Assembly: GCA_944391115.1 (NCBI GenBank)
Contig: CALXSJ010000009.1
Span: 1 to 64,000, forward strand
Direction: 5' to 3'
From: an uncultured Victivallales bacterium
GTDB lineage: Bacteria > Verrucomicrobiota > Lentisphaeria > Victivallales > UBA1829
Length of the DNA stretch: 64,000 nucleotides
Shown here: piece after piece, positions 1 through 64,000 of the stretch
Numbering within the stretch: the stretch's first letter is position 1
Layout: each line of letters starts with the position of its first letter
Notes under the pieces: model-generated
What the model was told of the DNA's origin: nothing
What the model saw: the letters and a program-made list of their open reading frames with translations, nothing else
The model's database searches: none
Position numbers and translations under genes: made by a program

Positions 1-114
1 CGAAAAATGCTCGCGCATTTTTCCGTAATGAAAAAAAGTGAAGCCTCCCTGCCGCGCTCCACCTGCGCAAGCCGGACGAAATCCCCGAGACCACGGTGCT
101 CCACACCGGGGCAG
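1..114 (+). repeat. Composite hairpin repeat, copy A (partial)
   Basis: The left edge of the window carries part of a repeat also found at 28551-28860 and 61288-61582. Bases 2-10 and 15-23 form a 9-bp stem (GAAAAATGC / GCATTTTTC) around the loop TCGC. The stem is identical in all three copies and the loop is not. Bases 43-75 match the CTGCGCAAGCCGG block. Bases 81-114 match the block at 28827-28860, including ATCCCCGA and CACCGGG. The A/T hairpin present in the other copies is missing here. Further parts may lie left of the window. It sits about 115 bp upstream of iorA. Confidence 0.75.
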
Positions 115-229
115 TTCATTTTCGTTACGGTAAAAAACCTCCGGGGACCATTGGAAACAATTTGATTTTCCGGCAATTTCTGTTAGATTACCTCTTTTAT
201 CAAACGCAAATTACCAAGGATGAAAGATT

Positions 230-1810
230 ATGGCTGAACAACGCAAGATCCTCAGCGGCGACGAAGCGGTCGCCGAGGCGGCTCTCGCCTGCGGAGTGAA
301 ACTCGGCACAGGGTATCCCGGCACGCCGTCTACAGAAATTCTCGAACATTTTTCCGCGATCGGGGGCAATGCGGAATGGGCGCCGAATGAAAAAGTGGCG
401 CTGGAAGTGGCTTCCGGCGTCGCGTTTTCCGGGGCGAAAACGATTGTCACAATGAAGCATGTCGGCGTCAACGTCGCGGCCGATCCGCTCTTCACACTGG
501 CCTATACGGGCGTCGAGGGCGGACTGATTCTGGTCTCCGCCGACGATCCTGGCATGGCGTCCAGCCAGAATGAGCAGGACAACCGCCTCTATGCGATTGC
601 CTCACAGATCCCGATGCTGGAACCCTCCGACAGTCAGGAGGCCTACGACTTCACCGTCCGCGCCTATGAGATTTCCGAACAGTTCCGCGTGCCGGTCCTG
701 CTGCGCATGACCACGCGCGTCTGCCATTCGCGCGGAGTTGTGAAATGCTGGAAGGACCGTGAAACTCCCGCCTCGAAACACTACCGCCGCGCCGTCCGCG
801 AGCGCGTGATGATCCCCGCTTTCGCCAAAGGGGCGCACGTCCGGCTGGTCGACGGCATGAAGGCTCTGGCAAAATGGAATGAGAAATCCGATCTGCACGT
901 TGTGTCCGGGCCGGAAAAGGCGGAGCTCGGCATCATCTGCGCGGGTGCGGCATATCAGCATGCGCGCGAAGCGTTTCCGGAGGCCCGGATTCTCAAGCTC
1001 GGGATGACCTGGCCGCTTCCGTATGAGGCAATCCGCGCGTTTGCGGAAGGCAATGGCCGCACCGTCGTGGTCGAGGAAGGCGAAAAGGTCATGGCGGAAA
1101 AGATCCTCTCCGCGGGAATCAAGGTCGAACCCAAGGGAGACGCCTTCCTCTTCGGGGAGCTCAATGTGGCGAAAGTGAAGCGCCTGGTCAACAAAGACGA
1201 AACGCCGGAAGCGCCGCCGAAACCGGGACGTCCGCCGCAGCTCTGTCCGGGCTGTCCGCACCGCAAGGTTTTCGAGACGCTGCGCGATCTCGGCTGCATC
1301 GTCTCCGGCGACATCGGATGCTACACGCTCGGCGTGCTCCCGCCGTTCAGCGCGATCGACTGCTGCGTCTGCATGGGCGCGAGCATCGGCGCCGGACTCG
1401 GACTCCGGCACGGACTGGCGGAGGAGGACGCGCGCAAGGTCGTCAGCGTCATCGGCGACAGCACGTTCGTCCACAGCGGCATCACGGGTATTGTGGAGAT
1501 GGTCTACAACAAACCCGCGACAGGACATCTCGTCCTGATTCTCGACAACTCCACGACGGCGATGACCGGACTTCAGGAGAACCCCGCAACCGGACGGCAC
1601 CTCAATATGACCGACGCTTCGCAGCTGGATCTCGCCGCGCTCTGCAAGGCGGCCGGCGCGGACCATGTGGACGTAATCGATCCGACGCTCAGGCACGACG
1701 AATTCGTCGCGCTCGTCAAAGAGCGTCTCGCCTCGAATGACGCCAGCGTCATCATCGCGCGCCGTCCCTGCATTCTCCAGATGAAGAAACTTTCCAAGCT
1801 CAAGAAATAA
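230..1810 (+). CDS. iorA: Indolepyruvate:ferredoxin oxidoreductase, alpha subunit (no ferredoxin domain)
   Basis: This thiamine-diphosphate subunit of a 2-oxoacid oxidoreductase converts aryl-pyruvates to aryl-acetyl-CoA with reduction of ferredoxin, or runs the reverse reaction. Residues 1-180 hold the pyrimidine-binding half, with GYPGTPSTE and MKHVGVNVAADP. Near residue 341 a CPGCPHR motif opens the TPP-binding half, followed by GDIGCYTLG, CMGASIG, GDSTFVHSG and MTGLQENPATG. The protein is 526 aa and ends shortly after the ARRPC segment. It therefore lacks the C-terminal two-cluster ferredoxin domain found in archaeal IorA proteins of about 600 aa or more. The stop at 1808-1810 is followed by a good ribosome site for iorB, so this looks like a genuine short form. 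First gene of the iorA-iorB-paaK-ACT operon. Confidence 0.93.
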   Translation: MAEQRKILSGDEAVAEAALACGVKLGTGYPGTPSTEILEHFSAIGGNAEWAPNEKVALEVASGVAFSGAKTIVTMKHVGVNVAADPLFTLAYTGVEGGLILVSADDPGMASSQNEQDNRLYAIASQIPMLEPSDSQEAYDFTVRAYEISEQFRVPVLLRMTTRVCHSRGVVKCWKDRETPASKHYRRAVRERVMIPAFAKGAHVRLVDGMKALAKWNEKSDLHVVSGPEKAELGIICAGAAYQHAREAFPEARILKLGMTWPLPYEAIRAFAEGNGRTVVVEEGEKVMAEKILSAGIKVEPKGDAFLFGELNVAKVKRLVNKDETPEAPPKPGRPPQLCPGCPHRKVFETLRDLGCIVSGDIGCYTLGVLPPFSAIDCCVCMGASIGAGLGLRHGLAEEDARKVVSVIGDSTFVHSGITGIVEMVYNKPATGHLVLILDNSTTAMTGLQENPATGRHLNMTDASQLDLAALCKAAGADHVDVIDPTLRHDEFVALVKERLASNDASVIIARRPCILQMKKLSKLKK

Positions 1811-1822
1811 GGAGGTCGCAAT

Positions 1823-2290
1823 ATGGGCAGCAAGCTGACAAACGTTCTGTTCGCGGGCATCGGCGGACAGGGGATCATCAAGGCCTCCGACATGCTGACG
1901 GAAGCCGCCTTCCGGATGAATTACGATGTGAAGAAAAGCGAGCTCCACGGCATGAGCCAGCGCGGAGGCTCGGTTTCGAGCGACGTGCGCTTCGGGGAAA
2001 AGGTCCACAGCCCGATGATTCCCGAAGGGGAAGCGGATTATCTGGTCGCGGTCTCCGAGGATCAGATCGAAGTCAACGAAAAATATCTGAAAAAGGACGC
2101 CGTCATCATCCGTCCCTCCGACATTGACGAGGCGGACGCGCAGTCCAAAATGCTGAACATCGCCATGCTCGGGCGGCTCAACCGGTATCTGAAGTTTCCC
2201 GAAGAGCTCTGGATCAGCCTGATCCGCGAGTCCTTCAAGGGCGAAATCGCCGAGCAGAACATTGCGGCCTTCAAACGGGCGCAGGGATAA
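1823..2290 (+). CDS. iorB: Indolepyruvate:ferredoxin oxidoreductase, beta subunit (compact)
   Basis: Gamma-type partner subunit of IorA. It begins with the family pattern GIGGQGIIKAS and continues with SELHGMSQRGGSVSSDVRFG and IPEGEADYLVA, which are typical of IorB. At 155 aa it is shorter than the usual ~190 aa. The missing part appears to be the middle segment between the IIRPSD strand and the LNIAMLG helix, not an end. A GGAGG ribosome site lies 7 bases before the start, and the gene follows iorA by 12 bases. With paaK directly behind, the pair probably handles phenylpyruvate or indolepyruvate. Confidence 0.9.
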   Translation: MGSKLTNVLFAGIGGQGIIKASDMLTEAAFRMNYDVKKSELHGMSQRGGSVSSDVRFGEKVHSPMIPEGEADYLVAVSEDQIEVNEKYLKKDAVIIRPSDIDEADAQSKMLNIAMLGRLNRYLKFPEELWISLIRESFKGEIAEQNIAAFKRAQG

Positions 2291-2322
2291 GAGAGCAAAT
2301 ACAATATACAAGGGCTGAAAAG

Positions 2323-3657
2323 ATGTCACAATACAAACGAATGGAAAATCCGATGTTCAATCCGGTCAGCGCGCCGGATTATCTGCCGCCGGAAAAACTC
2401 CGGGAACTGCAGACCGAGCGGTTCGCCTTCATCATCCGCCGCGCCTACGAAAACGTGCCGTTCTACCGCAGACGCATGGATGAGAAAAACCTGAAGCCGG
2501 AAGACTTCCGGACGCTCGACGACGTGAAAAAGCTTCCCTTCACGATCAAGGCGGATCTGCGCGACACGTATCCCTTCGGCCTCTTCGCCAGCCCCCTCAA
2601 GGACATTGTCCGCCTGCACGCCTCCAGCGGCACGACCGGAAAACCGATCGTGGTCGCCTACACGCAGAGTGATCTTGACGTCTGGCAGGAGACGATGATG
2701 CGCACGATGGCGGCGGCGGGCGTCTCCAAGGACGACATCGTGCAGGTGGCATTCGGCTACGGACTTTTCACCGGCGGACTCGGCGCACACTACGGAGCCG
2801 AGGGGCTCGGCGCGACCGTAATCCCGGCGTCCGGCGGCAACACCGAACGCCAGATCATGCTGATGAAGGACTTCGGCGTAACCGCAGTGGCCTGCACGCC
2901 GAGCTATTTCGTGCATATCATCGAGGTGGCGGAAAAGATGGGCGTGGATCTCCACAAGCTGCCGCTCCGCCGCGGCATGTTCGGCGCGGAGCCCTGGACA
3001 GAGGAGATGCGCCGGCACATCGAGGAGGGCGCGGGAATCAGGGCGTTCGACATCTACGGGCTTTCCGAAATCACGGGTCCCGGCGTCGGCGCGGCGTGCG
3101 AGTGCCAGTGCGGCCTCCACATCTTCGAAGACCACTACTATCCGGAAATCATCGATCCCGACACGCTGGAAGTCCTTCCGGACGGCCGGGAGGGCGAACT
3201 TGTCCTGAGCACCCTCTCCAAAATGGCGATGCCGATGATCCGCTACCGGACGCGCGACCTCACCAGCATCATGACCGAACGCTGCGCCTGCGGACGCACG
3301 ATCCGGCGGATCAGCAAGATTTCGCACCGCAGCGACGACATGTTCATCATCCGCGGCGTCAATGTCTTCCCGTCCCAGATCGAAACGGCGATCCTCAACG
3401 AGGGAAAGAACCTGCCGCACTATCAGATCATTCTCACGCGCAGCCACGGCCTCGACAATGTCGAGGTCGACATCGAAATGACGCAGGAGATGTTCAGCGA
3501 CAAGGTGAGCGCGATCGAATCCCTGACCGCGCGCTTCTCCCATGCGATTGAAAAGGTTCTCGGCATCCGCGTCGCGGTCAAGATGCTGCCGCCGAACTCC
3601 ATTCCCCGGAGCGAAGGCAAGGCCAAGCGCGTCATCGACCGCCGCGGCAACAACTAA
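2323..3657 (+). CDS. paaK: Phenylacetate-CoA ligase
   Basis: An AMP-forming acyl-adenylate enzyme of 444 aa that activates aryl-acetates to their CoA thioesters. The adenylation motif HASSGTTGKP is near residue 100. SEITGPGVG (near residue 247) and the IRYRTRDL segment (near residue 305) belong to the family, and the C-terminal lid domain ends with SEGKAKRVID. Cysteines CECQCG and RCACGR fit the metal-site region of PaaK proteins. It is coupled to IorAB, so the three genes link an aryl-pyruvate, its arylacetyl-CoA and the free arylacetate. The start at 2323 has AAGGG eight bases upstream; ATG codons at 2341 and 2353 are alternatives. Confidence 0.93.
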   Translation: MSQYKRMENPMFNPVSAPDYLPPEKLRELQTERFAFIIRRAYENVPFYRRRMDEKNLKPEDFRTLDDVKKLPFTIKADLRDTYPFGLFASPLKDIVRLHASSGTTGKPIVVAYTQSDLDVWQETMMRTMAAAGVSKDDIVQVAFGYGLFTGGLGAHYGAEGLGATVIPASGGNTERQIMLMKDFGVTAVACTPSYFVHIIEVAEKMGVDLHKLPLRRGMFGAEPWTEEMRRHIEEGAGIRAFDIYGLSEITGPGVGAACECQCGLHIFEDHYYPEIIDPDTLEVLPDGREGELVLSTLSKMAMPMIRYRTRDLTSIMTERCACGRTIRRISKISHRSDDMFIIRGVNVFPSQIETAILNEGKNLPHYQIILTRSHGLDNVEVDIEMTQEMFSDKVSAIESLTARFSHAIEKVLGIRVAVKMLPPNSIPRSEGKAKRVIDRRGNN

Positions 3658-3676
3658 TCTGGAAAGGATACTCGGA

Positions 3677-4105
3677 ATGAAACTCAATCAGCTCTCGATC
3701 TTCGCGGAAAACAAGCCGGGCTCGCTGAACAGAATCTGCAGCATCCTGGCGGAAAACAACATCGACATTCTGACGCTCTCCCTTGCGGACACCACGGATT
3801 TCGGCATTCTCCGGATCATCACGAAGGACTGGGAGAAGGCGCGGGACGTCCTGACGGAAAACCGGATCATCGTCCGCGTGACCGATGTCGTCGCCGTCGA
3901 GGTTCCGAACCGTCCCGGCGGCATGTGCTCCATCCTCGACACGCTCAGCAAATATTCGATCAACGTGGAATACATGTATGCGTTTGCGGCGACAAAGGCG
4001 GCGATCATCATTCTCCGCGTCGACGCGCCGGAGATGGCGATTGAGAAACTCAAGGCGGACGGATCTGTGAAATTCGTCAGTCCCGAGGACATTTTCCAGT
4101 CATAG
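3677..4105 (+). CDS. Tandem ACT-domain protein
   Basis: A 142-aa protein made of two ACT domains. The first begins QLSIFAENKPGSLNRI and the second begins VEVPNRPGGMCSILD, each showing the usual beta-strand then NKPGSL / NRPGGM turn where amino acids bind. It has no catalytic domain and is likely a ligand sensor or small regulator for the aromatic amino-acid-related genes in front of it. The start at 3677 was chosen because it lies 19 bases past the paaK stop and begins exactly at the ACT fold; the open frame extends upstream only as an overlap with paaK. Last gene of the operon, before a strong terminator. Confidence 0.88.
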   Translation: MKLNQLSIFAENKPGSLNRICSILAENNIDILTLSLADTTDFGILRIITKDWEKARDVLTENRIIVRVTDVVAVEVPNRPGGMCSILDTLSKYSINVEYMYAFAATKAAIIILRVDAPEMAIEKLKADGSVKFVSPEDIFQS

Positions 4106-4158
4106 CAGCAGGAAGAAGTTCCGAAGGTCCCCTTCCCTCTTCCGGGAAGAAGAAGAAA

Positions 4159-4185
4159 GCCGCCGGTTCATCCGGCGGCTTTTTT
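4159..4185 (+). terminator. Rho-independent terminator of the ior-paaK operon
   Basis: An 8-bp GC-rich stem, GCCGCCGG (4159-4166) with CCGGCGGC (4172-4179), and a 5-base loop are followed directly by a run of T from 4180. It lies 53 bases after the ACT gene stop. Confidence 0.9.
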
Positions 4186-4196
4186 CGTGTCCCGGC

Positions 4197-4232
4197 AAAA
4201 AAAATCCCGCGAAGTTCAAACTCCGCGGGATT
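4197..4232 (-). terminator. Rho-independent terminator of carB
   Basis: The stem AATCCCGCG (4203-4211) pairs with CGCGGGATT (4224-4232). Read on the minus strand it is followed by a T run (A run at 4197-4204), and on the plus strand by six T. It lies 21 bases past the carB stop and could work in both directions, separating two convergent operons. Confidence 0.88.
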
Positions 4233-4252
4233 TTTTCCTGCTCACAGGAAAC

Positions 4253-7200
4253 TCAGTCGTTCTCGTGATATTCCTGAAGCGATTTCGGAGACGCGTCCTT
4301 GTTGTGAAGAACCGCCTGAATGCCCTTGACGCTGGCGTTCGCCGCAGCGAGCGTGGTCATGTAGGGAATCTTGTGCTGGGTCGCCATCATGCGGATATAG
4401 CTGTCGCTGGTTTTGCCCTCGCGCCCGGCGGGGGTGTTGAAGATCAGGTTCAGCTGTTTGTTCTTTATCATGTCGCCGATGTTCGGGCGGCCTTCCAGAA
4501 GCTTCTTGACGCAGGTGTTCGGAATTCCGTTCTCGGTCAGGAATCTGCTGGTGCCTTCCGTCGCGAAGATCTCGAACCCGAGTTCATGGACATGCTGCGC
4601 GATCGGAAGCAGATATTTCCGCTCGCGGCGCGCCACGGTGATGAGCACCTTTCCGGAGGTGGGGAGCTTGAATCCGGCCGCCTCCTCCGCCTTGTAATAG
4701 GCAAGTCCGAAGGAGTCCGCCATGCCCATGACCTCTCCGGTCGCACGCATTTCGGGCCCGAGAACAGGATCGACTTCCGGGAACATGTTGAACGGGAAGA
4801 CCGCCTCCTTCACGCCGTAGAATCCGTCGCAGGCGACCTTGATCGGTCCGAGTTCGGAAAGTTTTTTGCCGAGCATGAGCTGAGTGGCCAGTTTCGCGAG
4901 CGGCACGCCGGTCACCTTGGAAATGACCGGCACCGTCCGGGAGGCGCGCGGATTCGCTTCGATGATGTAGACCTTGTCCTCGCAGATCGCATACTGGACG
5001 TTCATGATGCCGGTCACCTTGAAGTCGAGCGCAATTGCCGCCGTGTATTTGCGGATTGTCTCCTGGTGCTTTTCCGGAATCGTGATCGGAGGAATCGCGC
5101 ACGCGGAGTCGCCGGAGTGAATGCCGGCAAGCTCAATGTGCTCCATGATCGAGGCGACGAAAGTGTCGGTGCCGTCGGAAACGGCGTCCACTTCGCACTC
5201 AATCGCATTGTCGAGGAAGCGGTCGATCAGCATCGGGAACTCGGGGCTGACCTGAAGCGATTCCACGGCATACTTCTTGAGCATCTCCTCGTCGTAAATC
5301 ACTTCCATGCCGCGCCCGCCGAGCACGAAGGAGGGACGCACCATGACGGGATAGCCGATCTTCGAGGCGAGCGCAACGGCCTGATCCAGCGAACGGGCGC
5401 ATCCGCTCTCCGGCTGGGGGATGCCAAGTTTTATCATGCGTTCGCGGAAATATTCGCGGTCCTCGGCCAGCCGGATGCCCTCGGGCTGGGTGCCGATGAT
5501 GTTCACGCCGTTGTCCTTGAGCTCCTGCGCGAGATTCAGCGGAGTCTGGCCGCCGAACTGGACGATCACGCCGTCAGGTTTCTCCTTGTCGTAAATGGCA
5601 AGCACATCCTCGACGGTCAGCGGCTCGAAATAGAGCTTGTTGCTGGTGTCGTAGTCGGTGGAAACGGTCTCGGGATTGCAGTTGACCATGATGGACTCAT
5701 AGTCGTTGTCGCGCAGCGTGAACGCCGCATGGACGCACGTGTAGTCGAACTCAATGCCCTGGCCGATCCGGTTGGGACCGCCGCCGAGCACCATGATCTT
5801 GCGGTGGGCGGAAACGGGCACCTCGTCCTTCGCATCGAGCGCATAGGTGGAGTAGTAGTAGGCCGCGTTCTTCACGCCGCTGACCTTGAGCTCCTGGAAC
5901 TTCGCGTGCATGCCGACGGCTTTGCGGCGCTCGCGGACGTTCTTTTCGGTCGTGTTGAAAAGCTTGGCCAGATATTTGTCGGAGAATCCGTAGAGCTTCG
6001 CCTTGCGGAGCAGTTCGTCGGGAAGGCTCGGGAAGGCATAGGAGGAAAGCTCGACTTCGCAGTCGGCGATTTCACGCATCTGTTCAATGAAATAAGGCGT
6101 AATGGAGGTCATCCGGATGATCTCTTCGACGCTCATGCCCTTGAGCATTGCCTCGTAGATCAGGAAGTAGCGTTCGTTGGTCGGCGTGACAAGACGTGCC
6201 TTGAGCTCATCCAGTGAAAGTTCCTGGAACTTCTTGATCTGGCCGAGTCCGGAACGGCCGATTTCCAGCGAGCGGATCGCCTTCTGGAAGGCTTCCTTGA
6301 AGTTCCTGCCGATGGACATGACCTCGCCGACGGCTTTCATCTGAGTGCCGAGCGTGGTCTTCGCCTGCGGGAATTTTTCGAACGCCCAGCGGGCGAATTT
6401 CACAACGACATAATCCCCGTAGGGCTCGTATTTTTCGAGCGTGCCCCTGCGCCAGTAGGGAATCTCGTCGAGCGTCATTCCCGTTGCAAGGAGGGTCGAG
6501 ACATGCGCGATCGGGAATCCGGTCGCCTTGGAGGCCAGCGCGGAAGAGCGCGAGGTTCTCGGGTTGATTTCAATCACGACAATGCGGTTGTCCTCGCGGT
6601 TGTGGGCGAACTGGACGTTGGTGCCGCCGGTGACGCCGACCGCGTCGACAATCCGGTAGGCGTAGTCCTGCAGTTTCGCCTGCACCTCCCTGGGAACGGT
6701 GAGCATCGGGGCGACGCAGAAACTGTCGCCGGTGTGAACGCCCATCGGGTCGACGTTTTCAATGAAGCAGACCGTGATCTTCTGTCCCTTCGCATCGCGC
6801 ACGACTTCGAGTTCCAGCTCCTCCCAGCCGAGCACGCACTCTTCGACAAGCACCTGTCCGATCAGACTGGCGGCGAGTCCGCGCGCCATGACCTGCCGGA
6901 GCTCCTCGACATTGTAGACGATTCCGCCGCCGGTTCCGCCCATCGTATAAGCGGGACGCAGCACCACGGGATAGCCGAGCTTGTTCGCAATCGCCTCGGC
7001 CTCCTCGACGGAATAGGAGGGTTCGGAGTGGGGAACGGGCACGCCGAGCGAAGCCATGGTCTTCTTGAACTCAATGCGGTCCTCGCCACGCTTGATCGCA
7101 TCGAGATCGACGCCGATCACCTTGACGTTGTATTTGGCAAGAATTCCCTTTTCATGCAGTTCGGAGGAGAGGTTGAGCGCAGTCTGCCCGCCCAGATTCG

Positions 7201-7462
7201 GGAGAAGCGCATCGGGCTTTTCCCGGGCAATGATCTGCTCCAGGCGCTGCGCCGTAAGCGGCTCGATATAGGTATGGTCCGCCATCCCGGGGTCGGTCAT
7301 GATCGTGGCCGGATTGGAGTTGACCAGAACGATTTCATATCCGGCGCTCCGGAGCGCCTTGCAGGCCTGTGTTCCCGAATAATCGAATTCGCATGCCTGC
7401 CCGATAATGATCGGACCGGAACCGATAATCAGGATTTTCTTGATGTCCGTGCGTTTTGCCAT
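4253..7462 (-). CDS. carB: Carbamoyl-phosphate synthase, large subunit
   Basis: Synthesises carbamoyl phosphate for pyrimidines and arginine, using ammonia from the small subunit. At 1069 aa it is full length. It carries two homologous ATP-grasp halves: the first begins KKILIIGSGPIIIGQACEFD, and the second begins near residue 555 with KIMVLGGGPNRIGQGIEFD. An oligomerisation segment lies between them, and a C-terminal MGS-like allosteric domain (from about residue 940, KVLITVARRERK) follows. carA is not adjacent or elsewhere in the window. The gene stands alone between a terminator and a long upstream spacer; its product feeds PyrB encoded at 20.5 kb. Confidence 0.97.
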   Translation of the reverse strand: MAKRTDIKKILIIGSGPIIIGQACEFDYSGTQACKALRSAGYEIVLVNSNPATIMTDPGMADHTYIEPLTAQRLEQIIAREKPDALLPNLGGQTALNLSSELHEKGILAKYNVKVIGVDLDAIKRGEDRIEFKKTMASLGVPVPHSEPSYSVEEAEAIANKLGYPVVLRPAYTMGGTGGGIVYNVEELRQVMARGLAASLIGQVLVEECVLGWEELELEVVRDAKGQKITVCFIENVDPMGVHTGDSFCVAPMLTVPREVQAKLQDYAYRIVDAVGVTGGTNVQFAHNREDNRIVVIEINPRTSRSSALASKATGFPIAHVSTLLATGMTLDEIPYWRRGTLEKYEPYGDYVVVKFARWAFEKFPQAKTTLGTQMKAVGEVMSIGRNFKEAFQKAIRSLEIGRSGLGQIKKFQELSLDELKARLVTPTNERYFLIYEAMLKGMSVEEIIRMTSITPYFIEQMREIADCEVELSSYAFPSLPDELLRKAKLYGFSDKYLAKLFNTTEKNVRERRKAVGMHAKFQELKVSGVKNAAYYYSTYALDAKDEVPVSAHRKIMVLGGGPNRIGQGIEFDYTCVHAAFTLRDNDYESIMVNCNPETVSTDYDTSNKLYFEPLTVEDVLAIYDKEKPDGVIVQFGGQTPLNLAQELKDNGVNIIGTQPEGIRLAEDREYFRERMIKLGIPQPESGCARSLDQAVALASKIGYPVMVRPSFVLGGRGMEVIYDEEMLKKYAVESLQVSPEFPMLIDRFLDNAIECEVDAVSDGTDTFVASIMEHIELAGIHSGDSACAIPPITIPEKHQETIRKYTAAIALDFKVTGIMNVQYAICEDKVYIIEANPRASRTVPVISKVTGVPLAKLATQLMLGKKLSELGPIKVACDGFYGVKEAVFPFNMFPEVDPVLGPEMRATGEVMGMADSFGLAYYKAEEAAGFKLPTSGKVLITVARRERKYLLPIAQHVHELGFEIFATEGTSRFLTENGIPNTCVKKLLEGRPNIGDMIKNKQLNLIFNTPAGREGKTSDSYIRMMATQHKIPYMTTLAAANASVKGIQAVLHNKDASPKSLQEYHEND

Positions 7463-8070
7463 CTGCTTGACTGCGTCCTTTCTTGCCTATGCAAAAGTTG
7501 TCTGATTCCCTGGCATAAATAAAATATGATAATATCGCCTTTCAACTGCATTTTTTCAAGATTGCCCGCCGCTTTTTTATTGCAAAAATAATCAGACTGC
7601 CAGAGCGGACCGGCACAGATCTCCGCGGCAATGTCCGGAAGAGGAATCTTCCGCGGCACTCTCCATCCAGCGCCCATGAGCTTTCCTCCGGGAAGCGGGA
7701 CGCGGATGCGGGAATGAATGTTCTCTTTTATTCAAAATGATAAATTAATTAGTTATTTTGCTATTTACATCCATTTGAAAGCAAATATAATATAACACAG
7801 GAAAGGCAAATTTTTCAAAAATCGGATTTGTAAAAGCGCTCATGAGCGCATGAGGGGAATCTGGAGGAAAAACCGGAAGGGATCCGGCGGAAAAAATCCC
7901 GGGAGGGAAGGAATTCCGCAAATGGACAGCCGGTCCTCCCCCAATGACAGGCTGTCCGTCTTCCATGCGGGGACCATACCGTTGTCCGCAGAAGTTTTTC
8001 TTCCATCAAACAGAAAACTGACAAAACAGACAAGAGTGATAAAAAGACAACTTGCAAGGAGTGAGAAATC
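7463..8070. other. Divergent intergenic spacer between carB and the glycosidase operon
   Basis: No convincing gene is present in these 608 bases. The carB-proximal part and the stretch 7725-7815 are clearly AT-richer than the genes, as expected for promoters. A short frame at 7850-8077 has no recognisable content and overlaps the next start. The ribosome site of the downstream gene is AAGGAG just before 8071. No tRNA, repeat copy or riboswitch pattern was recognised. Confidence 0.6.
7764..7791 (+). promoter_or_regulatory. Candidate sigma-70-type promoter for the glycosidase operon
   Basis: TTTACA at 7764-7769 and TATAAT at 7786-7791 are separated by 16 bases in an AT-rich stretch. It would give a leader of about 270 bases before the gene at 8071, so another promoter nearer the gene is possible. 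Confidence 0.4.
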
Positions 8071-11000
8071 ATGCTGATCCGCCGTAGAATAACCGCAGGC
8101 ATACTGGCCGCAGTCCTGCTGACCCCCGCATTCGGAGGAGAGGAGGCCCGCCTGCGGGCAAACTGGAGATCGCTGCAGGAAAAACAAATCGATCTGCTTC
8201 CCGTTCCCAAACACCTGAACGTCCTGCCTGCGCGGCGGATTTCCGGAATCGCGCTGAGCGGTCTCCCCGGGGCGAAATTCCGCACGGCGATCATAGAAGA
8301 AATCGAAAGCCGTCTCCGGGAGCTGGAGTCCCCCGTCCGACTGCAATGCGCCGCAGAACCTGTCGCCGGTGCCTTCAACATCATCCTGAAGCCATGGAAC
8401 GGGAATACGGAGGAATCGGCAAAGATCCCCTTCAATGCGGATTCCCGTTTTGAACAGGCATACACCCTCTCGCCGATGGAAAACGGCATCGTGCTACGCG
8501 GCAAAGGCGATGCGGGACTGCTTTATGCGGCGGTGACGCTGCGCGCCCTGATCGTCCGGGAAGGGGAAAAGATCATGATTCATGCCGCCTCCGTGGCGGA
8601 CTGGCCGGATTTTGCCGTGCGCAGGATCGGATTGCGCAGCATTCTCTTCGGACAGGCGAAATGGAATGACGGAGAACAATGTCTCCTCCTGATGAAACAG
8701 GCGCTGAAATGGGCACTCCGCAATAAAATCAACGCCGTTGCCCATCTGCCCTATCAGCCGCCCTACGGCGCGATGCGCCTGAATGCCAAGCCGCCTTATT
8801 ACAGTCCGCGCGCGGCGCAGCTGATGAAGCAGATCACGGAATATGCCGCGGCCAACGGAATTGCGGCAGGCCGCGCCAAAGGAACCATGACGCTTGCCTG
8901 GCAGACAAACGAAACCGACGCCGGGGACCCGCGTTTCAAAAAACTGATGCTCTACAACCGCGGAAGACTGACCACCTGGGCGCATCCGGAATGGTTCGCG
9001 GAAACCGCCGGAAGACTGACGGAATTTTATAAGCAATCCGGGTTTGCATTCTATAATTTCCACAGTGTGGACGGCGGAGCGGCCAACGATCCGGAATTCT
9101 GGAGCCGGCGCGACGACGCAACGAAAGCCAGGTTCGGCAGCGACAGAGTGAAAGCCGATCTTGCGGTTCTGCGGGAAATTCACCGCTGCTTTCAGGGGCT
9201 CAACGTGGATTTCTCCTACTCGCAGTATCCCTACTGCGGCTATTTCCTGACCGAAGAGGGAATCCGCAGGACCCTGCATCTGCCGGATACGGCCGCGGCG
9301 TCGGAATACGCACGCGAAACCGCACAGATCAACCGGAATTACCTGAAACGCCTGGACAGGGAACTTGCTCCGGACATCTCCCTGTGTTTCCGGGAAGGCA
9401 CCGCGGAGGAAATGAAAACCGGATACGCGACCTGTCCGGGACGTCCGCTCTGGCTCTACTGGGAGGTGCTGAACATCAACCGGGACGTCGTTCCGCTTCT
9501 TTCTCCGGAAATCGCCATGACGAAATCCGCGTTTCAGTCTCCCAGAAAAGGAGAGCTGAAACTATGGCTTTCTGACGATTATGAATTCTGGGAACAGTGC
9601 AAAGTCCTCTTCGCGGAATTCGCCTGGAACCGCAATTTCCCGGGAAACAGGGATTTCAGCCGGAAAGATTCTCCGGTCTCTTATCCGGCGGATTTCCTCC
9701 GGACTCTCGCCCGCCGCGCGGCGGAGGGGCTCTGGGGCATGAAACACGGCCCGGCGCTTGCTCCGCTGTTCGACGACATGCTCTCCCTGGCATACGCATA
9801 CGATCCTGCCGGATTCCGGAAGGCGCGCGTCTGGAGTCCGATGGAGGACCTGCCGTATCTGAAACGCAATCATAAAGCGCTTCTGCGGGCGGAAAAAGCC
9901 GCCGACGCGCTGTTCGCAGAGATGAAAGGGGCTCCGGAAAAACAGCGCGGATTCAAACCGGGCAGCTATCCGTATTTCCTGGATCTCCTCCGCATGCTGA
10001 AGGGCGGCGTGCTTTACAGCGGCGTCAACATCGCCTCGCAGGAACTGGAAGATCTGGCAAAGCGGGGTGAGATCCGCCGCTGCACTGAATATTATGCCGA
10101 AGCGCAGAAACAGCTGCAGGCCGGCAAGCGGAAATATCTCCGGGAGATGGCGGATCTGAAAAACGCGCCCTCGCGGACCGATTTCCGGCATTTCAACAAA
10201 AAATGGATTCTGGAAGGCTCCTACTACCGTTTTGTGCGGATGCTTCAGCCGGATCTGAAGGAGCTGGAAAAGAGGCTCGAAGCCAGTTATGAAAAACGCG
10301 GCAGCATTTTCGCCGCCCACAACATTCCCGCATGGTATGAAAGGCATTTCAGGCGTTACACCTTCCGGAGAATCGCATGCCACGCGGAAGACACGCCCTG
10401 GAAACATTTCTTCGGACATAAGACGATCAAGCCCGCACCGGAACCGGTGGAATTCCGGATCCGGCGCGACGGAAACGCTCTGATTTTCTCCGGAACGGTC
10501 GCACGGAAGGATCCCGGAGCCTATTCGGGGAAAGCGGTCACCTACCGGGAATGGCCGAAAGGCGACAGCGCGGGAATCCATCTGCAGATTCCGCCGGTTT
10601 CCGGGAAACAGACCGCATATCAGATTGTCGTCGGCAGCTCCGGCGGAGCGTTCGTCTGCCGCCATGACACGGACCGGAACGGCGTCAGAACCCGGACTCC
10701 TGTTGATCTGAAACTGGCTCCGGAAGTGAAACGGAATCCGGACGGCTGGGAATTTCAGGTGAAAATCCCCTTTGCATCGCTGAACGCAAACCCCGGGAAG
10801 GGCTGGAAAATCCTTCTGGAATACAACCGGGGCAGCGAACCTTACGCCAGCAGCTTCGCAGCCGGAAGAAAATTCAACGATTCCTCCTTCTGGCAGACCC
10901 TGGTCTTCGGAAAACTGGGAAAACCGGCAGGTGCGGATTTCCTGATGAAGGCAAACGAGATCAGCCTTGAGGAAACGACTCATACGGACGGAAGCGGAAC

Positions 11001-11877
11001 GCTGGTCGCCTTTCGCCCCGCCCTGGAAACGACCGTTCCCGTTCAGGTCAGAAATTTCACATGCACCGTCAGGGATGAAAAGGGGCAGGCGCTTTCCCCG
11101 ACCATTCCGCTTTTGAAGGACGTTTTCCTTTCCGCCTGCTGGAACGCCTCCGAGCCGGTCCGGTGCCAGCTTCAGGTCTCCCATCCCGGCGTCATGCTGG
11201 ATTTCCAGCTCGTTTATCAGGAGAACGGAAGGGAAAAACGGACTTCCCGCAAGATTTTCACCGGGAAAATCACTGTCCCTGGCGGGAAGCTGCCCGACGG
11301 CTCCCCTTCCCTGCGGACTCCGTTCTCCGTGAAGGAAAAAATCACGCAGGAAAAAGGCGCGCTCCGTCTCGGCTTTCTGCCGGACTGGAATGATTCCTCC
11401 TCTCCGCCGCCGGAAGACAGAATCCTGTTTCACTGCGGTCCGCAGCTGCGGCAGGGCAGCTTCCGCCTGAGGAACATCATGCTGGTCCGTTACAATCCGG
11501 GCACGGGATATTTCTATTTCTGCATCAACAACGGGAAAAGCGTGGAAATCTGCGCGCGGCCGGAAAAATGGGACCGGAAATCATGGCTGGATCTCGCCGT
11601 CGCATGGGACATGCGCGGAGCAGTTCCGGAAATGGAGATTTACTTCAACGGGAAAAAAGCCGTCCCGCAGAGGATGAACAAGACACGTTTTCAGGAAAAA
11701 TTCGAACCTGTCCGAATGCTCTATGAACCGTATTTCGGTGCATTGAACTCAGGCGAGAGACCGGCGGACGGCGCAATCGGAAACGTCCGGATATGGCAGG
11801 AACCTTCCGCCATGACCCGCGGTGAAAAAGCGGATTTCCAAGTGATCATGAACGACGCCCGAAACGAAAGGAAATAG
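8071..11877 (+). CDS. Large secreted glycoside-hydrolase-like protein with carbohydrate-binding domains
   Basis: 1268 aa with a signal peptide (residues 1 to about 23, positively charged start then a hydrophobic run ending PAFGG). Residues about 40-185 resemble the alpha/beta domain that precedes the barrel in GH20, GH84 and GH67 enzymes: a [12 protein letters not shown] start and, at its end, [12 protein letters not shown] and [16 protein letters not shown]-barrel-like region follows (about 190-520), then a helical stretch. A CBM9-like beta domain lies at about 776-950, and a LamG/concanavalin-like C-terminal domain at about 1110-1245. Predicted to act on glycans outside the cell. I could not identify the catalytic acid pair, so the family is not assigned. 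It heads a three-gene operon, and the next gene begins one base after its stop. Confidence 0.7.
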
Positions 11878-11878
11878 G

Positions 11879-12652
11879 ATGAAACGCAAATACTTCTCAC
11901 TGATCGAACTTCTGGTCGTGATTGCGATCATCGCGATTCTCGCCGGTCTTCTGCTGCCGGCGCTGAATCAGGCGAAACAGATGGCGCTGGCGGTCAGCTG
12001 CCTGTCCAATGTCAAGCAGCTTGTTTTTCTCAACACCGGCTATTCGAACGAGAACAGAGAGTATCTCATTCCTCTCACCGACCAGGAAGGCAGCGGCGCA
12101 CAGCAGCCATATCTCACCTACTGGTTCCAGCTGCATTTGATCTCCGGCAATCTTCCGAGGTCAAACTGGAAATACTTCAACGGTTCCTATCCGACGGCGA
12201 CAGATGCTCCGATCGGAGTTTTCCGATGCCCCGGAGACGATCTTGCAATCGTCAGGGAAACCAACAGCGTCTTTCATGGATTGAGCTACGCCATGGCACA
12301 GCATATCGGAGAATGGTACTGGCAGCGGGACACCACGTCAATCAAAAACTATTTTCAGAAAATGAATCAAATCCCGCAGACGGGGAAAGTCGCATGGATC
12401 GGGGACAAGGCCTGGTATGAAACAAACGGGGAAATGATGCGCATTTATGGAGATACGACAACCGTCAGTGTGGAGAACCGCCTCCGGCAGTTCCGGCACA
12501 ACCGGGCCATGAATATCGGTTATCTGGACGGTCATGCGGCCAGACGGGAATACAGCTCCTATCCGTCAAGCCATACCGACAGCAACTGGTACAGGCATCC
12601 GTTCTGGGGGAGAAAGGATCAGATGATCTACTGGAGCATTTATACAAAATGA
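11879..12652 (+). CDS. Prepilin-like H-X9-DG protein
   Basis: A 257-aa protein with a type IV pilin-like N-terminus: a short basic leader, then [20 protein letters not shown] with the conserved Glu at +5, which forms the single membrane helix. The C-terminal region has the H-X9-DG signature ([14 protein letters not shown] near residue 205), which defines a large protein family in Lentisphaerota and Planctomycetota. The residue before the cleavage site is Tyr, not the usual Gly. It begins one base after the stop of the glycosidase-like gene, with its ribosome site (AAAGGA) inside that gene, so the two are translationally coupled. Its role is unknown; it may be a surface or envelope partner of the secreted enzymes. 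Confidence 0.85.
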
Positions 12653-12715
12653 ACGGGGGGAATGCGAATGTCCGCCACACTCCGGAAAAAACAACTGCTG
12701 AAAGGAACCGGTAAA

Positions 12716-14821
12716 ATGAAAACGAATCCTTCGCTTACCCTGCTTTCCGCGGCATGCCTGTTTCTGCCGGAGCTGTCCGCATCCGAAAAGATGCAATCGC
12801 CGCGCACACTCAACATCAGCGTCATCGGCTCCTCCACGGTATGGGGAAGCGGACTCATCGGAGAACGCAGCATGGCAGGCACGCTGGATGATATTCTGCG
12901 CGACCAATGGAGCGATTCGGTTTATCCGGACCGGATGCGTTTCTTCTCCGGAGGAAAACGGATCCGTCCGCAGATTGTGAAAAACCGGAAATTCTTCCGC
13001 GGAGACGCCGCCCGGATCACGGGAACGGGCAGTTATGCGGAATTTGAAACCACCGGAGACGAACTCGCCGTTTTTCATGCGTCCGCGCGGACGGAGGATT
13101 ACGGAATCATCGGCGTTTACGCGGACGGCAGAAGAATCGGCACATTCGACAACCGCAATCCGACCCTGGGAGAAATGGAAAAGCACTTCACCGGTGACGG
13201 CGTGACACGCGTCTTTCCACTGGGGCGCCCCTTCACCTATGCGCACGAAATCACCGTGGACAGCCGCATTTCGAAAACGACACACTACAATCTGAACTAC
13301 GTGACCGGCGACGTGGCACGATATTTTCCGGGTTATGAAAGTGTCATCGTGCGCGCGGCGCCGGAAAAACGCGTGGAACACTTCGTCTACTTTTTCACGC
13401 CTCCGAAACAGGGAAGCAGAATCCGGATCCGCTGCAGATACGGAGAAACCATCGGATACACTGCCTGCACCGTGGGAGGAACCGCGGATGAGAATGTCCT
13501 GGAAAGCACCTTCGGAATCGGGAACGTCCCCTTCGACCCGGCGAATCCGCGCGGATTCAGCGCGGGGCTGGATTTCCGGCGGACCAATCCCGGGGCGCTC
13601 TTTTTTCATCGCTTCCCGAACAGGAAAAAACGTGTCATACGGCTGAAAATCGAAGGTGGAAAAAATCCCTATCTGATGATTGACTTCGCCTCGAACCGCG
13701 CGCACATGCTCCAGAACGCCGGAATCGGCGGCTTCACCGCCGCACGCTTTCTGACGGACCGGTATGGACGCTCCCTGGAGGATCTCCTGCGTGACTTCGT
13801 TCCCGATATCGCCTTCATCGTGCTGGGCGGGAACGACGACTGGGCGGAAGGGAAACGTCTGGTGCGGCGGAAAATATCGGGCGTGTCCCGGAAAGAGCTG
13901 GACCGGATGCCGTCCATGCAGCTGGAAGCCGTTCTTCCCCGGAAGGACGGAACCTTCGACATCATCAGGAAAAGCGCCCTGATCGAATCGATCACTCCCC
14001 ATTCCCTGAAGAGTTCCGCCCTGATCGGCTCCGAAGTGAAGGCGGGGAATTTCGTCCGGATCGGGAATTACTGCGGAGACAACCGCTCCACGGCAGTGCG
14101 GACCGTCTCCCGTGCGGACACGGCAAACGGGGAAATCTTCTGGGAGAAGCCCCTGGACGCCTCCTCCATTCTCGGCATCCGCTCGCTTTCCGATCTCGTC
14201 GGAGCCGAATTCACCGTGCGGACTCTCCGGGATTACACGGAAAACATCCGCAGAATGACCGAACGCCTTCTGAAAGCAAATCCCGGGATGAAGATCATTC
14301 TCCTGAACACCTACACGCCGAACTATTTCCTGCGGGAAGTCTGGGGATACGCGGAAACCATGGCGCAAATCGCCGCGGAAAACCCGCGCTCCGTCGCGGC
14401 GGCGGATGCCTCTCCGGCGGTCTGGAAATGGGCGGATGCGCAGATTTCGGGAAAAAACAGTCATACCTTCACCGCCACAGGGGCAGGCGTGTATCCTCTG
14501 CCGTGGAAAGGACACGCGCAGGGATTCCGTGTGCTGGTCGGCGGGAAGGACGAATACGGGAAAACATGCCGGATACATTCCGGCTGGTATTACGTCCCGC
14601 AGGAAATGCCGGACGGCACCTGGAAGGTCGGACGCACAGCCAGATGTCCGCGCAACGCCATGAAGCTGGAATTCACGGAACCGCCCGCGCCCGGCACGCC
14701 GGTCCGGGTGCTCCGGGCGGACAGACGCTGGAGCAATGATTTCGCTCATCCGACACCGGACGGATGCCGGATCATCGGGACGGCTGCAGTCGAAGCGCTG
14801 CGCCGTTTCCGGGAAAAGTGA
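12716..14821 (+). CDS. Secreted SGNH/GDSL-type hydrolase, large
   Basis: 701 aa with a signal peptide (MKTNPSLTLL then a hydrophobic run to about residue 22). The SGNH pattern is visible in parts: an ISVIGSSTVWGSG start near residue 35 (Ser in the block-I position, GSS in place of GDS), FIVLGGNDDW near residue 368 as block III, and FAHPTPDGCRIIG near the C-terminus supplying the Asp-x-x-His-like block V. A beta-rich insert of about 250 residues separates blocks I and III. Probably an esterase that removes acyl groups from glycans. The start at 12716 was chosen because it gives a clean signal peptide behind an AAAGGA site. Third gene of the operon. Confidence 0.7.
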   Translation: MKTNPSLTLLSAACLFLPELSASEKMQSPRTLNISVIGSSTVWGSGLIGERSMAGTLDDILRDQWSDSVYPDRMRFFSGGKRIRPQIVKNRKFFRGDAARITGTGSYAEFETTGDELAVFHASARTEDYGIIGVYADGRRIGTFDNRNPTLGEMEKHFTGDGVTRVFPLGRPFTYAHEITVDSRISKTTHYNLNYVTGDVARYFPGYESVIVRAAPEKRVEHFVYFFTPPKQGSRIRIRCRYGETIGYTACTVGGTADENVLESTFGIGNVPFDPANPRGFSAGLDFRRTNPGALFFHRFPNRKKRVIRLKIEGGKNPYLMIDFASNRAHMLQNAGIGGFTAARFLTDRYGRSLEDLLRDFVPDIAFIVLGGNDDWAEGKRLVRRKISGVSRKELDRMPSMQLEAVLPRKDGTFDIIRKSALIESITPHSLKSSALIGSEVKAGNFVRIGNYCGDNRSTAVRTVSRADTANGEIFWEKPLDASSILGIRSLSDLVGAEFTVRTLRDYTENIRRMTERLLKANPGMKIILLNTYTPNYFLREVWGYAETMAQIAAENPRSVAAADASPAVWKWADAQISGKNSHTFTATGAGVYPLPWKGHAQGFRVLVGGKDEYGKTCRIHSGWYYVPQEMPDGTWKVGRTARCPRNAMKLEFTEPPAPGTPVRVLRADRRWSNDFAHPTPDGCRIIGTAAVEALRRFREK

Positions 14822-14869
14822 CGGTTCCACGCCGCAGTCCCCGCCTCATTCCTTCCCCGCGGATGACGA

Positions 14870-14897
14870 TTGAAAACGCCGGAAGACACGCTATAGT
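14870..14897 (+). promoter_or_regulatory. Candidate promoter of the aldehyde dehydrogenase gene
   Basis: TTGAAA (14870-14875) and TATAGT (14892-14897) are separated by 16 bases, about 100 bases before the start at 14999. Confidence 0.5.
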
Positions 14898-14998
14898 ATG
14901 CCGGACACGGGAATCCGGCACGCGGCGGAATCAGACAAGACGCAGACGCCGGATTTTTCATCAAGGCGCATCGGCATTGCCCGGACAGGAGAGGAATC

Positions 14999-16369
14999 AT
15001 GGCAGTCAAAGACATCTTGGAAGCGCAGAGGCGCTTTTTCGCGGCGGGAAACACGCTGGATCCCGCGATCCGGAAACAGTATCTCAAGGCGCTGCAAGCG
15101 GAGATCCGGAAACGGGAAAAGGAGATCTGCGGTGCGCTTCACGAGGATCTGCGCAAATCCGAATTCGAGTCCAGAACCACGGAAACGGGAATCGTTCTGG
15201 ACGAACTGGCCTCCGTCATCCGGAACCTGAAACGCTACACGGCGACGCGGCGCGCCGCCGTTTCCATGCTGAATTTTCCGGCAAAGGGATTCATCCGCCC
15301 GGAACCTTATGGAAACGTCCTGATCTTTTCCGCCTGGAACTACCCCTTTCAGCTGCTTTTCGCCCCGTTTCTCGGCGCGGTCGCCGCAGGCAACTGCGTG
15401 ATCCTCAAACCGGCGGAACAGGCCCCCGCCACAGCGGAAGCCGCGAAGCGGATTGTCGAAGCGGTGTTCCCCCCGGAATATGTCTCCGTGTGCTGCGGAG
15501 GACATGAAACGACCCGGGAACTGCTCGCAGAACCCTTCGATTCCATTTTCTATACGGGAGGCCCCGGCGGAGCAAAGCTGGTCGCGCGCGCGGCGGCGGA
15601 ACGCTTCACACCGCTGACGCTGGAGCTCGGAGGAAAAAGCCCCTGCATCGTGGACGAGGACGCGAACATCGACCTGACGGCCAGACGGATCGTATGGGGC
15701 AAGTTTCTCAACGCCGGGCAGACCTGCGTCGCGCCGGATTACATTCTCGCTCATAAAACCGTCGTCGCGGAACTGACCGGACGCCTGAAACACTGGATCC
15801 GGCGTTTTTACGGAGACAATCCGGAAACCTCCCCGGATTATCCGCGCATCATCAGCCCCGCGCACTGCGAACGCCTCGCCGCCCTGCTCCCCGGTTCGGA
15901 AATTCTCTCCGGCGGACGGATCGATCCGGAAACGAAATATGCGGAACCGACCCTTCTGCGCCCCCTGTCGGAAAACGCGCCCGTCATGAAGGAGGAAATC
16001 TTCGGCCCCCTGCTGCCGATTCTGGAAATCTCCTCTCTGGACGAGGCGGTCTCCTTTGTGACGCGCCGTCCGAAACCGCTGGCGCTCTACTATTTTTCAA
16101 GCGGACTCCGCAATCTGGAACATCTTCTGGCACGTACCTCCTCCGGCGGCGTCGCGGTCAATGAAACCGTCACGCACATCATCAATCCGGAGCTTCCGTT
16201 CGGCGGCGTGGGAGCCAGCGGATACGGCTCCTATCACGGGAAAAAGACCTTCGACACCTTCACGCATTACAAGCCGGTCATGATAAAATCCGGGCGGATC
16301 GACCTGCCGCTCCGGTATCCGCCGAACCTCGACAGAAATCTGAAGATTCTCGACCTGATGGGCCAGTAG
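14999..16369 (+). CDS. NAD(P)-dependent aldehyde dehydrogenase, class 3 type
   Basis: A 456-aa cytoplasmic enzyme that oxidises aldehydes to acids. The conserved motifs are present: FSAWNYPFQL near residue 108, LELGGKSPCIVD with the general-base Glu near residue 208, FLNAGQTC with the catalytic Cys near residue 242, and EEIFGPLLPI near residue 336. Length and the short C-terminus match the ALDH3 group, which acts on medium- and long-chain aldehydes; the substrate here is not known. It has its own likely promoter and is convergent with the waaG-like gene, so it appears to be a single-gene transcript. Confidence 0.92.
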   Translation: MAVKDILEAQRRFFAAGNTLDPAIRKQYLKALQAEIRKREKEICGALHEDLRKSEFESRTTETGIVLDELASVIRNLKRYTATRRAAVSMLNFPAKGFIRPEPYGNVLIFSAWNYPFQLLFAPFLGAVAAGNCVILKPAEQAPATAEAAKRIVEAVFPPEYVSVCCGGHETTRELLAEPFDSIFYTGGPGGAKLVARAAAERFTPLTLELGGKSPCIVDEDANIDLTARRIVWGKFLNAGQTCVAPDYILAHKTVVAELTGRLKHWIRRFYGDNPETSPDYPRIISPAHCERLAALLPGSEILSGGRIDPETKYAEPTLLRPLSENAPVMKEEIFGPLLPILEISSLDEAVSFVTRRPKPLALYYFSSGLRNLEHLLARTSSGGVAVNETVTHIINPELPFGGVGASGYGSYHGKKTFDTFTHYKPVMIKSGRIDLPLRYPPNLDRNLKILDLMGQ

Positions 16370-16429
16370 GCAAACCGGAAATCCCGAACGGAAACACGCT
16401 GCCGAACGGGGAGAGTCCCACGGCGCTCC

Positions 16430-17587
16430 TCACGATTTGCATGGGGAAGAAGCGGCTTCCGCGGAGGCTCTTCCGAACTGTTCCAGAAAATCGACCGCGA
16501 CGTCTGCGCGCCGGCAGAAGTCAACCGTGGAGGCATAGTTCTCCGCATGACGGGCGACCTCCTCCAAGCGTTCCAGCATCCGCGTCAGCGTCCGGTTGAA
16601 ATCCGCCTGGTTCCAGGGTTCCGGCAGAACGGGACACCCCGCATCGGCAACGATGTTCCGGAATCCGCACGCGCCGGAGGCGATCAGCGGCGTTCCCGCG
16701 GCCACGGCCTCGGCAAGCACGGTCCCCGTGGCTTCATTGCGCGCGGGATGCACGAGAAGATCCGCGGCGAGCAGCAGTCCGGGCACGTCCCGGCGTCCGC
16801 CGAGAAAGAAAACCCGGTCCGCCACACCTCTTCCGCCGGCAAGAGCGGAACCCGGCCCGCCGTCCGGAACGCCGGCGAAAAAGAGTTTGCAGCGCGTCCG
16901 CAGCTCTTCCGGCAGCGATGCAAGCGCCTCGATCGAACGGTCGCCGCCCTTCAGGCGGTAGTTGGAGGCGACCTGAAGGAGCATCCGTTCACCGGGACGA
17001 ATGCCGAGTTCCGCGCGCTTCGCCTCCCGGAGAGAGGCCGCGTCAGGCGGGCGGACGCACTGAGCGTTGATTCCGGGCGGCAGGAAAAGAAAACGCTCCT
17101 CCTGCGTGCCGTAACTGCGGATGAAATCCTCCTTCTGATGCGGTGCAATGTAAAAAATCCGCGTGGAGGAGTCCGGCGAGAAAATCCGTCGTTCCAGTCC
17201 GAGAAAAGTCCGGTAGCGCGGCAGAAGCCGCAGGACCGGAAGAGAATGTTTTTTCCGCATCTCCACGGCGTAGCAGTTGTCCGCCGCGAAATAGAAATCA
17301 CATCCGGGGATCCGGTTGAAGGCGACCGTGGCGGAAAAAGCCTCCCGTTTCACGGCGCCGGCGAATTTCCGCGCGAATTCGGAAAGGCGGCCGTGATTGG
17401 AAAATGCGCGCAGAGGAAGAAGCCGGACTTCGATCCGGCCGGACGGCGGCGCATCATCCTCCCATGCGGAGGTGTAAACCGTCACATGGTGTCCGCGCTC
17501 CGCGGCGGCGGAGACCATGCGGAGCATGTCCCGCTCCAGACCGCCGTAGGGGAAATATTTCAAAACGGCAAACGCCAGATTCATCAT
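16430..17587 (-). CDS. waaG: WaaG-like LPS core glycosyltransferase (GT4)
   Basis: 385 aa, GT-B fold. The N-terminus (MNLAFAVLKYFPYGGLERDM) is close to the start of enterobacterial WaaG, which transfers glucose from UDP-glucose to heptose of the LPS core. Other shared segments are FYFAADNCYA, LPPGINAQ, LLQVASNYRLKGGDRSIEAL and HPARNEATGTVLAEA, the last being the GT4 nucleotide-sugar Glu motif. This supports an LPS-bearing outer membrane. The start at 17587 was chosen because GGGAG lies just before it and homology starts there; the open frame further upstream has no likeness to the family. No other LPS gene is adjacent. Confidence 0.85.
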   Translation of the reverse strand: MMNLAFAVLKYFPYGGLERDMLRMVSAAAERGHHVTVYTSAWEDDAPPSGRIEVRLLPLRAFSNHGRLSEFARKFAGAVKREAFSATVAFNRIPGCDFYFAADNCYAVEMRKKHSLPVLRLLPRYRTFLGLERRIFSPDSSTRIFYIAPHQKEDFIRSYGTQEERFLFLPPGINAQCVRPPDAASLREAKRAELGIRPGERMLLQVASNYRLKGGDRSIEALASLPEELRTRCKLFFAGVPDGGPGSALAGGRGVADRVFFLGGRRDVPGLLLAADLLVHPARNEATGTVLAEAVAAGTPLIASGACGFRNIVADAGCPVLPEPWNQADFNRTLTRMLERLEEVARHAENYASTVDFCRRADVAVDFLEQFGRASAEAASSPCKS

Positions 17588-17784
17588 GCACTCTCCCGGA
17601 ATTGAATTCAGAGGGTAATATAGTCCGAACTTCCGCCATTCCAAGAAAAAAACGGGAAAGTTTCCGGAAGTTCCATCCGCACGCGCGGAGGAAGAAAAAG
17701 CGAAAGAATGACATTTTCCGCTGGAATCGCGCGCCTTCCGGCTGTATGGTACTGCAGACTCAATGAAAAACGGAGGAGAGAACC

Positions 17785-18663
17785 ATGAAAAAAGTTGCAT
17801 TCCAGGGCTGGAAAAACTGCGTTGAACTGAAAAGCGGAGATTTCCGGCTGATCGTCACAACCGATGTCGGCCCCCGCGTGATGGGCGGATTCGTCGGCAC
17901 GAACAAACACAATATCTTCCATGTGGACCGGGATCTCGCAGGGACAAGCGGCGCGAAGGAATGGGTCAACTACGGCGGACACCGTCTCTGGCACTCCCCG
18001 GAGATCATGCCGCGCACGTATGCGCCGGACAATTCGAAGGCGGCGGTCCGGGAGTGCAAAGACGGCAGTGTCGCATTCTCGGCGGGCAAGGAGAAAACCA
18101 CCGGCATCACCAAGACGCTCATTCTCACCCCGCTCGGAGGCAACCGCTTCAAAGTGGAGCATGTTCTCCGGAACGACAATCTGTGGGAAATCGAAGTCGC
18201 GGCATGGGCGCTCAGCGTCATGGCCCCCGGCGGCGTCGCGGTCGCGCCTCAGAACCGGGCTCCCTTCGCGCTTCTGCCGAACACGTTCTACTCTTTCTGG
18301 CCCTATACGGAAATGAATGATCCGCGCTACACGTTCGGAAAGGATTTCCTTCTGGTTCGGCAGGATTCGAAAAAACCGCCCTGCAAGCTCGGCTTCAACT
18401 GCGAAAACGGATGGCTTTCCTACCTCAACAAAGGCACCGTCTTCACAAAAACCTTCGAGCATTTCATCGACGCGGAATATCCCGACAACGGCTGCAGCAT
18501 TGAAATCTACACCAATGAAAAAATGCTGGAGGCGGAGACGCTCAGTCCGCTTTACCAGCTCGGACCCGGCGAAGAGATTCACCATGTCGAGGAATGGTGC
18601 GCGGCGGACGGCGCGCCCGAAATCAGAACGGAAAAAGACGCGGCGAAATTTTTCTCCCGCTGA
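17785..18663 (+). CDS. DUF4380-like protein (aldose-epimerase-type beta fold)
   Basis: A 292-aa cytoplasmic protein without signal peptide. The start is preceded by a strong GGAGGAGAG site. The pattern resembles DUF4380 proteins, which are related to galactose mutarotase-like beta-sandwiches: SGDFRLIVTTDVGPRVMGG at the start, GGHRLWHSPE near residue 62 and a C-terminal GPGEEIHHVEEW. Members commonly sit among sugar-utilisation genes; a direct sugar substrate is inferred and not shown. It is divergent from the waaG-like gene across 197 bases and is followed by dus after 72 bases. Confidence 0.65.
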   Translation: MKKVAFQGWKNCVELKSGDFRLIVTTDVGPRVMGGFVGTNKHNIFHVDRDLAGTSGAKEWVNYGGHRLWHSPEIMPRTYAPDNSKAAVRECKDGSVAFSAGKEKTTGITKTLILTPLGGNRFKVEHVLRNDNLWEIEVAAWALSVMAPGGVAVAPQNRAPFALLPNTFYSFWPYTEMNDPRYTFGKDFLLVRQDSKKPPCKLGFNCENGWLSYLNKGTVFTKTFEHFIDAEYPDNGCSIEIYTNEKMLEAETLSPLYQLGPGEEIHHVEEWCAADGAPEIRTEKDAAKFFSR

Positions 18664-18735
18664 CCCCGAGACGGGAAAAGACGGCGATCCCGCATTTTCA
18701 TGCGGGAGATGCCGCCTCCATTTCACCGGACCTTC

Positions 18736-19758
18736 ATGATGCAGAACAGAATTTATCCTGCCGGAGCGGCAGTTCTCGCCCCGCTTGCCGGACATACCGA
18801 TCTGCCGATGCGCCTTTCCGCGAGACGCCACGGCTGCCGCTTCGCCTTCACGGAAATGATCGACGCCGGTTCCCTTGTGTTCGGAAACGCCAAGACGATG
18901 AACCTGATCCGGCGCGATCCTTCGGAGGATTTTCTCGGCATTCAGCTTGTCGGGTCCGAACATGACACGCTGCAAAAGGCGGTCGCAATCATCAATTCGC
19001 TTGATTTTTCCGTTCTGGACTTCAACCTCGGCTGCCCCGCGCCGAAAGTCGCGAAGAAGGGGGAAGGCGCGGCGTTTGCCGCACTCCGGCCGGATGAGGC
19101 GGTCCGGGCGTTTTCCGTGCTGACGGAACACGCGCGCATTCCGGTCACGGCAAAAATGCGCATTCTGGACGAAAACGATCCGGAGCCGACCGTGCGTTTT
19201 GCGAAACGTCTGGAAGATGCGGGCGCGGCGGCTCTCACTGTGCACGGACGCCGGATGAAAATGTTCTACTCGGGACCGGTGTTTCATGCAGTCATCCGGG
19301 CGGTCCGGGAGAATCTCTCGATTCCCGTCGTGGCGAACGGCGGCGCACTTTCGGCGCCGCTCTACCGGACGCTTCTGGCGGAAACGGGCTGTGAAAACGG
19401 CATGGTTGCACGCGGGGCCCTCGGGAATCCCTGGATTTTCCGGGAGATCGCCGACGCGGACGCTCCTCCGCCCACGGTGGAGGAACTGGCGGAGGAGATG
19501 GAGGAGCATTTTCACTCGATCGTCGATTTCTACGGAGAGGAGCTCGCACTCCGGATCAGCCGCAAGACGCTGCTGGAATACCTGCGCGGGCGCGGCTATC
19601 CGGGAGAACTCCGCGCCTCCATATCCTTTCTGAATTCGACGGATGCCTTCCGGACGCTGATGAAGGCGGTCCGCAAAGGCCCCTCCCCCCGCTACTGGCA
19701 GACGCTATCTCAGAACCCGTCAGCGGAACGCAGGCTTGCGCCCTCCCCCGTTTCCTGA
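18736..19758 (+). CDS. dus: tRNA-dihydrouridine synthase
   Basis: A flavoenzyme (340 aa) that reduces uridines in the tRNA D-loop. The TIM-barrel signatures are present: LAPLAGHTDLPMR at the start, FNLGCPAPKVAKKGEGAA containing the catalytic Cys near residue 97, VTVHGRR-type LTVHGRRMK near residue 167, and the FMN-phosphate site VVANGG with MVARGALGNPWIF. The two adjacent ATG codons at 18736 and 18739 are the likely start because homology begins there; the frame is open to 18700. Closest to the DusB type by motif; the exact subfamily was not resolved. Confidence 0.92.
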   Translation: MMQNRIYPAGAAVLAPLAGHTDLPMRLSARRHGCRFAFTEMIDAGSLVFGNAKTMNLIRRDPSEDFLGIQLVGSEHDTLQKAVAIINSLDFSVLDFNLGCPAPKVAKKGEGAAFAALRPDEAVRAFSVLTEHARIPVTAKMRILDENDPEPTVRFAKRLEDAGAAALTVHGRRMKMFYSGPVFHAVIRAVRENLSIPVVANGGALSAPLYRTLLAETGCENGMVARGALGNPWIFREIADADAPPPTVEELAEEMEEHFHSIVDFYGEELALRISRKTLLEYLRGRGYPGELRASISFLNSTDAFRTLMKAVRKGPSPRYWQTLSQNPSAERRLAPSPVS

Positions 19759-19760
19759 GA

Positions 19761-19813
19761 CAGCCGGACCGGAGGCGGAGAGGGTTTTCCACAAAAACCG
19801 GAAAGCCGGACTG
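19761..19813 (+). promoter_or_regulatory. Possible PyrR-binding RNA loop upstream of pyrR
   Basis: A bulged stem can be drawn from CAGCCGG (19761-19767) with CCGGACTG (19806-19813) and CCGG (19769-19772) with CCGG (19798-19801). The loop contains CGGAGAGGGTT, which partly resembles the loop bound by PyrR in Bacillus (UCCNGNGAGGYU). Two or three key bases differ and no clear U-tracted terminator follows, so this is only a candidate. Confidence 0.22.
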
Positions 19814-19892
19814 GAAAAAAATATTTCCGGTGGTATGTTACCTTTCCGGACGGCGCAGGAATCAACTTCAAACTCCGGAAAGAACACTTGAC

Positions 19893-20465
19893 ATGGATCC
19901 CACTCCAGAACGAAAACATCTGATGAACGCGGAGGAAATCGCCGCGCTGATCGACAGGATGGCACAGGAAATCTGTGACAGAAACAAAATGGCCGATCCG
20001 GACGACTTCGTCTTCATCGGCATCCACCGCGGCGGAGTGCCGCTTGCGGAACGCCTCGTGAAAAGCATTGAAACAAAAGCCGGATTCCAGCCGCGGCTCG
20101 GCACGCTGGACATTTCCATGTACCGCGACGACATCGGAATGCGCAAGACCCTTCCGTTCATATTCGAAACCAGAATCCCCTTCGACATCAACGGAAAAAC
20201 CATCATCCTCGTCGATGACGTGCTCCAGAGCGGACGCTCCATCCGCGCCGCGCTGGATGCGATCACCGACTACGGGCGTCCCGCGATCGTGCGTCTTGCC
20301 GCGCTGCTCGACCGCGGACTGCGCGAATTTCCGATCAACGCCGATTATGTCGGCAGAGTCATGAACGTTCCCCCGGAAGAACGGATCAAAATCAACTGGC
20401 ATGAATACTGCGGAGAAGAGGATTATGTATATACGGTCCGGAACAGGAAGGAGAGCATGGCATGA
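19893..20465 (+). CDS. pyrR: PyrR pyrimidine operon regulator / uracil phosphoribosyltransferase
   Basis: A 190-aa phosphoribosyltransferase-fold protein. The PRPP loop IILVDDVLQSGRSIRAALD (near residue 107) and the PyrR-type segments IGIHRGGVPLAERL, LDISMYRDD and LAALLDRGLREFPI place it in the PyrR family and not Upp. PyrR proteins bind leader RNA of pyrimidine genes in response to UMP; many also have uracil phosphoribosyltransferase activity. The start at 19893 has GGAAAGAA about 9 bases upstream and aligns with the family start; 19923 is an alternative. Its stop overlaps pyrB. Confidence 0.92.
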   Translation: MDPTPERKHLMNAEEIAALIDRMAQEICDRNKMADPDDFVFIGIHRGGVPLAERLVKSIETKAGFQPRLGTLDISMYRDDIGMRKTLPFIFETRIPFDINGKTIILVDDVLQSGRSIRAALDAITDYGRPAIVRLAALLDRGLREFPINADYVGRVMNVPPEERIKINWHEYCGEEDYVYTVRNRKESMA

Positions 20466-21391
20466 ACAATCCGTGGACAAAAAAGGACCTGATGAGTCTG
20501 TATGACCTTTCAGCGGAGGAGATTACGCTGATTCTCGACACCGCGCAGGAATTCAAGAAAGTCTCCCAGCGCAAAATTAAAAAGGTTCCGGCCCTCCGCG
20601 GAAAAACCGTGGTCAACCTTTTCATCGAACCGAGCACGCGCACGCGCATCTCCTTCGAGCTGGCGGAACAGCGTCTCAGCGCGGACATCATCAACATCAA
20701 CGCGGAGGCAAGCAGCCTGCGCAAAGGAGAGACGCTTCTCGACACCGTGCGGAACATCGAGGCGCTTCAGGCGGATCTCGTCGTGATCCGCCACTCCGCG
20801 GCCGGCGCGCCGAATTTCCTGGCCTCGCGCGTCCGGTGCGGGATCGTCAACGCCGGCGACGGCGCGCACAGCCATCCGACCCAGGCGCTGCTGGACCTCT
20901 TCACCATGCGCGAAAAGAAGGGTTCGATCAAAGGACTGAACGTTTCCATCATCGGAGACATCCTTCACAGCCGGGTTGCGAGAAGCGACATGTGGGGCTT
21001 GCTCAAGCTCGGCGCGAACGTCACCTTTTCCGGACCTTCGACGCTGGTTCCGCGCGAATTCGAAGCCGCCGGAGTCCGGGTATGCGACAATCTGGAGGAC
21101 GCGCTGGTCGGCGCAGACGTCGTGAACCTCCTGCGCATTCAGCATGAACGCCAGCGGAGCGGATTCTTCCCGAGCACCGGCGAATACGCAAGAGTTTTCG
21201 GACTCAACAAGGAGAGTCTCAAATATATCAAACCGGACGCCCTCATCATGCATCCGGGGCCGATCAACCGGGATGTCGAGCTGGCCTCCGCACTGGCGGA
21301 CGGACCGCAGTCGGTCATTCTCGAACAGGTAACCAACGGACTTGCCGTCCGCATGGCGGTATTGTTCCTCGTAGCGGGGTGTCTGAAATGA
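20462..21391 (+). CDS. pyrB: Aspartate carbamoyltransferase, catalytic subunit
   Basis: Condenses carbamoyl phosphate with aspartate, the first committed pyrimidine step. It is 309 aa, the normal length. The carbamoyl-phosphate motif EPSTRTRISFE lies near residue 57, HPTQALLDL near residue 139, and the C-terminal MHPGPINRDVELA near residue 263. It overlaps pyrR by four bases (ATGA) and pyrC by four bases, so the three genes are translationally coupled. No regulatory subunit gene pyrI is present, which fits control by PyrR. Confidence 0.96.
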   Translation: MNNPWTKKDLMSLYDLSAEEITLILDTAQEFKKVSQRKIKKVPALRGKTVVNLFIEPSTRTRISFELAEQRLSADIININAEASSLRKGETLLDTVRNIEALQADLVVIRHSAAGAPNFLASRVRCGIVNAGDGAHSHPTQALLDLFTMREKKGSIKGLNVSIIGDILHSRVARSDMWGLLKLGANVTFSGPSTLVPREFEAAGVRVCDNLEDALVGADVVNLLRIQHERQRSGFFPSTGEYARVFGLNKESLKYIKPDALIMHPGPINRDVELASALADGPQSVILEQVTNGLAVRMAVLFLVAGCLK

Positions 21392-22677
21392 GCAGCAGAA
21401 TTTACAGAGGCGCGCGTGTCGTCGATCCCGCGCGGAACATTGACCAGATCATGGACATCGCCGTGTCCGACGGCGTTTTCGTCGATCCCGGAACAGTAAA
21501 GGACGCTCCCGTCGTCGATCTTACGGGTTATGTGCTCGCGCCGGGCTTCATCGACCTGCATGTGCATCTGCGCCAGCCCGGGAAAACCGACGCCGAAACC
21601 ATTCACACCGGAACGCTGGCCGCCGCCGCAGGCGGATTCACCGCCGTCGTCGCAATGCCGAACACGAATCCCTGCGCGGACAATCCCGGAACAATCCACT
21701 ACATCCGGACCTACGCCCAGGCCGAAGGCGTCGTCAAGGTGCTCCCCTGCGGAGCCATCACCAAGGGACTCGAAGGCCAGGAAATGGCCGGCATCGGCGG
21801 CTTGAAGGCCGCCGGCGTCGTCGCTCTTTCCGACGACGGGAAATGCGTGCAGAACCATGAACTCATGCGCCATGTGATTGAATACTCCCGCACCTTCCGT
21901 CTGCCGATTCTCGACCACTGCGAAGACACCGTTCTTGCCAGCGGCGGCGTGATGCACGAGGGACACTGGTCGGTGTTTCTCGGGATGAAGGGAATGGCCG
22001 CCGCCGCGGAGGAGCTGATCGTCGCGCGCGACGCGATCCTCGCAAGAACCGCAAACTGGAAAGTCCATATTCAGCACGTCTCGACGAAAGGCTCCCTTTC
22101 AATCATCCGGACAGCGCAGAAGGAAGGGATTCAAATCACGGCGGAGGCGACTCCGCACCACATTGCGCTCACCGACGTGGAAATCAAGAAATTCGATACA
22201 AACTACAAGATGAACCCGCCGCTGCGCTCGGAAGCGGACCGCCTCGCCGTGATCGAAGGGCTGCGGGACGGAACGATCACGGTGATCGCCACGGATCACG
22301 CGCCGCACACGAATACGGCGAAAACGGTCGAATTCGACTATGCGCCCTTCGGCATCATCGGACTGGAAACCGCGCTGCCCGTCTGTTTCACGGAGCTCTA
22401 TCACAAAGGGTATCTCGATCTCCCCGCCCTGATCTCGAAGTTCACGAAAGGGCCGGCGGAGGTGCTGGGAATGCCGCTCGGCACGCTGGAAAACGGACGC
22501 CCCGCGGACATCACCATTCTGGATCCGGAACGCGAAGGCGTCGTGGACGCGGAGAAGTTCCATTCCAAGTCGCGCAACACGCCGTTCAACGGCTACCGTT
22601 ACAAGGGATGCGCCGTCGCAACGGTCGTGGACGGGAAATGCGTCTTCAGTCTGCTTGACGCATTGAAGAAGGACTGA
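21388..22677 (+). CDS. pyrC: Dihydroorotase, class I
   Basis: Zinc amidohydrolase of 429 aa that cyclises carbamoyl aspartate to dihydroorotate. Metal and substrate motifs: DLHVHLRQPG near residue 57, MPNTNP near residue 91, DDGK near residue 151, HCED near residue 177, TPHH near residue 256 and ATDHAPH near residue 305. The ATG at 21388 overlaps the pyrB stop as ATGA and is preferred over an in-frame GTG at 21379. Last gene before a terminator. Confidence 0.96.
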   Translation: MSSRIYRGARVVDPARNIDQIMDIAVSDGVFVDPGTVKDAPVVDLTGYVLAPGFIDLHVHLRQPGKTDAETIHTGTLAAAAGGFTAVVAMPNTNPCADNPGTIHYIRTYAQAEGVVKVLPCGAITKGLEGQEMAGIGGLKAAGVVALSDDGKCVQNHELMRHVIEYSRTFRLPILDHCEDTVLASGGVMHEGHWSVFLGMKGMAAAAEELIVARDAILARTANWKVHIQHVSTKGSLSIIRTAQKEGIQITAEATPHHIALTDVEIKKFDTNYKMNPPLRSEADRLAVIEGLRDGTITVIATDHAPHTNTAKTVEFDYAPFGIIGLETALPVCFTELYHKGYLDLPALISKFTKGPAEVLGMPLGTLENGRPADITILDPEREGVVDAEKFHSKSRNTPFNGYRYKGCAVATVVDGKCVFSLLDALKKD

Positions 22678-22707
22678 CCTCCCCGAAGCGGCATTGCAAA
22701 AGAGCAC

Positions 22708-22748
22708 GGAACATCATCTGCGGAGCGGATGATGTTCCGCGTTTTTTT
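22708..22748 (+). terminator. Rho-independent terminator of pyrRBC
   Basis: An 11-bp perfect stem, GGAACATCATC (22708-22718) with GATGATGTTCC (22728-22738), and a 9-base loop are followed by GCG and seven T. It starts 30 bases after the pyrC stop. Confidence 0.88.
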
Positions 22749-22798
22749 CGCTCCTTGTCCGCGGAAAAACGCATCCGCCTTCCCGCTTCTCCGGCTGT

Positions 22799-23833
22799 TC
22801 AGATGAGGCAGAGCGGGCCGGGAACCTGAATATCCGCGCCCGGAAGATAGGAAAGCTTTCCGCTTTCCGGATCATACCGGAAGAGCGCGACGTTGTCGGA
22901 AAACTCGTTGCAGGCTCCGACCATGCAGCCGCACGGCAGGAAATTGACATCGCGCGGACTTTTCCCGTGACTGTCCACAATGTCGTACAGCGTCAGCGAC
23001 GCATCCTGCGCGACATGGTAGCAGGCAATCGAGTCATATCCGCGGTTGCTGACGATCAGGTGCCTGCCGTTCGGGGAGAGCCTTACGGCGGCCACTTTGG
23101 TTTCCCCCTCGAATTTCAGTCCGTCCGGAAGCGTGGAGAGCGTGGAGAGATGCGTGAGCTTTCCGTCCGCGTATTCCAGGACGGAAACCGTATTGTCCAC
23201 CTCGTTCGCCAGCCATGCGTGCCTGCCGTCCGGCGCAAAGAGGATGTGCCGCGGACCGGAACCGGGCGCGCCACGGTAACGGAAGGCGGGGGCGCCGTCG
23301 ATCCCTTTTTCCGGCGTGAAGCGGAAGAGCAGCACTTCGTCCAGTCCGAGATCCACCAGACAGAGATAGTTCTGATCCGGCGTGAAGCGGACGCAATGGG
23401 CGTGAGTGTGTTCCTGACGGCATTTATTCGGGCCGAGTTTTCCCGTGTAGGAAATCATTCTTCCCCCGCCGGTGAAGGAACCGTTCTCAAGCTTGAACTC
23501 GTTGAGGTTGCCGCTGGTATAATTGGCGCAATAGAGAAAAGCGCAGGAGCGGTCGGTCGTGATATGACAGCTGGCTTCGCCGTGAGTTTCCGCATGATTC
23601 ATGAAGACCAGCGTGGAATCGTCGGAACGGTCGTAGGCGGCGACCTTGTTTATCGCGCCGTCCCTGTAAACCGAGTAGAAATAACGCTTCTGCGGAGAAT
23701 ATGCCAGATAGGAAACGCCGCGCAGCGGGGTGAAGAACACCTGTCCGCAAACGTTTTCCTCCGTCTGTTCGTAACCGTAAATGCCGCCCTGCTTTTCCTG
23801 CGAACGCGCCGCGATATAGAAAATTCCGTCCAT
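22799..23833 (-). CDS. Lactonase-fold seven-bladed beta-propeller (6-phosphogluconolactonase family)
   Basis: 344 aa without a signal peptide. Repeated blade signatures of the lactonase family are seen: YLAYSPQKRYFYSV, HAHCVRFTPDQNYLCLVDLGLDEV near residue 145, GPRHILFAPDGRHAWLANEVDNTVSV near residue 193 and AVRLSPNGRHLIVSNRGYDSIA near residue 249. Members hydrolyse 6-phosphogluconolactone or related sugar lactones. A pentose-phosphate role is plausible but no partner gene is nearby. The start has GAGG six bases upstream. The gene runs towards the pyr operon terminator. Confidence 0.8.
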   Translation of the reverse strand: MDGIFYIAARSQEKQGGIYGYEQTEENVCGQVFFTPLRGVSYLAYSPQKRYFYSVYRDGAINKVAAYDRSDDSTLVFMNHAETHGEASCHITTDRSCAFLYCANYTSGNLNEFKLENGSFTGGGRMISYTGKLGPNKCRQEHTHAHCVRFTPDQNYLCLVDLGLDEVLLFRFTPEKGIDGAPAFRYRGAPGSGPRHILFAPDGRHAWLANEVDNTVSVLEYADGKLTHLSTLSTLPDGLKFEGETKVAAVRLSPNGRHLIVSNRGYDSIACYHVAQDASLTLYDIVDSHGKSPRDVNFLPCGCMVGACNEFSDNVALFRYDPESGKLSYLPGADIQVPGPLCLI

Positions 23834-23871
23834 GACAAGCCTCGCTTCCTTTATTTTGCCGTTTCCTTATT

Positions 23872-23900
23872 ATTGTATCCGTTCCGCAGCAAAATTGCCA
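23872..23900 (-). promoter_or_regulatory. Candidate promoter of the lactonase-fold gene
   Basis: On the minus strand, TGGCAA (23895-23900) and TACAAT (23872-23877) are separated by 17 bases, about 40 bases before the start at 23833. Confidence 0.35.
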
Positions 23901-23931
23901 GTCGGAAAGCGAAGGAAAAAACGGAAAAAAG

Positions 23932-23975
23932 AAAAAAAACTGAATTTCCCGGTTCTCCCGTTTTGTCAGACCGGG
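23932..23975 (-). terminator. Possible terminator of the pst-phoU operon
   Basis: Read on the minus strand, CCCGGT (23970-23975) can pair with ACCGGG (23948-23953), followed within eight bases by a run of eight T. The stem is only 6 bp with a 16-base loop, so it is weak. It lies about 120 bases after phoU. Confidence 0.35.
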
Positions 23976-24092
23976 CATCAAACGGAATTCGGAAAGAGCA
24001 TTTCCTCCGCCGGAGATTTGGCACAGGCCGCACCGTGCGTCCGCCATGGAAGCGGAGACAGAAAATCCCGGTCGTCCGCTTCATGAAACCTT

Positions 24093-24845
24093 TCAGGCTT
24101 CCGGCTTCCCCGGATCATCCGGAGAAAGAATTTCTTCGCATTCGGGACCGGCGTCCATCGCAACCGCCTCCTCCCCGCAGGAAAGACTGGAGTGCCCATG
24201 ACGGACAATCCGTCCGGATTCCAGATAAATGACATCCTCGGCAATATTCGTGGCGCAGTCCGCAATCCGTTCCAGGCTCCGGGAGACGCCGAGCAGGGCC
24301 TGAAAGACCGCGATACTTTCCGGAAACCGCCGGACGCGTTCCGGGAAATGGGCGGAGTAGCGTTCATGCAGCTCGTCGATCCGGCGGTCGCTCCGGATGA
24401 CATCTCCTGCAAGAGGGACATTATGGGAGGAAAGAGCCTTGATCGACGTGTCGAGCATCCTGCGCACGGCAGCGGTCATGGCCTCGAAATCGACAGGAAG
24501 AGGTGGCTGCAGGGAAGCGGGCTTCGATTCCGTCGTGAACCCGGCAATGTCCACGGCGAGATCTCCGATCCGTTCCAGTTCGGCATTGACTTTCAGAACG
24601 GTAATGACATAGCGCAGATCGCCGGCCACCGGCTGATAGAGCGCCAGGATTTTGAGACACTCTTCCTCTATGGCGATTTCATTCCGGTCAATCTCCGCGT
24701 CCTTGTCTACCAGGCGCGCGGCATTCTGCACATCGCCGTTCAGAAATGCCAGAACAATTCTGCCGAGCAGTTCCGCAACATCCACAGCCTGCAGATAAAG
24801 CTTTCTGTCCAGAGACCGGATTTCCTTGTAAAAATGGGGTTTCAT
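24093..24845 (-). CDS. phoU: PhoU phosphate-signalling regulator
   Basis: A 250-aa all-helical protein with two PhoU repeats. Each repeat shows the metal-binding ExxxD-type segment: NAELERIGDLAVDIA near residue 90 and SRSLERIADCATNIAED near residue 191. PhoU works with the Pst transporter to silence the PhoR/PhoB-type phosphate response. It is the last gene of the pstSCAB-phoU operon. The last 30 or so residues are polar and unlike the family core. Confidence 0.93.
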   Translation of the reverse strand: MKPHFYKEIRSLDRKLYLQAVDVAELLGRIVLAFLNGDVQNAARLVDKDAEIDRNEIAIEEECLKILALYQPVAGDLRYVITVLKVNAELERIGDLAVDIAGFTTESKPASLQPPLPVDFEAMTAAVRRMLDTSIKALSSHNVPLAGDVIRSDRRIDELHERYSAHFPERVRRFPESIAVFQALLGVSRSLERIADCATNIAEDVIYLESGRIVRHGHSSLSCGEEAVAMDAGPECEEILSPDDPGKPEA

Positions 24846-24863
24846 ATGACTTCTTCCTTTGCA

Positions 24864-25652
24864 TCAGCCGAAACGTCCGGTGATGTATTCTTCTGTTTTT
24901 TTATTGGACGGATTCGTGAAAATCTTTGTGGTCGTGTCATGTTCGACAATGCGGCCCTTGTAAAAAAAGGCGGTGAAGTCGGAGATGCGCGACGCCTGCT
25001 GCATGTTATGCGTGACAATCACAATGGTGAAGCGTTTCCGCAGACTCAGAAGCAGCTCCTCGATTTTCAGCGTGGCGACCGGATCAATGGCGGAGGTCGG
25101 CTCGTCCAGAAGGAGAATATCCGGTTCCGCGGCGATGGTCCGGGCAATGCAGAGACGCTGCTGCTGGCCGCCGGAAAGTGCAAGTCCGCTGCCGTTCAGC
25201 TTGTCCTTGACCTCCTCCCAGAGCGAGGCGCCGCGAAGCGCGGATTCCACACGTTCGGCGATTTCACTCTTCCGCAGTTTGAAATGGAGACGCATCCCGT
25301 AGGCGACATTGTCGAAAACCGACATCGGAAACGGAGTCGGACGCTGAAAAATCATCCCGACTTTCCGCCGCAGTTCCAGCACATCGACATTCCGGTCGAG
25401 AATATTGACTCCGTCGATTACGACTTCGCCTTCCGCGCGCTGTTCACGGTACAGCTCGAAAATCCGGTTGTAAATCCTGAGATGTGTGGATTTTCCGCAG
25501 CCGGACGGCCCGATCACGGCGGTGATGCGGTTCTCCGGAATCTCCAGATTGTTGTCAAAGAGCGCCTGATGGTCTCCGTAAAAGAAACTGAGGTTTCTTG
25601 CGGCAATTTTGATTTTGAGTTTTTCCTTCGGCGAAAGAAGCGTTTCAAGCAT
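24864..25652 (-). CDS. pstB: Phosphate ABC transporter, ATP-binding protein
   Basis: A 262-aa ATPase of the high-affinity phosphate importer. Walker A is GPSGCGKST near residue 47, the ABC signature [14 protein letters not shown] near residue 155, Walker [13 protein letters not shown] near residue 176, and the switch His THNM near residue 209. The segment [23 protein letters not shown] is characteristic of PstB. The start at 25652 overlaps the pstA stop by 8 bases; the frame is open a little further upstream inside pstA. Confidence 0.96.
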
Positions 25653-26517
25653 GTTTTTTCTCCCGGCAGATGAACCGGAGCGCAAGGTTCATCAGAAGCA
25701 GTGTGATTGTAATCAGAAATGCCGCGCCCCACCCCATCGCGTGCATCTCCTCGCTCGGCGAGTTGGTGGTGTATTCATTGATGAGAACCGGCAGATTCGC
25801 GGTCGGCTGGGTGAAGTAATGCCACGGCCAGGCGTCGCTCCAGAGCGCGGTGAAGAGCAGCGGAGCAGTTTCTCCGGCAGTTCTGGCCACGGCAAGCAGA
25901 ATGCCCGTAGCCAGCCCCCCCTTGATGCTCCGGCAGACAATGCAGAGGACGGAACGGGCGCGTGTCATCCCCAGCGCAAGCGAGGATTCGTGAACGGCAG
26001 CCGGAACCATCAGGATCATGTCCTCGGTGGTGCGCATGACGACCGGGAAGAGAATGATGGCGAGAGAAAGCGATCCGGCGAACCCCGAACGGTGTCCGGT
26101 CGTGACGACCAGCAGTGCGTAAACGAATACGCCGGCAAGAATCGACGGCAGTCCCATCATCACATTGACGGAGAAGCGGATCAGATTTCCGATCCGGCTG
26201 TTCTGACCGTAGATGGCGAGACCTACACCTCCGGCGAACGCCGCGGGAACGCCGATCACAACAGCAGTCAGCGTGATGAACACCGTCCCCAGTATCGCGT
26301 TTCCGACTCCGTTGTCCGGTTCGCCCGGCGGCTTGCTTCCGCAGAAGAGAAAGTCCAGGCCGATGACGCCCGCGCCGTTCCGGATCACGGACCAGAGAAT
26401 CCAGAGCATGCAGAAAACCGCAAGCGCAACGCCGGCGGCGGAAAGCAGCCACATGACGGCGTTCAGAAGTTTCCGGAAAAACACAGGACGCCTGATGCAG
26501 TCATCCGTTTCCCTCAT
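25645..26517 (-). CDS. pstA: Phosphate ABC transporter, permease PstA
   Basis: A 290-aa inner-membrane permease with about six hydrophobic segments. The permease coupling loop appears as [21 protein letters not shown] near residue 200. The segment [38 protein letters not shown] is typical of PstA. It forms the channel with PstC. The ATGA overlap with the pstC stop (4 bases) and the overlap with pstB show tight coupling. Confidence 0.93.
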
Positions 26518-27449
26518 TTTTCACCTCTCTTTCGATCCATGTTCCGCAGATAGAGCTGAGCGGCGGCCTGCACGGACAGGGAAAGCAGCATCAGAATCAG
26601 TCCAAGCGCGAACAGAACGCTGCGGAGAAGTCCGTCCGCCTCGTTGAAATTGTTGGCCAGGGTCGCGGCAATCGTGGTTCCGCTCCCGAAAAGACTGTCC
26701 GGCAGCTCCGCGATGCCGCCGATGACGAAAAGAACCGCCATCGTCTCTCCAAGCGCACGCCCGAGTCCGATGAAAACAGCCCCGAGAATCCCGCGCAGTC
26801 CATAGCGCAGCACAATGTCCGAAGCCACCTCCCAGGAGGTGCATCCGATTCCGTAGGCCGCCTCCCGGAGCGGCCCGGGCGTCATGCGGAACACGTCCCG
26901 CATGACCGCGCAGATATAGGGAAGGACCATCAGTGCAAGAATCAGCCCCGCAGTCAGGAATCCGAAGCCGTTGTAGTCTTCCCCGACAAAGGGCAGTTTT
27001 CCAAGGCGGAGCGTATCCGCAAGAAACGGCTGGATATAATCCTGCATGACCGGCGCGAGCACGAAAAGCCCCCACATGCCGTAGATGATGCTCGGAATCG
27101 CCGCAAGAAGATCCAGAGCCTGGCTCAGCGGATGCCCGAGCCACTCGGGTGCATTCACGAGAAACAGCGCGGTGATGAATCCGAGCGGCGCGGCGATCCC
27201 CAGTGCGATCACCGTGGTCAGAAGGGTTCCGCTGATCGCCGGAAGAGCGCCGTAGAGCTCCTGAACGGGATCCCACTGCGTCGAAACGAGGAAGCCGAAT
27301 CCGAAGGTCCGGAAAGCCTCGGCCGAATTCCCGCCGAGCAGAATCAGGAATCCGACTGCCGCCGCAAGCGGAAGGAAGGCGCACAGGAGCGTCAGGATCA
27401 TGAACGCCCGGTCGCGGAGGTTCTCTTTCTTTCGAAACAGTTCAAACAT
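26514..27449 (-). CDS. pstC: Phosphate ABC transporter, permease PstC
   Basis: A 311-aa inner-membrane permease. A hydrophobic N-terminal helix is followed by a periplasmic segment and a permease core with PSIIYGMWGLFVLAPV near residue 120 and the coupling loop REAAYGIGCTSWEVASDIVL near residue 195. The start at 27449 is chosen because GGAGG lies 10 bases upstream. An alternative ATG at 27473 overlaps the pstS stop (TGATG) and would add eight residues. Confidence 0.92.
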   Translation of the reverse strand: MFELFRKKENLRDRAFMILTLLCAFLPLAAAVGFLILLGGNSAEAFRTFGFGFLVSTQWDPVQELYGALPAISGTLLTTVIALGIAAPLGFITALFLVNAPEWLGHPLSQALDLLAAIPSIIYGMWGLFVLAPVMQDYIQPFLADTLRLGKLPFVGEDYNGFGFLTAGLILALMVLPYICAVMRDVFRMTPGPLREAAYGIGCTSWEVASDIVLRYGLRGILGAVFIGLGRALGETMAVLFVIGGIAELPDSLFGSGTTIAATLANNFNEADGLLRSVLFALGLILMLLSLSVQAAAQLYLRNMDRKRGEK

Positions 27450-27472
27450 GCCCCGGAATCCTCCGCTCCGCA

Positions 27473-28507
27473 TCAAAGCGCGTTCTTCCGTCCGCCGACG
27501 GTGATTTCGCTCTTCCAGTAATGGGCGATCTTGTCAACCACATTCTGCGGCATCGGGACATAGTGCATCTTCGCGGCCGTCGCGCGTCCGGACTTGAAAC
27601 ACCATTTGAAATAATCGAGCATCGCCCGGGCCTCCGCCGCGTTTTTCTGATCGCGGTGAATCAGGATGTAGGTGACGCCGACGATCGGCCAGCTGTCGTG
27701 TCCGGGCTGGTCGGTAAGCATCTGGCGGAATCCTTCTTCCGCTTTCCAGTCCGCGTGCGCGGCCGCCGCGGAAAACGCTTTGCTGTCCGCACTGACGAAT
27801 TTTCCCTCGCGGTTTTTCAGCATCACGACCGGAATACGGTATTCCGCAGCGAACGTGTATTCTGTGTAGCCGATCGCTCCGCGGCTCTTCCGGACCATGT
27901 TGCAAACGCCGGGATTCTTGCTGCCGCCGATGCCGGCGGGCCACTTCACATCGGAACCCGCGCCGACTTTCTCCGCCCATTCGCGGGAGACTTTCGCAAG
28001 GTAGTCCGTGAAGATGTAAGTCGTTCCGGAACTGTCGCTTCTGTGGACAACGGTGATTTTCAGCTTCGGAAGACGCAGTCCCGGATTGAGCGCGGCGATC
28101 CGCGGATCGCTCCAGTTCGTGATTTTGCCGAGGAAGATGTCCGCAAGAACCTGCGCATCCAGTTTCAGCTGATTGTTCTTCACGCCCGGCAGATTGCAGA
28201 TCGGCACCACGCCGCCGCTGAGCATCGGGAACTGAAGCAGTCCCGCCTTGCTGAGTTCAGAAATTTCCAGCGGTTTGTCGCTTCCGCCGAAATTCGCGGT
28301 TCCCGCCTTGATCTGATTGATTCCGGCGCCCGATCCGAGCGGCTGGTAGTTGACTCGGACATTCTTTTTGACATTGCTGAATCCGTAGGTCCAAACCCGG
28401 TAGACGGGTGCGGGGAACGAGGCCCCGACGCCGTTGACGGTGATTTCCGCGGCATCCGCGCATAATGCGAGTCCCATTGCCGCGACTGCGAGTGTTTGTT
28501 TCAACAT
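27473..28507 (-). CDS. pstS: Phosphate ABC transporter, periplasmic phosphate-binding protein
   Basis: 344 aa with a signal peptide (MLKQTLAVAAMGLALCADA). The mature part begins ITVNGVGASFPAPVY. Phosphate-site segments are visible: GSGAGINQI near residue 57, DKPLE near residue 77, HRSDSSGTT near residue 155 and GAIGYTEY near residue 208. It captures phosphate for PstCAB. An AAGGAG site sits six bases before the start at 28507. First gene of the operon. I saw no clear PhoB box in the short AT-rich stretch between the start and repeat copy B. Confidence 0.96.
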   Translation of the reverse strand: MLKQTLAVAAMGLALCADAAEITVNGVGASFPAPVYRVWTYGFSNVKKNVRVNYQPLGSGAGINQIKAGTANFGGSDKPLEISELSKAGLLQFPMLSGGVVPICNLPGVKNNQLKLDAQVLADIFLGKITNWSDPRIAALNPGLRLPKLKITVVHRSDSSGTTYIFTDYLAKVSREWAEKVGAGSDVKWPAGIGGSKNPGVCNMVRKSRGAIGYTEYTFAAEYRIPVVMLKNREGKFVSADSKAFSAAAAHADWKAEEGFRQMLTDQPGHDSWPIVGVTYILIHRDQKNAAEARAMLDYFKWCFKSGRATAAKMHYVPMPQNVVDKIAHYWKSEITVGGRKNAL

Positions 28508-28550
28508 CTTGTTTCTCCTTTTTTGATTTTCAAAAAAATTAGTTAACAGT

Positions 28551-28860
28551 GCGATGCCCGGCATCGCCAAAAATGCTTCGTGCTCTCCTCTCAGTCCTGC
28601 TGCGGACCAGCTGCGCAAGCCGGCTGCCGCAGGCGGATGATTTCGCGCGCTGCGCGACCAGCGTTTCGCCGCTGGAGCACGCCAAGGGCCGGAGGGCCCT
28701 TGACCCCGCGAAAAATGCTGACGCATTTTTCCGTAATAAAAAATAATTTGTTCTGCAAATTATGATTCGAGCTCTCCTTTCACTCCCCGTGCGGTCCAGC
28801 TGCGCAAGCCGGCTGCCGCAGGCGGCATCCCCGATATCCCGGCGCTCTGCACCGGGACAG
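28551..28860 (+). repeat. Composite hairpin repeat, copy B (about one and a half units)
   Basis: Fills the space between the pstS start and the stop of the secretin-like gene. From left to right it has an inverted repeat GCGATGCC-C-GGCATCGC (28551-28567); the TCGTGCTCTCC...GCGCAAGCCGG block; a stem CCAGCG/CGCTGG; a stem CAAGGGCC (28683-28690)/GGCCCTTG (28695-28702); a stem GAAAAATGC (28710-28718)/GCATTTTTC (28723-28731); a stem ATAATTTG (28743-28750)/CAAATTAT (28756-28763); then a second GCTCTCC...GCGCAAGCCGG block and the tail shared with copy A. Short frames over it have no protein likeness. It ends eight bases from the secretin stop codon. Confidence 0.85.
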
Positions 28861-28868
28861 TCTGCCGC

Positions 28869-30755
28869 TTAATACGTATCCCAGTCGGGCTTCTTGTCCG
28901 GATCGAGTCCCCACTGGCCGTAGCCGTAGGAGTTTTTCTCACCCGCGTCCCTGACCTTGGAGCGGATCACCTGAATGTCGGAACTGATGTTTTCCGGCAG
29001 CGGGCTGTCCGGACGGATCGTTTCACATTCCGCCACGACGACAAGCTGCGATTTCTTCGTCGATTCGCTCTCGGTCGAGAATGCCCAGCCGAGGAGCGGG
29101 ATGTCCTTGAGAATCGGAATGCCGCCCTGACCGCGGACCACGTCGAGCTTTTCAATGCCGCCGATGATGAAGCGGTTCTTCCGATTGCCGATCATGATGC
29201 GCGTGGTCAGCGGTTCAAGCTGCGACTGACGCGGCGTGCCGTCGGAGAGATACCCCATCAGCGTATTCGAGGAGAGGGAAACATCCAGAATTGTGGCATT
29301 CGCCGTGATCGACGGCGTCACGTCCATCCGGAAGAGATATCCGCCGGCGATCCCCTCCTCGATCTTGAATCCGCCATCGGAATCAAGCACGTTTTCCGCA
29401 CCCCAGGTGATTCCCGTGACGGAGGGAGAGACCACGACCTTCTTTCCGTATTCCTTCCCATCCTTGTAGAAGCGCGCGCCGTTGTGCGCGGTGAGAATCA
29501 CGCGGACGTCGCCGTTCGCATCCGCCGTCTTCGCCGCGCCGACCACCGCGTCCGCCGGGACGAGCGTCACCGCTTTTCCGTTGGAATCAACCATGTTCGC
29601 CACCGGCGTGACATTTCCGTTTTCATCATAGTTGTTCCCAAGCTGGAGCGAGAAGGAATTTCCGGTCTGTTCCCCCTGTTTTGCATAGACGATTCCGGTG
29701 TTTCTCGTGAGCGATCCGGTGCGATTGTTGCGGATTGAAAGCTCGCCTGCACAGGCAACCTTTCCCTTGCCTTTGGAAACCAGGAAATCGAGATAACGCG
29801 TATTCCACTTCGGGTTGAAGTTGAAATACTGGGAGTTGTTCGACCCGACATTCCGCTGAAGACCGCCGCCGAAGACCGCCGACCAGTTGTCACGATACCG
29901 CGCGCCGGTGCTGAAGAAATCCGCACCGTCGTTGTTCTTCCATGCCTGGAAATCTGCGCCGATCCGGCCGTCGTTTTCCGCGAAAATCTCGTAAATCATG
30001 TATTTTACGCGGACTTCCGGATGCGGCACGTCATAGAGCCGGAGCATGTCCTCGATGTTTTTCCGCGAATAGAGCGCGGTGTTGAAGAAGAGACAGTTCA
30101 ACCCCTTGTCCACGGCAACCTTGTCCTTTCCGCCGATCAGCTCCACCAGATCGTCGGACATGTTCGCGCCGACGTTCCGGATCATGGTGTTGAGCTCGCC
30201 CGCCGGACGGTTCGCCGGGAAATAAACGTATTTAGGCTGTCCCGAGGAGTTCCGCATCCCCGGCTTGTCGAGAAAGGCGACGATCGAGTCGATCCCCATG
30301 CCGTTGGGAGAATCCCTGAAACGGTATTCCTCGGCCGAGACGATCAGCGCGCCGGTCCCGTCCGCGAACTTGACGCACTCGACACCGGCGGGAACCGCAA
30401 TGCCGCTTTTCGTGCGGTAGATGTTGTAATAGTTGTGAGGCTGATCCGGATCGTCGCCGTCCTTGTAGTTCACTCGCAGCGCCTGAACCATCTCCCGGAG
30501 AAAGGGGCGGATCGAGTTCGGATCCGCATGCTTGAGGATATAGGTTTTCGTGATAATCTCGGGATCGTTGGTTTCGCGGATGAAATGAACCATTTCCGCG
30601 CCGTCTTTGATGTTCAGGCGGAGCTGCGCCTGCACCGCGGAGGGGAAGTAGGCGGGATTCGCGTTGCCGCTCGGCATTTCGTTGGCGGAGAGCATGCCCG
30701 CGCAGAGAGTTGCTCCGAGCATCGCAAGCGGACGAATTGAATTCATTGTTTTCAT
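28869..30755 (-). CDS. Secretin-like outer-membrane protein, divergent (628 aa)
   Basis: It has a signal peptide (residues 1 to about 24). Early segments resemble secretin N-domains (TKTYILKHADPNSIRPFLREM near residue 69). The C-terminal third has the secretin pattern: TPSITANATILDVSLSS near residue 470, TTRIMIGNRKNRFIIGGI, and GGIPILKDIPLLGWAF near residue 562, followed by a strand ending in LVVVAECE. It is a paralogue of the protein encoded directly upstream at 30776-32269; both share an IYEI...ADF/YxAWKN motif. Neither looks like a standard GspD or PilQ, and no other secretion or pilus gene is nearby. A gated outer-membrane pore is the best guess. Confidence 0.65.
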   Translation of the reverse strand: MKTMNSIRPLAMLGATLCAGMLSANEMPSGNANPAYFPSAVQAQLRLNIKDGAEMVHFIRETNDPEIITKTYILKHADPNSIRPFLREMVQALRVNYKDGDDPDQPHNYYNIYRTKSGIAVPAGVECVKFADGTGALIVSAEEYRFRDSPNGMGIDSIVAFLDKPGMRNSSGQPKYVYFPANRPAGELNTMIRNVGANMSDDLVELIGGKDKVAVDKGLNCLFFNTALYSRKNIEDMLRLYDVPHPEVRVKYMIYEIFAENDGRIGADFQAWKNNDGADFFSTGARYRDNWSAVFGGGLQRNVGSNNSQYFNFNPKWNTRYLDFLVSKGKGKVACAGELSIRNNRTGSLTRNTGIVYAKQGEQTGNSFSLQLGNNYDENGNVTPVANMVDSNGKAVTLVPADAVVGAAKTADANGDVRVILTAHNGARFYKDGKEYGKKVVVSPSVTGITWGAENVLDSDGGFKIEEGIAGGYLFRMDVTPSITANATILDVSLSSNTLMGYLSDGTPRQSQLEPLTTRIMIGNRKNRFIIGGIEKLDVVRGQGGIPILKDIPLLGWAFSTESESTKKSQLVVVAECETIRPDSPLPENISSDIQVIRSKVRDAGEKNSYGYGQWGLDPDKKPDWDTY

Positions 30756-30775
30756 GATTCGAGCATTTCCTTATC

Positions 30776-32269
30776 TCATTGTTTCGCGGGGACAAGTTCC
30801 GTCAGGGGGGCCATGCGTCCGGAGAGTTCCGCCAGATCCGCGTCGGGATGGACGAACTCGGCTGAAACCGTCAGGAAAAAGTGGGTCTTGTCCTTGTTTT
30901 TCGTCGTGTAGCCGAAGATGTATTTCAGCACCGGCAGTTCGCAGAGGAAGGGGATGCCGACGGTCTGCTCCACCTCGGAATCCTTGACCCATGCGCTCAG
31001 AATTTTTTCGTGATTGACCGCCATGGTCACATACGAGTCGACCGAACCGGATTCCGCAAGCTCCTCGCCGTAGTTGTTGCGCTCGACGACCTGCGAAACG
31101 TTCAGCAGATAATTGAAGTTGACGTTGCCGCCGAATTTCTTTGCGTAATCCTCTTTTGCATAAGGCAGCAGCCCGTTCGCGTCCGGCTTGACGGAATTGA
31201 AGCAGATCACAGGATTGGAGATCGTGAGCGCGAGTTCCGATCCGGAGGCGCGGATGAAAGTCTTGTCGTTTTCCTCTCCGTCCTTGACGAGATTCTGATA
31301 TTCCGGCGTAAACCCGAGAGAATAGCTTCCTTCCTCGTTGTTGGTGATCGTGAGCGTGCCGCTGGCAGAAACAGTCGCCATGCCGTTCTGCTGAAGAAGA
31401 CGGATGAAACTCATGTCAAAGGCGGGTGCGACAAAGAAGCCGCCGTATGCGTAGGAGAACGCTCCTGCCGCGGAAGGCGCGACCTGGAGCAGTTTCTGGA
31501 AAAAAGCCTCGTTGAGCTTCAGGCTCGTCAGATTGAATCCCGCGCCGAGAAGATCCATGCCGGGTCCGTTTTTCCATGCCAGATAGTCCGCGCCGAGATC
31601 GCGCATCGTGCTTTCGCGGATTTCATAGATGCGGAAGGTCAGGCTGACCTGCGGAAGCGGCCGGTCCAGCCAGCTGATGTATTTGACAAGATCGCTGCTC
31701 TTGCGTTCGGAGTCCTTCCAGTAGATCAGGTTCGTCGCCTCGTCGTATTTGACGACGGCGTCCTGCTTCCGGTCGGCGGTGGCGTTCGCGGGAATGCCGG
31801 TGGCTATCATCAGGTCGACAATCTCCTGACTCGAACGGTATTTCGGCGTGTAGACGTAACGCCGAATCCCGGTGCCGTCGAGCAGCGAACCGTAGGGACC
31901 GCGCTTCGCGGAAGGCCGGTCGAGCTTGGCGATCATGTCGTCGACATAGGGCATCATCCGGACACCGGTCGTAACGGCGATCCACTGTTTTTCGGAGGTG
32001 TAGTTGATGCGGTCCGCCGTCGAATTGGACGAATAGCGCTTCACCGCGCCGAGAACGAACGGCACAAGATCATTCGCCTTCAGATGCTTCAGCTCGTAAA
32101 CCTTGCTGACCATGTAGTTCTGCGCGTCGTCCTCCTTGAAGCGGATCTTCTGGATTTTGTCCTGAGGCGTCGATCTGGTTTCCGAGAGGGGATCGAACGC
32201 CGGCGCTTCGACTGCCGCCAGCAATCCGATGGTCCCGCCCAATGCGATTTGAAACCACCTTTCGTTCAT
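30776..32269 (-). CDS. Secretin-like outer-membrane protein, divergent (497 aa)
   Basis: It has a signal peptide (MNERWFQIALGGTIGLLAAV, cleavage near residue 24). N-domain-like segment SKVYELKHLKANDLVPFVLGAV near residue 55; LTFRIYEIRESTMRDLGADY near residue 212; and a C-terminal secretin end GIPFLCELPVLKYIFGYTT near residue 445, then a strand FFLTVSAEFV. Compared with the neighbour it is shorter and its secretin core is less typical. The start at 32269 is preceded by AAGGAG five bases away. It lies 20 bases before the second secretin gene, forming a two-gene operon. Confidence 0.6.
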   Translation of the reverse strand: MNERWFQIALGGTIGLLAAVEAPAFDPLSETRSTPQDKIQKIRFKEDDAQNYMVSKVYELKHLKANDLVPFVLGAVKRYSSNSTADRINYTSEKQWIAVTTGVRMMPYVDDMIAKLDRPSAKRGPYGSLLDGTGIRRYVYTPKYRSSQEIVDLMIATGIPANATADRKQDAVVKYDEATNLIYWKDSERKSSDLVKYISWLDRPLPQVSLTFRIYEIRESTMRDLGADYLAWKNGPGMDLLGAGFNLTSLKLNEAFFQKLLQVAPSAAGAFSYAYGGFFVAPAFDMSFIRLLQQNGMATVSASGTLTITNNEEGSYSLGFTPEYQNLVKDGEENDKTFIRASGSELALTISNPVICFNSVKPDANGLLPYAKEDYAKKFGGNVNFNYLLNVSQVVERNNYGEELAESGSVDSYVTMAVNHEKILSAWVKDSEVEQTVGIPFLCELPVLKYIFGYTTKNKDKTHFFLTVSAEFVHPDADLAELSGRMAPLTELVPAKQ

Positions 32270-32488
32270 GAAAACTCCTTTGTTTCCGGTTTGCGTTCCG
32301 GCGTTTTCCGCCGTCGATGCCAATACAATAACTCCGCGGAATTAGAGCGTGATGAAGGATTTGTTAGAGTTTCATTCAAAAAGCAGAGGGGAAAGAGAGC
32401 AGGAAAACATCCTCCCGTCCGGCTGCCCCGCAGGGCGGGAGGAGCCGCGTGCGAATGCGCTTGCCCGGCCGGCATCCGGAACGGTCAT

Positions 32489-33406
32489 TCAGGCTTCCAC
32501 ATGCTCGCGCGTCCGGAAGTCCGAGGGAGTTATGCCCGTTCTTTTCTTGAAAATACGGGAGAAATGATACTGATCCGTGAAATTCAGCTTTGCGGCAACC
32601 TCGGAAATCCGGATGTCTCTGGCGGTCAGCATGGATTTGGCAATATCGATTTTTCTGGCTAGAAAATAATCGTAGGGCGTCCGTTTCAATTCCTCGCGGC
32701 AGACCTGAATGATCCGGTTGCGGGGAATGGACAGATCGCGGCTCATCCGGTCGAGATTCAATTTTCCGTAAAGCATTCTGTCGAGATAGTGGCGGATCTT
32801 CAACGCCTGTGTGGAGAGCGGCGCTTCCCCGGAGGCACGGTTCGCCAGATACTGGATCAGCTGGAGAAGCAGAAGCGCGGCGCGGTCGTTCATGTCGCTG
32901 CTTTTCAAGCGGAAGAGTTCGATCATCTCCTGGAAAATATTCTGAAAATGCTCTTCCCCGCACTGCGGGAAAAAATATCTGTTTTCCAGGTTGTAAGTCC
33001 GGATCAGCACTTCGGGCAATGCCCCCGTCAAACAGAAATAACGCTTGACCCAGGGGGCTTTCCTCTCTCCGGAAATAAGATGAGTCCGGTTCCGGGGGAG
33101 AATGTAGATGTCGCCCTGTGAAACGGAAAAAGATTTCTCCTCGATTTTTACCGAACCCTGTCCGCGGACGACGAATTCGAATACCCAGAACGGATAATTG
33201 CGCCTTTCATAGCAGAGGAGAGAATCCTTCGGAGGGATTTCATTGGCGTTCAGCAGCGCCAGCGGCCATTTCAGAGAATCCAGATAGGCGTCGCCGAGAG
33301 CTTTCTCACCGTAAATGCGGGACAGAGCATCCGTACGGAGTATCCGCTCTTTGCCATCCTCTGTTTTATGAAGATATTTCATTCTTCCATATGCCTGTTG
33401 ATTCAT
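32489..33406 (-). CDS. AraC-family transcriptional regulator (module 2)
   Basis: 305 aa. Residues about 60-150 form a cupin-like sensing domain (FEFVVRGQGSVKIEEKSFSVSQGDIYILPRNRTHL). Residues about 205-300 hold the two helix-turn-helix motifs of AraC proteins, ending SEVAAKLNFTDQYHFSRIFKK and GITPSDFR. It is divergent from the prepilin-like gene at 33528, across 121 bases containing a strong extended -10 promoter, so it probably controls the operon 33528-38220 in response to a sugar. The start is unsure: 33406 lacks a clear ribosome site and 33382 is an alternative. Confidence 0.9.
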   Translation of the reverse strand: MNQQAYGRMKYLHKTEDGKERILRTDALSRIYGEKALGDAYLDSLKWPLALLNANEIPPKDSLLCYERRNYPFWVFEFVVRGQGSVKIEEKSFSVSQGDIYILPRNRTHLISGERKAPWVKRYFCLTGALPEVLIRTYNLENRYFFPQCGEEHFQNIFQEMIELFRLKSSDMNDRAALLLLQLIQYLANRASGEAPLSTQALKIRHYLDRMLYGKLNLDRMSRDLSIPRNRIIQVCREELKRTPYDYFLARKIDIAKSMLTARDIRISEVAAKLNFTDQYHFSRIFKKRTGITPSDFRTREHVEA

Positions 33407-33446
33407 ATTTTGTTATTATTATACATCTTTTTTATGCTATTTTCCA

Positions 33447-33474
33447 TTCCATAACGATAAAAATATGGTATAAT
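33447..33474 (+). promoter_or_regulatory. Extended -10 promoter of the module 2 operon
   Basis: TGGTATAAT ending at 33474 is a full extended -10. The -35 is weak (TTCCAT, 33447-33452, spacing 16), as is usual for promoters that need an AraC-type activator. It is about 50 bases before the start at 33528. Confidence 0.55.
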
Positions 33475-33527
33475 ATAGGACAGAACGGATTCGGAAAACA
33501 GATCAGACAGGAGGGTAAAACGGATCG

Positions 33528-34250
33528 ATGAAATCCCATGCCGTGAATGAATCTTCTTTCCGCAGAATGCCGGCTTTTCTCCAGCCGATGTCAGACTTCA
33601 CATTGATCGAGCTCCTCGTCGTGATTTCGATCATCGCGATTCTGGCCGCGATGCTCCTTCCCGCTTTGAACAATGCACGGGAAAAAGCGAGAAGCATCGC
33701 CTGTCTGAACATCACGAAACAGTTCGGCGTGGCCATCCACAGCTACCTGAATGACAATGACGAATGGCTGTTCCCTTACCGGGATTATGCTCCGGTGAAT
33801 GAAAAATTCTGGAATCAGTCCGGCGACAGGGGATTTATCGCCCCTTATCTCCAGGAAAAATCAGGGATTGAAATCGGGCGAATACGTCAGGAGGGAAGCA
33901 CCTTGAATCCTTTCCGTTCCCGCTTTGCGTGTCCCTGCCACAAGGCGCCGTCCACCGGCAATGCTTTTTCGTTTTCCTACAATCAGGGAGTTAACGCATA
34001 CAATGTAACCCGGTATTCCCGTTTTCTGCAGCCGTCCCGGACCTCTCTGATCTTCGAAGACACGGATACTCCTTACCGTTATTCGTATCAGGCGTCTGCG
34101 AACATTGTGGCATTCCGGCACTTCGGCGGTTCGAATGTCACTTATGCCGACGGTCATGCTGCATGGAAGCACCGGCGGGATTTTCCGACAAATGCCTACC
34201 ACATCTTCTGTCTGGGAGTAAAGAACGGAGATTATATCATCCTCTTTTAA
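33528..34250 (+). CDS. Prepilin-like H-X9-DG protein (module 2)
   Basis: A 240-aa protein whose leader of 24 residues ends at [19 protein letters not shown], the pilin-type membrane helix with Glu at +5. The residue before the cleavage site is Asp and not Gly. The H-X9-DG signature is [13 protein letters not shown] near residue 197, and the protein ends in [19 protein letters not shown]. The last 38 codons are duplicated in the scar at 34496-34618. It is the first gene of the operon led by the divergent AraC gene, and is followed by a degenerate region, a small secreted protein and a DUF4838 enzyme. Confidence 0.85.
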
Positions 34251-34286
34251 TCAATATCCCTTTGCGGGAAAGGAAATGGAGACCTT

Positions 34287-34618
34287 ATGAAAGCACTTCT
34301 TGTATTGACCTTGTTTACTCTTGCTTCCATGTCGAAAGGATTTCTTTCGGCGGAGGACACGGGACGGGTTCTTCGGCTCAAGGGAAAAACGGAAAAGATC
34401 ACGGCGTTTGAGGTCGTAGTGCCGAAAGAGATTCCGCTGCTGAAATTCGCGGCAGAGGAACTGCGGACCTATCTTGGAAAAGTGACCGCTTCGGAGGTTC
34501 CAACGTCACTTATGCCGACGGTCATGCGGCATGGCGCCACCGGCGGGATTTCCCGACAAATGCCTATCATATATTCTGCAGAGGTGTTCAGAGCGGCGAC
34601 TTCAACATTATTTTCTGA
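34287..34618 (+). pseudogene. Recombination scar: DUF4838 5' end joined to prepilin 3' end
   Basis: Codons from 34287 encode a signal peptide and then the segment KTEKITAFEVVVPKEIPLLK and LGKVTASEVP, nearly identical to the start of the intact DUF4838 gene at 35332. At about 34490-34501 the match switches to the 3' end of an H-X9-DG prepilin gene: from 34496 the sequence reads [13 protein letters not shown] and then, from 34535, [15 protein letters not shown], ending at a stop at 34616-34618, close to codons 200-240 of the prepilin at 33528. The two parts are in different frames. Both parents have CTTC-GGTTC at the switch. This is best read as a deletion between tandem prepilin/DUF4838 copies. 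The out-of-frame continuation stays open to 34793. Confidence 0.85.
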
Positions 34619-34789
34619 CTTCTGCATAGTTTCAGACGGGATGCCGCCATACGAAGATTCCCGGAAGGGAGAAAAATTCCCTGACTCCGCATGGAATACA
34701 CCGGACACAGGCGCGCCCGTGCAACCGGAACGGCAGACGGAAACCGAATGGAAACAGACAGTCTTAAAATATCAATCAGGAGATCCATC

Positions 34790-35320
34790 ATGAAACAAAT
34801 CGGATTCATTGCAGCGGCGCTGCTGGCTTCCTCAGCACTTCTTGCGGAAAACGTCGACATCAACGGAGACTTTCAAAAGATCACCAAATGGAAAACCGCC
34901 GATGGCTGGCTGAATACCGATTCAAGAGGCAGGGCGGAAGTGATCCGCGAAGGGAACCGCAATGCAGTCCGGATCACCCTCAGGGAAAATTCAGGATTCA
35001 ACACCTTCCGCCGCATGAAAAGCGTTCCGGTCCATGCGGCGGACCGGGTGACCGTCCGCATGACGGCTTCGGGAAAAGGCATTCTGGGGTGCGGTGTCGC
35101 CTGGACGAAAAAAGGTGTCTATGCGGAAAATGACCAGAAGAGGTTTCTTCTGACCCCCGAACCGAAGGAATATGTCTTCAGCGGAGCTCTCGGCGGACGC
35201 GGAGAAAAAGGAATGGACGGTTTTATCGTAACGGCGATCCTGATTCCGGAAAAACCCGGGGGAAAGGATGTTTTTCTCAAACTGGATTCCGTCACTCTTG
35301 ATGTAACTTCTTCCAGATAA
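34790..35320 (+). CDS. Small secreted beta-sandwich protein (carbohydrate-binding-like)
   Basis: 176 aa with a signal peptide (MKQIGFIAAALLASSALLA). The mature part reads as one jelly-roll-like domain: NGDFQKITKWKTADGW at the start, alternating strands such as AVRITLRENSGFN and VTVRMTASGKGILGCGVAW, and a C-terminal VFLKLDSVTLDV. This layout is like CBM4/9-type modules, although no binding residues could be assigned. An AGGAG site lies seven bases before the start. It lies between the recombination scar and the DUF4838 gene and may supply a separate glycan-binding module to that enzyme. Confidence 0.6.
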   Translation: MKQIGFIAAALLASSALLAENVDINGDFQKITKWKTADGWLNTDSRGRAEVIREGNRNAVRITLRENSGFNTFRRMKSVPVHAADRVTVRMTASGKGILGCGVAWTKKGVYAENDQKRFLLTPEPKEYVFSGALGGRGEKGMDGFIVTAILIPEKPGGKDVFLKLDSVTLDVTSSR

Positions 35321-35331
35321 GCGGGTGGTTC

Positions 35332-38220
35332 ATGAAACGGATTTTCACGGCATTGGTCGCAATCCTGGCATCCGCTCTGTTTGCGGACGGATTGCCGCGC
35401 GTCACGCAGACAGACGGGAAAACGGAAAAAATCACAGCCTTTGAGGTCGTTGTCCCGAAAGAGATTCCGCTGCTGAAATTCGCGGCGAGGGAACTCTCCA
35501 CTTATCTGGGAAAAGTGACCGCTTCAAAGGTTCCCGTTCTCTCCCGGAAGAGCGGGAAGGCGTTTGCCGTCGTGATCGGAGACTGCGAGGAGGCGGGAAA
35601 GGCCGGACTTGAGGTGGAAAAACTTGCTCCGGAAGGTTATTTCATCGAAAGAAAAGGTTCCTGCGTCTACATCCTCGGGAAGGACGATCCGAAGAACGCT
35701 CCCGAACGGAACACCTGGCTCCAGCGCTATCCGCGCGGAACCCTCAACGGCGTCTACGACTTTCTGGAACGGTTTGCCGGCGTCCGCTTCTTCTTTCCCG
35801 GCGAAATCGGAACCGTTGCAAGAAAAAAAGGGTTTGTCGCGCTTCCGGAACGGATCCATATTGTGGAACGCCCGGACTTCATCTCGCGCATCTACAAAAC
35901 CGGAATCGGGCCCGAAAACGGCAGATGGTATGACAAACAGACGGAATACAGCGGCGTCCGCGGCGATTATCTCCATCTTCTGCGCCTGCGGATGAGCGAC
36001 AGCAGCATTCCCTACGCCCACGGTCTTGCGCACCGCAGCTATGACAAGCGTTTCGGGAAAACCCATCCCGAATATTTCGCATTGAAAACCGACGGCAGGC
36101 GCTACATTACGCGGAAGGACGGCAAATACGCCCCGCAGCTCTGCTTCACCAGCGGAATCCTGGAGGAGATCTATCAGGATGCGAAGTCCTATTTCAAAGG
36201 GGAAGGCGCGGAGGTGCGCGGCGCGTTCTCGACCTACGGAAAATTCTGGTCCTCCGCGAGCGGCGGCAAATATTTTTCCGTCATGCCGCACGACAGTCTC
36301 TACTGGTGCGCATGTCCTTCCTGCGCGAAAATCGGTTCTCCCGGCAGCATCGCCCGCGATGAAAAGAACGGGCGCGGCATCAGCGACTACCTCTGGCGTT
36401 TCACCGCCGATCTCGCCACCCGCCTCAAAAAGGAGGGTTTCCGCGATGCCAGGGTCACCCAGATGGTCTACATGCCGATGCATCTGCTTCCCTCCTTCGA
36501 TCTGCCGGACAACATCATGATCCAGATCGCGGTGACGGGGCCGGGCAGAAAAGACCAGACGGCGGACGATGAAAAGCTCCGTCAGTGGCACAGAAAACTG
36601 AATGCGAAACTGAATGTCTGGACCTATCCCGGGAAAGTGCTCGGGAGTGCAGTCTACACGGGAATTCCGCCGATGCTCGCCCGCGCAACGGGAAAATACT
36701 TCCATGACCGCGCCGACATCCTGAACGGCGTTTTCTACGAATCGGAGACGGACGAATACATCTTCTTCTACCTGAACCATTACATGCTCTGCAAAATCAC
36801 CTGGAACACCTCGCTCGACCCCGACGCGATCCTGCGCGATCATGAGGAGAAGATGTTCGGCGCGGCCGCGGAACCCATGCGGGAATTCTTCGCCGCGCTG
36901 GAAGAGCTCTGGCTCTCGGTCATCGGAAACACGGTGGACACCAATCTCGGACCCGTCCCGCAGCTGCCGGGCAAATATGTCTTCTGGAAAAACATCTATA
37001 CGGAACAGCGTCTGAAGCGCTTCCGCGAACTCTTCCGGGAGGCGGAAAAACTTGCGGCGCGCGATCCGGAATCCCTCGCCCGGGTGCGTTTCATGAAGGA
37101 GAAAATGCTCGCTCCCATTCTCGCGGAAGCGGAAAAATACAAGCTGGAACGCGAAGCCGTCGGTTCCTGGGAGTGCACGATTCCCGGAAAGGTTTATCTG
37201 CGTCCCTTCAAAAGCGAGGTTGCGGAAGTCGCGACGAAGGTGACGATGACGGATGACGGCGATGCATACCGTTTCCTCTACGAATGCGAAGAACCGCAGA
37301 TGGACCGGATCGTCCTGAAGCAGAGGGAACGAGACGCCGCACAACTGTATGCGGATTCCTGCGTCGAGCTCTTCCTGAACCCCTCCGGCGACCGGCGGAA
37401 CTATTTTCACTTCATCGTCAACGCCGCCGGCGTCCTTTACGATTCAAAAAACTTCTCCTCGGACAACAGTTCGCTCCACGATGTCAAATGGAACAGCGGC
37501 GCGGTCGTGAAAACCTCGCGGACGACGAACGGCTGGACGGCTGAAATCCGAGTTCCCAAGAATGTGCTCGGAACCATCGCGCCTTCCGGGTTTCCGGTCA
37601 ACTTCGCCCGGCACCGCGCCCTGACGGAGAAGGCCGCCGTTCCGTATTATCACTGGAATCCGCATTCGAACCGCGGATTTCATGCGATTGAAAATTTCGG
37701 CGTGATGAAGCCCGCTGCCATGAAAAAGGCGAATCTGATCCCCGGAGGAGATTTCGATGTGACGCAAACCGGTGTCCATGCGGGAAAGTGGCATCTCTGG
37801 AAAGAGGACAGAAAAGGGGGCGACAACCATGAACTGGACAAACGGATCTTCATCACCGCGGGCCGGAGCCTCCGCCTAGAAAACGTCACGGGGAAACGCA
37901 TCAACGCGGCGATTCCGCTCGACGGCGTCAAACCGGACACCCGATACCGTTTCTCGTTCTTCATCCGCACGGAAGACATCCGCCTGCTGAAGAAATCCTC
38001 GCTCGGCGCCGGTGCATTCGTTTCCGCCAACAAGGGGAAATTCCACGTGCGCGGATTCGCCCGTTACTCCGGGACGACTCCGTGGATCCGGGAATGCGCG
38101 GAATTCACCACGCCGCATCTTCTGGAGGATCGTCTCACGGTCGGGCTCTGGATCTGGAACGCGACGGGAAAAGCGTGGTTCGACGCCGTGACGCTGGAGG
38201 AGATCCCGCAGGAGAAATAA
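35332..38220 (+). CDS. Secreted DUF4838 glycosidase-like protein with carbohydrate-binding domains
   Basis: 962 aa with a signal peptide (residues 1 to about 19). Residues about 25-180 form an alpha/beta domain like that preceding GH67/GH20 barrels (FAARELSTYLGKVT, GVYDFLERFAGVRFFFPGE). Residues about 190-560 match the DUF4838 region, with HPEYFALKTDGRR, SVMPHDSLYWCACPSCAK and FYESETDEYIFFYLNHYM. Residues about 630-790 form a CBM9-like domain, and about 800-960 a CBM4/9-like domain ending IWNATGKAWFDAVTLEE. Probably a glycan-degrading enzyme at the surface or outside; catalytic residues are not known to me. Last gene of the module 2 operon. Confidence 0.8.
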   Translation: MKRIFTALVAILASALFADGLPRVTQTDGKTEKITAFEVVVPKEIPLLKFAARELSTYLGKVTASKVPVLSRKSGKAFAVVIGDCEEAGKAGLEVEKLAPEGYFIERKGSCVYILGKDDPKNAPERNTWLQRYPRGTLNGVYDFLERFAGVRFFFPGEIGTVARKKGFVALPERIHIVERPDFISRIYKTGIGPENGRWYDKQTEYSGVRGDYLHLLRLRMSDSSIPYAHGLAHRSYDKRFGKTHPEYFALKTDGRRYITRKDGKYAPQLCFTSGILEEIYQDAKSYFKGEGAEVRGAFSTYGKFWSSASGGKYFSVMPHDSLYWCACPSCAKIGSPGSIARDEKNGRGISDYLWRFTADLATRLKKEGFRDARVTQMVYMPMHLLPSFDLPDNIMIQIAVTGPGRKDQTADDEKLRQWHRKLNAKLNVWTYPGKVLGSAVYTGIPPMLARATGKYFHDRADILNGVFYESETDEYIFFYLNHYMLCKITWNTSLDPDAILRDHEEKMFGAAAEPMREFFAALEELWLSVIGNTVDTNLGPVPQLPGKYVFWKNIYTEQRLKRFRELFREAEKLAARDPESLARVRFMKEKMLAPILAEAEKYKLEREAVGSWECTIPGKVYLRPFKSEVAEVATKVTMTDDGDAYRFLYECEEPQMDRIVLKQRERDAAQLYADSCVELFLNPSGDRRNYFHFIVNAAGVLYDSKNFSSDNSSLHDVKWNSGAVVKTSRTTNGWTAEIRVPKNVLGTIAPSGFPVNFARHRALTEKAAVPYYHWNPHSNRGFHAIENFGVMKPAAMKKANLIPGGDFDVTQTGVHAGKWHLWKEDRKGGDNHELDKRIFITAGRSLRLENVTGKRINAAIPLDGVKPDTRYRFSFFIRTEDIRLLKKSSLGAGAFVSANKGKFHVRGFARYSGTTPWIRECAEFTTPHLLEDRLTVGLWIWNATGKAWFDAVTLEEIPQEK

Positions 38221-38286
38221 GCGATCTCCGCGCATCTTCCGGCGAGACGGCAGACCGGAAGCTGCGCGGAACGGAAAAAGCCCCCC

Positions 38287-39570
38287 TTATTCCTTTCCGG
38301 CGGCCCGGAACCATGCCGCAAGATTCTGTCCGATCAGCTGTTTCCCGCGATCGTTGTTATGCACGGCGTCGCGCCGGAACCAGTCCAGCGGCATGCGGGC
38401 GCGTGCAATTGCGTCACAGGGCGCGCTTGTAAGATCCCAGTATGCGGTGCGGGTCCGGCTTACGGCGCGGCGCTGATAATCCCGCTGCAGCGGTTTGAAC
38501 CCGTGAGGCAGCTGCCAGTCCTCGCTCCACGTTGTCTGTTCCGGAAACTTGCGCCATTCGTAAGAGGGCGGAGGACTCATCACCACGACTTCGCTGCCGA
38601 TCGCCCGGCACTGTTCAATCACGGCAACCAGATTCTCCTCGGGATTTTTGTTCTCCTTCGGATTCGCGTTGTTGGAAATTCCGCCGATCATGACGAGATC
38701 AGGCTTGAAATCCGCGACATACTCCTTGAAATGCGCAGGTTCCCTGTAATACCAGCATCCGGTGGAACCCCGCACGGAAATCATGAATTCCAGATCGGCA
38801 TCCGGAAAATCACGCATGACAAGCGCCTGGAAATTGGAGGTCCAGGTATCGTTGACGATACTGTCTCCCAGCATGAGAATCCGCCACTTCCGGCCGTTCC
38901 GCAGAGCTTCCTTCGTGCGGGGGAGCAGAGCGAACGCGTCCGGAGCAATCTCGAAACGGGCCTGCGGAAGCCGGGCGTAAAGGCGGTCACACCACGCGGC
39001 CGCTTCCGCGGGCGTGATTTCCCGCAATTCGATGTCTTTCACGGACACACCCTTTTTGGAAACGAAGGCGATCACGGCGCTCTCCGCTCTGCCGTCCGCG
39101 AAGAAAACCTCTTCATAGCGTTCCATCTTATCGGAAGCGTACAGTGCGCTGTTGATGTCGGGAAGCGCCCTGCCCGCACCGTCGAAGAAATCAACCCACC
39201 AGTATCCCTGCACCTGCGCGGACGCGGTGAAGGAAAGGCGGAAAAAAGCTCCTTTCCCCGTTTTTTTCCCCAGACGGATCGGCGGAGACTGAATCCGTCC
39301 GCCTTTGCTCTCATAATACCCTTCGAAAGGAATGTAAACGGTCTTCCCCTCTTCGGACGCAAGAAAGGTCCACCCTTTCTCCCCGTCGGGAATCCCCGTC
39401 ATGGAATAAGGACATTCCAATGCATACGGGGCGCATCCGCCGATTGCAGCTGCAGCAGTCATCATAAAAAGCACCTTTCGTAAATGACAAGCGTTCCACA
39501 AAAGAAGACGGGCTGCGCGGCGGCGCGCCGGCTGCCCGGAACAACAAAGTTTTATCCTGCTCAAGGACAT
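38287..39570 (-). CDS. SGNH/GDSL-type hydrolase, putative lipoprotein
   Basis: 427 aa. The N-terminus has a basic stretch, then the hydrophobic run VLFMMTAAAAIGGC, which reads as a lipoprotein signal with Cys near residue 46. A jelly-roll-like domain covers residues about 55-185. The SGNH domain follows: WRILMLGDSIVNDTW near residue 232 (nucleophile Ser), VMIGGISNNANP near residue 293 and RDAVHNNDRGKQLI near residue 404, with the Asp-x-x-His end block. A glycan or ester deacylase is likely. The start at 39570 has GAGGAG seven bases upstream; an internal start nearer the hydrophobic run is possible. Last gene of the module 3 operon, convergent with the DUF4838 gene. Confidence 0.72.
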   Translation of the reverse strand: MSLSRIKLCCSGQPARRRAARLLLWNACHLRKVLFMMTAAAAIGGCAPYALECPYSMTGIPDGEKGWTFLASEEGKTVYIPFEGYYESKGGRIQSPPIRLGKKTGKGAFFRLSFTASAQVQGYWWVDFFDGAGRALPDINSALYASDKMERYEEVFFADGRAESAVIAFVSKKGVSVKDIELREITPAEAAAWCDRLYARLPQARFEIAPDAFALLPRTKEALRNGRKWRILMLGDSIVNDTWTSNFQALVMRDFPDADLEFMISVRGSTGCWYYREPAHFKEYVADFKPDLVMIGGISNNANPKENKNPEENLVAVIEQCRAIGSEVVVMSPPPSYEWRKFPEQTTWSEDWQLPHGFKPLQRDYQRRAVSRTRTAYWDLTSAPCDAIARARMPLDWFRRDAVHNNDRGKQLIGQNLAAWFRAAGKE

Positions 39571-39652
39571 TTCACATCTCCTCTTCCTGAAAACAGGCCG
39601 AAACGGAAACTGTGGAAAACCGCAGATCCCCTCCCGGTCACCGGGTTCCAGT

Positions 39653-40372
39653 TCAATTCCGGGAGGGATTGAAAAATTCCAGAATCGGCGCGGTGTCGTC
39701 CAGACCGTGCGGATGATGGCCCCAGAGATTCCGCCGGATGATCCGGATGGAACCGCCGTTCGACTGGAAACGTTCGGCAAAAAGCTCGCAGTTGTCCGCC
39801 GGAGGCACGGACAGATCCGCCGCGCCGTAGATCAGGAGGATCGGAATTCCGACAAGCTTTTCCGTCAGGTTGACCGGCAGGCGCGGATCGTTTTCCACCC
39901 CCTGCGCGGAGGCGAGATGATAGGGTTCCTGAACCAGGTTGAAATGCGGGAAGTTCTTGAAACTGCAGACCGGCGCATCCAGATAAATGCGGTCGATTCC
40001 TTCCGGATTGGAAGCCGCATAGCGCAGCGAATAAAGACCTCCGAAACTCAATCCGATCAGCCCGGCTTTTGCGGCAAACCCCAGAGAGCGGAGAAAAGCG
40101 TGATAACGCCGGTACACGCCAAGCGCCCCGTCGCAGGCGTATCCCGGCACTTTGATGTGCACATGATGGAATCCGCGGGCAAGCAGTTCCGGGACGCCGG
40201 TGCGCTTCACAAAGGCGTCCGGCCATTCCATGCACCAGGTCCACGGCATTCCGGGCGCGGCTTTTTCCGGCTCGACCAGCCAGGCTTCATGTCCCTCGAA
40301 ATCAAAGATCCGGCGCCGGAAACCGAACCAGACATCCTCCCCGGCCTCGACACCATTCAGATTCAGACTCAT
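39653..40372 (-). CDS. Alpha/beta hydrolase (dienelactone-hydrolase or esterase type)
   Basis: 239 aa, no signal peptide. The nucleophile elbow GLSFGG is near residue 110, an Asp-bearing segment ILLIYGAADLSVPP near residue 180 and a likely catalytic His in NLWGHHPHGL near residue 218. WTWCMEWPDAF near residue 43 probably covers the oxyanion region. It starts two bases after the fucosidase stop, with GGGAGTG overlapping that stop as the ribosome site, so the pair is translationally coupled. It probably removes acyl groups from intracellular oligosaccharides, which is inferred from context. Confidence 0.72.
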   Translation of the reverse strand: MSLNLNGVEAGEDVWFGFRRRIFDFEGHEAWLVEPEKAAPGMPWTWCMEWPDAFVKRTGVPELLARGFHHVHIKVPGYACDGALGVYRRYHAFLRSLGFAAKAGLIGLSFGGLYSLRYAASNPEGIDRIYLDAPVCSFKNFPHFNLVQEPYHLASAQGVENDPRLPVNLTEKLVGIPILLIYGAADLSVPPADNCELFAERFQSNGGSIRIIRRNLWGHHPHGLDDTAPILEFFNPSRN

Positions 40373-40374
40373 TT

Positions 40375-41541
40375 TCACTCCCCTGTTGTTTTGATGGAAC
40401 AATCCGGATTCATCGGATTGCGGATTCCGAAGGGAGCCCCGTCAAGCTCCATGCGGAGGAAACGTGGCATGCCTTCAGGCGTTTTTCCAATCAGTCCGCG
40501 CAGAGTGACCGCATCTCCGCTCTGGCGGAATGCAATCTCCTCTCCCGTGTCCAGATACGTGATTTTACGGATCCGGTTGCCGATGCCGCAGATCCGCCGT
40601 TCGAGACCGTGAATCCGGATCAGGCGCAGATAAGCGACATTTCCACACGCGGTGGTAATTTCCCGGTCGTGATACTGGAAGGGATGCGGTTCAATATCGA
40701 AAAGCGCCTCCTGATTCACCCTTACCCATTTCCCGACCGTCTCGATCAGACTGCGCTGATCCTCCGGAACGGATCCGTCCGCCCGGGGACCGATATTCAG
40801 AAGCAGATTGCCGCCGTTGTGACGGTTGTTGGAAAGCATCTCCGCCACCTGACAGGGCGTTTTGTCAACCGGAGAATCCTTGCAGTATCCCCAGCCGCCG
40901 CTCTGCAGGCTGTAGCAGGACTCCCAGATGCCGTTCGGATCGCCGTTGGCATGGCCTTCGCAGGATTTCAAATCCGTATCCTCCCCGCAGCGGCTGACAA
41001 GCATTTCCGGCTGGAGAGCCCGGATCTCCCGGTGCAGTTCACGGAGACGCCAGGTCCCGGGCGGCGGACATCCGTCATAAAAGAGATAATCGATCTTCCC
41101 GTAACCGGTCATGAGTTCCCGGATCCGCCGGTGGGTTCCGGACACGAAACGCTCCCAGGACTCCCGGGAAGCCGGTCCCCCGCGGTAATCGGGATCGGAC
41201 CAGTCGGCGACGGAGTAGTAGAAGCCGACGCCGAGTCCGTGTTCGCGGCACGCGCCGGCAAATTCATGCAGAATTTCCTCTCCGATGAAATACCCCTCAT
41301 GATGCCGGGTCGTGAGGACGGCATATTTCATGCCGCCGCGGACCGCCAGTTCCACCCATTTCCGGGCACAGCCCTTCTCCGGCCGGAATCCCGGCAGGGC
41401 GTCACGGTAATACTCCTTCGGATTCCTCCGTTCCAGAAACATCAGCCACTCGCCGAGTCCGTAAACGGAATACAGTCCGTAATGGATGAAGAGACCATAT
41501 CCCCAGCGGTTGAAGATTTTTTTCTTTTCCGCAATTGTCAT
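40375..41541 (-). CDS. Alpha-L-fucosidase, GH29
   Basis: 388 aa. GH29 features: FNRWGYGLFIHYGLYS at the start, KYAVLTTRHHEGY near residue 70 (substrate-site His pair), DYLFYDGCPPPGTW near residue 155 with the probable nucleophile Asp, and NRHNGGNLLLNIGPRADGSVP near residue 240. It lacks a signal peptide, so it should act in the cytoplasm or be released on lysis, unlike most neighbours. It removes alpha-linked fucose, for example from mucin or fucoidan oligosaccharides. The start at 41541 is chosen by homology; the frame is open 210 bases upstream with no family likeness and the ribosome site is weak. Confidence 0.85.
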   Translation of the reverse strand: MTIAEKKKIFNRWGYGLFIHYGLYSVYGLGEWLMFLERRNPKEYYRDALPGFRPEKGCARKWVELAVRGGMKYAVLTTRHHEGYFIGEEILHEFAGACREHGLGVGFYYSVADWSDPDYRGGPASRESWERFVSGTHRRIRELMTGYGKIDYLFYDGCPPPGTWRLRELHREIRALQPEMLVSRCGEDTDLKSCEGHANGDPNGIWESCYSLQSGGWGYCKDSPVDKTPCQVAEMLSNNRHNGGNLLLNIGPRADGSVPEDQRSLIETVGKWVRVNQEALFDIEPHPFQYHDREITTACGNVAYLRLIRIHGLERRICGIGNRIRKITYLDTGEEIAFRQSGDAVTLRGLIGKTPEGMPRFLRMELDGAPFGIRNPMNPDCSIKTTGE

Positions 41542-42019
41542 TTCAATAACCGGAATCCTTTCTTTCTGTTGATATTCCTTCCGGAGTTTCCATTCTCCGG
41601 AAAAGGAGAATTTCTTTTCATTCGGGTTCCGGAACTGCCGGAAACGCCGGATATTCCATCCGCACCTTGCGGATCCCGGATGAAAGATGAAATCAAGCCC
41701 GTCCCTCTTTGCAGCGGGAAAGCCGGAACTCTTCCGGAGATGCGGTCTCATCCATATTCAGACCGTTTCCCCGGCGGAACTCCCGACACCCCCGGGAAGC
41801 GCCATCCATCTTTCAGGACAGATTCCCGGATAAAAAGCATCGCCCTTCCCATATCCGCGGCAGACGCGGAATCCAGACGAGGAAAATTCCCGCCTCTGCC
41901 GGAAGCGCAATGCAGCGATCCCGGTTTTTCCGCGGCTGCTGATCCGGACAAAACGATGCGCCGAATCCATCACAGACGCATGAACAGCTTTTCTCTCTGC
42001 CTTTTTCCACGCCGGAAAC
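41542..42019. other. Spacer inside the module 3 operon
   Basis: No supportable gene is seen in 478 bases between the fucosidase and the secreted protein at 42020. The minus strand is open for part of it but shows no domain, signal peptide or ribosome site. A small inverted repeat ATTCTCC (41592-41598) / GGAGAAT (41605-41611) lies near the fucosidase end. It could hold a separate promoter or the worn remains of a gene. Confidence 0.5.
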
Positions 42020-42892
42020 TTATTTTTCCCGGACGAAGAGTTCCAGATTGTGAACAAACGGGGACAGCCCCGACGTTTCCGCGCGTTTCATCCGGAAGCG
42101 GAAAAAGAGATATTCCGCATCCTCCGGAACCGTCTCCCATTCCGCAAGGCGGATCTTCCGGAAGGGACCGCCGTCATAACGGTATTCCGCCGTAAAGCTT
42201 CCCCCGTTGAGTTCCGCGGCGAACTGCATTTTCCACTGTTTCAGCAGAGATGCCTTGATCCGTCTCAGCAGAACCTCCCCGCGCACGGGAATGCATGCTT
42301 CCGTGTCCGATGGCCTGACCCTCTCCGGAGCATCCGCCATCGTTTCCGGAGCGAGGATGAGGCAGTCCAGCTTCGCACCGCCGCACCACGCGTGCGGACT
42401 GGGAAAAGTCCACACATGCCGTCCTTTCTCCAGACGGTAGAGCGGCCCCTTGTGCCAGCGCCAGACGTTCGGTGTCAGGCGGATGGAATCCTCCACGGAA
42501 CGCACTTCCCCGCCGTCCATGCATTCGCCGTGCAGATAGCCGAGATCCGTCGGGAAGGACGCCCGGTACCACGCACGATATACGCCCGGATTCACGACAT
42601 CGAAGCGGAACTCCAGAAAACGGACATGAATCAGCGACACGGCATTCCCCTGTCTGTCAAGCCGGACATCCGGATAGTTGTAGTTCAGCCCGTACATCTG
42701 TTCCGCCTCGAAGAAAATTCCGTCCCCTTTCTGAATCTGGCGGCACGGCAGATAAGCCATGCCGTGCCGGTTCAGAATCATATCCCGGCTCTTCTCGACC
42801 CTCAGACGCGCACGGAACGCATCGTCCCCGGCCGTCAGGCCGGAGGAAAACGCAAACAGTGCGGAAATCAGGAGAATAATATGCATCGCCAT
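42020..42892 (-). CDS. Secreted carbohydrate-binding-like protein
   Basis: 290 aa with a signal peptide (hydrophobic IILLISALFAFSSG, cleavage near residue 22). Residues about 55-185 resemble a CBM6/CBM35-type jelly roll: GIFFEAEQMYGL at the start, FRFDVVNPGVYRAWYRASFP in the middle and HVWTFPSPHAWCGGAKLDCLIL at the end. A second beta-rich part follows. No catalytic pattern was recognised. A second ATG at 42886 has better spacing to AAGGA. It lies 14 bases after the kelch-like gene and is part of the same operon. Confidence 0.6.
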   Translation of the reverse strand: MAMHIILLISALFAFSSGLTAGDDAFRARLRVEKSRDMILNRHGMAYLPCRQIQKGDGIFFEAEQMYGLNYNYPDVRLDRQGNAVSLIHVRFLEFRFDVVNPGVYRAWYRASFPTDLGYLHGECMDGGEVRSVEDSIRLTPNVWRWHKGPLYRLEKGRHVWTFPSPHAWCGGAKLDCLILAPETMADAPERVRPSDTEACIPVRGEVLLRRIKASLLKQWKMQFAAELNGGSFTAEYRYDGGPFRKIRLAEWETVPEDAEYLFFRFRMKRAETSGLSPFVHNLELFVREK

Positions 42893-42906
42893 CTATCCTT
42901 ATTCAA

Positions 42907-43884
42907 CTATTTCAACGCGGAAAACGGGAGAAAAAACGGTTTGAGAAAGCCCGCGAATTTGTTGTCTTTTCCCCGGGGCAGAACCCCGCCGCAGAACAGC
43001 CAGCCGCCGGGAACGTCCACAACCGAAACTCCGCCGGTTTTCGGAGGACACGGCATGTTTCCGGCGACTTCCCATTCCTTGAGCTGAATCCCGTCATCCT
43101 CCTGCACGGTCTTGTAGATCCTGCCGGAGATCTCGTCAAAGTAGTAAAGCGCATTGTTGTGCACTTTCAGATATCCCTGCGCGTTATCCGGGGAGTCGAC
43201 ACGCTCCCATTTGCCCGCGGCGGAACCGTCTTCACGGAGTTTCAGGGCATACATTTTTCCGGATCCCGGCCGCCAGGTGGACCGTCCATTGGCATACAGG
43301 ACGCCGTGCCAGCATACAAGTCCGCCCTGCGCGACGGCGGTCGGATACGAAGGAAGCGTCTTCCATTCCCCCAGCTCTCCGTCCTTCAGAATCTCCGCGG
43401 AGACGAGATCGCTGCGGTTGTTTCCCCCCAGCACATAAATCCGGTTCCCATGCATCGCCGCCCGGCAGTATTTCGCGGGAAACGGCAGAGAGCGGACTTT
43501 TTTCATTCCTTCCAGCGTTCCGTCACCCCTGACGATTCCCGTCAGGATCACATCCGTCGGCTGCCAGCGCTTGTTGTTTATGGTTCCGGATCCTCCGATC
43601 AGCCAGAAGCGGCCGTCCTGCGTGACAACCGCGCCTTCCTTGGCATCATATTCCCGGAAGTCTTTGTTGGGATAAATCTTCAGGCGTTTTCCTGTCGCGC
43701 CGTTCTGGAAATCGCGCGTGCAGTAACGGCTGTCGGCCGGCATGAACATCGTCCCGTTCAGACAGACGTTCATCAGATGCGCCCCTCCGTTGTCGAATGG
43801 CATGCTCTTTGCAGGTTCGGCGGCGGGCAGAAGGGAGCCTGCGAGCGCAAGTCCCGCAGCCAGAAAAAGATTGAAGTGCTTCAT
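42907..43884 (-). CDS. Secreted kelch-like beta-propeller protein
   Basis: 325 aa with a signal peptide (MKHFNLFLAAGLALAGSLLPA). Kelch-like repeats are visible: RFWLIGGSGTINNKRW near residue 92, AAMHGNRIYVLGGNNRSDLVSA near residue 142, LVCWHGVLYANGRSTW near residue 190 and GGWLFCGGVLPRGKDN near residue 290. These form a propeller that in related proteins binds sugars or, with extra residues, acts as a sialic-acid epimerase (NanM-like) or galactose oxidase. I saw nothing that decides between them. Middle of the module 3 operon. Confidence 0.65.
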   Translation of the reverse strand: MKHFNLFLAAGLALAGSLLPAAEPAKSMPFDNGGAHLMNVCLNGTMFMPADSRYCTRDFQNGATGKRLKIYPNKDFREYDAKEGAVVTQDGRFWLIGGSGTINNKRWQPTDVILTGIVRGDGTLEGMKKVRSLPFPAKYCRAAMHGNRIYVLGGNNRSDLVSAEILKDGELGEWKTLPSYPTAVAQGGLVCWHGVLYANGRSTWRPGSGKMYALKLREDGSAAGKWERVDSPDNAQGYLKVHNNALYYFDEISGRIYKTVQEDDGIQLKEWEVAGNMPCPPKTGGVSVVDVPGGWLFCGGVLPRGKDNKFAGFLKPFFLPFSALK

Positions 43885-43906
43885 CGTGATTCCTTTCCGT
43901 ATTCAG

Positions 43907-45832
43907 TTATTTGATTGTTTCCCGGATGACAAGCAGAGTGTAATAGCGGAACGAGGGGAGCGTGAAAACAAGTTCGCCGTCCACCTTTTTCGGCGTGATG
44001 CTCCGGACCGCCGGCTCGAGAACGGCGGAGTCCAACCCGTAAGGCTGAATCGCCCATGCGCGCAGACGCCCCGCATCCTTGAAGATCCGGGAGGAGATTT
44101 CCACGCCTTTGGCCTCCTTCGTCTCCCGGATCGTGGAGAAGGAGTGGCGCAGCGTGTCCGGAGCATTCAGCAGATGAATGTAGTAGTCCTTATGGTCCGG
44201 CGCGCTCCTGGTATAGACGAAATCCTCCCACCAGACGTCCCTGAGACTGTCAAGGTTGAATTTGCGGAACGCCTTCCGGACGAGGCGGACGTCCTCGTTC
44301 CAGTAGAAGTCGGAATAACGGGTCATCATCTGGGTGAACGGCCGGTATGCCATGCCGTCTCCGTAGGGATGCCCGCAGACCGCCGCCATGATCGCCGCCA
44401 GATGGCTGTTGATGCACCAGAACTGGCGGGACGGCTTGAAATTGGTGTATTTCAGGCCTTTCTGCGCCCATTTCGCCGCGCTCGGGCCGACAAACCAGAG
44501 TCCGGTGGGATAGTTGCTGTATCCGATATGCAGGATATTGCTTTTCACATCCTCCCTGTATCCGGTTTCCCAGAGCTGGTTCCGCGCATTGACGGCGCTC
44601 TCCTTGATCGAGCTCCAGAGATTCAGAGGATGATGCGGATCCTGATGGAAATTGCCCAGTTCCCAGAGAGCTCCGGAGGCCGGATTGGAAAGGATGTTGC
44701 GGTAGGAGCCTCCCGCGCCGTTGTTGACCCAGAGGTAAAGATCGGGCCGGAACGCGCGCAGACGCTGGTTGATGTAGGCGGAAAGCGCATGGTTCGTTTC
44801 ATCGAAATCATATTTCCCGCGCAGAAGATTTCCCTCGAAGTCGTAACCGTCCTCGCAGCGGTAGGCGCCGTCAAAGTAGACGCCGTCCTGGCCGAGATGC
44901 TTCAGTCCTTCGATCAGCGTGTCCATGGAGAATTTCCAGACCTCGCGGTTGGTGAAGTCCGGCTTCAGATACGACCAGCCGGCGCCGTAGGGTTTTCCTT
45001 TCCGGGAGAGCCCCAGAGGATCGACGGGATCGTGATATTGGAAATCGCCTTTCGCATCCTTGAGAAAGAACTGCGGATGTTTCCGCGCCAGCTCGAATCC
45101 GGGTTCATTGGTCGCGCACGAAATGGTGAACATCGTGCGGTGCACGCCCCACTTGCGGGAGAGCGCGGTATCCTTCCGGAAATCCCCGTAGGTGCGCGCT
45201 TCCGATTCCGCATACCAGGTCTCGTTCTCTTTGATCGAGGGATCATAGTAGACGCCGAACGTGGAAAAAGCCATGTTCCATGGAGTCGTGTTGGTGAAAT
45301 AGGTGGCGAACGGGCCGATCGGACTGTCCCCCCAGGAATTGTGATAGAAGCGGCTGAACGGCGTATGGTAGGGACGGAAGCCGTACCAGGCGCAGAGGCG
45401 ATCCCCCTGCTCCGTTCCGGCAACCACGCTTGGCGTGATCCCGATGTTGACGCGCCACCACTCGTTGATGACATTGAAAAACTCCGATTTCGCGGCAATC
45501 TCCCGGCCGTCTTTTTTCAGGACGGCGCGGACTTCGTGTCCGTAGCGCACTTCGCCGGAGTTCCACGGGATGCGGAAGGTCCGCTCCGTCTTCCCCGCAA
45601 GGTGGACGGATTGCCGCACGATCAGCTTCTCCTGCTCCAGATCCCATTTGTCGAAGAGGAACAGTTCCGCCCCGTCCTCCGACGGACTGCGGTTTGCGAG
45701 CGTGACGGAGATCACGGCATTCTCCTTCAGGCGGTAATTGATCTTGTCAGGCAGCACCCGGACCACCTCCATCTGCGCATGCAGATTCAGCAGGAACAGG
45801 AAGAAAAGCGTCAGGATTCCCGTTTTCATCAT
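43907..45832 (-). CDS. Secreted TIM-barrel glycosidase-like protein
   Basis: 641 aa with a signal peptide (MMKTGILTLFFLFLLNLHA). Residues about 20-120 form an immunoglobulin-like beta domain (VLPDKINYRLKENAVISVTLANRS, ending EFFNV). A barrel follows: GPFATYFTNTTPWNMAF, YLKPDFTNREVWKFSMDTLIEGLKHLG and then QDGVYFDGAYRCEDG near residue 315, where the Asp is a good nucleophile candidate. The layout recalls GH66 and GH13-related enzymes but the family is not certain. A C-terminal beta-sandwich ends the protein. It overlaps the upstream gene by four bases, pointing to joint production with it. Confidence 0.65.
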   Translation of the reverse strand: MMKTGILTLFFLFLLNLHAQMEVVRVLPDKINYRLKENAVISVTLANRSPSEDGAELFLFDKWDLEQEKLIVRQSVHLAGKTERTFRIPWNSGEVRYGHEVRAVLKKDGREIAAKSEFFNVINEWWRVNIGITPSVVAGTEQGDRLCAWYGFRPYHTPFSRFYHNSWGDSPIGPFATYFTNTTPWNMAFSTFGVYYDPSIKENETWYAESEARTYGDFRKDTALSRKWGVHRTMFTISCATNEPGFELARKHPQFFLKDAKGDFQYHDPVDPLGLSRKGKPYGAGWSYLKPDFTNREVWKFSMDTLIEGLKHLGQDGVYFDGAYRCEDGYDFEGNLLRGKYDFDETNHALSAYINQRLRAFRPDLYLWVNNGAGGSYRNILSNPASGALWELGNFHQDPHHPLNLWSSIKESAVNARNQLWETGYREDVKSNILHIGYSNYPTGLWFVGPSAAKWAQKGLKYTNFKPSRQFWCINSHLAAIMAAVCGHPYGDGMAYRPFTQMMTRYSDFYWNEDVRLVRKAFRKFNLDSLRDVWWEDFVYTRSAPDHKDYYIHLLNAPDTLRHSFSTIRETKEAKGVEISSRIFKDAGRLRAWAIQPYGLDSAVLEPAVRSITPKKVDGELVFTLPSFRYYTLLVIRETIK

Positions 45833-47619
45833 TTCACCTCCTTTTCCGCGCGCTCAATAACGCCGCGCATTGCGTTTTCGTATTCCGCGGAATCCCAGTA
45901 AGGCGTTTTCCCGTCCTTCGGATCCCCGAGGGGCGATCCGAGAAAACAGAGCACCCTGCCCTTCCCGAAAGAGCCTTTGACAAGCAGCGGCTCTCCGCCG
46001 GCCTTCCACAGGACTTCGGCGGACGGGCGAAGCTTTACAAGGCGGTGCATCCAGTAAACATGCGGCTCCTTCCCGGGACGGATGCCCGTCCCAGTGATCG
46101 CAACGCCGCTGTCGATCCGGTCCTTTCCCGCGGCGGGACGGAGATCGAAGGGAACGCTCTCCAGCGGCAGGAGCTCCTTCAGGATCGGGTTGTTCCCGTA
46201 GCCTCCGGTTCCGAAGGCGGAAGGCCCGCCGGTCACGATCAGGATTCCCCCGTTTTCCACAAAGCTCCGGATTCTCTGCATGCAGACCTCAAGACTGGAG
46301 AGAAACGCGTTGCCGACGATCATAACGGGATATTCATCCAGCGTCGAAGCGGGCGGAATCTCCTTCATCCCCGGAGAACTGACGGAATAGGTGTCGATCT
46401 TCCAGCCCTTCAGAATCCCCTCAAAACGGTTGAAGTTCGTATACAGCCCGAACAGGCAGACGGCCTGTCTCTTCCGCACCGTTTTCCCTGCCGTTCCGGC
46501 GGAGCTTTCCGTCCTCCGCTTTTCCGGCGCGGCGCGCAGGAAGCGCGGCGCAAATCCGCAGGCGGGAAGACTCTGCATCCGGAATCCGTTCTCGCAATAC
46601 TGCTCCGTCGCAAACGCCTTGCCGTTCACCGTGCCGGAAAACTGGACCGCGGTATGTCCGGAAGGGGCAGGCTGCTTCAGGTTCACGGTTTCAATCTTTC
46701 CTTTCCGCAATGAGAGCTTCACAGGCGTCTGCGTCAGAAGCTTCCGGTCCCCGTCGACAATCCGGATCGTGCCGGAAAGTTCGCCGTCCTCATACGGGAG
46801 AAGCGCAAGGCGGACGCTGTTTCCCGCATGCGGCCTGATCGAAGCGGCGAACATGCCGTTGACCGTGGTGATTCCGTCCAACCCTTTCAGCGGCCGGATG
46901 ACATAGCGGAAGCTGAATTCCGCGCCGGGCGCCAGGTAACCGCCATCCACCGTGAATCCCGCAGTATTGCCTTTTGCCGAATACAGCATGCCGAGCGAAT
47001 CCCATTCCGGCAGAAAAACCACTCCCTGCCGGAGTCCGGGATTGAGCTGTGCGATCCACCCTTCCACCGGCGTGGAAACCCATGGCGCAGGCTGGGAATA
47101 ATAATCCAGAAACATGCCGGACGAAACGGGATACGTGCCGATCGCCGCCGGCGGATAAACGGCCTCATGGGCGCCGGGGCGCAGGGACAGTTCATTCCGG
47201 ACGCCGCAGAAGACATATCTTCTTTTTCCGGAATCGTTCCGGAAATGCAGGGTGACACGGATCTCCGGAATCTCCCGCAGGAACTCGTAAGTTTTTGTGC
47301 AGCTCACACCGTTCAGATCTACTCCGGAAATGCGCTCCTGCAGGGTCGTAGCGAGCACGACTTTTCCGTTTCCGGACTCCAGAAGCTTCCACTCCGCCGC
47401 CGGAGCGCCGTTCTCCATCTGGCGCGGAGTAAACACGTCCTGACAGAGGGAAAACGCCTTCTGCGGCCTGATCCCCTGGAAGCGGGCCACCTTCAGACTT
47501 CCGGACGGCACAAGCACGGAAATATCATTCTCGGCATCGCCCGCCAGGCGGTATTCGGACGCAGCAGATGCCGCAAATCCGCCTGCCAGCAGCAGGATGC
47601 TCCACATTGTTCTTTTCAT
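45829..47619 (-). CDS. Secreted protein with beta-sandwich and glutamine-amidotransferase-like domain
   Basis: 596 aa with a signal peptide (MKRTMWSILLLAGGFAASA). Residues about 20-260 are beta-rich and resemble sugar-mutarotase-like folds (TKTYEFLREIPEIRVTLHFRN, PAAIGTYPVSSGMFLDYYSQP). Residues about 400-590 read as a class I glutamine-amidotransferase/ThuA-like Rossmann domain: FEGILKGWKIDTYSV, YPVMIVGNAFL, FVENGGILIVTGGPSAFG and GKGRVLCFLGSPLGDP. In glycosidases such a domain often serves as a structural trimer domain (as in GH42). Its stop overlaps the start of the 641-aa gene by ATGA. Function unknown. Confidence 0.55.
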   Translation of the reverse strand: MKRTMWSILLLAGGFAASAASEYRLAGDAENDISVLVPSGSLKVARFQGIRPQKAFSLCQDVFTPRQMENGAPAAEWKLLESGNGKVVLATTLQERISGVDLNGVSCTKTYEFLREIPEIRVTLHFRNDSGKRRYVFCGVRNELSLRPGAHEAVYPPAAIGTYPVSSGMFLDYYSQPAPWVSTPVEGWIAQLNPGLRQGVVFLPEWDSLGMLYSAKGNTAGFTVDGGYLAPGAEFSFRYVIRPLKGLDGITTVNGMFAASIRPHAGNSVRLALLPYEDGELSGTIRIVDGDRKLLTQTPVKLSLRKGKIETVNLKQPAPSGHTAVQFSGTVNGKAFATEQYCENGFRMQSLPACGFAPRFLRAAPEKRRTESSAGTAGKTVRKRQAVCLFGLYTNFNRFEGILKGWKIDTYSVSSPGMKEIPPASTLDEYPVMIVGNAFLSSLEVCMQRIRSFVENGGILIVTGGPSAFGTGGYGNNPILKELLPLESVPFDLRPAAGKDRIDSGVAITGTGIRPGKEPHVYWMHRLVKLRPSAEVLWKAGGEPLLVKGSFGKGRVLCFLGSPLGDPKDGKTPYWDSAEYENAMRGVIERAEKEVK

Positions 47620-47653
47620 TTCATCAGACTCCTGTTTTAAATTCCGATATTAT

Positions 47654-48439
47654 TCACCATGGATAATTGGCGCTGGTCCACACATAGGACGAAGAAGGCG
47701 AGTAAGTCGGCACTGTCCCGATTTCCGAAAGGGCAATCCGGGCGGAATGACCGTCAAGGAAACTGAAGTTCGCTCCGTTCTGATGCACGGTGGAGATACT
47801 GTAGCTCACCACACTGGTCTGAATATTCCGGTTCTTGATCTCCACGATATTGGATGAGTTGGTATGATCCCCGAAATAAAAATGGGACGAGGTGTTACTG
47901 ACTCTGTCCAGTTTCACGAAATGCCCGTTGCCCGAGGTGTTTTCGATATAATATCCCCCTCGGAGCATCCGGTTGGTTCCATAGGAACCGTACACTTCAA
48001 ACAGATAAAAACCGTTCGAGGCAATTTTCGTCGACTCCGCATCCGGCATTTTCCCTACATACCGGAACATGCCGGGACAGAGGAGAACACCGTAAAACCT
48101 GTAGCTCGCCTTTATTCCGGGAATTTTCAGATAACCGGCGCCGTTCAGGACATTGAGCCCGATCCGCGTCCAGTCCGGCGTGCCGGGGTTGCATTTCGCT
48201 CCACCTCCGACGGGAAGCATCCCGTGGTAGTCGCCCGCATAACTGGCGGCCGCCGTTGCATACTGTTTCGTATTGTTCAGACAGCTGGCGGCATGGGCGC
48301 TTTCCCGCGCCCGGTTCAGAGCGGGAAGCAACATGGCGGCTAAAATCGCAATGATTGAAACAACCACCAGAAGTTCAATCAATGTAAATCGTTCAGCAGG
48401 AAAAAGACAGACTGTTTCGGAAAAGCCGCATCGCTTCAT
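47654..48439 (-). CDS. Prepilin-like H-X9-DG protein (module 3)
   Basis: 261 aa. The leader of 18 residues is followed by [19 protein letters not shown], a pilin-type helix with Glu at +5 and Arg, not Gly, before the cleavage point. The H-X9-DG signature is [14 protein letters not shown] near residue 233. [23 protein letters not shown] after the helix is typical of this family. First gene of a likely eight-gene operon of secreted and cytoplasmic glycan proteins (48439 down to 38287). AAGGAG lies seven bases before the start at 48439. Divergent from the AraC gene at 48634. Confidence 0.85.
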
Positions 48440-48489
48440 CTTTCTCTCCTTTTCGTTGTCTCGCATTTCAAACTTTGAAATCATAATAT

Positions 48490-48518
48490 ATTATAAGTTG
48501 CAACCTGCGGAAAAACAA
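48490..48518 (-). promoter_or_regulatory. Promoter of the module 3 operon
   Basis: On the minus strand, TTGTTT (48513-48518) and TATAAT (48490-48495) have a spacing of 17 bases, about 50 bases before the prepilin-like start at 48439. Confidence 0.6.
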
Positions 48519-48570
48519 TATCCGATTTATTGATTTTAATCTCTTTTTTATCGATTCTTGAAATTCCAGC

Positions 48571-48598
48571 TGTTTTTCACGGAAATGCATGATATAAT
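48571..48598 (+). promoter_or_regulatory. Extended -10 promoter of the module 3 AraC gene
   Basis: TGATATAAT, ending at 48598, is an extended -10, with TGTTTT (48571-48576) as a possible -35 at 16 bases. The start codon is 36 bases further on. Together with the opposite promoter at 48490-48518 it makes a compact bidirectional control region. Confidence 0.5.
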
Positions 48599-48633
48599 AA
48601 AGAAATACAAAAAGTCCGGGGAGAAAGATTTTC

Positions 48634-49518
48634 ATGCTGCAAAGGGACGAAATCCACCTGCTGATCCGAACAATTGAACGGATTTACCAGTGCCGCGTCT
48701 GCATTATTGACGGTGACGGAAATTATCTGTTCAGCATGAATTTCCCGGATACGGACACCGCGCAGCTGGGAAAACTCTGCAAAAGCTGCCTGAAGAAATA
48801 CGCGGGAGAATGCCGGAACTGGGATGATCCCGCCTGCAGCGCCCATGCGGAAAAGGAAAGAAAGACATTCTACATGGTCTGCCCGTTCGGCGGCATGAGC
48901 CTGGTCGGAATCGTCGACATTCCCGGCATGCGCAGATTCTGCGTCTTCTGCGGCGTGTTTCAACCTCGTGCGCAGCTGTCGGACAATGCGCTGGTTTCAA
49001 AAAAACAAATTCCACCGCCGCTCAAAGTGCCTCTCCGGGAGCTGACGGACCGGGAATTTGAAGAGCTTCCGCTGCTCTGGAACATCCTGATGCAGGAGCT
49101 CTCCTGCTTTCTGGAAAGCCAGCTGGCCATGAAGGAAAAACTTTCCGGAGCCAGAAAAAATTTCCAGTCTCCGGAAGATTTCATCCGGGATTACATCAAC
49201 GGCTATTTCCGCAGAAACATCTCCCTTGCGGATCTTGCGGAAAAACTGGGCTGGACCAGATCGCATACGGCGTTCCGTGTCCGGAAAATCTTCGGAAAAA
49301 CCTTTGTCCGTCTCCTCAATGAACGCCGGATTGAAAATGTGAAATGGCTGCTGCGCAACAACTATCCGCGCTCCCTCAGCTTCCTGGCAAAGGTTTCCGG
49401 CTTTCCAAGCCCGCCGTATTTCTTCCGCGTGTTCCGGCAATATACGGGAATCTCGCCGAAGGAATATCAGCGGCAGGAAAATGCAAAAGTCCGGAAAAAT
49501 AAAACTCCGGACACATAA
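48634..49518 (+). CDS. AraC-family transcriptional regulator with Cys-rich sensor domain (module 3)
   Basis: 294 aa. The N-terminal domain, about residues 1-125, has a PocR-like sensor layout with cysteines in CKSCLKKYAGEC and DDPACSAH, then FYMVCPFGGMSLVGIVDI and RRFCVFCGVF. The C-terminal 100 residues hold two AraC helix-turn-helix motifs (SLADLAEKLGWTRSHTAFRVRK and SFLAKVSGFPSPPYFFRVFR, ending TGISPKEYQRQ). It faces away from the prepilin-led operon across 194 bases with back-to-back promoters, so it most likely regulates that operon. Unlike the module 2 regulator it does not use a cupin sensor. Confidence 0.85.
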   Translation: MLQRDEIHLLIRTIERIYQCRVCIIDGDGNYLFSMNFPDTDTAQLGKLCKSCLKKYAGECRNWDDPACSAHAEKERKTFYMVCPFGGMSLVGIVDIPGMRRFCVFCGVFQPRAQLSDNALVSKKQIPPPLKVPLRELTDREFEELPLLWNILMQELSCFLESQLAMKEKLSGARKNFQSPEDFIRDYINGYFRRNISLADLAEKLGWTRSHTAFRVRKIFGKTFVRLLNERRIENVKWLLRNNYPRSLSFLAKVSGFPSPPYFFRVFRQYTGISPKEYQRQENAKVRKNKTPDT

Positions 49519-49532
49519 GGTTTCCGGCCCTC

Positions 49533-50894
49533 TCAAGAACCGCATGTTCGAAACAGTCTTCTGCAAACCAGGTAAAGATATCCGCCGTTGGCAAGCGCGG
49601 TGACGATCCAGGTGACCGGATAGGAAAGCATCAGATTTTCCATGGTGGGATCCAGCGGGAAAACGAAACAGACCCAGAGCACGCGCAGGACGCAGACTCC
49701 GAGCAGCGTGACCAGGGCCGGCATGAAGGAATATCGCAGTCCGCGCAGGGCGCCGCTGATCACATCCATGATTCCGCACAGGAAATAGGTGGAGAAAAGA
49801 ATCTTCGTGCGCAGCATTCCCCACTGAATCACCTGCGGATCGGAATTGTAGATGGAAAGCAGCGGCCCGCCGAAAAGCAGAAAGCCGTAGCCTGCCGCGA
49901 TGCAGACGGCCGAAGAACAGAGAATGCAGTAAAGAATGCTTTTGCGGATCCGGTCATAACGCATTCCGCCGAGATTCTGTCCGGCGAAACTCACAACCGT
50001 CTGATGATAGGCGACCGAGCCGATATAGACAAAGCCCTCCAGACTGCATGCAGCGGTGTTTCCGGCAATCGCAAGCGAGCCGAAACTGTTGACGGACGAC
50101 TGGATCGTCATGTTGGAAATGGAAAAGAACATTCCCTGAATCCCCGCGGGCAGACCGATCCACATCATGTTTTTCAGAATGGGAAGATCAATCCGCAGCG
50201 CGCGGAAACGGACACGGCAGGCGTCCCGCGCATCCGTCAGGCATTTCAGCACAAGAAACGACGCGATCGCCTGTGAAATCACGGTCGCCAGCGCCACCCC
50301 CGCCACATCCATGCTGAAAACCAGAACGAAAAAGAGATTGAGCAGAACGTTGACCAAACCGGCGAACATCAGAAAATAGAGCGGACGCCGGGTGTCTCCG
50401 ACCGCGCGCAGGACGGCGCTTCCGAAATTGTACAGCATGATGAACGGCATTCCCGCGAAGTAAATCCACATGTAAAGGCGGGATTTCGGGAGAATGTTCT
50501 CCGGTGTCGCCATCAGGATCAGCAGCGGTTCCGCAAGCAGAATCCCGATCAGGGCCAGAAACACACCGCCGGCCGTCGAAAGCAGGACGGCGGTATGAAC
50601 GGTGCGGCTCATGTTCTTCCGGTCCTTCGCCCCGTAGTAATTGGAAACCAGCACGTTCGTTCCGAGGGAAAGCCCCATGAACACATTGACGATCAGCATC
50701 GTCAGCGCGGAAGTAGCACCGACCGCGGCAAGCGCCTCATGAGAGGCGAAGCGTCCGATCACAATCAGGTCGGCCGCGTTGAACAGCAGCTGCAGGATGC
50801 CGGAAAGCATCAGCGGGACGGAAAACACCACGATCTGCCGGAAGAGCGGCCCCCGGCACATATCCATCTGATATTTGTTTTTCATCATCTCCAT
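49533..50894 (-). CDS. MATE-family multidrug/metabolite exporter
   Basis: A 453-aa inner-membrane protein with about twelve hydrophobic helices in two halves of six, the length of the MATE family. Typical segments are FSVPLMLSGILQLLFNAADLIVIGRFAS near the start and VSNYYGAKDRKN near residue 85, with the matching half beginning GLPAGIQGMFFSISNMTIQS. It exports organic cations or metabolites in exchange for sodium or protons; the substrate is unknown. Several start codons lie close together (50894, 50888, 50885) and the exact one is unsure. It is convergent with the AraC gene, 14 bases apart. Confidence 0.92.
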   Translation of the reverse strand: MEMMKNKYQMDMCRGPLFRQIVVFSVPLMLSGILQLLFNAADLIVIGRFASHEALAAVGATSALTMLIVNVFMGLSLGTNVLVSNYYGAKDRKNMSRTVHTAVLLSTAGGVFLALIGILLAEPLLILMATPENILPKSRLYMWIYFAGMPFIMLYNFGSAVLRAVGDTRRPLYFLMFAGLVNVLLNLFFVLVFSMDVAGVALATVISQAIASFLVLKCLTDARDACRVRFRALRIDLPILKNMMWIGLPAGIQGMFFSISNMTIQSSVNSFGSLAIAGNTAACSLEGFVYIGSVAYHQTVVSFAGQNLGGMRYDRIRKSILYCILCSSAVCIAAGYGFLLFGGPLLSIYNSDPQVIQWGMLRTKILFSTYFLCGIMDVISGALRGLRYSFMPALVTLLGVCVLRVLWVCFVFPLDPTMENLMLSYPVTWIVTALANGGYLYLVCRRLFRTCGS

Positions 50895-51020
50895 GGACAA
50901 GCGTTCCGTCCTGAGAAATCCTTCCCCGCTGAAACGGCGCCGGGGCGCCGGAATTCACGGAAACAACCGCGATCCGAAGCCCCGTTTCCAACTTCCGGCA
51001 TTCTTTCACGCCGGAAAAAA

Positions 51021-51797
51021 TCACCTCACCGTGACATGGCAGCGGAAGACCTTTGCATTCGCGCCGGCTCCGGCGGTCAGTTCGACAACAGTGGTTCCCG
51101 GCGCAACGCCGTCGATTTCGATCTCGGCCTTCGGGCGTTTCAGAAGCCCGCCGCGGTCATGCTCGATCTTCACACGGCAGACGCGCGCATCATATTTCAC
51201 GACCTGCCAGTAGATGTTTTCGCGGGGCTTCTCCTCCAGATCAAAGTCAATGTCCTGTCCGGCAAGAAGCGAAGTCTGCACGTCGGAGGGAACGGAGTCG
51301 AAGCGGAACATCTGGTCATTGTACAGCAGGGGAATATTGACGGCGGGCTGCGAAACGGAAGCAGCCTGCGAAACGGGAGCGGCCTGCGAAACGGGAGCGG
51401 CAGACGCGCCGCCATAGACAGGGCCCACCGTCACATTCACTTTGATCGTCTTCGCGGGCGCCGCGTTCGGAACGGCGGGATTGACATAGTTCAGCGTGAC
51501 GGAAAAAGACGCTCCGCCAACGGGCTCGATTTCAATTTCGGCGTAACCTCCGGAGCCGTCGGGCGCGGGAAAATCCGGACGCTCATGCTTGATGGAAACG
51601 GAACAGACCCGCGCATCATACACCGCGGTCCAGACATAACCGCCGGAGCTGTTCTCCTCCAGTTTGAGATCGATATCCTGATTCGGCCGGATCGCCGCGT
51701 TCAGGACGGCGGGAGCTTTCTCCAGGGAGAAAAATGTGTCGGCCTGCAAAGTTCCCAGTGCGAGGATTCCGGCAAGACAGAGGGCAAGACGTTTCAT
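51021..51797 (-). CDS. Secreted protein with two chagasin-like (I42 inhibitor) domains
   Basis: 258 aa with a signal peptide (MKRLALCLAGILALGTLQA). Residues about 30-125 and 160-258 are two related beta domains. Each has a conserved E-x-x-loop-Y-x-W segment, LEENSSGGYVWTAVYD and LEEKPRENIYWQVVKYD, like the NPTTGY-W loop of chagasin, and each ends with a G-x-x-x-x-x-L strand (ASFSVTLNYVNPA, GTTVVELTAGAG). A linker of three PVSQAA-type repeats joins them. Chagasin-type proteins inhibit papain-like cysteine proteases; the first loop is closer to the consensus than the second. This assignment rests on motif likeness only. It has its own likely promoter. Confidence 0.55.
   Translation of the reverse strand: MKRLALCLAGILALGTLQADTFFSLEKAPAVLNAAIRPNQDIDLKLEENSSGGYVWTAVYDARVCSVSIKHERPDFPAPDGSGGYAEIEIEPVGGASFSVTLNYVNPAVPNAAPAKTIKVNVTVGPVYGGASAAPVSQAAPVSQAASVSQPAVNIPLLYNDQMFRFDSVPSDVQTSLLAGQDIDFDLEEKPRENIYWQVVKYDARVCRVKIEHDRGGLLKRPKAEIEIDGVAPGTTVVELTAGAGANAKVFRCHVTVR
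51346..51399. repeat. Three 18-bp tandem repeats in the chagasin-like linker
   Basis: Three direct copies of an 18-bp unit (GCCTGCGAAACGGGAGCG; the first differs at a few positions) lie in frame. They encode A-P/S-V-S-Q-A linker units between the two domains, so the number of units can change without breaking the frame. Confidence 0.85.
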
Positions 51798-51924
51798 AAG
51801 TCACTCCTTTTTCTTTATGCATGTTGTCGTCGCGGAAAAGCGGTTTTTCCGCAGAATCCGGAGCTGCGGAGAGAAAACGCGGGAAAAACATCCCGCAGCC
51901 GCGCCGAAGTTTTCCGGACGGTCT

Positions 51925-51952
51925 AATATATTGCAGCTTCCGTGAAATACAA
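51925..51952 (-). promoter_or_regulatory. Candidate promoter of the chagasin-like gene
   Basis: On the minus strand, TTGTAT (51947-51952) and TATATT (51925-51930) have a spacing of 16 bases, about 128 bases before the start. Otherwise the 383-base spacer 51798-52180 holds only this promoter, the plus-strand promoter at 52071-52098 and no gene I can support. Confidence 0.5.
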
Positions 51953-52070
51953 ATCATGCTCACCTCCTTTTCTTCCGGAAAACCGGTGGGAAAGCAGGCT
52001 GCGTTCCTGCCCGTTTTCCAGGAAAGAGCCTGTATCTGCTCCCGGAAAAGAATATTTTTGGATCCGGTAT

Positions 52071-52098
52071 TTGAAAAATCTTCAAGATTCGATATAAT
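52071..52098 (+). promoter_or_regulatory. Promoter of the ynbE-ydbL pair
   Basis: TTGAAA (52071-52076) and TATAAT (52093-52098), spacing 16 bases, about 80 bases before the start at 52181. Confidence 0.6.
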
Positions 52099-52180
52099 AC
52101 CATTATCAGGACAATCCGGACAAACGCCGGAGAAATTACAAGCGGAAGCTGCTGCGGCAGTCTTCCCGGGAGGTCGTTTT

Positions 52181-52378
52181 ATGAAAAAAATACGCGTTGG
52201 ATCCGCATGCGCGGCAGCTCTTCTTGCCGGATTCTGCTCCGGCTGCTGGACTCATCACGAAATCAAGACGGAAAGCGAAATCAAGCCGGTTCACATTACC
52301 ATCGACGTCAATGTCAAGGTGGACAAGGCGCTTGACGATTATTTCAGCGATCTGGACAAAACAACGGCGGAACAGTGA
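52181..52378 (+). CDS. ynbE: YnbE-like lipoprotein
   Basis: 65 aa. A basic start and hydrophobic run end at FCSGC, a lipoprotein-type Cys near residue 23. The mature part has the YnbE pattern of acidic/polar residues then KPVHITIDVNVKVDKALDDYF. In Escherichia coli YnbE is an outer-membrane lipoprotein that works with the AsmA-like bridge protein YdbH in phospholipid transport between membranes, with YdbL as helper. GGGAGG lies eight bases before the start. It is followed by the YdbL-like gene 70 bases on, the same order as in E. coli, but ydbH is absent from the window. Confidence 0.78.
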   Translation: MKKIRVGSACAAALLAGFCSGCWTHHEIKTESEIKPVHITIDVNVKVDKALDDYFSDLDKTTAEQ

Positions 52379-52448
52379 CGTTCCCGGATGCTGCGGGCGT
52401 ATCCCGTCCCGGCAGGAGCCGGCAAACCACAGGAAAGGAATTTCGATC

Positions 52449-52826
52449 ATGAAAAAGACATTTGCAACTCTCTCCGCAATCTTTCTCTCCGGCGCAATCC
52501 TGCTTCCGTCCCTGCACGGACAGGATATCCGGACCCGCATGAAACAGCGGATTCCGCAAATCATCAGCCTGAAAAAATCAGGATGCATCGGGGAAAACGA
52601 GAAAGGCTTCCTGGAAGCTGCGCCCGGCTCCGGAAAAACAGTTCCCGCGGAAACGGAGAAACTGATCAAAGCGGAAAACGCCGATCGGGCGGCGGTTTAC
52701 TCCTTCATTGCGAAAAAGGAAAATGTCTCCGCCGAAACGGTCGGCGCCATGCGCGCATCCAAGCTGGCAAAACTGGCAAAACCCGGGGAATACATCCGCA
52801 AAGACGGCAAATGGGTCAAAAAATAA
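52449..52826 (+). CDS. ydbL: YdbL-like protein (DUF1318)
   Basis: 125 aa with a signal peptide (residues 1 to about 24). The mature part has the DUF1318 pattern: LKKSGCIGENEKGFLEA, AETEKLIKAENADRAAVYSFIAKKENVSAETVGAMRASKL, and a C-terminal PGEYIRKDGKWVKK. In E. coli YdbL is a periplasmic partner thought to keep YnbE and YdbH assembling correctly. AAAGGAA lies about seven bases before the start. It is the second gene after the ynbE-like lipoprotein; no third gene follows on this strand. Confidence 0.8.
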   Translation: MKKTFATLSAIFLSGAILLPSLHGQDIRTRMKQRIPQIISLKKSGCIGENEKGFLEAAPGSGKTVPAETEKLIKAENADRAAVYSFIAKKENVSAETVGAMRASKLAKLAKPGEYIRKDGKWVKK

Positions 52827-52892
52827 CCCTCCTGCCGCCTCCGCATACCGCCGGGATCTCAAAAAACGGCTTTCTACGCTTCTTTGACCGCA

Positions 52893-54068
52893 TCATTTTT
52901 CCGCAAGCGCGAAATCACGATGAACGGTCTCACGGAACGTCCGGTCCGTGAAATAGCGCAGACAGATCCGCGCCAGAATGGAACCGGTTTTCATCGCCGC
53001 TTCAAATGCCGCATCCGTCCCTGCCGCTTCCCGGAATTCCGCCGTATGCAATGGCATGGCAACTCCGTTTGTGATCCCGAAATAATAGTGCGCGCACGGA
53101 ATCACATGGGAAACGTCTCCCGTATCGGTTGACCCCCTGCCCTCCGTGCCGTCCGTTTCCCTGAGCGTCACACCGGAATCGCTCCATGCGCGGATGTATT
53201 CATCGTTCAGGGATTTGTTGAACACCATGCTTTTATATGCGGAGACCCAGTTCACCGCACAGCGGCATCCGGTTTCCGCCGCGGCGGCCGCGGCAAGGGC
53301 TTCCAGCTTGCGCTTCATCGGCATGATCTCCGTCTCATTCCCCGCGCGGACATAGAAAAACGCCTGCGCATGATCGGGAATGATATTCGCCGCATCGCCC
53401 CCCTTGGTAAAGATTCCGTGCACGCGCTGACGTTCCGTGATCGTTTTTTTCCATTCCAGAATTCCGTTGTAAAACGCCGTCAGCGCATCCAGCGCGTTGA
53501 TCCCCTTCTCCGGTGCAAAGGCGGCATGGGAGGCGCGTCCGTAAAAATCAATATAGGCGCGCGCCACGCTCAGACAACCGAAATCGGGCGTGGTATGGTC
53601 AAGCGGATGCGCGATCACACCGGCGGAAAGATCCCGGAATGCGCCGCCCTCGACAAGTTTCACCTTTCCGCCGAGACCTTCCTCCGCGGGGGTGCCGAGG
53701 CAGCAGATCCGCGCCGGAATGCCGTCTTCTTCGATCATCCGCTTTGCCGCATATGCGCCGAAGAGCGCGGCGGCGGCAATCAGATTGTGTCCGCAGCCGT
53801 GCCCGAGTCCGGCAAGCGCATCGTATTCCGCCATAAAGCAGAACGCCGGAACGGAGGAACCGGAGGCCGTCCCGGCACAGGCCTTGAACGCGGTTTCCAG
53901 TCCGCACAGATTCTCCTCGACACGGAACCCCCAGGATTTCAGCAGATTCTTGAGTTTTTCCGCCGCGAGAAATTCCCGGTAGCCGGTTTCAGGGTGGCTG
54001 TGAATGAAATCGGAAACCTCCCGGACCGCGGAGGCGGCTTCGCCTGCAATGGAAAGAAAGCGGTTCAT
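52893..54068 (-). CDS. M20-family amidohydrolase/peptidase
   Basis: 391 aa, cytoplasmic. Metal-site motifs: HSHPETGYRE near residue 29, GHGCGHNLIAAAALFGA near residue 93, and TPAEEGLGGKVKLVEGG near residue 128 with the catalytic Glu pair. A dimerisation domain with GRASHAAFAPEKGINALDAL is near residue 180. It is of the type that hydrolyses N-acyl or aminobenzoyl amino acids (AbgB/IAA-amino-acid hydrolase-like), substrate unknown. The start at 54068 has GGGAG eight bases upstream. It lies 19 bases after the HAD gene, so tsaD, the phosphatase and this gene form an operon. Confidence 0.85.
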   Translation of the reverse strand: MNRFLSIAGEAASAVREVSDFIHSHPETGYREFLAAEKLKNLLKSWGFRVEENLCGLETAFKACAGTASGSSVPAFCFMAEYDALAGLGHGCGHNLIAAAALFGAYAAKRMIEEDGIPARICCLGTPAEEGLGGKVKLVEGGAFRDLSAGVIAHPLDHTTPDFGCLSVARAYIDFYGRASHAAFAPEKGINALDALTAFYNGILEWKKTITERQRVHGIFTKGGDAANIIPDHAQAFFYVRAGNETEIMPMKRKLEALAAAAAAETGCRCAVNWVSAYKSMVFNKSLNDEYIRAWSDSGVTLRETDGTEGRGSTDTGDVSHVIPCAHYYFGITNGVAMPLHTAEFREAAGTDAAFEAAMKTGSILARICLRYFTDRTFRETVHRDFALAEK

Positions 54069-54087
54069 GGTCTGGCTCCCGCCGTCT

Positions 54088-54741
54088 TCATTCCGGAATA
54101 CCTTTTCCCGCAGACAGGATGTCCGCCAGTTCGGAAAAAGAGTGAATGCTCCTGTCATAGGCGGCATCCCCCAGTGTCCCGAATCCGTATGTGGCGAAGA
54201 CGCTTTTCATTCCTGCATTTTTGGCGGCATCCAGATCGGTGTGGTTGTCGCCGCAGACCCATGAGTGTGCGGCGGATGATCCGGTCCGCTCCAGGATGTG
54301 CAGCAATGCGTCCGGCGCCGGTTTCAGCGGGAAACCGGAACTTCCGCCGATGATTTCCGCGAAAAAAGGTTCCAGCTTGAAATGCCGGAAGATGATCCGG
54401 CAGAGCTCCGTGGGTTTGTTGCTGACAAGCCCGAGCTTCCAGCCTCCGGAATGCAGTTCCCGGATCCCCTCCGCAACCCCGGGGTAGAGCGTGGTTTCCA
54501 CAACGGCGTTTGCGGCATAATGCACACCCATTGCGCGAATTGCCGCCTCCACATCCGTCCCGGTGTCCGCAAATGCGCGGGTAATCAGCTTCCGGACGCC
54601 GTCTCCGACATAGGAAACCACGGTCTGCTGCGAAAGCGGCGGCAGATGGAAATCGCGCCGTGTCTCATTGACGGCGTTCGCAATATCCGCACGGGAGTCG
54701 ATCAGAGTTCCGTCAAGATCGAAGATCACGCAGCGGTTCAT
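54088..54741 (-). CDS. gph: Phosphoglycolate phosphatase-like HAD hydrolase
   Basis: 217 aa. The four HAD motifs are clear: IFDLDGTLIDS at the start, LVSNKP near residue 105, the Lys in PLKPAPDALL near residue 140 and GDNHTDLDAAKNAGM near residue 165. A small helical cap lies between motifs I and II, as in Gph and PpaX. It dephosphorylates 2-phosphoglycolate or similar small phosphates; specificity is inferred. The start at 54741 lies one base after the tsaD stop, with GGAGCG as ribosome site inside tsaD. Confidence 0.85.
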   Translation of the reverse strand: MNRCVIFDLDGTLIDSRADIANAVNETRRDFHLPPLSQQTVVSYVGDGVRKLITRAFADTGTDVEAAIRAMGVHYAANAVVETTLYPGVAEGIRELHSGGWKLGLVSNKPTELCRIIFRHFKLEPFFAEIIGGSSGFPLKPAPDALLHILERTGSSAAHSWVCGDNHTDLDAAKNAGMKSVFATYGFGTLGDAAYDRSIHSFSELADILSAGKGIPE

Positions 54742-54742
54742 T

Positions 54743-55834
54743 TCATGCGCTCCTTCTCCGGAACGGGACCTCCGTGACATGCGGAAGCCGCGCGAACGTG
54801 TCAAGCGCAAGATCGCTGAATCTCCCTGCCGTGTAATAATGATACGCCAGACCGGCAACCATGGCGGCATTGTCCGTGCAGAATTTTTTCGGTGCGACAA
54901 GCGGAATCACGCCGCGCGGCATTTCCGCTTCAAAGCGTTTGCGCAATGCGGAATTGCATGCCACGCCGCCGCTCAGAATCGCCGCGCGGCAGCGGAAATG
55001 TCTTACTGCATCAAACACCTTGGTGCAGAGAACATCCACGACAGCCTCCTGATAGGAGGCAAGCGTATCGGTCAGGACCGTCCCCTCCAGATGCTCGGCA
55101 TTTCCGTCCGGAGCGAGATTGCGCGCATGATAAAGCAATGCGGTCTTGAGCCCGCTGAAACTGAAGTTGAAACGGTTTTCCTCGGACAGCGCCTTGCCCG
55201 CGGAACCGGTCAGGGAGCGCGGAAAATGATATTTCCCCGCATCGCCGGACGCAGCGAGCTTTTCAATCACGGGACCGCCCGGATAACCGAGGTTCAGCAT
55301 TTTCGCGCCTTTGTCAAGACACTCTCCCGCGGCGTCGTCGATGGTGCTTCCGACCACGCGCGCATGCCCGTCTCCGGTAATGATGACGATCGATGTGTGT
55401 CCGCCGGAGACGACCAGGGCCGCCATCGGATAAAGAGCCGGGTCGTCGAACTCGTATTGTTCCGAATCAATGAACACGCCGTACATGTGAGCGAGAAAAT
55501 GATTGATTCCGATCAGCGGCTTCTGACGGGAGACGGCAAGCCCCTTGGCGAAATTCAGTCCGACGAGCAGAGCCGGCACCAGTCCCGGCGCGTGCGTCAC
55601 GGCGATCGCGTCAATCCCGTCGAAGGAGACCCCAGCTCCGCTCATCGCCTCGGCGCAGACCTTTTCAATCGCCGTAAGATGTTCGCGCGCGGCAAGTTCC
55701 GGCACGACACCGCCATATACCGCATGTTTCGCCATCTGCGAAGAAACCGCATTGGACAGCACTTTTTTCCCGTTTTCCACGACCGCGACGGCGGTTTCGT
55801 CGCAACTGCTTTCAATTCCCAGTATCAGAGCCAT
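54743..55834 (-). CDS. tsaD: tRNA N6-threonylcarbamoyladenosine synthase subunit TsaD
   Basis: A 363-aa ASKHA-fold enzyme that transfers threonylcarbamoyl to A37 of ANN-decoding tRNAs, with TsaB and TsaE. Motifs: LGIESSCDETAVAVVE at the start, VTHAPGLVPALLVGL near residue 82, the metal-binding NHFLAHMYG (His-x3-His) near residue 112 and SGGHTSIV near residue 138. AILSGGVACNSALR near residue 272 and the C-terminal FCTDNAAMVAGLAY complete the active site. The start at 55834 is set by homology; the frame is open a little further upstream. Confidence 0.96.
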   Translation of the reverse strand: MALILGIESSCDETAVAVVENGKKVLSNAVSSQMAKHAVYGGVVPELAAREHLTAIEKVCAEAMSGAGVSFDGIDAIAVTHAPGLVPALLVGLNFAKGLAVSRQKPLIGINHFLAHMYGVFIDSEQYEFDDPALYPMAALVVSGGHTSIVIITGDGHARVVGSTIDDAAGECLDKGAKMLNLGYPGGPVIEKLAASGDAGKYHFPRSLTGSAGKALSEENRFNFSFSGLKTALLYHARNLAPDGNAEHLEGTVLTDTLASYQEAVVDVLCTKVFDAVRHFRCRAAILSGGVACNSALRKRFEAEMPRGVIPLVAPKKFCTDNAAMVAGLAYHYYTAGRFSDLALDTFARLPHVTEVPFRRRSA

Positions 55835-56010
55835 TGTAACATCCTGAATGAAATTTTCCGATCCTCCCGGCATCCCGTCAATTTAGCACAGGAGAAGTTT
55901 TTTTCAAATCAGACATCTGCTATTTTCAGCGCAGAGGAAATCCGCTCTTTTCCGCAGAGCGGGGGGGACGGGAGACAGGGAAATTTCCGCATGTCCCGTC
56001 ACGGCAGAAG

Positions 56011-56748
56011 TCAGAAATCTGCGGCGTCCAGGAAGAGCAGAAACAGCGTGAGGAGTTCCGAAAGTTCCTCGTTCGCGCCGATTGTGTCGCCGGTCGCGCC
56101 GCCGATGACGCGGAAGGTCACGCGGCTCCAGACCCAGGCGAACACAGCGACCATCGCGCCGCAGACAATCCCTTTCATTCCGGCAAGAAACCAGCCGCAG
56201 ACAAGCATCGCGCAATAGGCGAAGACCATGCCGAACCATGGTTTCGACTGAAAAAAGAGCGCGCCGAGTCCCTCCTTGCGCGCATAGGAACTCATGCCGA
56301 TGTAAAGAACCATCGAGCAGCGGCCGTTGAGCATCATCAGCGCGGCAGCGGGAGCAAGCACTGCATCCATCGAGTCGAACAGCGCGTATTTCATGCCGAG
56401 CAGCGCGAAAATCGCAAAGACTCCCATCGTGCCGGTCCGGCTGTCGCGCATGATCTCCAGTTTCCGTTCCCGGGAACGGCTGCTCAGGAATCCGTCGGCT
56501 GTGTCCGCCAGGCCGTCCAGATGAAATCCTTTCGTCAGGAACTCCGGCAGGAGCGTGAGGAGCATGGCCCCCGCGCTCAGGGGAAGATGAGTCGAAAAGA
56601 AGTGCGCGAGCGCGAAAAACAAGGCGCCGAATACGATCCCAACAACGGGAAAGAAATGGATCGAGCGCCTCATTTCCTGTTCCGTCTGCTGAAAGGAGCC
56701 GAGCGGAATGCAGCTCAGAAGCGAAAGAGCGGCAAGAAAAGGTCTCAT
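56011..56748 (-). CDS. cobS: Adenosylcobinamide-GDP ribazoletransferase (cobalamin synthase)
   Basis: A 245-aa integral membrane enzyme with several hydrophobic helices. It joins adenosylcobinamide-GDP with alpha-ribazole (phosphate) in the last step of cobalamin assembly. The key motif FLTKGFHLDGLADTADGFLS near residue 70, with its paired Asp residues, and MRDSRTGTMGVFA near residue 100 are typical. It overlaps the cobT stop by four bases and is the last gene of the cobalamin operon. Confidence 0.94.
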   Translation of the reverse strand: MRPFLAALSLLSCIPLGSFQQTEQEMRRSIHFFPVVGIVFGALFFALAHFFSTHLPLSAGAMLLTLLPEFLTKGFHLDGLADTADGFLSSRSRERKLEIMRDSRTGTMGVFAIFALLGMKYALFDSMDAVLAPAAALMMLNGRCSMVLYIGMSSYARKEGLGALFFQSKPWFGMVFAYCAMLVCGWFLAGMKGIVCGAMVAVFAWVWSRVTFRVIGGATGDTIGANEELSELLTLFLLFLDAADF

Positions 56749-57812
56749 CGGATCCCCTCGGTCGTCACGTTCGCGGATTCAAAGGTCGCCATGCGCGTCA
56801 TGATCCGCGACGCCGCGTCAAGAAGCGGCATTGCAAGCGCCGCGCCGGATCCTTCGCCAAGACGCATGGAAAGATCGAGAAGCGGCTTTTTGCCCAGCAG
56901 TTCCGCCATCACGGCGTGTCCGGGCTCGGCGCTGCCGTGCGCCAGAATCATGTAGTCGCGGCTGTCCGGAGCGATCGCCGCGGCAATCAGCGCGCCCGCA
57001 CTGGAGATGAAACCGTCCACGACGACCGGGCGATGGAGGGAGGCCGCCCCCAGGATCACGCCCGCAATTCCGCCGATCTCGAATCCGCCGACTTTTGCAA
57101 GAACGTCCAGCGGATCGTTGCGGTCCGGACGGTTCACTTCAATCCCCCGGCGGATCACCGCCGCCTTGTAAGCGAGGCGCGATTCCGGGAGCCCCGCGCC
57201 GCGTCCGACCAGGGGCGCGACATCCATGCCGGAAAGAACGGAAACGATCGCGGAACTCGGCGAAGTGTTCCCGATTCCCATTTCGCCGGTGCCGAAAACG
57301 TCGGTCTCCGCCGCAAGCGAATGCACAACCGCAATTCCTTCTTCAATCGAGCGCACGGCCTCGCCGCGCGTCATCGCGGGCCCTTCGGAAAAATCGGAGG
57401 TCCCGCGCCGGACCTTGCGGTCGAGCAGCACGCCGGCCTCCGCCAGAGCCCGGAGATCCTCCGCCACCCCCACGTCCACGATGGTCACTTTCGCGCCCAC
57501 ATTCTCCGCAAGGACATTGATTCCCGCGCCGCCGTTCACGAAATTATGGATCATCTGCACGGTGACGGCCTGCGGATTCGGACAGACTCCCTGCTTCACG
57601 ATTCCATGGTCGCCCGCCATCAGAACAATGTTTTTCCGCGCCACGGGAAGCGCCAGGGACCGCGTCATTCCCGCAAGATCGACGGCAAGATCCAGCAGAC
57701 GCCCCAGCGCCCAGGGCGGCATGGTCAGATTGAGGATATGCTCACGCGCGCGTTCCCGGTATCCGGCATCCTGTTTTTCAATTTCCGAGACGGTTCTTTC
57801 CAGCAGAGACAT
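56745..57812 (-). CDS. cobT: Nicotinate-nucleotide-dimethylbenzimidazole phosphoribosyltransferase
   Basis: A 355-aa enzyme that makes alpha-ribazole phosphate, the lower ligand of cobalamin. Motifs: MAGDHGIVKQGVCPNPQAVTVQMIHNFVNGGAGIN near residue 65, GEMGIGNTSPSSAIVSVL near residue 172, and the catalytic Glu region MRLGEGSGAALAMPLLDAA near residue 315. The length is normal. It lies four bases after cobU and overlaps cobS. Confidence 0.96.
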   Translation of the reverse strand: MSLLERTVSEIEKQDAGYRERAREHILNLTMPPWALGRLLDLAVDLAGMTRSLALPVARKNIVLMAGDHGIVKQGVCPNPQAVTVQMIHNFVNGGAGINVLAENVGAKVTIVDVGVAEDLRALAEAGVLLDRKVRRGTSDFSEGPAMTRGEAVRSIEEGIAVVHSLAAETDVFGTGEMGIGNTSPSSAIVSVLSGMDVAPLVGRGAGLPESRLAYKAAVIRRGIEVNRPDRNDPLDVLAKVGGFEIGGIAGVILGAASLHRPVVVDGFISSAGALIAAAIAPDSRDYMILAHGSAEPGHAVMAELLGKKPLLDLSMRLGEGSGAALAMPLLDAASRIMTRMATFESANVTTEGIR

Positions 57813-57816
57813 GACT

Positions 57817-58353
57817 TCACCCCTTGATTTTCAGCGGAATTCCGCAGACACACATCCATACCTCGTCGGCAGCGGCTGCGCACATCTGTCCGCAGCGTCC
57901 GGAACAGTCGCGGAACATGCGTCCCTGCGCCGTTTCCGGCACAATTCCCAGACCGACTTCATTCAGCACCAGAACAACCAGCCCGGGGTATTCCTCCAGA
58001 GCGCCGAGCAGGTCGGACACGCGCTCACGCATCTCCACCTCATTGAAATTCGGCAGATGATACATGAGATTATTGATCCAGAGCGTCAGGCAGTCGATCA
58101 GAACGCCGTCGGCGTTTTCCGCCGCCGCGCGCTCCAGCGCCCCGGTCAGATCCAGCTGCTCTTCGATGTCAATCCAGGAAAAACCTTTCCTCCGTTCGCG
58201 ATGGACCTTCACGCGTTCGCGCATCTCCTCGTCCAGAACCGGACAGGTGGCGATATACGCATACCGGGAACTGTTTTCCCTTACGAACCGCTCGGAAAAC
58301 GCACTTTTGCCGCTCCGGACCCCGCCTGTCACCAGAACAATTTTATTCTCCAT
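57817..58353 (-). CDS. cobU: Adenosylcobinamide kinase / adenosylcobinamide-phosphate guanylyltransferase
   Basis: A 178-aa bifunctional enzyme. The P-loop GGVRSGKSAFSE is near residue 10, the His in VHRERRKGFSWIDIEE near residue 51 takes the guanylyl group, and DCLTLWINNLMY near residue 85 and VLNEVGLGIVP near residue 127 are family blocks. It activates adenosylcobinamide for CobS. It overlaps the end of cobC by 11 bases. Confidence 0.95.
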   Translation of the reverse strand: MENKIVLVTGGVRSGKSAFSERFVRENSSRYAYIATCPVLDEEMRERVKVHRERRKGFSWIDIEEQLDLTGALERAAAENADGVLIDCLTLWINNLMYHLPNFNEVEMRERVSDLLGALEEYPGLVVLVLNEVGLGIVPETAQGRMFRDCSGRCGQMCAAAADEVWMCVCGIPLKIKG

Positions 58354-58942
58354 TCAGAAATCCTCCTTCCTTCCTCCATTGCAGGATTGTCATTGACGCG
58401 CGCGGCGGAAGCGCCTCGAACTGGCGTTCCGGAGGCAATTGCCTTGCACGCGAAATCAGGCGCATCAGCACGCCGCCGTGGGTAATCACGGCGATCACCT
58501 TTTCCGGCATGCCAAGTGCCTCGTCCATAAATGCGTCGACACCGGCGTAGTGTTCCGCCACGGAACCGCCGTTCGGGAAACGCATCCGGTCCGGATGACG
58601 GAACCAGAGATCCAGCACTTCCGGAGCCGTGCGGAGGCGGATCTCCTCGAACGTCAGATTCTCCCAGTCTCCGAAGTCGATCTCGCGCAGGCGCGGATCG
58701 AAAATCAGATCCTTCCGGTCCGGACAGATCGCGGCGGCGCTCTCGCGGGCGCGGCGCATCGGGCTCGAAAAAATCCTCTCCGGACGCAGTGCGGCGAAAC
58801 GCGGCGCAAGCTTCCGGCAGGCAAGCGTTCCTTCTCCGCTCAATGGAACGTCGCTCCTTCCGATGTAACGGCCCCGGCAGGATTCGGGAAGTTCCCCGTG
58901 CCGGATCAGAACCAGAGTTTTGTCAGCAGGATCCACAGCCAT
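58343..58942 (-). CDS. cobC: Alpha-ribazole-5'-phosphate phosphatase (histidine phosphatase)
   Basis: 199 aa of the phosphoglycerate-mutase-like superfamily. It opens with LVLIRHGELPESCRGRYIG, holding the phospho-accepting His and Arg; IFSSPMRRARESA near residue 58 and VIAVITHGGVLMRLI near residue 153 supply the second His. In the cobalamin pathway CobC dephosphorylates alpha-ribazole phosphate or the phosphorylated product. The assignment rests on the family and on its place between cbiB and cobU. It overlaps cbiB by 37 bases, longer than the other junctions here. Confidence 0.86.
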   Translation of the reverse strand: MAVDPADKTLVLIRHGELPESCRGRYIGRSDVPLSGEGTLACRKLAPRFAALRPERIFSSPMRRARESAAAICPDRKDLIFDPRLREIDFGDWENLTFEEIRLRTAPEVLDLWFRHPDRMRFPNGGSVAEHYAGVDAFMDEALGMPEKVIAVITHGGVLMRLISRARQLPPERQFEALPPRASMTILQWRKEGGFLNGE

Positions 58943-59898
58943 GCGCCTCCCAGCATCATGATTCCAAACACAAGCGAACTTGCCGCCGTCAGACGTTCCG
59001 CGCGAAGCAGATCGCGTGTCTCCAGTTCCGCGCGCCCGTTTCCCCAGAAGGGATACGGCTCGATCTCGCCCGCATACACGGTCGGTCCGCCAAGACGGAT
59101 TCCCAGCGCACCCGCGAACGACGCCATGCCGTAGCAGGAATTCGGACTCGGATGATCCTTCCTGTGGCGGATTGCCGTCCGCAGCGTCTCCGGTAATTTA
59201 CCCCCGCACAGCAAAGATGCAAACGCGACTGAAAACATCGTGAGGCGGGCGGGAATCCAGTGCAGCAGATCATCCATGCGCGCCGCCGTCTTTCCGAATT
59301 TTTCATACCGTTCATTGCGGTAGCCCCAGCACGCATCAAGCGTGTTGGCCGCGCGGAGGAACACCGCTCCGGCGGCGAGTCCGGGCAGTCCGAAGGCGAA
59401 ATAGCCGGCAGCAGCCCAGAAAAGCGCGCTGTTCACGCCGTCGATCCCGTTTTCCCCGAGCGACTCGATTGCGCCCCTTATGATCGAAGAAGCGTCCAGC
59501 TTCGCCGTATCACGGCTGACGATCATCGAAAGCGCCCGGCGCGCCTCCGGGAGATCCCCGCGCGACAGCGGACGGCGGATCGCCTCCGCGTGATCGATCA
59601 GACTCCGCAGCGCAATGCTGAAATAAAGCCAGACACCGGCAGAAAATCCGCCGGACCAGACATTCACCCGGCACGCCGCCCAGGTGGTAATCCAGGCGGA
59701 AAAGGTGCAGATGCCGACCAGAATCAGCCATCCCGCGGCGCCCGCGCAGATGCCGTCTGACACCTTGCGGCAAAGTGTTTCCATGACGGACGCGAATCGT
59801 CCCGCCAGCGCCACGGGATGCCATTTCGTATGCGGATCGCCGAAAAGGAGATCCAGCAGAAAGGCGGTCAGAAATACAAGTATCAGCGGAAGCATCAT
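58906..59898 (-). CDS. cbiB: Adenosylcobinamide-phosphate synthase
   Basis: A 330-aa membrane protein (CbiB/CobD type) that attaches aminopropanol (phosphate) to adenosylcobyric acid. LLDLLFGDPHTKWHPVALAGRF at the start and GAIESLGENGIDGVNSALFW near residue 147 are the family blocks, and the C-terminal region has FAGALGIRLGGPTVYAG. The start at 59898 overlaps the cbiA stop by four bases (ATGA), with GGAGG ten bases upstream; the next codon is also ATG. Confidence 0.94.
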   Translation of the reverse strand: MMLPLILVFLTAFLLDLLFGDPHTKWHPVALAGRFASVMETLCRKVSDGICAGAAGWLILVGICTFSAWITTWAACRVNVWSGGFSAGVWLYFSIALRSLIDHAEAIRRPLSRGDLPEARRALSMIVSRDTAKLDASSIIRGAIESLGENGIDGVNSALFWAAAGYFAFGLPGLAAGAVFLRAANTLDACWGYRNERYEKFGKTAARMDDLLHWIPARLTMFSVAFASLLCGGKLPETLRTAIRHRKDHPSPNSCYGMASFAGALGIRLGGPTVYAGEIEPYPFWGNGRAELETRDLLRAERLTAASSLVFGIMMLGGAWLWILLTKLWF

Positions 59899-61253
59899 TG
59901 TTTCATTGCCTCCACCCATTGCGCCGCGGCATCCGGATTCGAGCCCAGATGAAGATGCGCATAGCTGCCGCAGACCGTGCCACGCAACGCTCCCGCGCTG
60001 GAAAAAACGGCAAGATGCCGGACATTCCGCGCCTCGAAAAGCTCTCCGGCCCCCTCTCCGGGAGATGCGCTCGAATAATGGAATTCGTGTCCGCGCAGAC
60101 ATGTCCCTTTCCGGAATACGGAATCGGACATGCAATGCAGCTCCCGATAGCCGAGAGACTGCAGACGGTCATTCATCTTCGCTTCGCCGGGAAGGAGTCC
60201 GAGCATGGAGTGACGCATTCCCTGAAAATCAGTCAGCGAATCCAGCAGATAGAGATACCCGCCGCATTCGCCGTAAATCCATTTGCCCTGTGCGGCGCAT
60301 GCCCGGACCGATTCCAGCATGGAATGATTTTCCGCAAGCTGCGCGCCGTAAAGTTCCGGAAAACCGCCGCCGAAATAAACGCCGTCGATGTTTTCCGGCA
60401 GGGCATCATCGTGCAGCGGAGAAAAATCGACAAGTTCCGCGCCGGCGTTCCGCAGAAGGCGGAAATTGTCTTCGTAATAGAAGCAGAACGCCTCGTCGCG
60501 GGCGACCGCGAGCCGGACAGATGCGGGGGGAAACGCGTCCTGCCCGTCGCCGTCCCCGTCAGGACGCTCCACGGCATCGGACGCCGCGGAAAGAAGCGCA
60601 TCCAGGTTCATTTCCTCCTCGACGGCATCCGCCAGAGCGTCAAGCCAGACGTCCGAAACGCTGTTCCATGACAATCCGAGATGCCGTTCGGGAAGTTTCC
60701 ACTTCGGATTGCGCCGCAGAGTCCCGATCAGGGGCGGCAGATCCGCCGCCTTGAGCGCGTCGCGCAGAAGCAGGGCGTGTTCCGGCGAACCGGTGAACGC
60801 AGCGGCGACTCCGGCAATCCGGACTGTCGAACGCCATTCGGAAAATCCTTTCACCAGCGGCGCAATGGAGCCGGAAAGACCGCGCGCATTGACGGCAAGC
60901 AGAACGGGAAGATCAAGAAGCGAGGCGATTTCCGCGCTGCTTCCGGCGGTCGAGTCCGGACGGATGCCGTCATAGAGCCCCATCACGCCTTCGACGACGG
61001 CGACATCCGCATCGGCGAGGTTCGCGGAAAACGATTCGCGCACACCTTCCTGCCCCATCAGATAAGTATCCAGATTGATGGAGGGACGCCCTGCCGCCTG
61101 ACGGTGAAAAAAGGGATCGATGTAGTCCGGACCGCATTTGAACGGCGCGACGCGGAGACCGCGCCGGGTGAAGGCACGCATCAGAGCGAGAGCGAGCGTC
61201 GTTTTTCCGCTGCCGGAATTGACGCCGCCGATCAGAAACGCCGGTATTTTCAT
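59895..61253 (-). CDS. cbiA: Cobyrinate a,c-diamide synthase
   Basis: A 452-aa ATP- and glutamine-dependent amidase that makes cobyrinic acid a,c-diamide. The N-terminal dethiobiotin-synthetase-like half has the P-loop GVNSGSGKTTLALAL. The C-terminal glutaminase half has GVYFGGGFPELYGAQL near residue 312, the catalytic Cys in IYGECGGYLYLLDS near residue 347, and the closing His in YAHLHLGSNPDAA near residue 435. It starts 335 bases after the cbiFG stop; that space holds repeat copy C. Confidence 0.95.
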   Translation of the reverse strand: MKIPAFLIGGVNSGSGKTTLALALMRAFTRRGLRVAPFKCGPDYIDPFFHRQAAGRPSINLDTYLMGQEGVRESFSANLADADVAVVEGVMGLYDGIRPDSTAGSSAEIASLLDLPVLLAVNARGLSGSIAPLVKGFSEWRSTVRIAGVAAAFTGSPEHALLLRDALKAADLPPLIGTLRRNPKWKLPERHLGLSWNSVSDVWLDALADAVEEEMNLDALLSAASDAVERPDGDGDGQDAFPPASVRLAVARDEAFCFYYEDNFRLLRNAGAELVDFSPLHDDALPENIDGVYFGGGFPELYGAQLAENHSMLESVRACAAQGKWIYGECGGYLYLLDSLTDFQGMRHSMLGLLPGEAKMNDRLQSLGYRELHCMSDSVFRKGTCLRGHEFHYSSASPGEGAGELFEARNVRHLAVFSSAGALRGTVCGSYAHLHLGSNPDAAAQWVEAMKQ

Positions 61254-61287
61254 ATCATCTCCCCAAAAAATTTAAATATGCGCGCGA

Positions 61288-61582
61288 AGCTGCGCAATTA
61301 AAAAAATAATTTGCAAAGCAAATTATGATTCGTGCTCTCCTCTCAGTCCTGCCGCGGTCCAGCTGCGTAAGCTGGTCGTGCGGAGCACGAAACAAAAATT
61401 GCTGCGCAAAAAACTGCGGTCATTGCCTCAGAGAAAAATCCTTTTTTTTATTCTTTTCTTTTTTTTTATTTTCATTGCTGCGCAAGAAAATATTTCGCAG
61501 CTCCGCGCGACCAGCGTCTCGCCGCTGGACCGCGACAAGGGCCAACGGCCCTTGACCCCGAGAAAAATGCTCTGCATTTTTC
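61288..61582 (+). repeat. Composite hairpin repeat, copy C, inside the cobalamin operon
   Basis: Left to right it has a stem ATAATTTG (61306-61313)/CAAATTAT (61319-61326); the GATTCGTGCTCTCCTC block; CCAGCT-GCGTA-AGCTGG; an insert with two ATTGCTGCGCAA copies (61398-61409 and 61474-61485) flanking a pyrimidine tract; then the stem CCAGCG/CGCTGG, CAAGGGCC (61536-61543)/GGCCCTTG (61547-61554) and GAAAAATGC (61562-61570)/GCATTTTTC (61574-61582). The stems match copy B exactly and the loops do not. It ends six bases before the cbiFG stop codon. No protein can be supported in this space. Confidence 0.85.
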
Positions 61583-61588
61583 CGTTTC

Positions 61589-63397
61589 CTACAGGGCTGT
61601 TTTTTTCATCTGTCGCGCGACGGCGACCGTCACCGACCCGCAGACCGTCTTTCCCGTCACCAGAGCTGCGTCCTTCCCCGCCGCAAGCAGAGACGCCGCC
61701 TCCGAAACCGAATGGATGCCCAGATGTTTCATCGCATATTCCGAAGGATGCTCCACCTTCTGCGCATTCAACTTTTTCTTTGAGAAAAAACGCAGTTTCT
61801 TTCCCGTCTCGCGCGCAAATTCCAGCAATCCCTTCTCCTCTCTCTTGAGATCCGCGCTCGCAAAACCTTCCACGCAATCCATCAGAACCCCGGAGCGCTT
61901 CAGCACTTCCGCCACCGCCGCTCTCAACGCCGCAATGCCCGTTCCCTTCCGGCACCCGATCCCGAGGAAAAAACGCGGCGCCTCCATCCGGAGCACGGTT
62001 TCCGTTCCCGGAACTGAAACGGAAATATCACGGCTCTCCCCTCCAAAAACAATCCGTGCGTCATCCGCGTAGAAACGGTCATACAGCACGCGCGGCATCC
62101 TCACTTCCACACGCCCGTTTTCCAGCAGATGCGAACTCACCTTCAGGATCGCTCCCGGATTGCTCACGCGATAATGGAAGCGGGAGGCGAGCTCGTCGAA
62201 CGCCGTCATTCCGCGCACGTCGCTGGCGGTCGTCACGACCGCCTTTCCGCCCGTGATCCGCGCAACATCCGAAGCCAGACGGTTTGCGCCGCCGATGTGA
62301 CCGCTCAGCAGACTGACCGCATAGTCCCCGCGCTCGTCGCAGACCACCACCGCCGGATCCGATGTCTTGCTTCCGCACAACGGCGCGATATGCCTGACCA
62401 CAATGCCCGCCGCCATCACCATGACAAATCCGCGGTAAATCCCCCACGCCTGCGCAATCGCCTGTTTCGACCTTCCGTCCGGATAAATGACGCGGCGGTG
62501 TTCCGGAACAAGCGACGCATATTTTTCCGGCACGAACACATCGGCTTCCGTGAGCCCGGAAGCAATCTCCAGCGCCTTGGCGATTCCTTCGCGCGTCATG
62601 CCGAACACCGCGCATTTCCCCCGGAACGGCTCCGTTCCGGCAGCGGCGCGGTAACCGTGCGCAAAGTTGCGGTCGTAAAGAGACGAGAGTCCGCCCTGTT
62701 CGCGGTTCAGCGCCTTCCCGACCACGATCATCGCCTGACGCTTGATCCCGGCTTCCGCGACGCGTTCGGCAATATCCGCCAGCGTGCCGCGCACGATTTT
62801 CTCATTCTCCCAGCTTGCGCGGTAGACGACGGCAACCGGTGTATCCTCCGGACGGCCCGCCGCGCGCAGTTTTCCGATCAGCGCACGCATGTTCCCCGCG
62901 CTCAGGAAGATGCACATCGTGCAGTCATGCGCGGCAAGGGAGGGAAGCGCCTCCTTCTCCGGCACCGGCGTGCGGCCCGCGTCGCGGGTCATGATGACGC
63001 TCATGCTCAGTCCCGGCATCGTGTATTCCGTCTTCAGCGCGGCGGCCGCGGCGAACGCGCTGCTCACGCCGGGCACGACTTCATAGGGTATATCCTGTTT
63101 ATCCAGTTCGCGGTACTGCTCGGACACCGCCCCGTACATCGCGGGATCTCCGGTATGCAGACGCACCACACTCTTCCCCGCATGATACCCATTGCACAAC
63201 AGCGCAAGCACCTCATCCAGGGAAAGTTTCGCACTGTTGACCAGTTCCGCGTTCCGCGCGTAGTCCAGCAGTTTCTCATTCACCAGCGAACCGGCGTAAA
63301 CCACCAGGTCCGCACGCTTCAGCGCCTCCGCCCCGCGGACCGTAATCAGATCCGGCGCGCCGGGACCCGCGCCGACAAATGTAATTTTTCCGTTCAT
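61589..63397 (-). CDS. cbiFG: Fused cobalt-precorrin-4 methyltransferase and cobalt-precorrin-5A hydrolase
   Basis: 602 aa in two parts. Residues 1 to about 250 are CbiF/CobM: the SAM-binding GAGPGAPDLITVRGAEAL, VVRLHTGDPAMYGAV near residue 75 and MTRDAGRTPVPEKE near residue 137. Residues about 265-600 are CbiG: FGMTREGIAKALEIA, YRGFVMVMAAGIVVRHIAPLC near residue 345, SLLSGHIGGANRLA near residue 390 and a C-terminal FLGIGCRKGTG...VTGKTVCGSVTVA domain. They act at consecutive steps of the anaerobic corrin-ring pathway: C11 methylation, then ring-A lactone opening. The start at 63397 overlaps the upstream gene by four bases with AGGGG as ribosome site. Confidence 0.92.
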   Translation of the reverse strand: MNGKITFVGAGPGAPDLITVRGAEALKRADLVVYAGSLVNEKLLDYARNAELVNSAKLSLDEVLALLCNGYHAGKSVVRLHTGDPAMYGAVSEQYRELDKQDIPYEVVPGVSSAFAAAAALKTEYTMPGLSMSVIMTRDAGRTPVPEKEALPSLAAHDCTMCIFLSAGNMRALIGKLRAAGRPEDTPVAVVYRASWENEKIVRGTLADIAERVAEAGIKRQAMIVVGKALNREQGGLSSLYDRNFAHGYRAAAGTEPFRGKCAVFGMTREGIAKALEIASGLTEADVFVPEKYASLVPEHRRVIYPDGRSKQAIAQAWGIYRGFVMVMAAGIVVRHIAPLCGSKTSDPAVVVCDERGDYAVSLLSGHIGGANRLASDVARITGGKAVVTTASDVRGMTAFDELASRFHYRVSNPGAILKVSSHLLENGRVEVRMPRVLYDRFYADDARIVFGGESRDISVSVPGTETVLRMEAPRFFLGIGCRKGTGIAALRAAVAEVLKRSGVLMDCVEGFASADLKREEKGLLEFARETGKKLRFFSKKKLNAQKVEHPSEYAMKHLGIHSVSEAASLLAAGKDAALVTGKTVCGSVTVAVARQMKKTAL

Positions 63398-64000
63398 AAA
63401 TCCCCTTTCTTCGCAAAAACCGCAAGCGTGACCGGATTCTCCGCCCTGCAGCAGAAGCTTCCGGCAAGCGGAAGAGCGCGGGCGACATTCAGCGTCAGAA
63501 GCTCGCGCCGGTATTCCTGCAATACGCTCGACAGGACGCAGACGCTCCCGACAAGAACCGCCGTCGCGGCAAGGACCCCTCCGGGAGCCAGGCGCGCAAA
63601 GGATTGTTTCAGAATCTCTTCCAGCTCCGCCCCGCCGCCTCCGGCAAAGACGAAATCCGGGTCGGGAAGCTCTTTTTCCTTTTCGGAAAACGCCCCTTCG
63701 CAGAGATGATAGTTTTCGAGATTCTCCCGCTCGGCGTTGCAGCGGATATTCGCCGCGCGGGAGCCGGAGCGTTCGACGGCGTAAACCTGAAGCGCGGGAC
63801 ACAGCCCCGCCGCCTCCAGTCCGACCGAACCGCTGCCCGCGCCGACATCCCACATCACGCCGGCATGCAGGCGCAGTTTGGAGAGAATGACTGCGCGCAC
63901 CTCCGGATGCGTAATCACATTGCCGTCATGCACATACGACGCATCATCCAGTCCAAGAGGCAGCTCCGGCGCGTTGGAAGAGGGAAACAGGACGAGAATC
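63394..64000 (-). CDS. cbiET: Cobalt-precorrin C5/C15 methyltransferase CbiET, C-terminal part (cut by window edge)
   Basis: 202 codons are visible and the frame stays open to the right edge. The first visible residues (ILVLFPSSNAPELPLGLDD) resemble the end of CbiE just before the joint to CbiT, so this is most likely a CbiET/CobL-type fusion and not a separate CbiT starting at the GTG at 63933. The CbiT part has GNVITHPEVRAVILSKL, the SAM site WDVGAGSGSVGLEA, FVFAGGGG and a C-terminal NPVTLAVFAKKG. It methylates C15 and decarboxylates the acetate on C12. It overlaps cbiFG by four bases. Confidence 0.88.
   Translation of the reverse strand, partial: ILVLFPSSNAPELPLGLDDASYVHDGNVITHPEVRAVILSKLRLHAGVMWDVGAGSGSVGLEAAGLCPALQVYAVERSGSRAANIRCNAERENLENYHLCEGAFSEKEKELPDPDFVFAGGGGAELEEILKQSFARLAPGGVLAATAVLVGSVCVLSSVLQEYRRELLTLNVARALPLAGSFCCRAENPVTLAVFAKKGDL

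Follow-up and report, generated by a model that had tools for sequence, protein, structure and literature searches.

A dispersed family of four-hairpin repeats in the order Victivallales, with hairpins that look to be maintained as DNA

The genome of this gut bacterium and those of its relatives carry dozens of copies of a repeat family that extends over the order. The window, by which we mean the whole 64-kb stretch that was analysed (bases 1-64000 of contig C9, in an assembly of 3.66 Mb and 44 contigs), holds it at three places, all of which are mosaics of one unit, here called M. This unit is ~95-97 nt long and runs from GATTTCG to CCGT through four hairpins in constant order: hp1 (TCGYGC/GCRCGA), hp2 (CCRGCG/CGCYGG), hp3 (CAAGGGYC/GRCCCTTG) and hp4 (GAARAATGC/GCATTYTTC, with CCGT after it). 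Our reading, to which we give a probability of roughly 0.6, is that M is a non-autonomous repeat, interspersed and palindromic in the manner of REP/BIME elements, and that its hairpins act and evolve as DNA.

A preliminary description of the window had reported stems that are identical between two or all three of these places and enclose differing loops, and all of these stems and loops were located in the sequence. The stems and the modules to which they belong are as follows.

2-23, 28710-28731 and 61562-61582: stem GAAAAATGC/GCATTTTTC (sequence)
28683-28702 and 61536-61554: stem CAAGGGCC/GGCCCTTG (sequence)
28658-28675 and 61511-61528: stem CCAGCG/CGCTGG (sequence)
28743-28763 and 61306-61326: stem ATAATTTG/CAAATTAT (sequence)
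1..25, plus strand: right end of an M that is truncated at the contig start, its hp4 lying at 2-23
26..114, minus strand: inverted module with the right end of a type A unit, after the cut M (sequence recurs at the C23 contig end, L057)
28551..28637, minus strand: inverted, diverged module that is the left part of type A, outer hairpin GCGATGC/GCATCGC (its reverse complement aligns to M)
28641..28734, plus strand: unit M, with hp1 at 28643-28657, hp2 at 28658-28675, hp3 at 28683-28702 and hp4 at 28710-28731 (alignment; covariance-model match of 106.5 bits)
28738..28825, minus strand: second inverted module, outer hairpin ATAATTTG/CAAATTAT at 28743-28763 (alignment)
28826..28866, no strand assigned: type A right end, hairpin CCCGGCGC/GCACCGGG at 28838-28856 (sequence comparison)
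61306..61390, minus strand: inverted module at the same locus as the second M, containing the hairpin at 61359-61375
61494..61585, plus strand: second copy of unit M, with hp2 at 61511-61528, hp3 at 61536-61554 and hp4 at 61562-61582, hp1 being degenerate (alignment; covariance-model match of 99.9 bits)

In the composite copies, the left module aligns with M when read on the opposite strand, and it is therefore an inverted, diverged M. The copy at 28551-28860 thus has the layout [inverted module]-[M]-[inverted module], in agreement with the cyclic module order and tandem joining proposed for it earlier, and tandem arrays were indeed found. It can be described as a type A unit (~150 nt, an inverted module with other outer ends, itself common, with ~50 matches per genome in two congeners) that contains an M and an inverted module: the orthologous site in the congener G018 has type A only, and lacks the 158 nt made up of M and the module at 28738..28825. 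The fold of the middle copy (330 nt) lies 3.8 (plus strand) and 5.2 (minus strand) s.d. under its shuffles. The copy at 1-114 is present as described, but its extent is set by the start of the contig and not by the element; since the window begins at base 1 of C9, this copy is truncated rather than short. Eight contigs of this genome (G000), namely C1, C9, C11, C20, C23, C24, C34 and C43, have ends within the repeat, and M explains the break points of these assemblies. The sequence at 1-25 of the window recurs at the end of C23, so that C9 and C23 may adjoin.

The repeat is dispersed genome-wide, as had been suspected. With the middle copy as BLAST query, 69 matches were found in its own genome, and a covariance model of M detected 82 (E <= 1e-5). 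The same model gave 59 and 124 matches in two congeners and 32-45 in genomes of a second genus; within one genus, the copies per genome range from 3 to 124. The 330-nt query matched 9 of the 36 genomes of the family, essentially those of genera g1 and g10. When the model search was extended to the phylum, as the preliminary description had recommended, 17 of 388 genomes had matches, all of them in this order and including the families f2 and f4; the multicopy matches in at least two families other than that of the present genome are weaker. A genome of family f2 (G325) had 55 matches once more candidates were scored, several of which are head-to-head inverted pairs. An exact 30-base pattern occurred in 102 stretches in the genomes of 84,980 species; among the matches listed, these belong to few assemblies, titled Victivallales, Lentisphaeria or just bacterium. 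Phages, plasmids and viral contigs yielded no matches to the element when searched, and a phage or plasmid origin was rejected on these searches. The papers that we searched on repeats in Victivallis or Lentisphaerota report no repeat family, and M adds a large one to an order that had none in that literature.

Genus g10 shows most clearly what the unit is. Here 65 distinct copies of M stand alone in unrelated contexts, and not one flanking column reaches 70% identity; the 50% mark is reached only by the GA-rich bases directly upstream of M and by a single T at +4. Sharp ends in so many unrelated contexts identify M as a discrete dispersed unit. In the genus of the present genome, M occurs solo, in tandem (C4:41432, C8:131001, C20:56214) or in inverted pairs, and the composites have an optional core of ~220 nt with hairpins of its own, of which 14 near-full copies were found, none enclosing a gene. 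The loop of hp2 is conserved between families, and the loops of the other hairpins are not. In one g10 contig (G034:C136, L071 1251-1600), the left arm of hp1, AAAAAAGATTTCGTGCTTCGC, precedes an M as a microsatellite of many repeats; a single hairpin arm seems to have expanded alone. In genome G222 of another family (L197), an M-like unit lies amid dense arrays of mini-hairpins, e.g., TGCCGTAAGGCA and CCGCCGGAGGC.

The stems of M covary strongly. Across 85 distinct copies from two genera, 97% of the pair cells are Watson-Crick, and intermediates between the common pair types are rare. The covariance model and covarying pairs called for in the preliminary description were obtained at two depths: in the two genera, 7 of the 29 pairs have changed on both sides, with 98.5% of cells paired, and across families, 23 of 29 have done so, with 96.4% paired. 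The cross-family covariation score was 0.419 against 0.118 in shuffled alignments (0 of 500 reached it), and slid controls were also far below; this alignment was fitted to the structure, so that its count leans, and the smaller, independent alignment of the two genera agrees with it. The loops of M vary freely, that of hp3 from 3 to 5 nt in length. Selection on one RNA strand is expected to tolerate G-U far more than A-C. Among 2464 cells, however, mismatches comprised 11 G-U and 15 A-C, and the ratio of G-U to A-C at orthologous sites was 8:6 and 4:6. With G-U no commoner than A-C, the pairing appears to be held at the DNA level and not in a single RNA strand, and M appears to be kept and propagated in the form of DNA hairpins, not of an RNA. 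Of the structural reading proposed earlier from the conserved stems, the conserved hairpins with free loops hold up, and the RNA form is not supported.

The same wobble counts weigh against the alternative that comes next in plausibility, which we consider unlikely: that M is a structured RNA or 3'-UTR element, co-transcribed with the upstream gene, with four hairpins that terminate transcription, influence mRNA stability or bind proteins. The strong covariation and the hp2 loop shared between families would suit it, as would the sequence CCGTTTTT at the end of some copies. So would the location of M, which is always intergenic (no copy lies within a called gene) and in part leans to gene 3' ends: gaps holding M are convergent in 27, same-direction in 32 and divergent in 7 cases, against 14, 34 and 15 among other gaps, where genes were called by an in-house scorer and the M copies are not independent of one another. 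Between tandem genes, however, M is oriented 20 to 12, a weak preference for an element read with its upstream gene. A terminator search (GC-rich stem and T run) found none at 28400-28950; at 61200-61700 it found two, a count no higher than in shuffles, neither of them M hairpins and none at the M of 61494-61585. Promoters and terminators showed no excess in the window regions, and a Rfam scan of the window gave no match above the curated threshold. The structured RNA offered in the preliminary description is therefore disfavoured. Its suggestion of an operon-boundary element is only weakly compatible with the data: M is always intergenic and leans to convergent gaps, but its orientation preference is slight.

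How the stems may stay perfect can be judged by comparing G000 with its congener G016, from which it differs by 10.5% at four-fold sites and 7.1% in intergenic DNA. In orthologous copies, the loops differ by 16%, more than four-fold sites (p about 5e-4), and the stems by 1.8-2.1%, less than intergenic DNA (p about 1e-15), although the stem change may be understated by up to two-fold, as the hairpins were chosen for being perfect in one genome. At 61359-61375, G000 has CCAGCTGCGTAAGCTGG and G016 has CCAGCGGCGAGACGCTGG, the latter being the exact reverse complement of hp2 of its own locus (61511-61528); apart from this swapped hairpin, nearly everything in the locus is identical. Likewise, at two loci the core hairpin GAACTTTTC...GAAAAGTTC has undergone an exact in-place inversion between G000 and G016, with loops AGC/GCT and CAGCA/TGCTG (L043/L122 and L050/L124). 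Loop inversion is not general: exact inversions occur in the core hairpin only, and the M loops keep their orientation. The in-place swaps and inversions are few events, and orthology within arrays is uncertain. Polymerase template switching yields both homogenised arms and inverted spacers (PMC8604942), and it has been put forward as a process that generates hairpins and keeps them intact (PMC8794818). Hairpins swapped or inverted in place are its signature.

Larger changes occur at orthologous sites as well. Arrays at orthologous sites differ in their number of units at C7:99088 (2 against 3) and C8:131001 (2 against 1). At C17:61894, G000 has an M that is absent from both G016 and G018, which suggests a gain. 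This partly answers the call for a comparison of empty sites: at this one usable site, ~40 nt of the flank also differs, and no target-site duplication can be read. Repeats are also present in the flanks of other M sites. Most tested sites are common to G000 and G016, so movement must be slow. On contig C1 of G000, ~16 kb (about 63650-79900) are missing from the matching position in G016; this segment adjoins the repeat at 80375 without being at it.

Such events could also be taken to mean that M is functionless, i.e., that template switching perfected palindromes of chance origin and recombination amplified them, without a dedicated enzyme or a recognition site. We hold this to be improbable, marginally more so than the RNA alternative. 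The template-switch signatures and the changing array copy numbers favour it, as does the lack of any linked enzyme in our searches. However, sharp ends in 65 unrelated contexts, together with a hairpin order and an hp2 loop kept in several families, call for a process that reads the unit in order to copy or select it.

The search for a mobilising enzyme found no transposase or other enzyme linked to the element, and no parent element. The sole Y1 match in G000 is a remnant IS200-type transposase gene with stops (C35:25416-25862), and a RAYT gene (Y1, PF01797) was found in none of G018, G033, G034, G172, G289, G325 and G378, these assemblies being 80-95% complete and broken at repeats. A RAYT/Y1 protein is not supported as the mobiliser: the distribution of the gene does not track the element, and several genomes rich in copies lack it or have only a broken one. 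Also discarded was an autonomous form in which a gene would lie between the core modules: the full cores are all about 200-231 nt and gene-free. Recurring neighbours of M, identified by eye as prepilin-like proteins, AraC and LacI-type regulators and an ABC-F protein, are probably just abundant.

Under the REP/BIME-like reading, M would move as one discrete unit into new sites between genes, and would then build tandem arrays and inverted pairs and gain further palindromic modules, giving mosaics like those of the window. The hairpins would arise while the DNA is single-stranded, with the lagging strand as the likeliest place. There, template switching by the polymerase, together with exchange among copies in inverted orientation, would perfect the stems and flip or swap hairpins while the loops drift. 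Single-stranded DNA hairpins would be the working form, copied by a putative enzyme, and hp2 would be the candidate recognition site, as the only hairpin with a loop conserved between families. More tentatively, a putative non-RAYT single-strand-DNA enzyme might recognise hp2 and copy the four-hairpin unit, in which case M would form a class of its own among hairpin-mobilised elements, one that has persisted order-wide while its stems drifted by hairpin-wise replacement. It is highly improbable that M is instead a binding-site array for a host-kept DNA-binding protein (nucleoid, gyrase or recombinase) with a chromosome function: conserved palindromic stems, many intergenic copies and the highly conserved hp2 would fit, but the free hp3 loop length (3 to 5 nt) and stem sequence argue against a dimer site with fixed spacing, and copy number varies from 3 to 124 within a genus.

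Whether perfect stems reflect selection on RNA or template switching in DNA is usually argued from few cases. The M family offers hundreds of related hairpins in which stems, loops and flanks can be compared side by side at known divergence, which makes the two separable; strong covariation by itself is no proof of a functional RNA.

Among the options of the preliminary description, a REP/MITE-like mobile element fits best, and its remark that the element matches no known repeat family holds, there being no Rfam match and no REP class by the defining tag. Like MITEs, M is small, non-coding, dispersed and variably present between relatives, but a solo M lacks terminal inverted repeats (its ends are GATTTCG and CCGT) and no parent element was found; the type A unit, unlike solo M, has inverted ends. 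The hairpin-forming repeats of organelle DNA, such as the repetitive hairpin-forming elements of sponges and the double-hairpin elements, are also intergenic chains of hairpins with conserved, compensated stems and variable loops (PMC2800124). Those are mitochondrial and unrelated in sequence, whereas M has four ordered hairpins and an hp2 loop conserved across bacterial families. REPs are intergenic palindromes that occur as singles, inverted pairs and clusters and are fewer in divergent gaps (PMC3116915, PMC3733652). M resembles REPs, REPINs and BIMEs in being made of short intergenic palindromes in many copies, fewer in divergent gaps, and in occurring as singles, head-to-head inverted pairs, tandem clusters and mosaics with other modules; the extragenic inverted pairs and mosaic clusters of REPINs and BIMEs are found in G000 and G325. 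It departs from them in that the dispersed, sharp-ended unit in g10 spans all four hairpins (~97 nt), as opposed to the single palindrome of 20-40 nt of a REP, in that the consensus of 94 M copies and their flanks has GA-TTTCG and CCGT ends in place of an unpaired GTAG or CGTC tag, and in that several of the copy-rich genomes lack RAYT, the partner of REPINs, or have it only in broken form. M is therefore a new family, which falls outside the defining tests for REPs and works like REP/BIME repeats.
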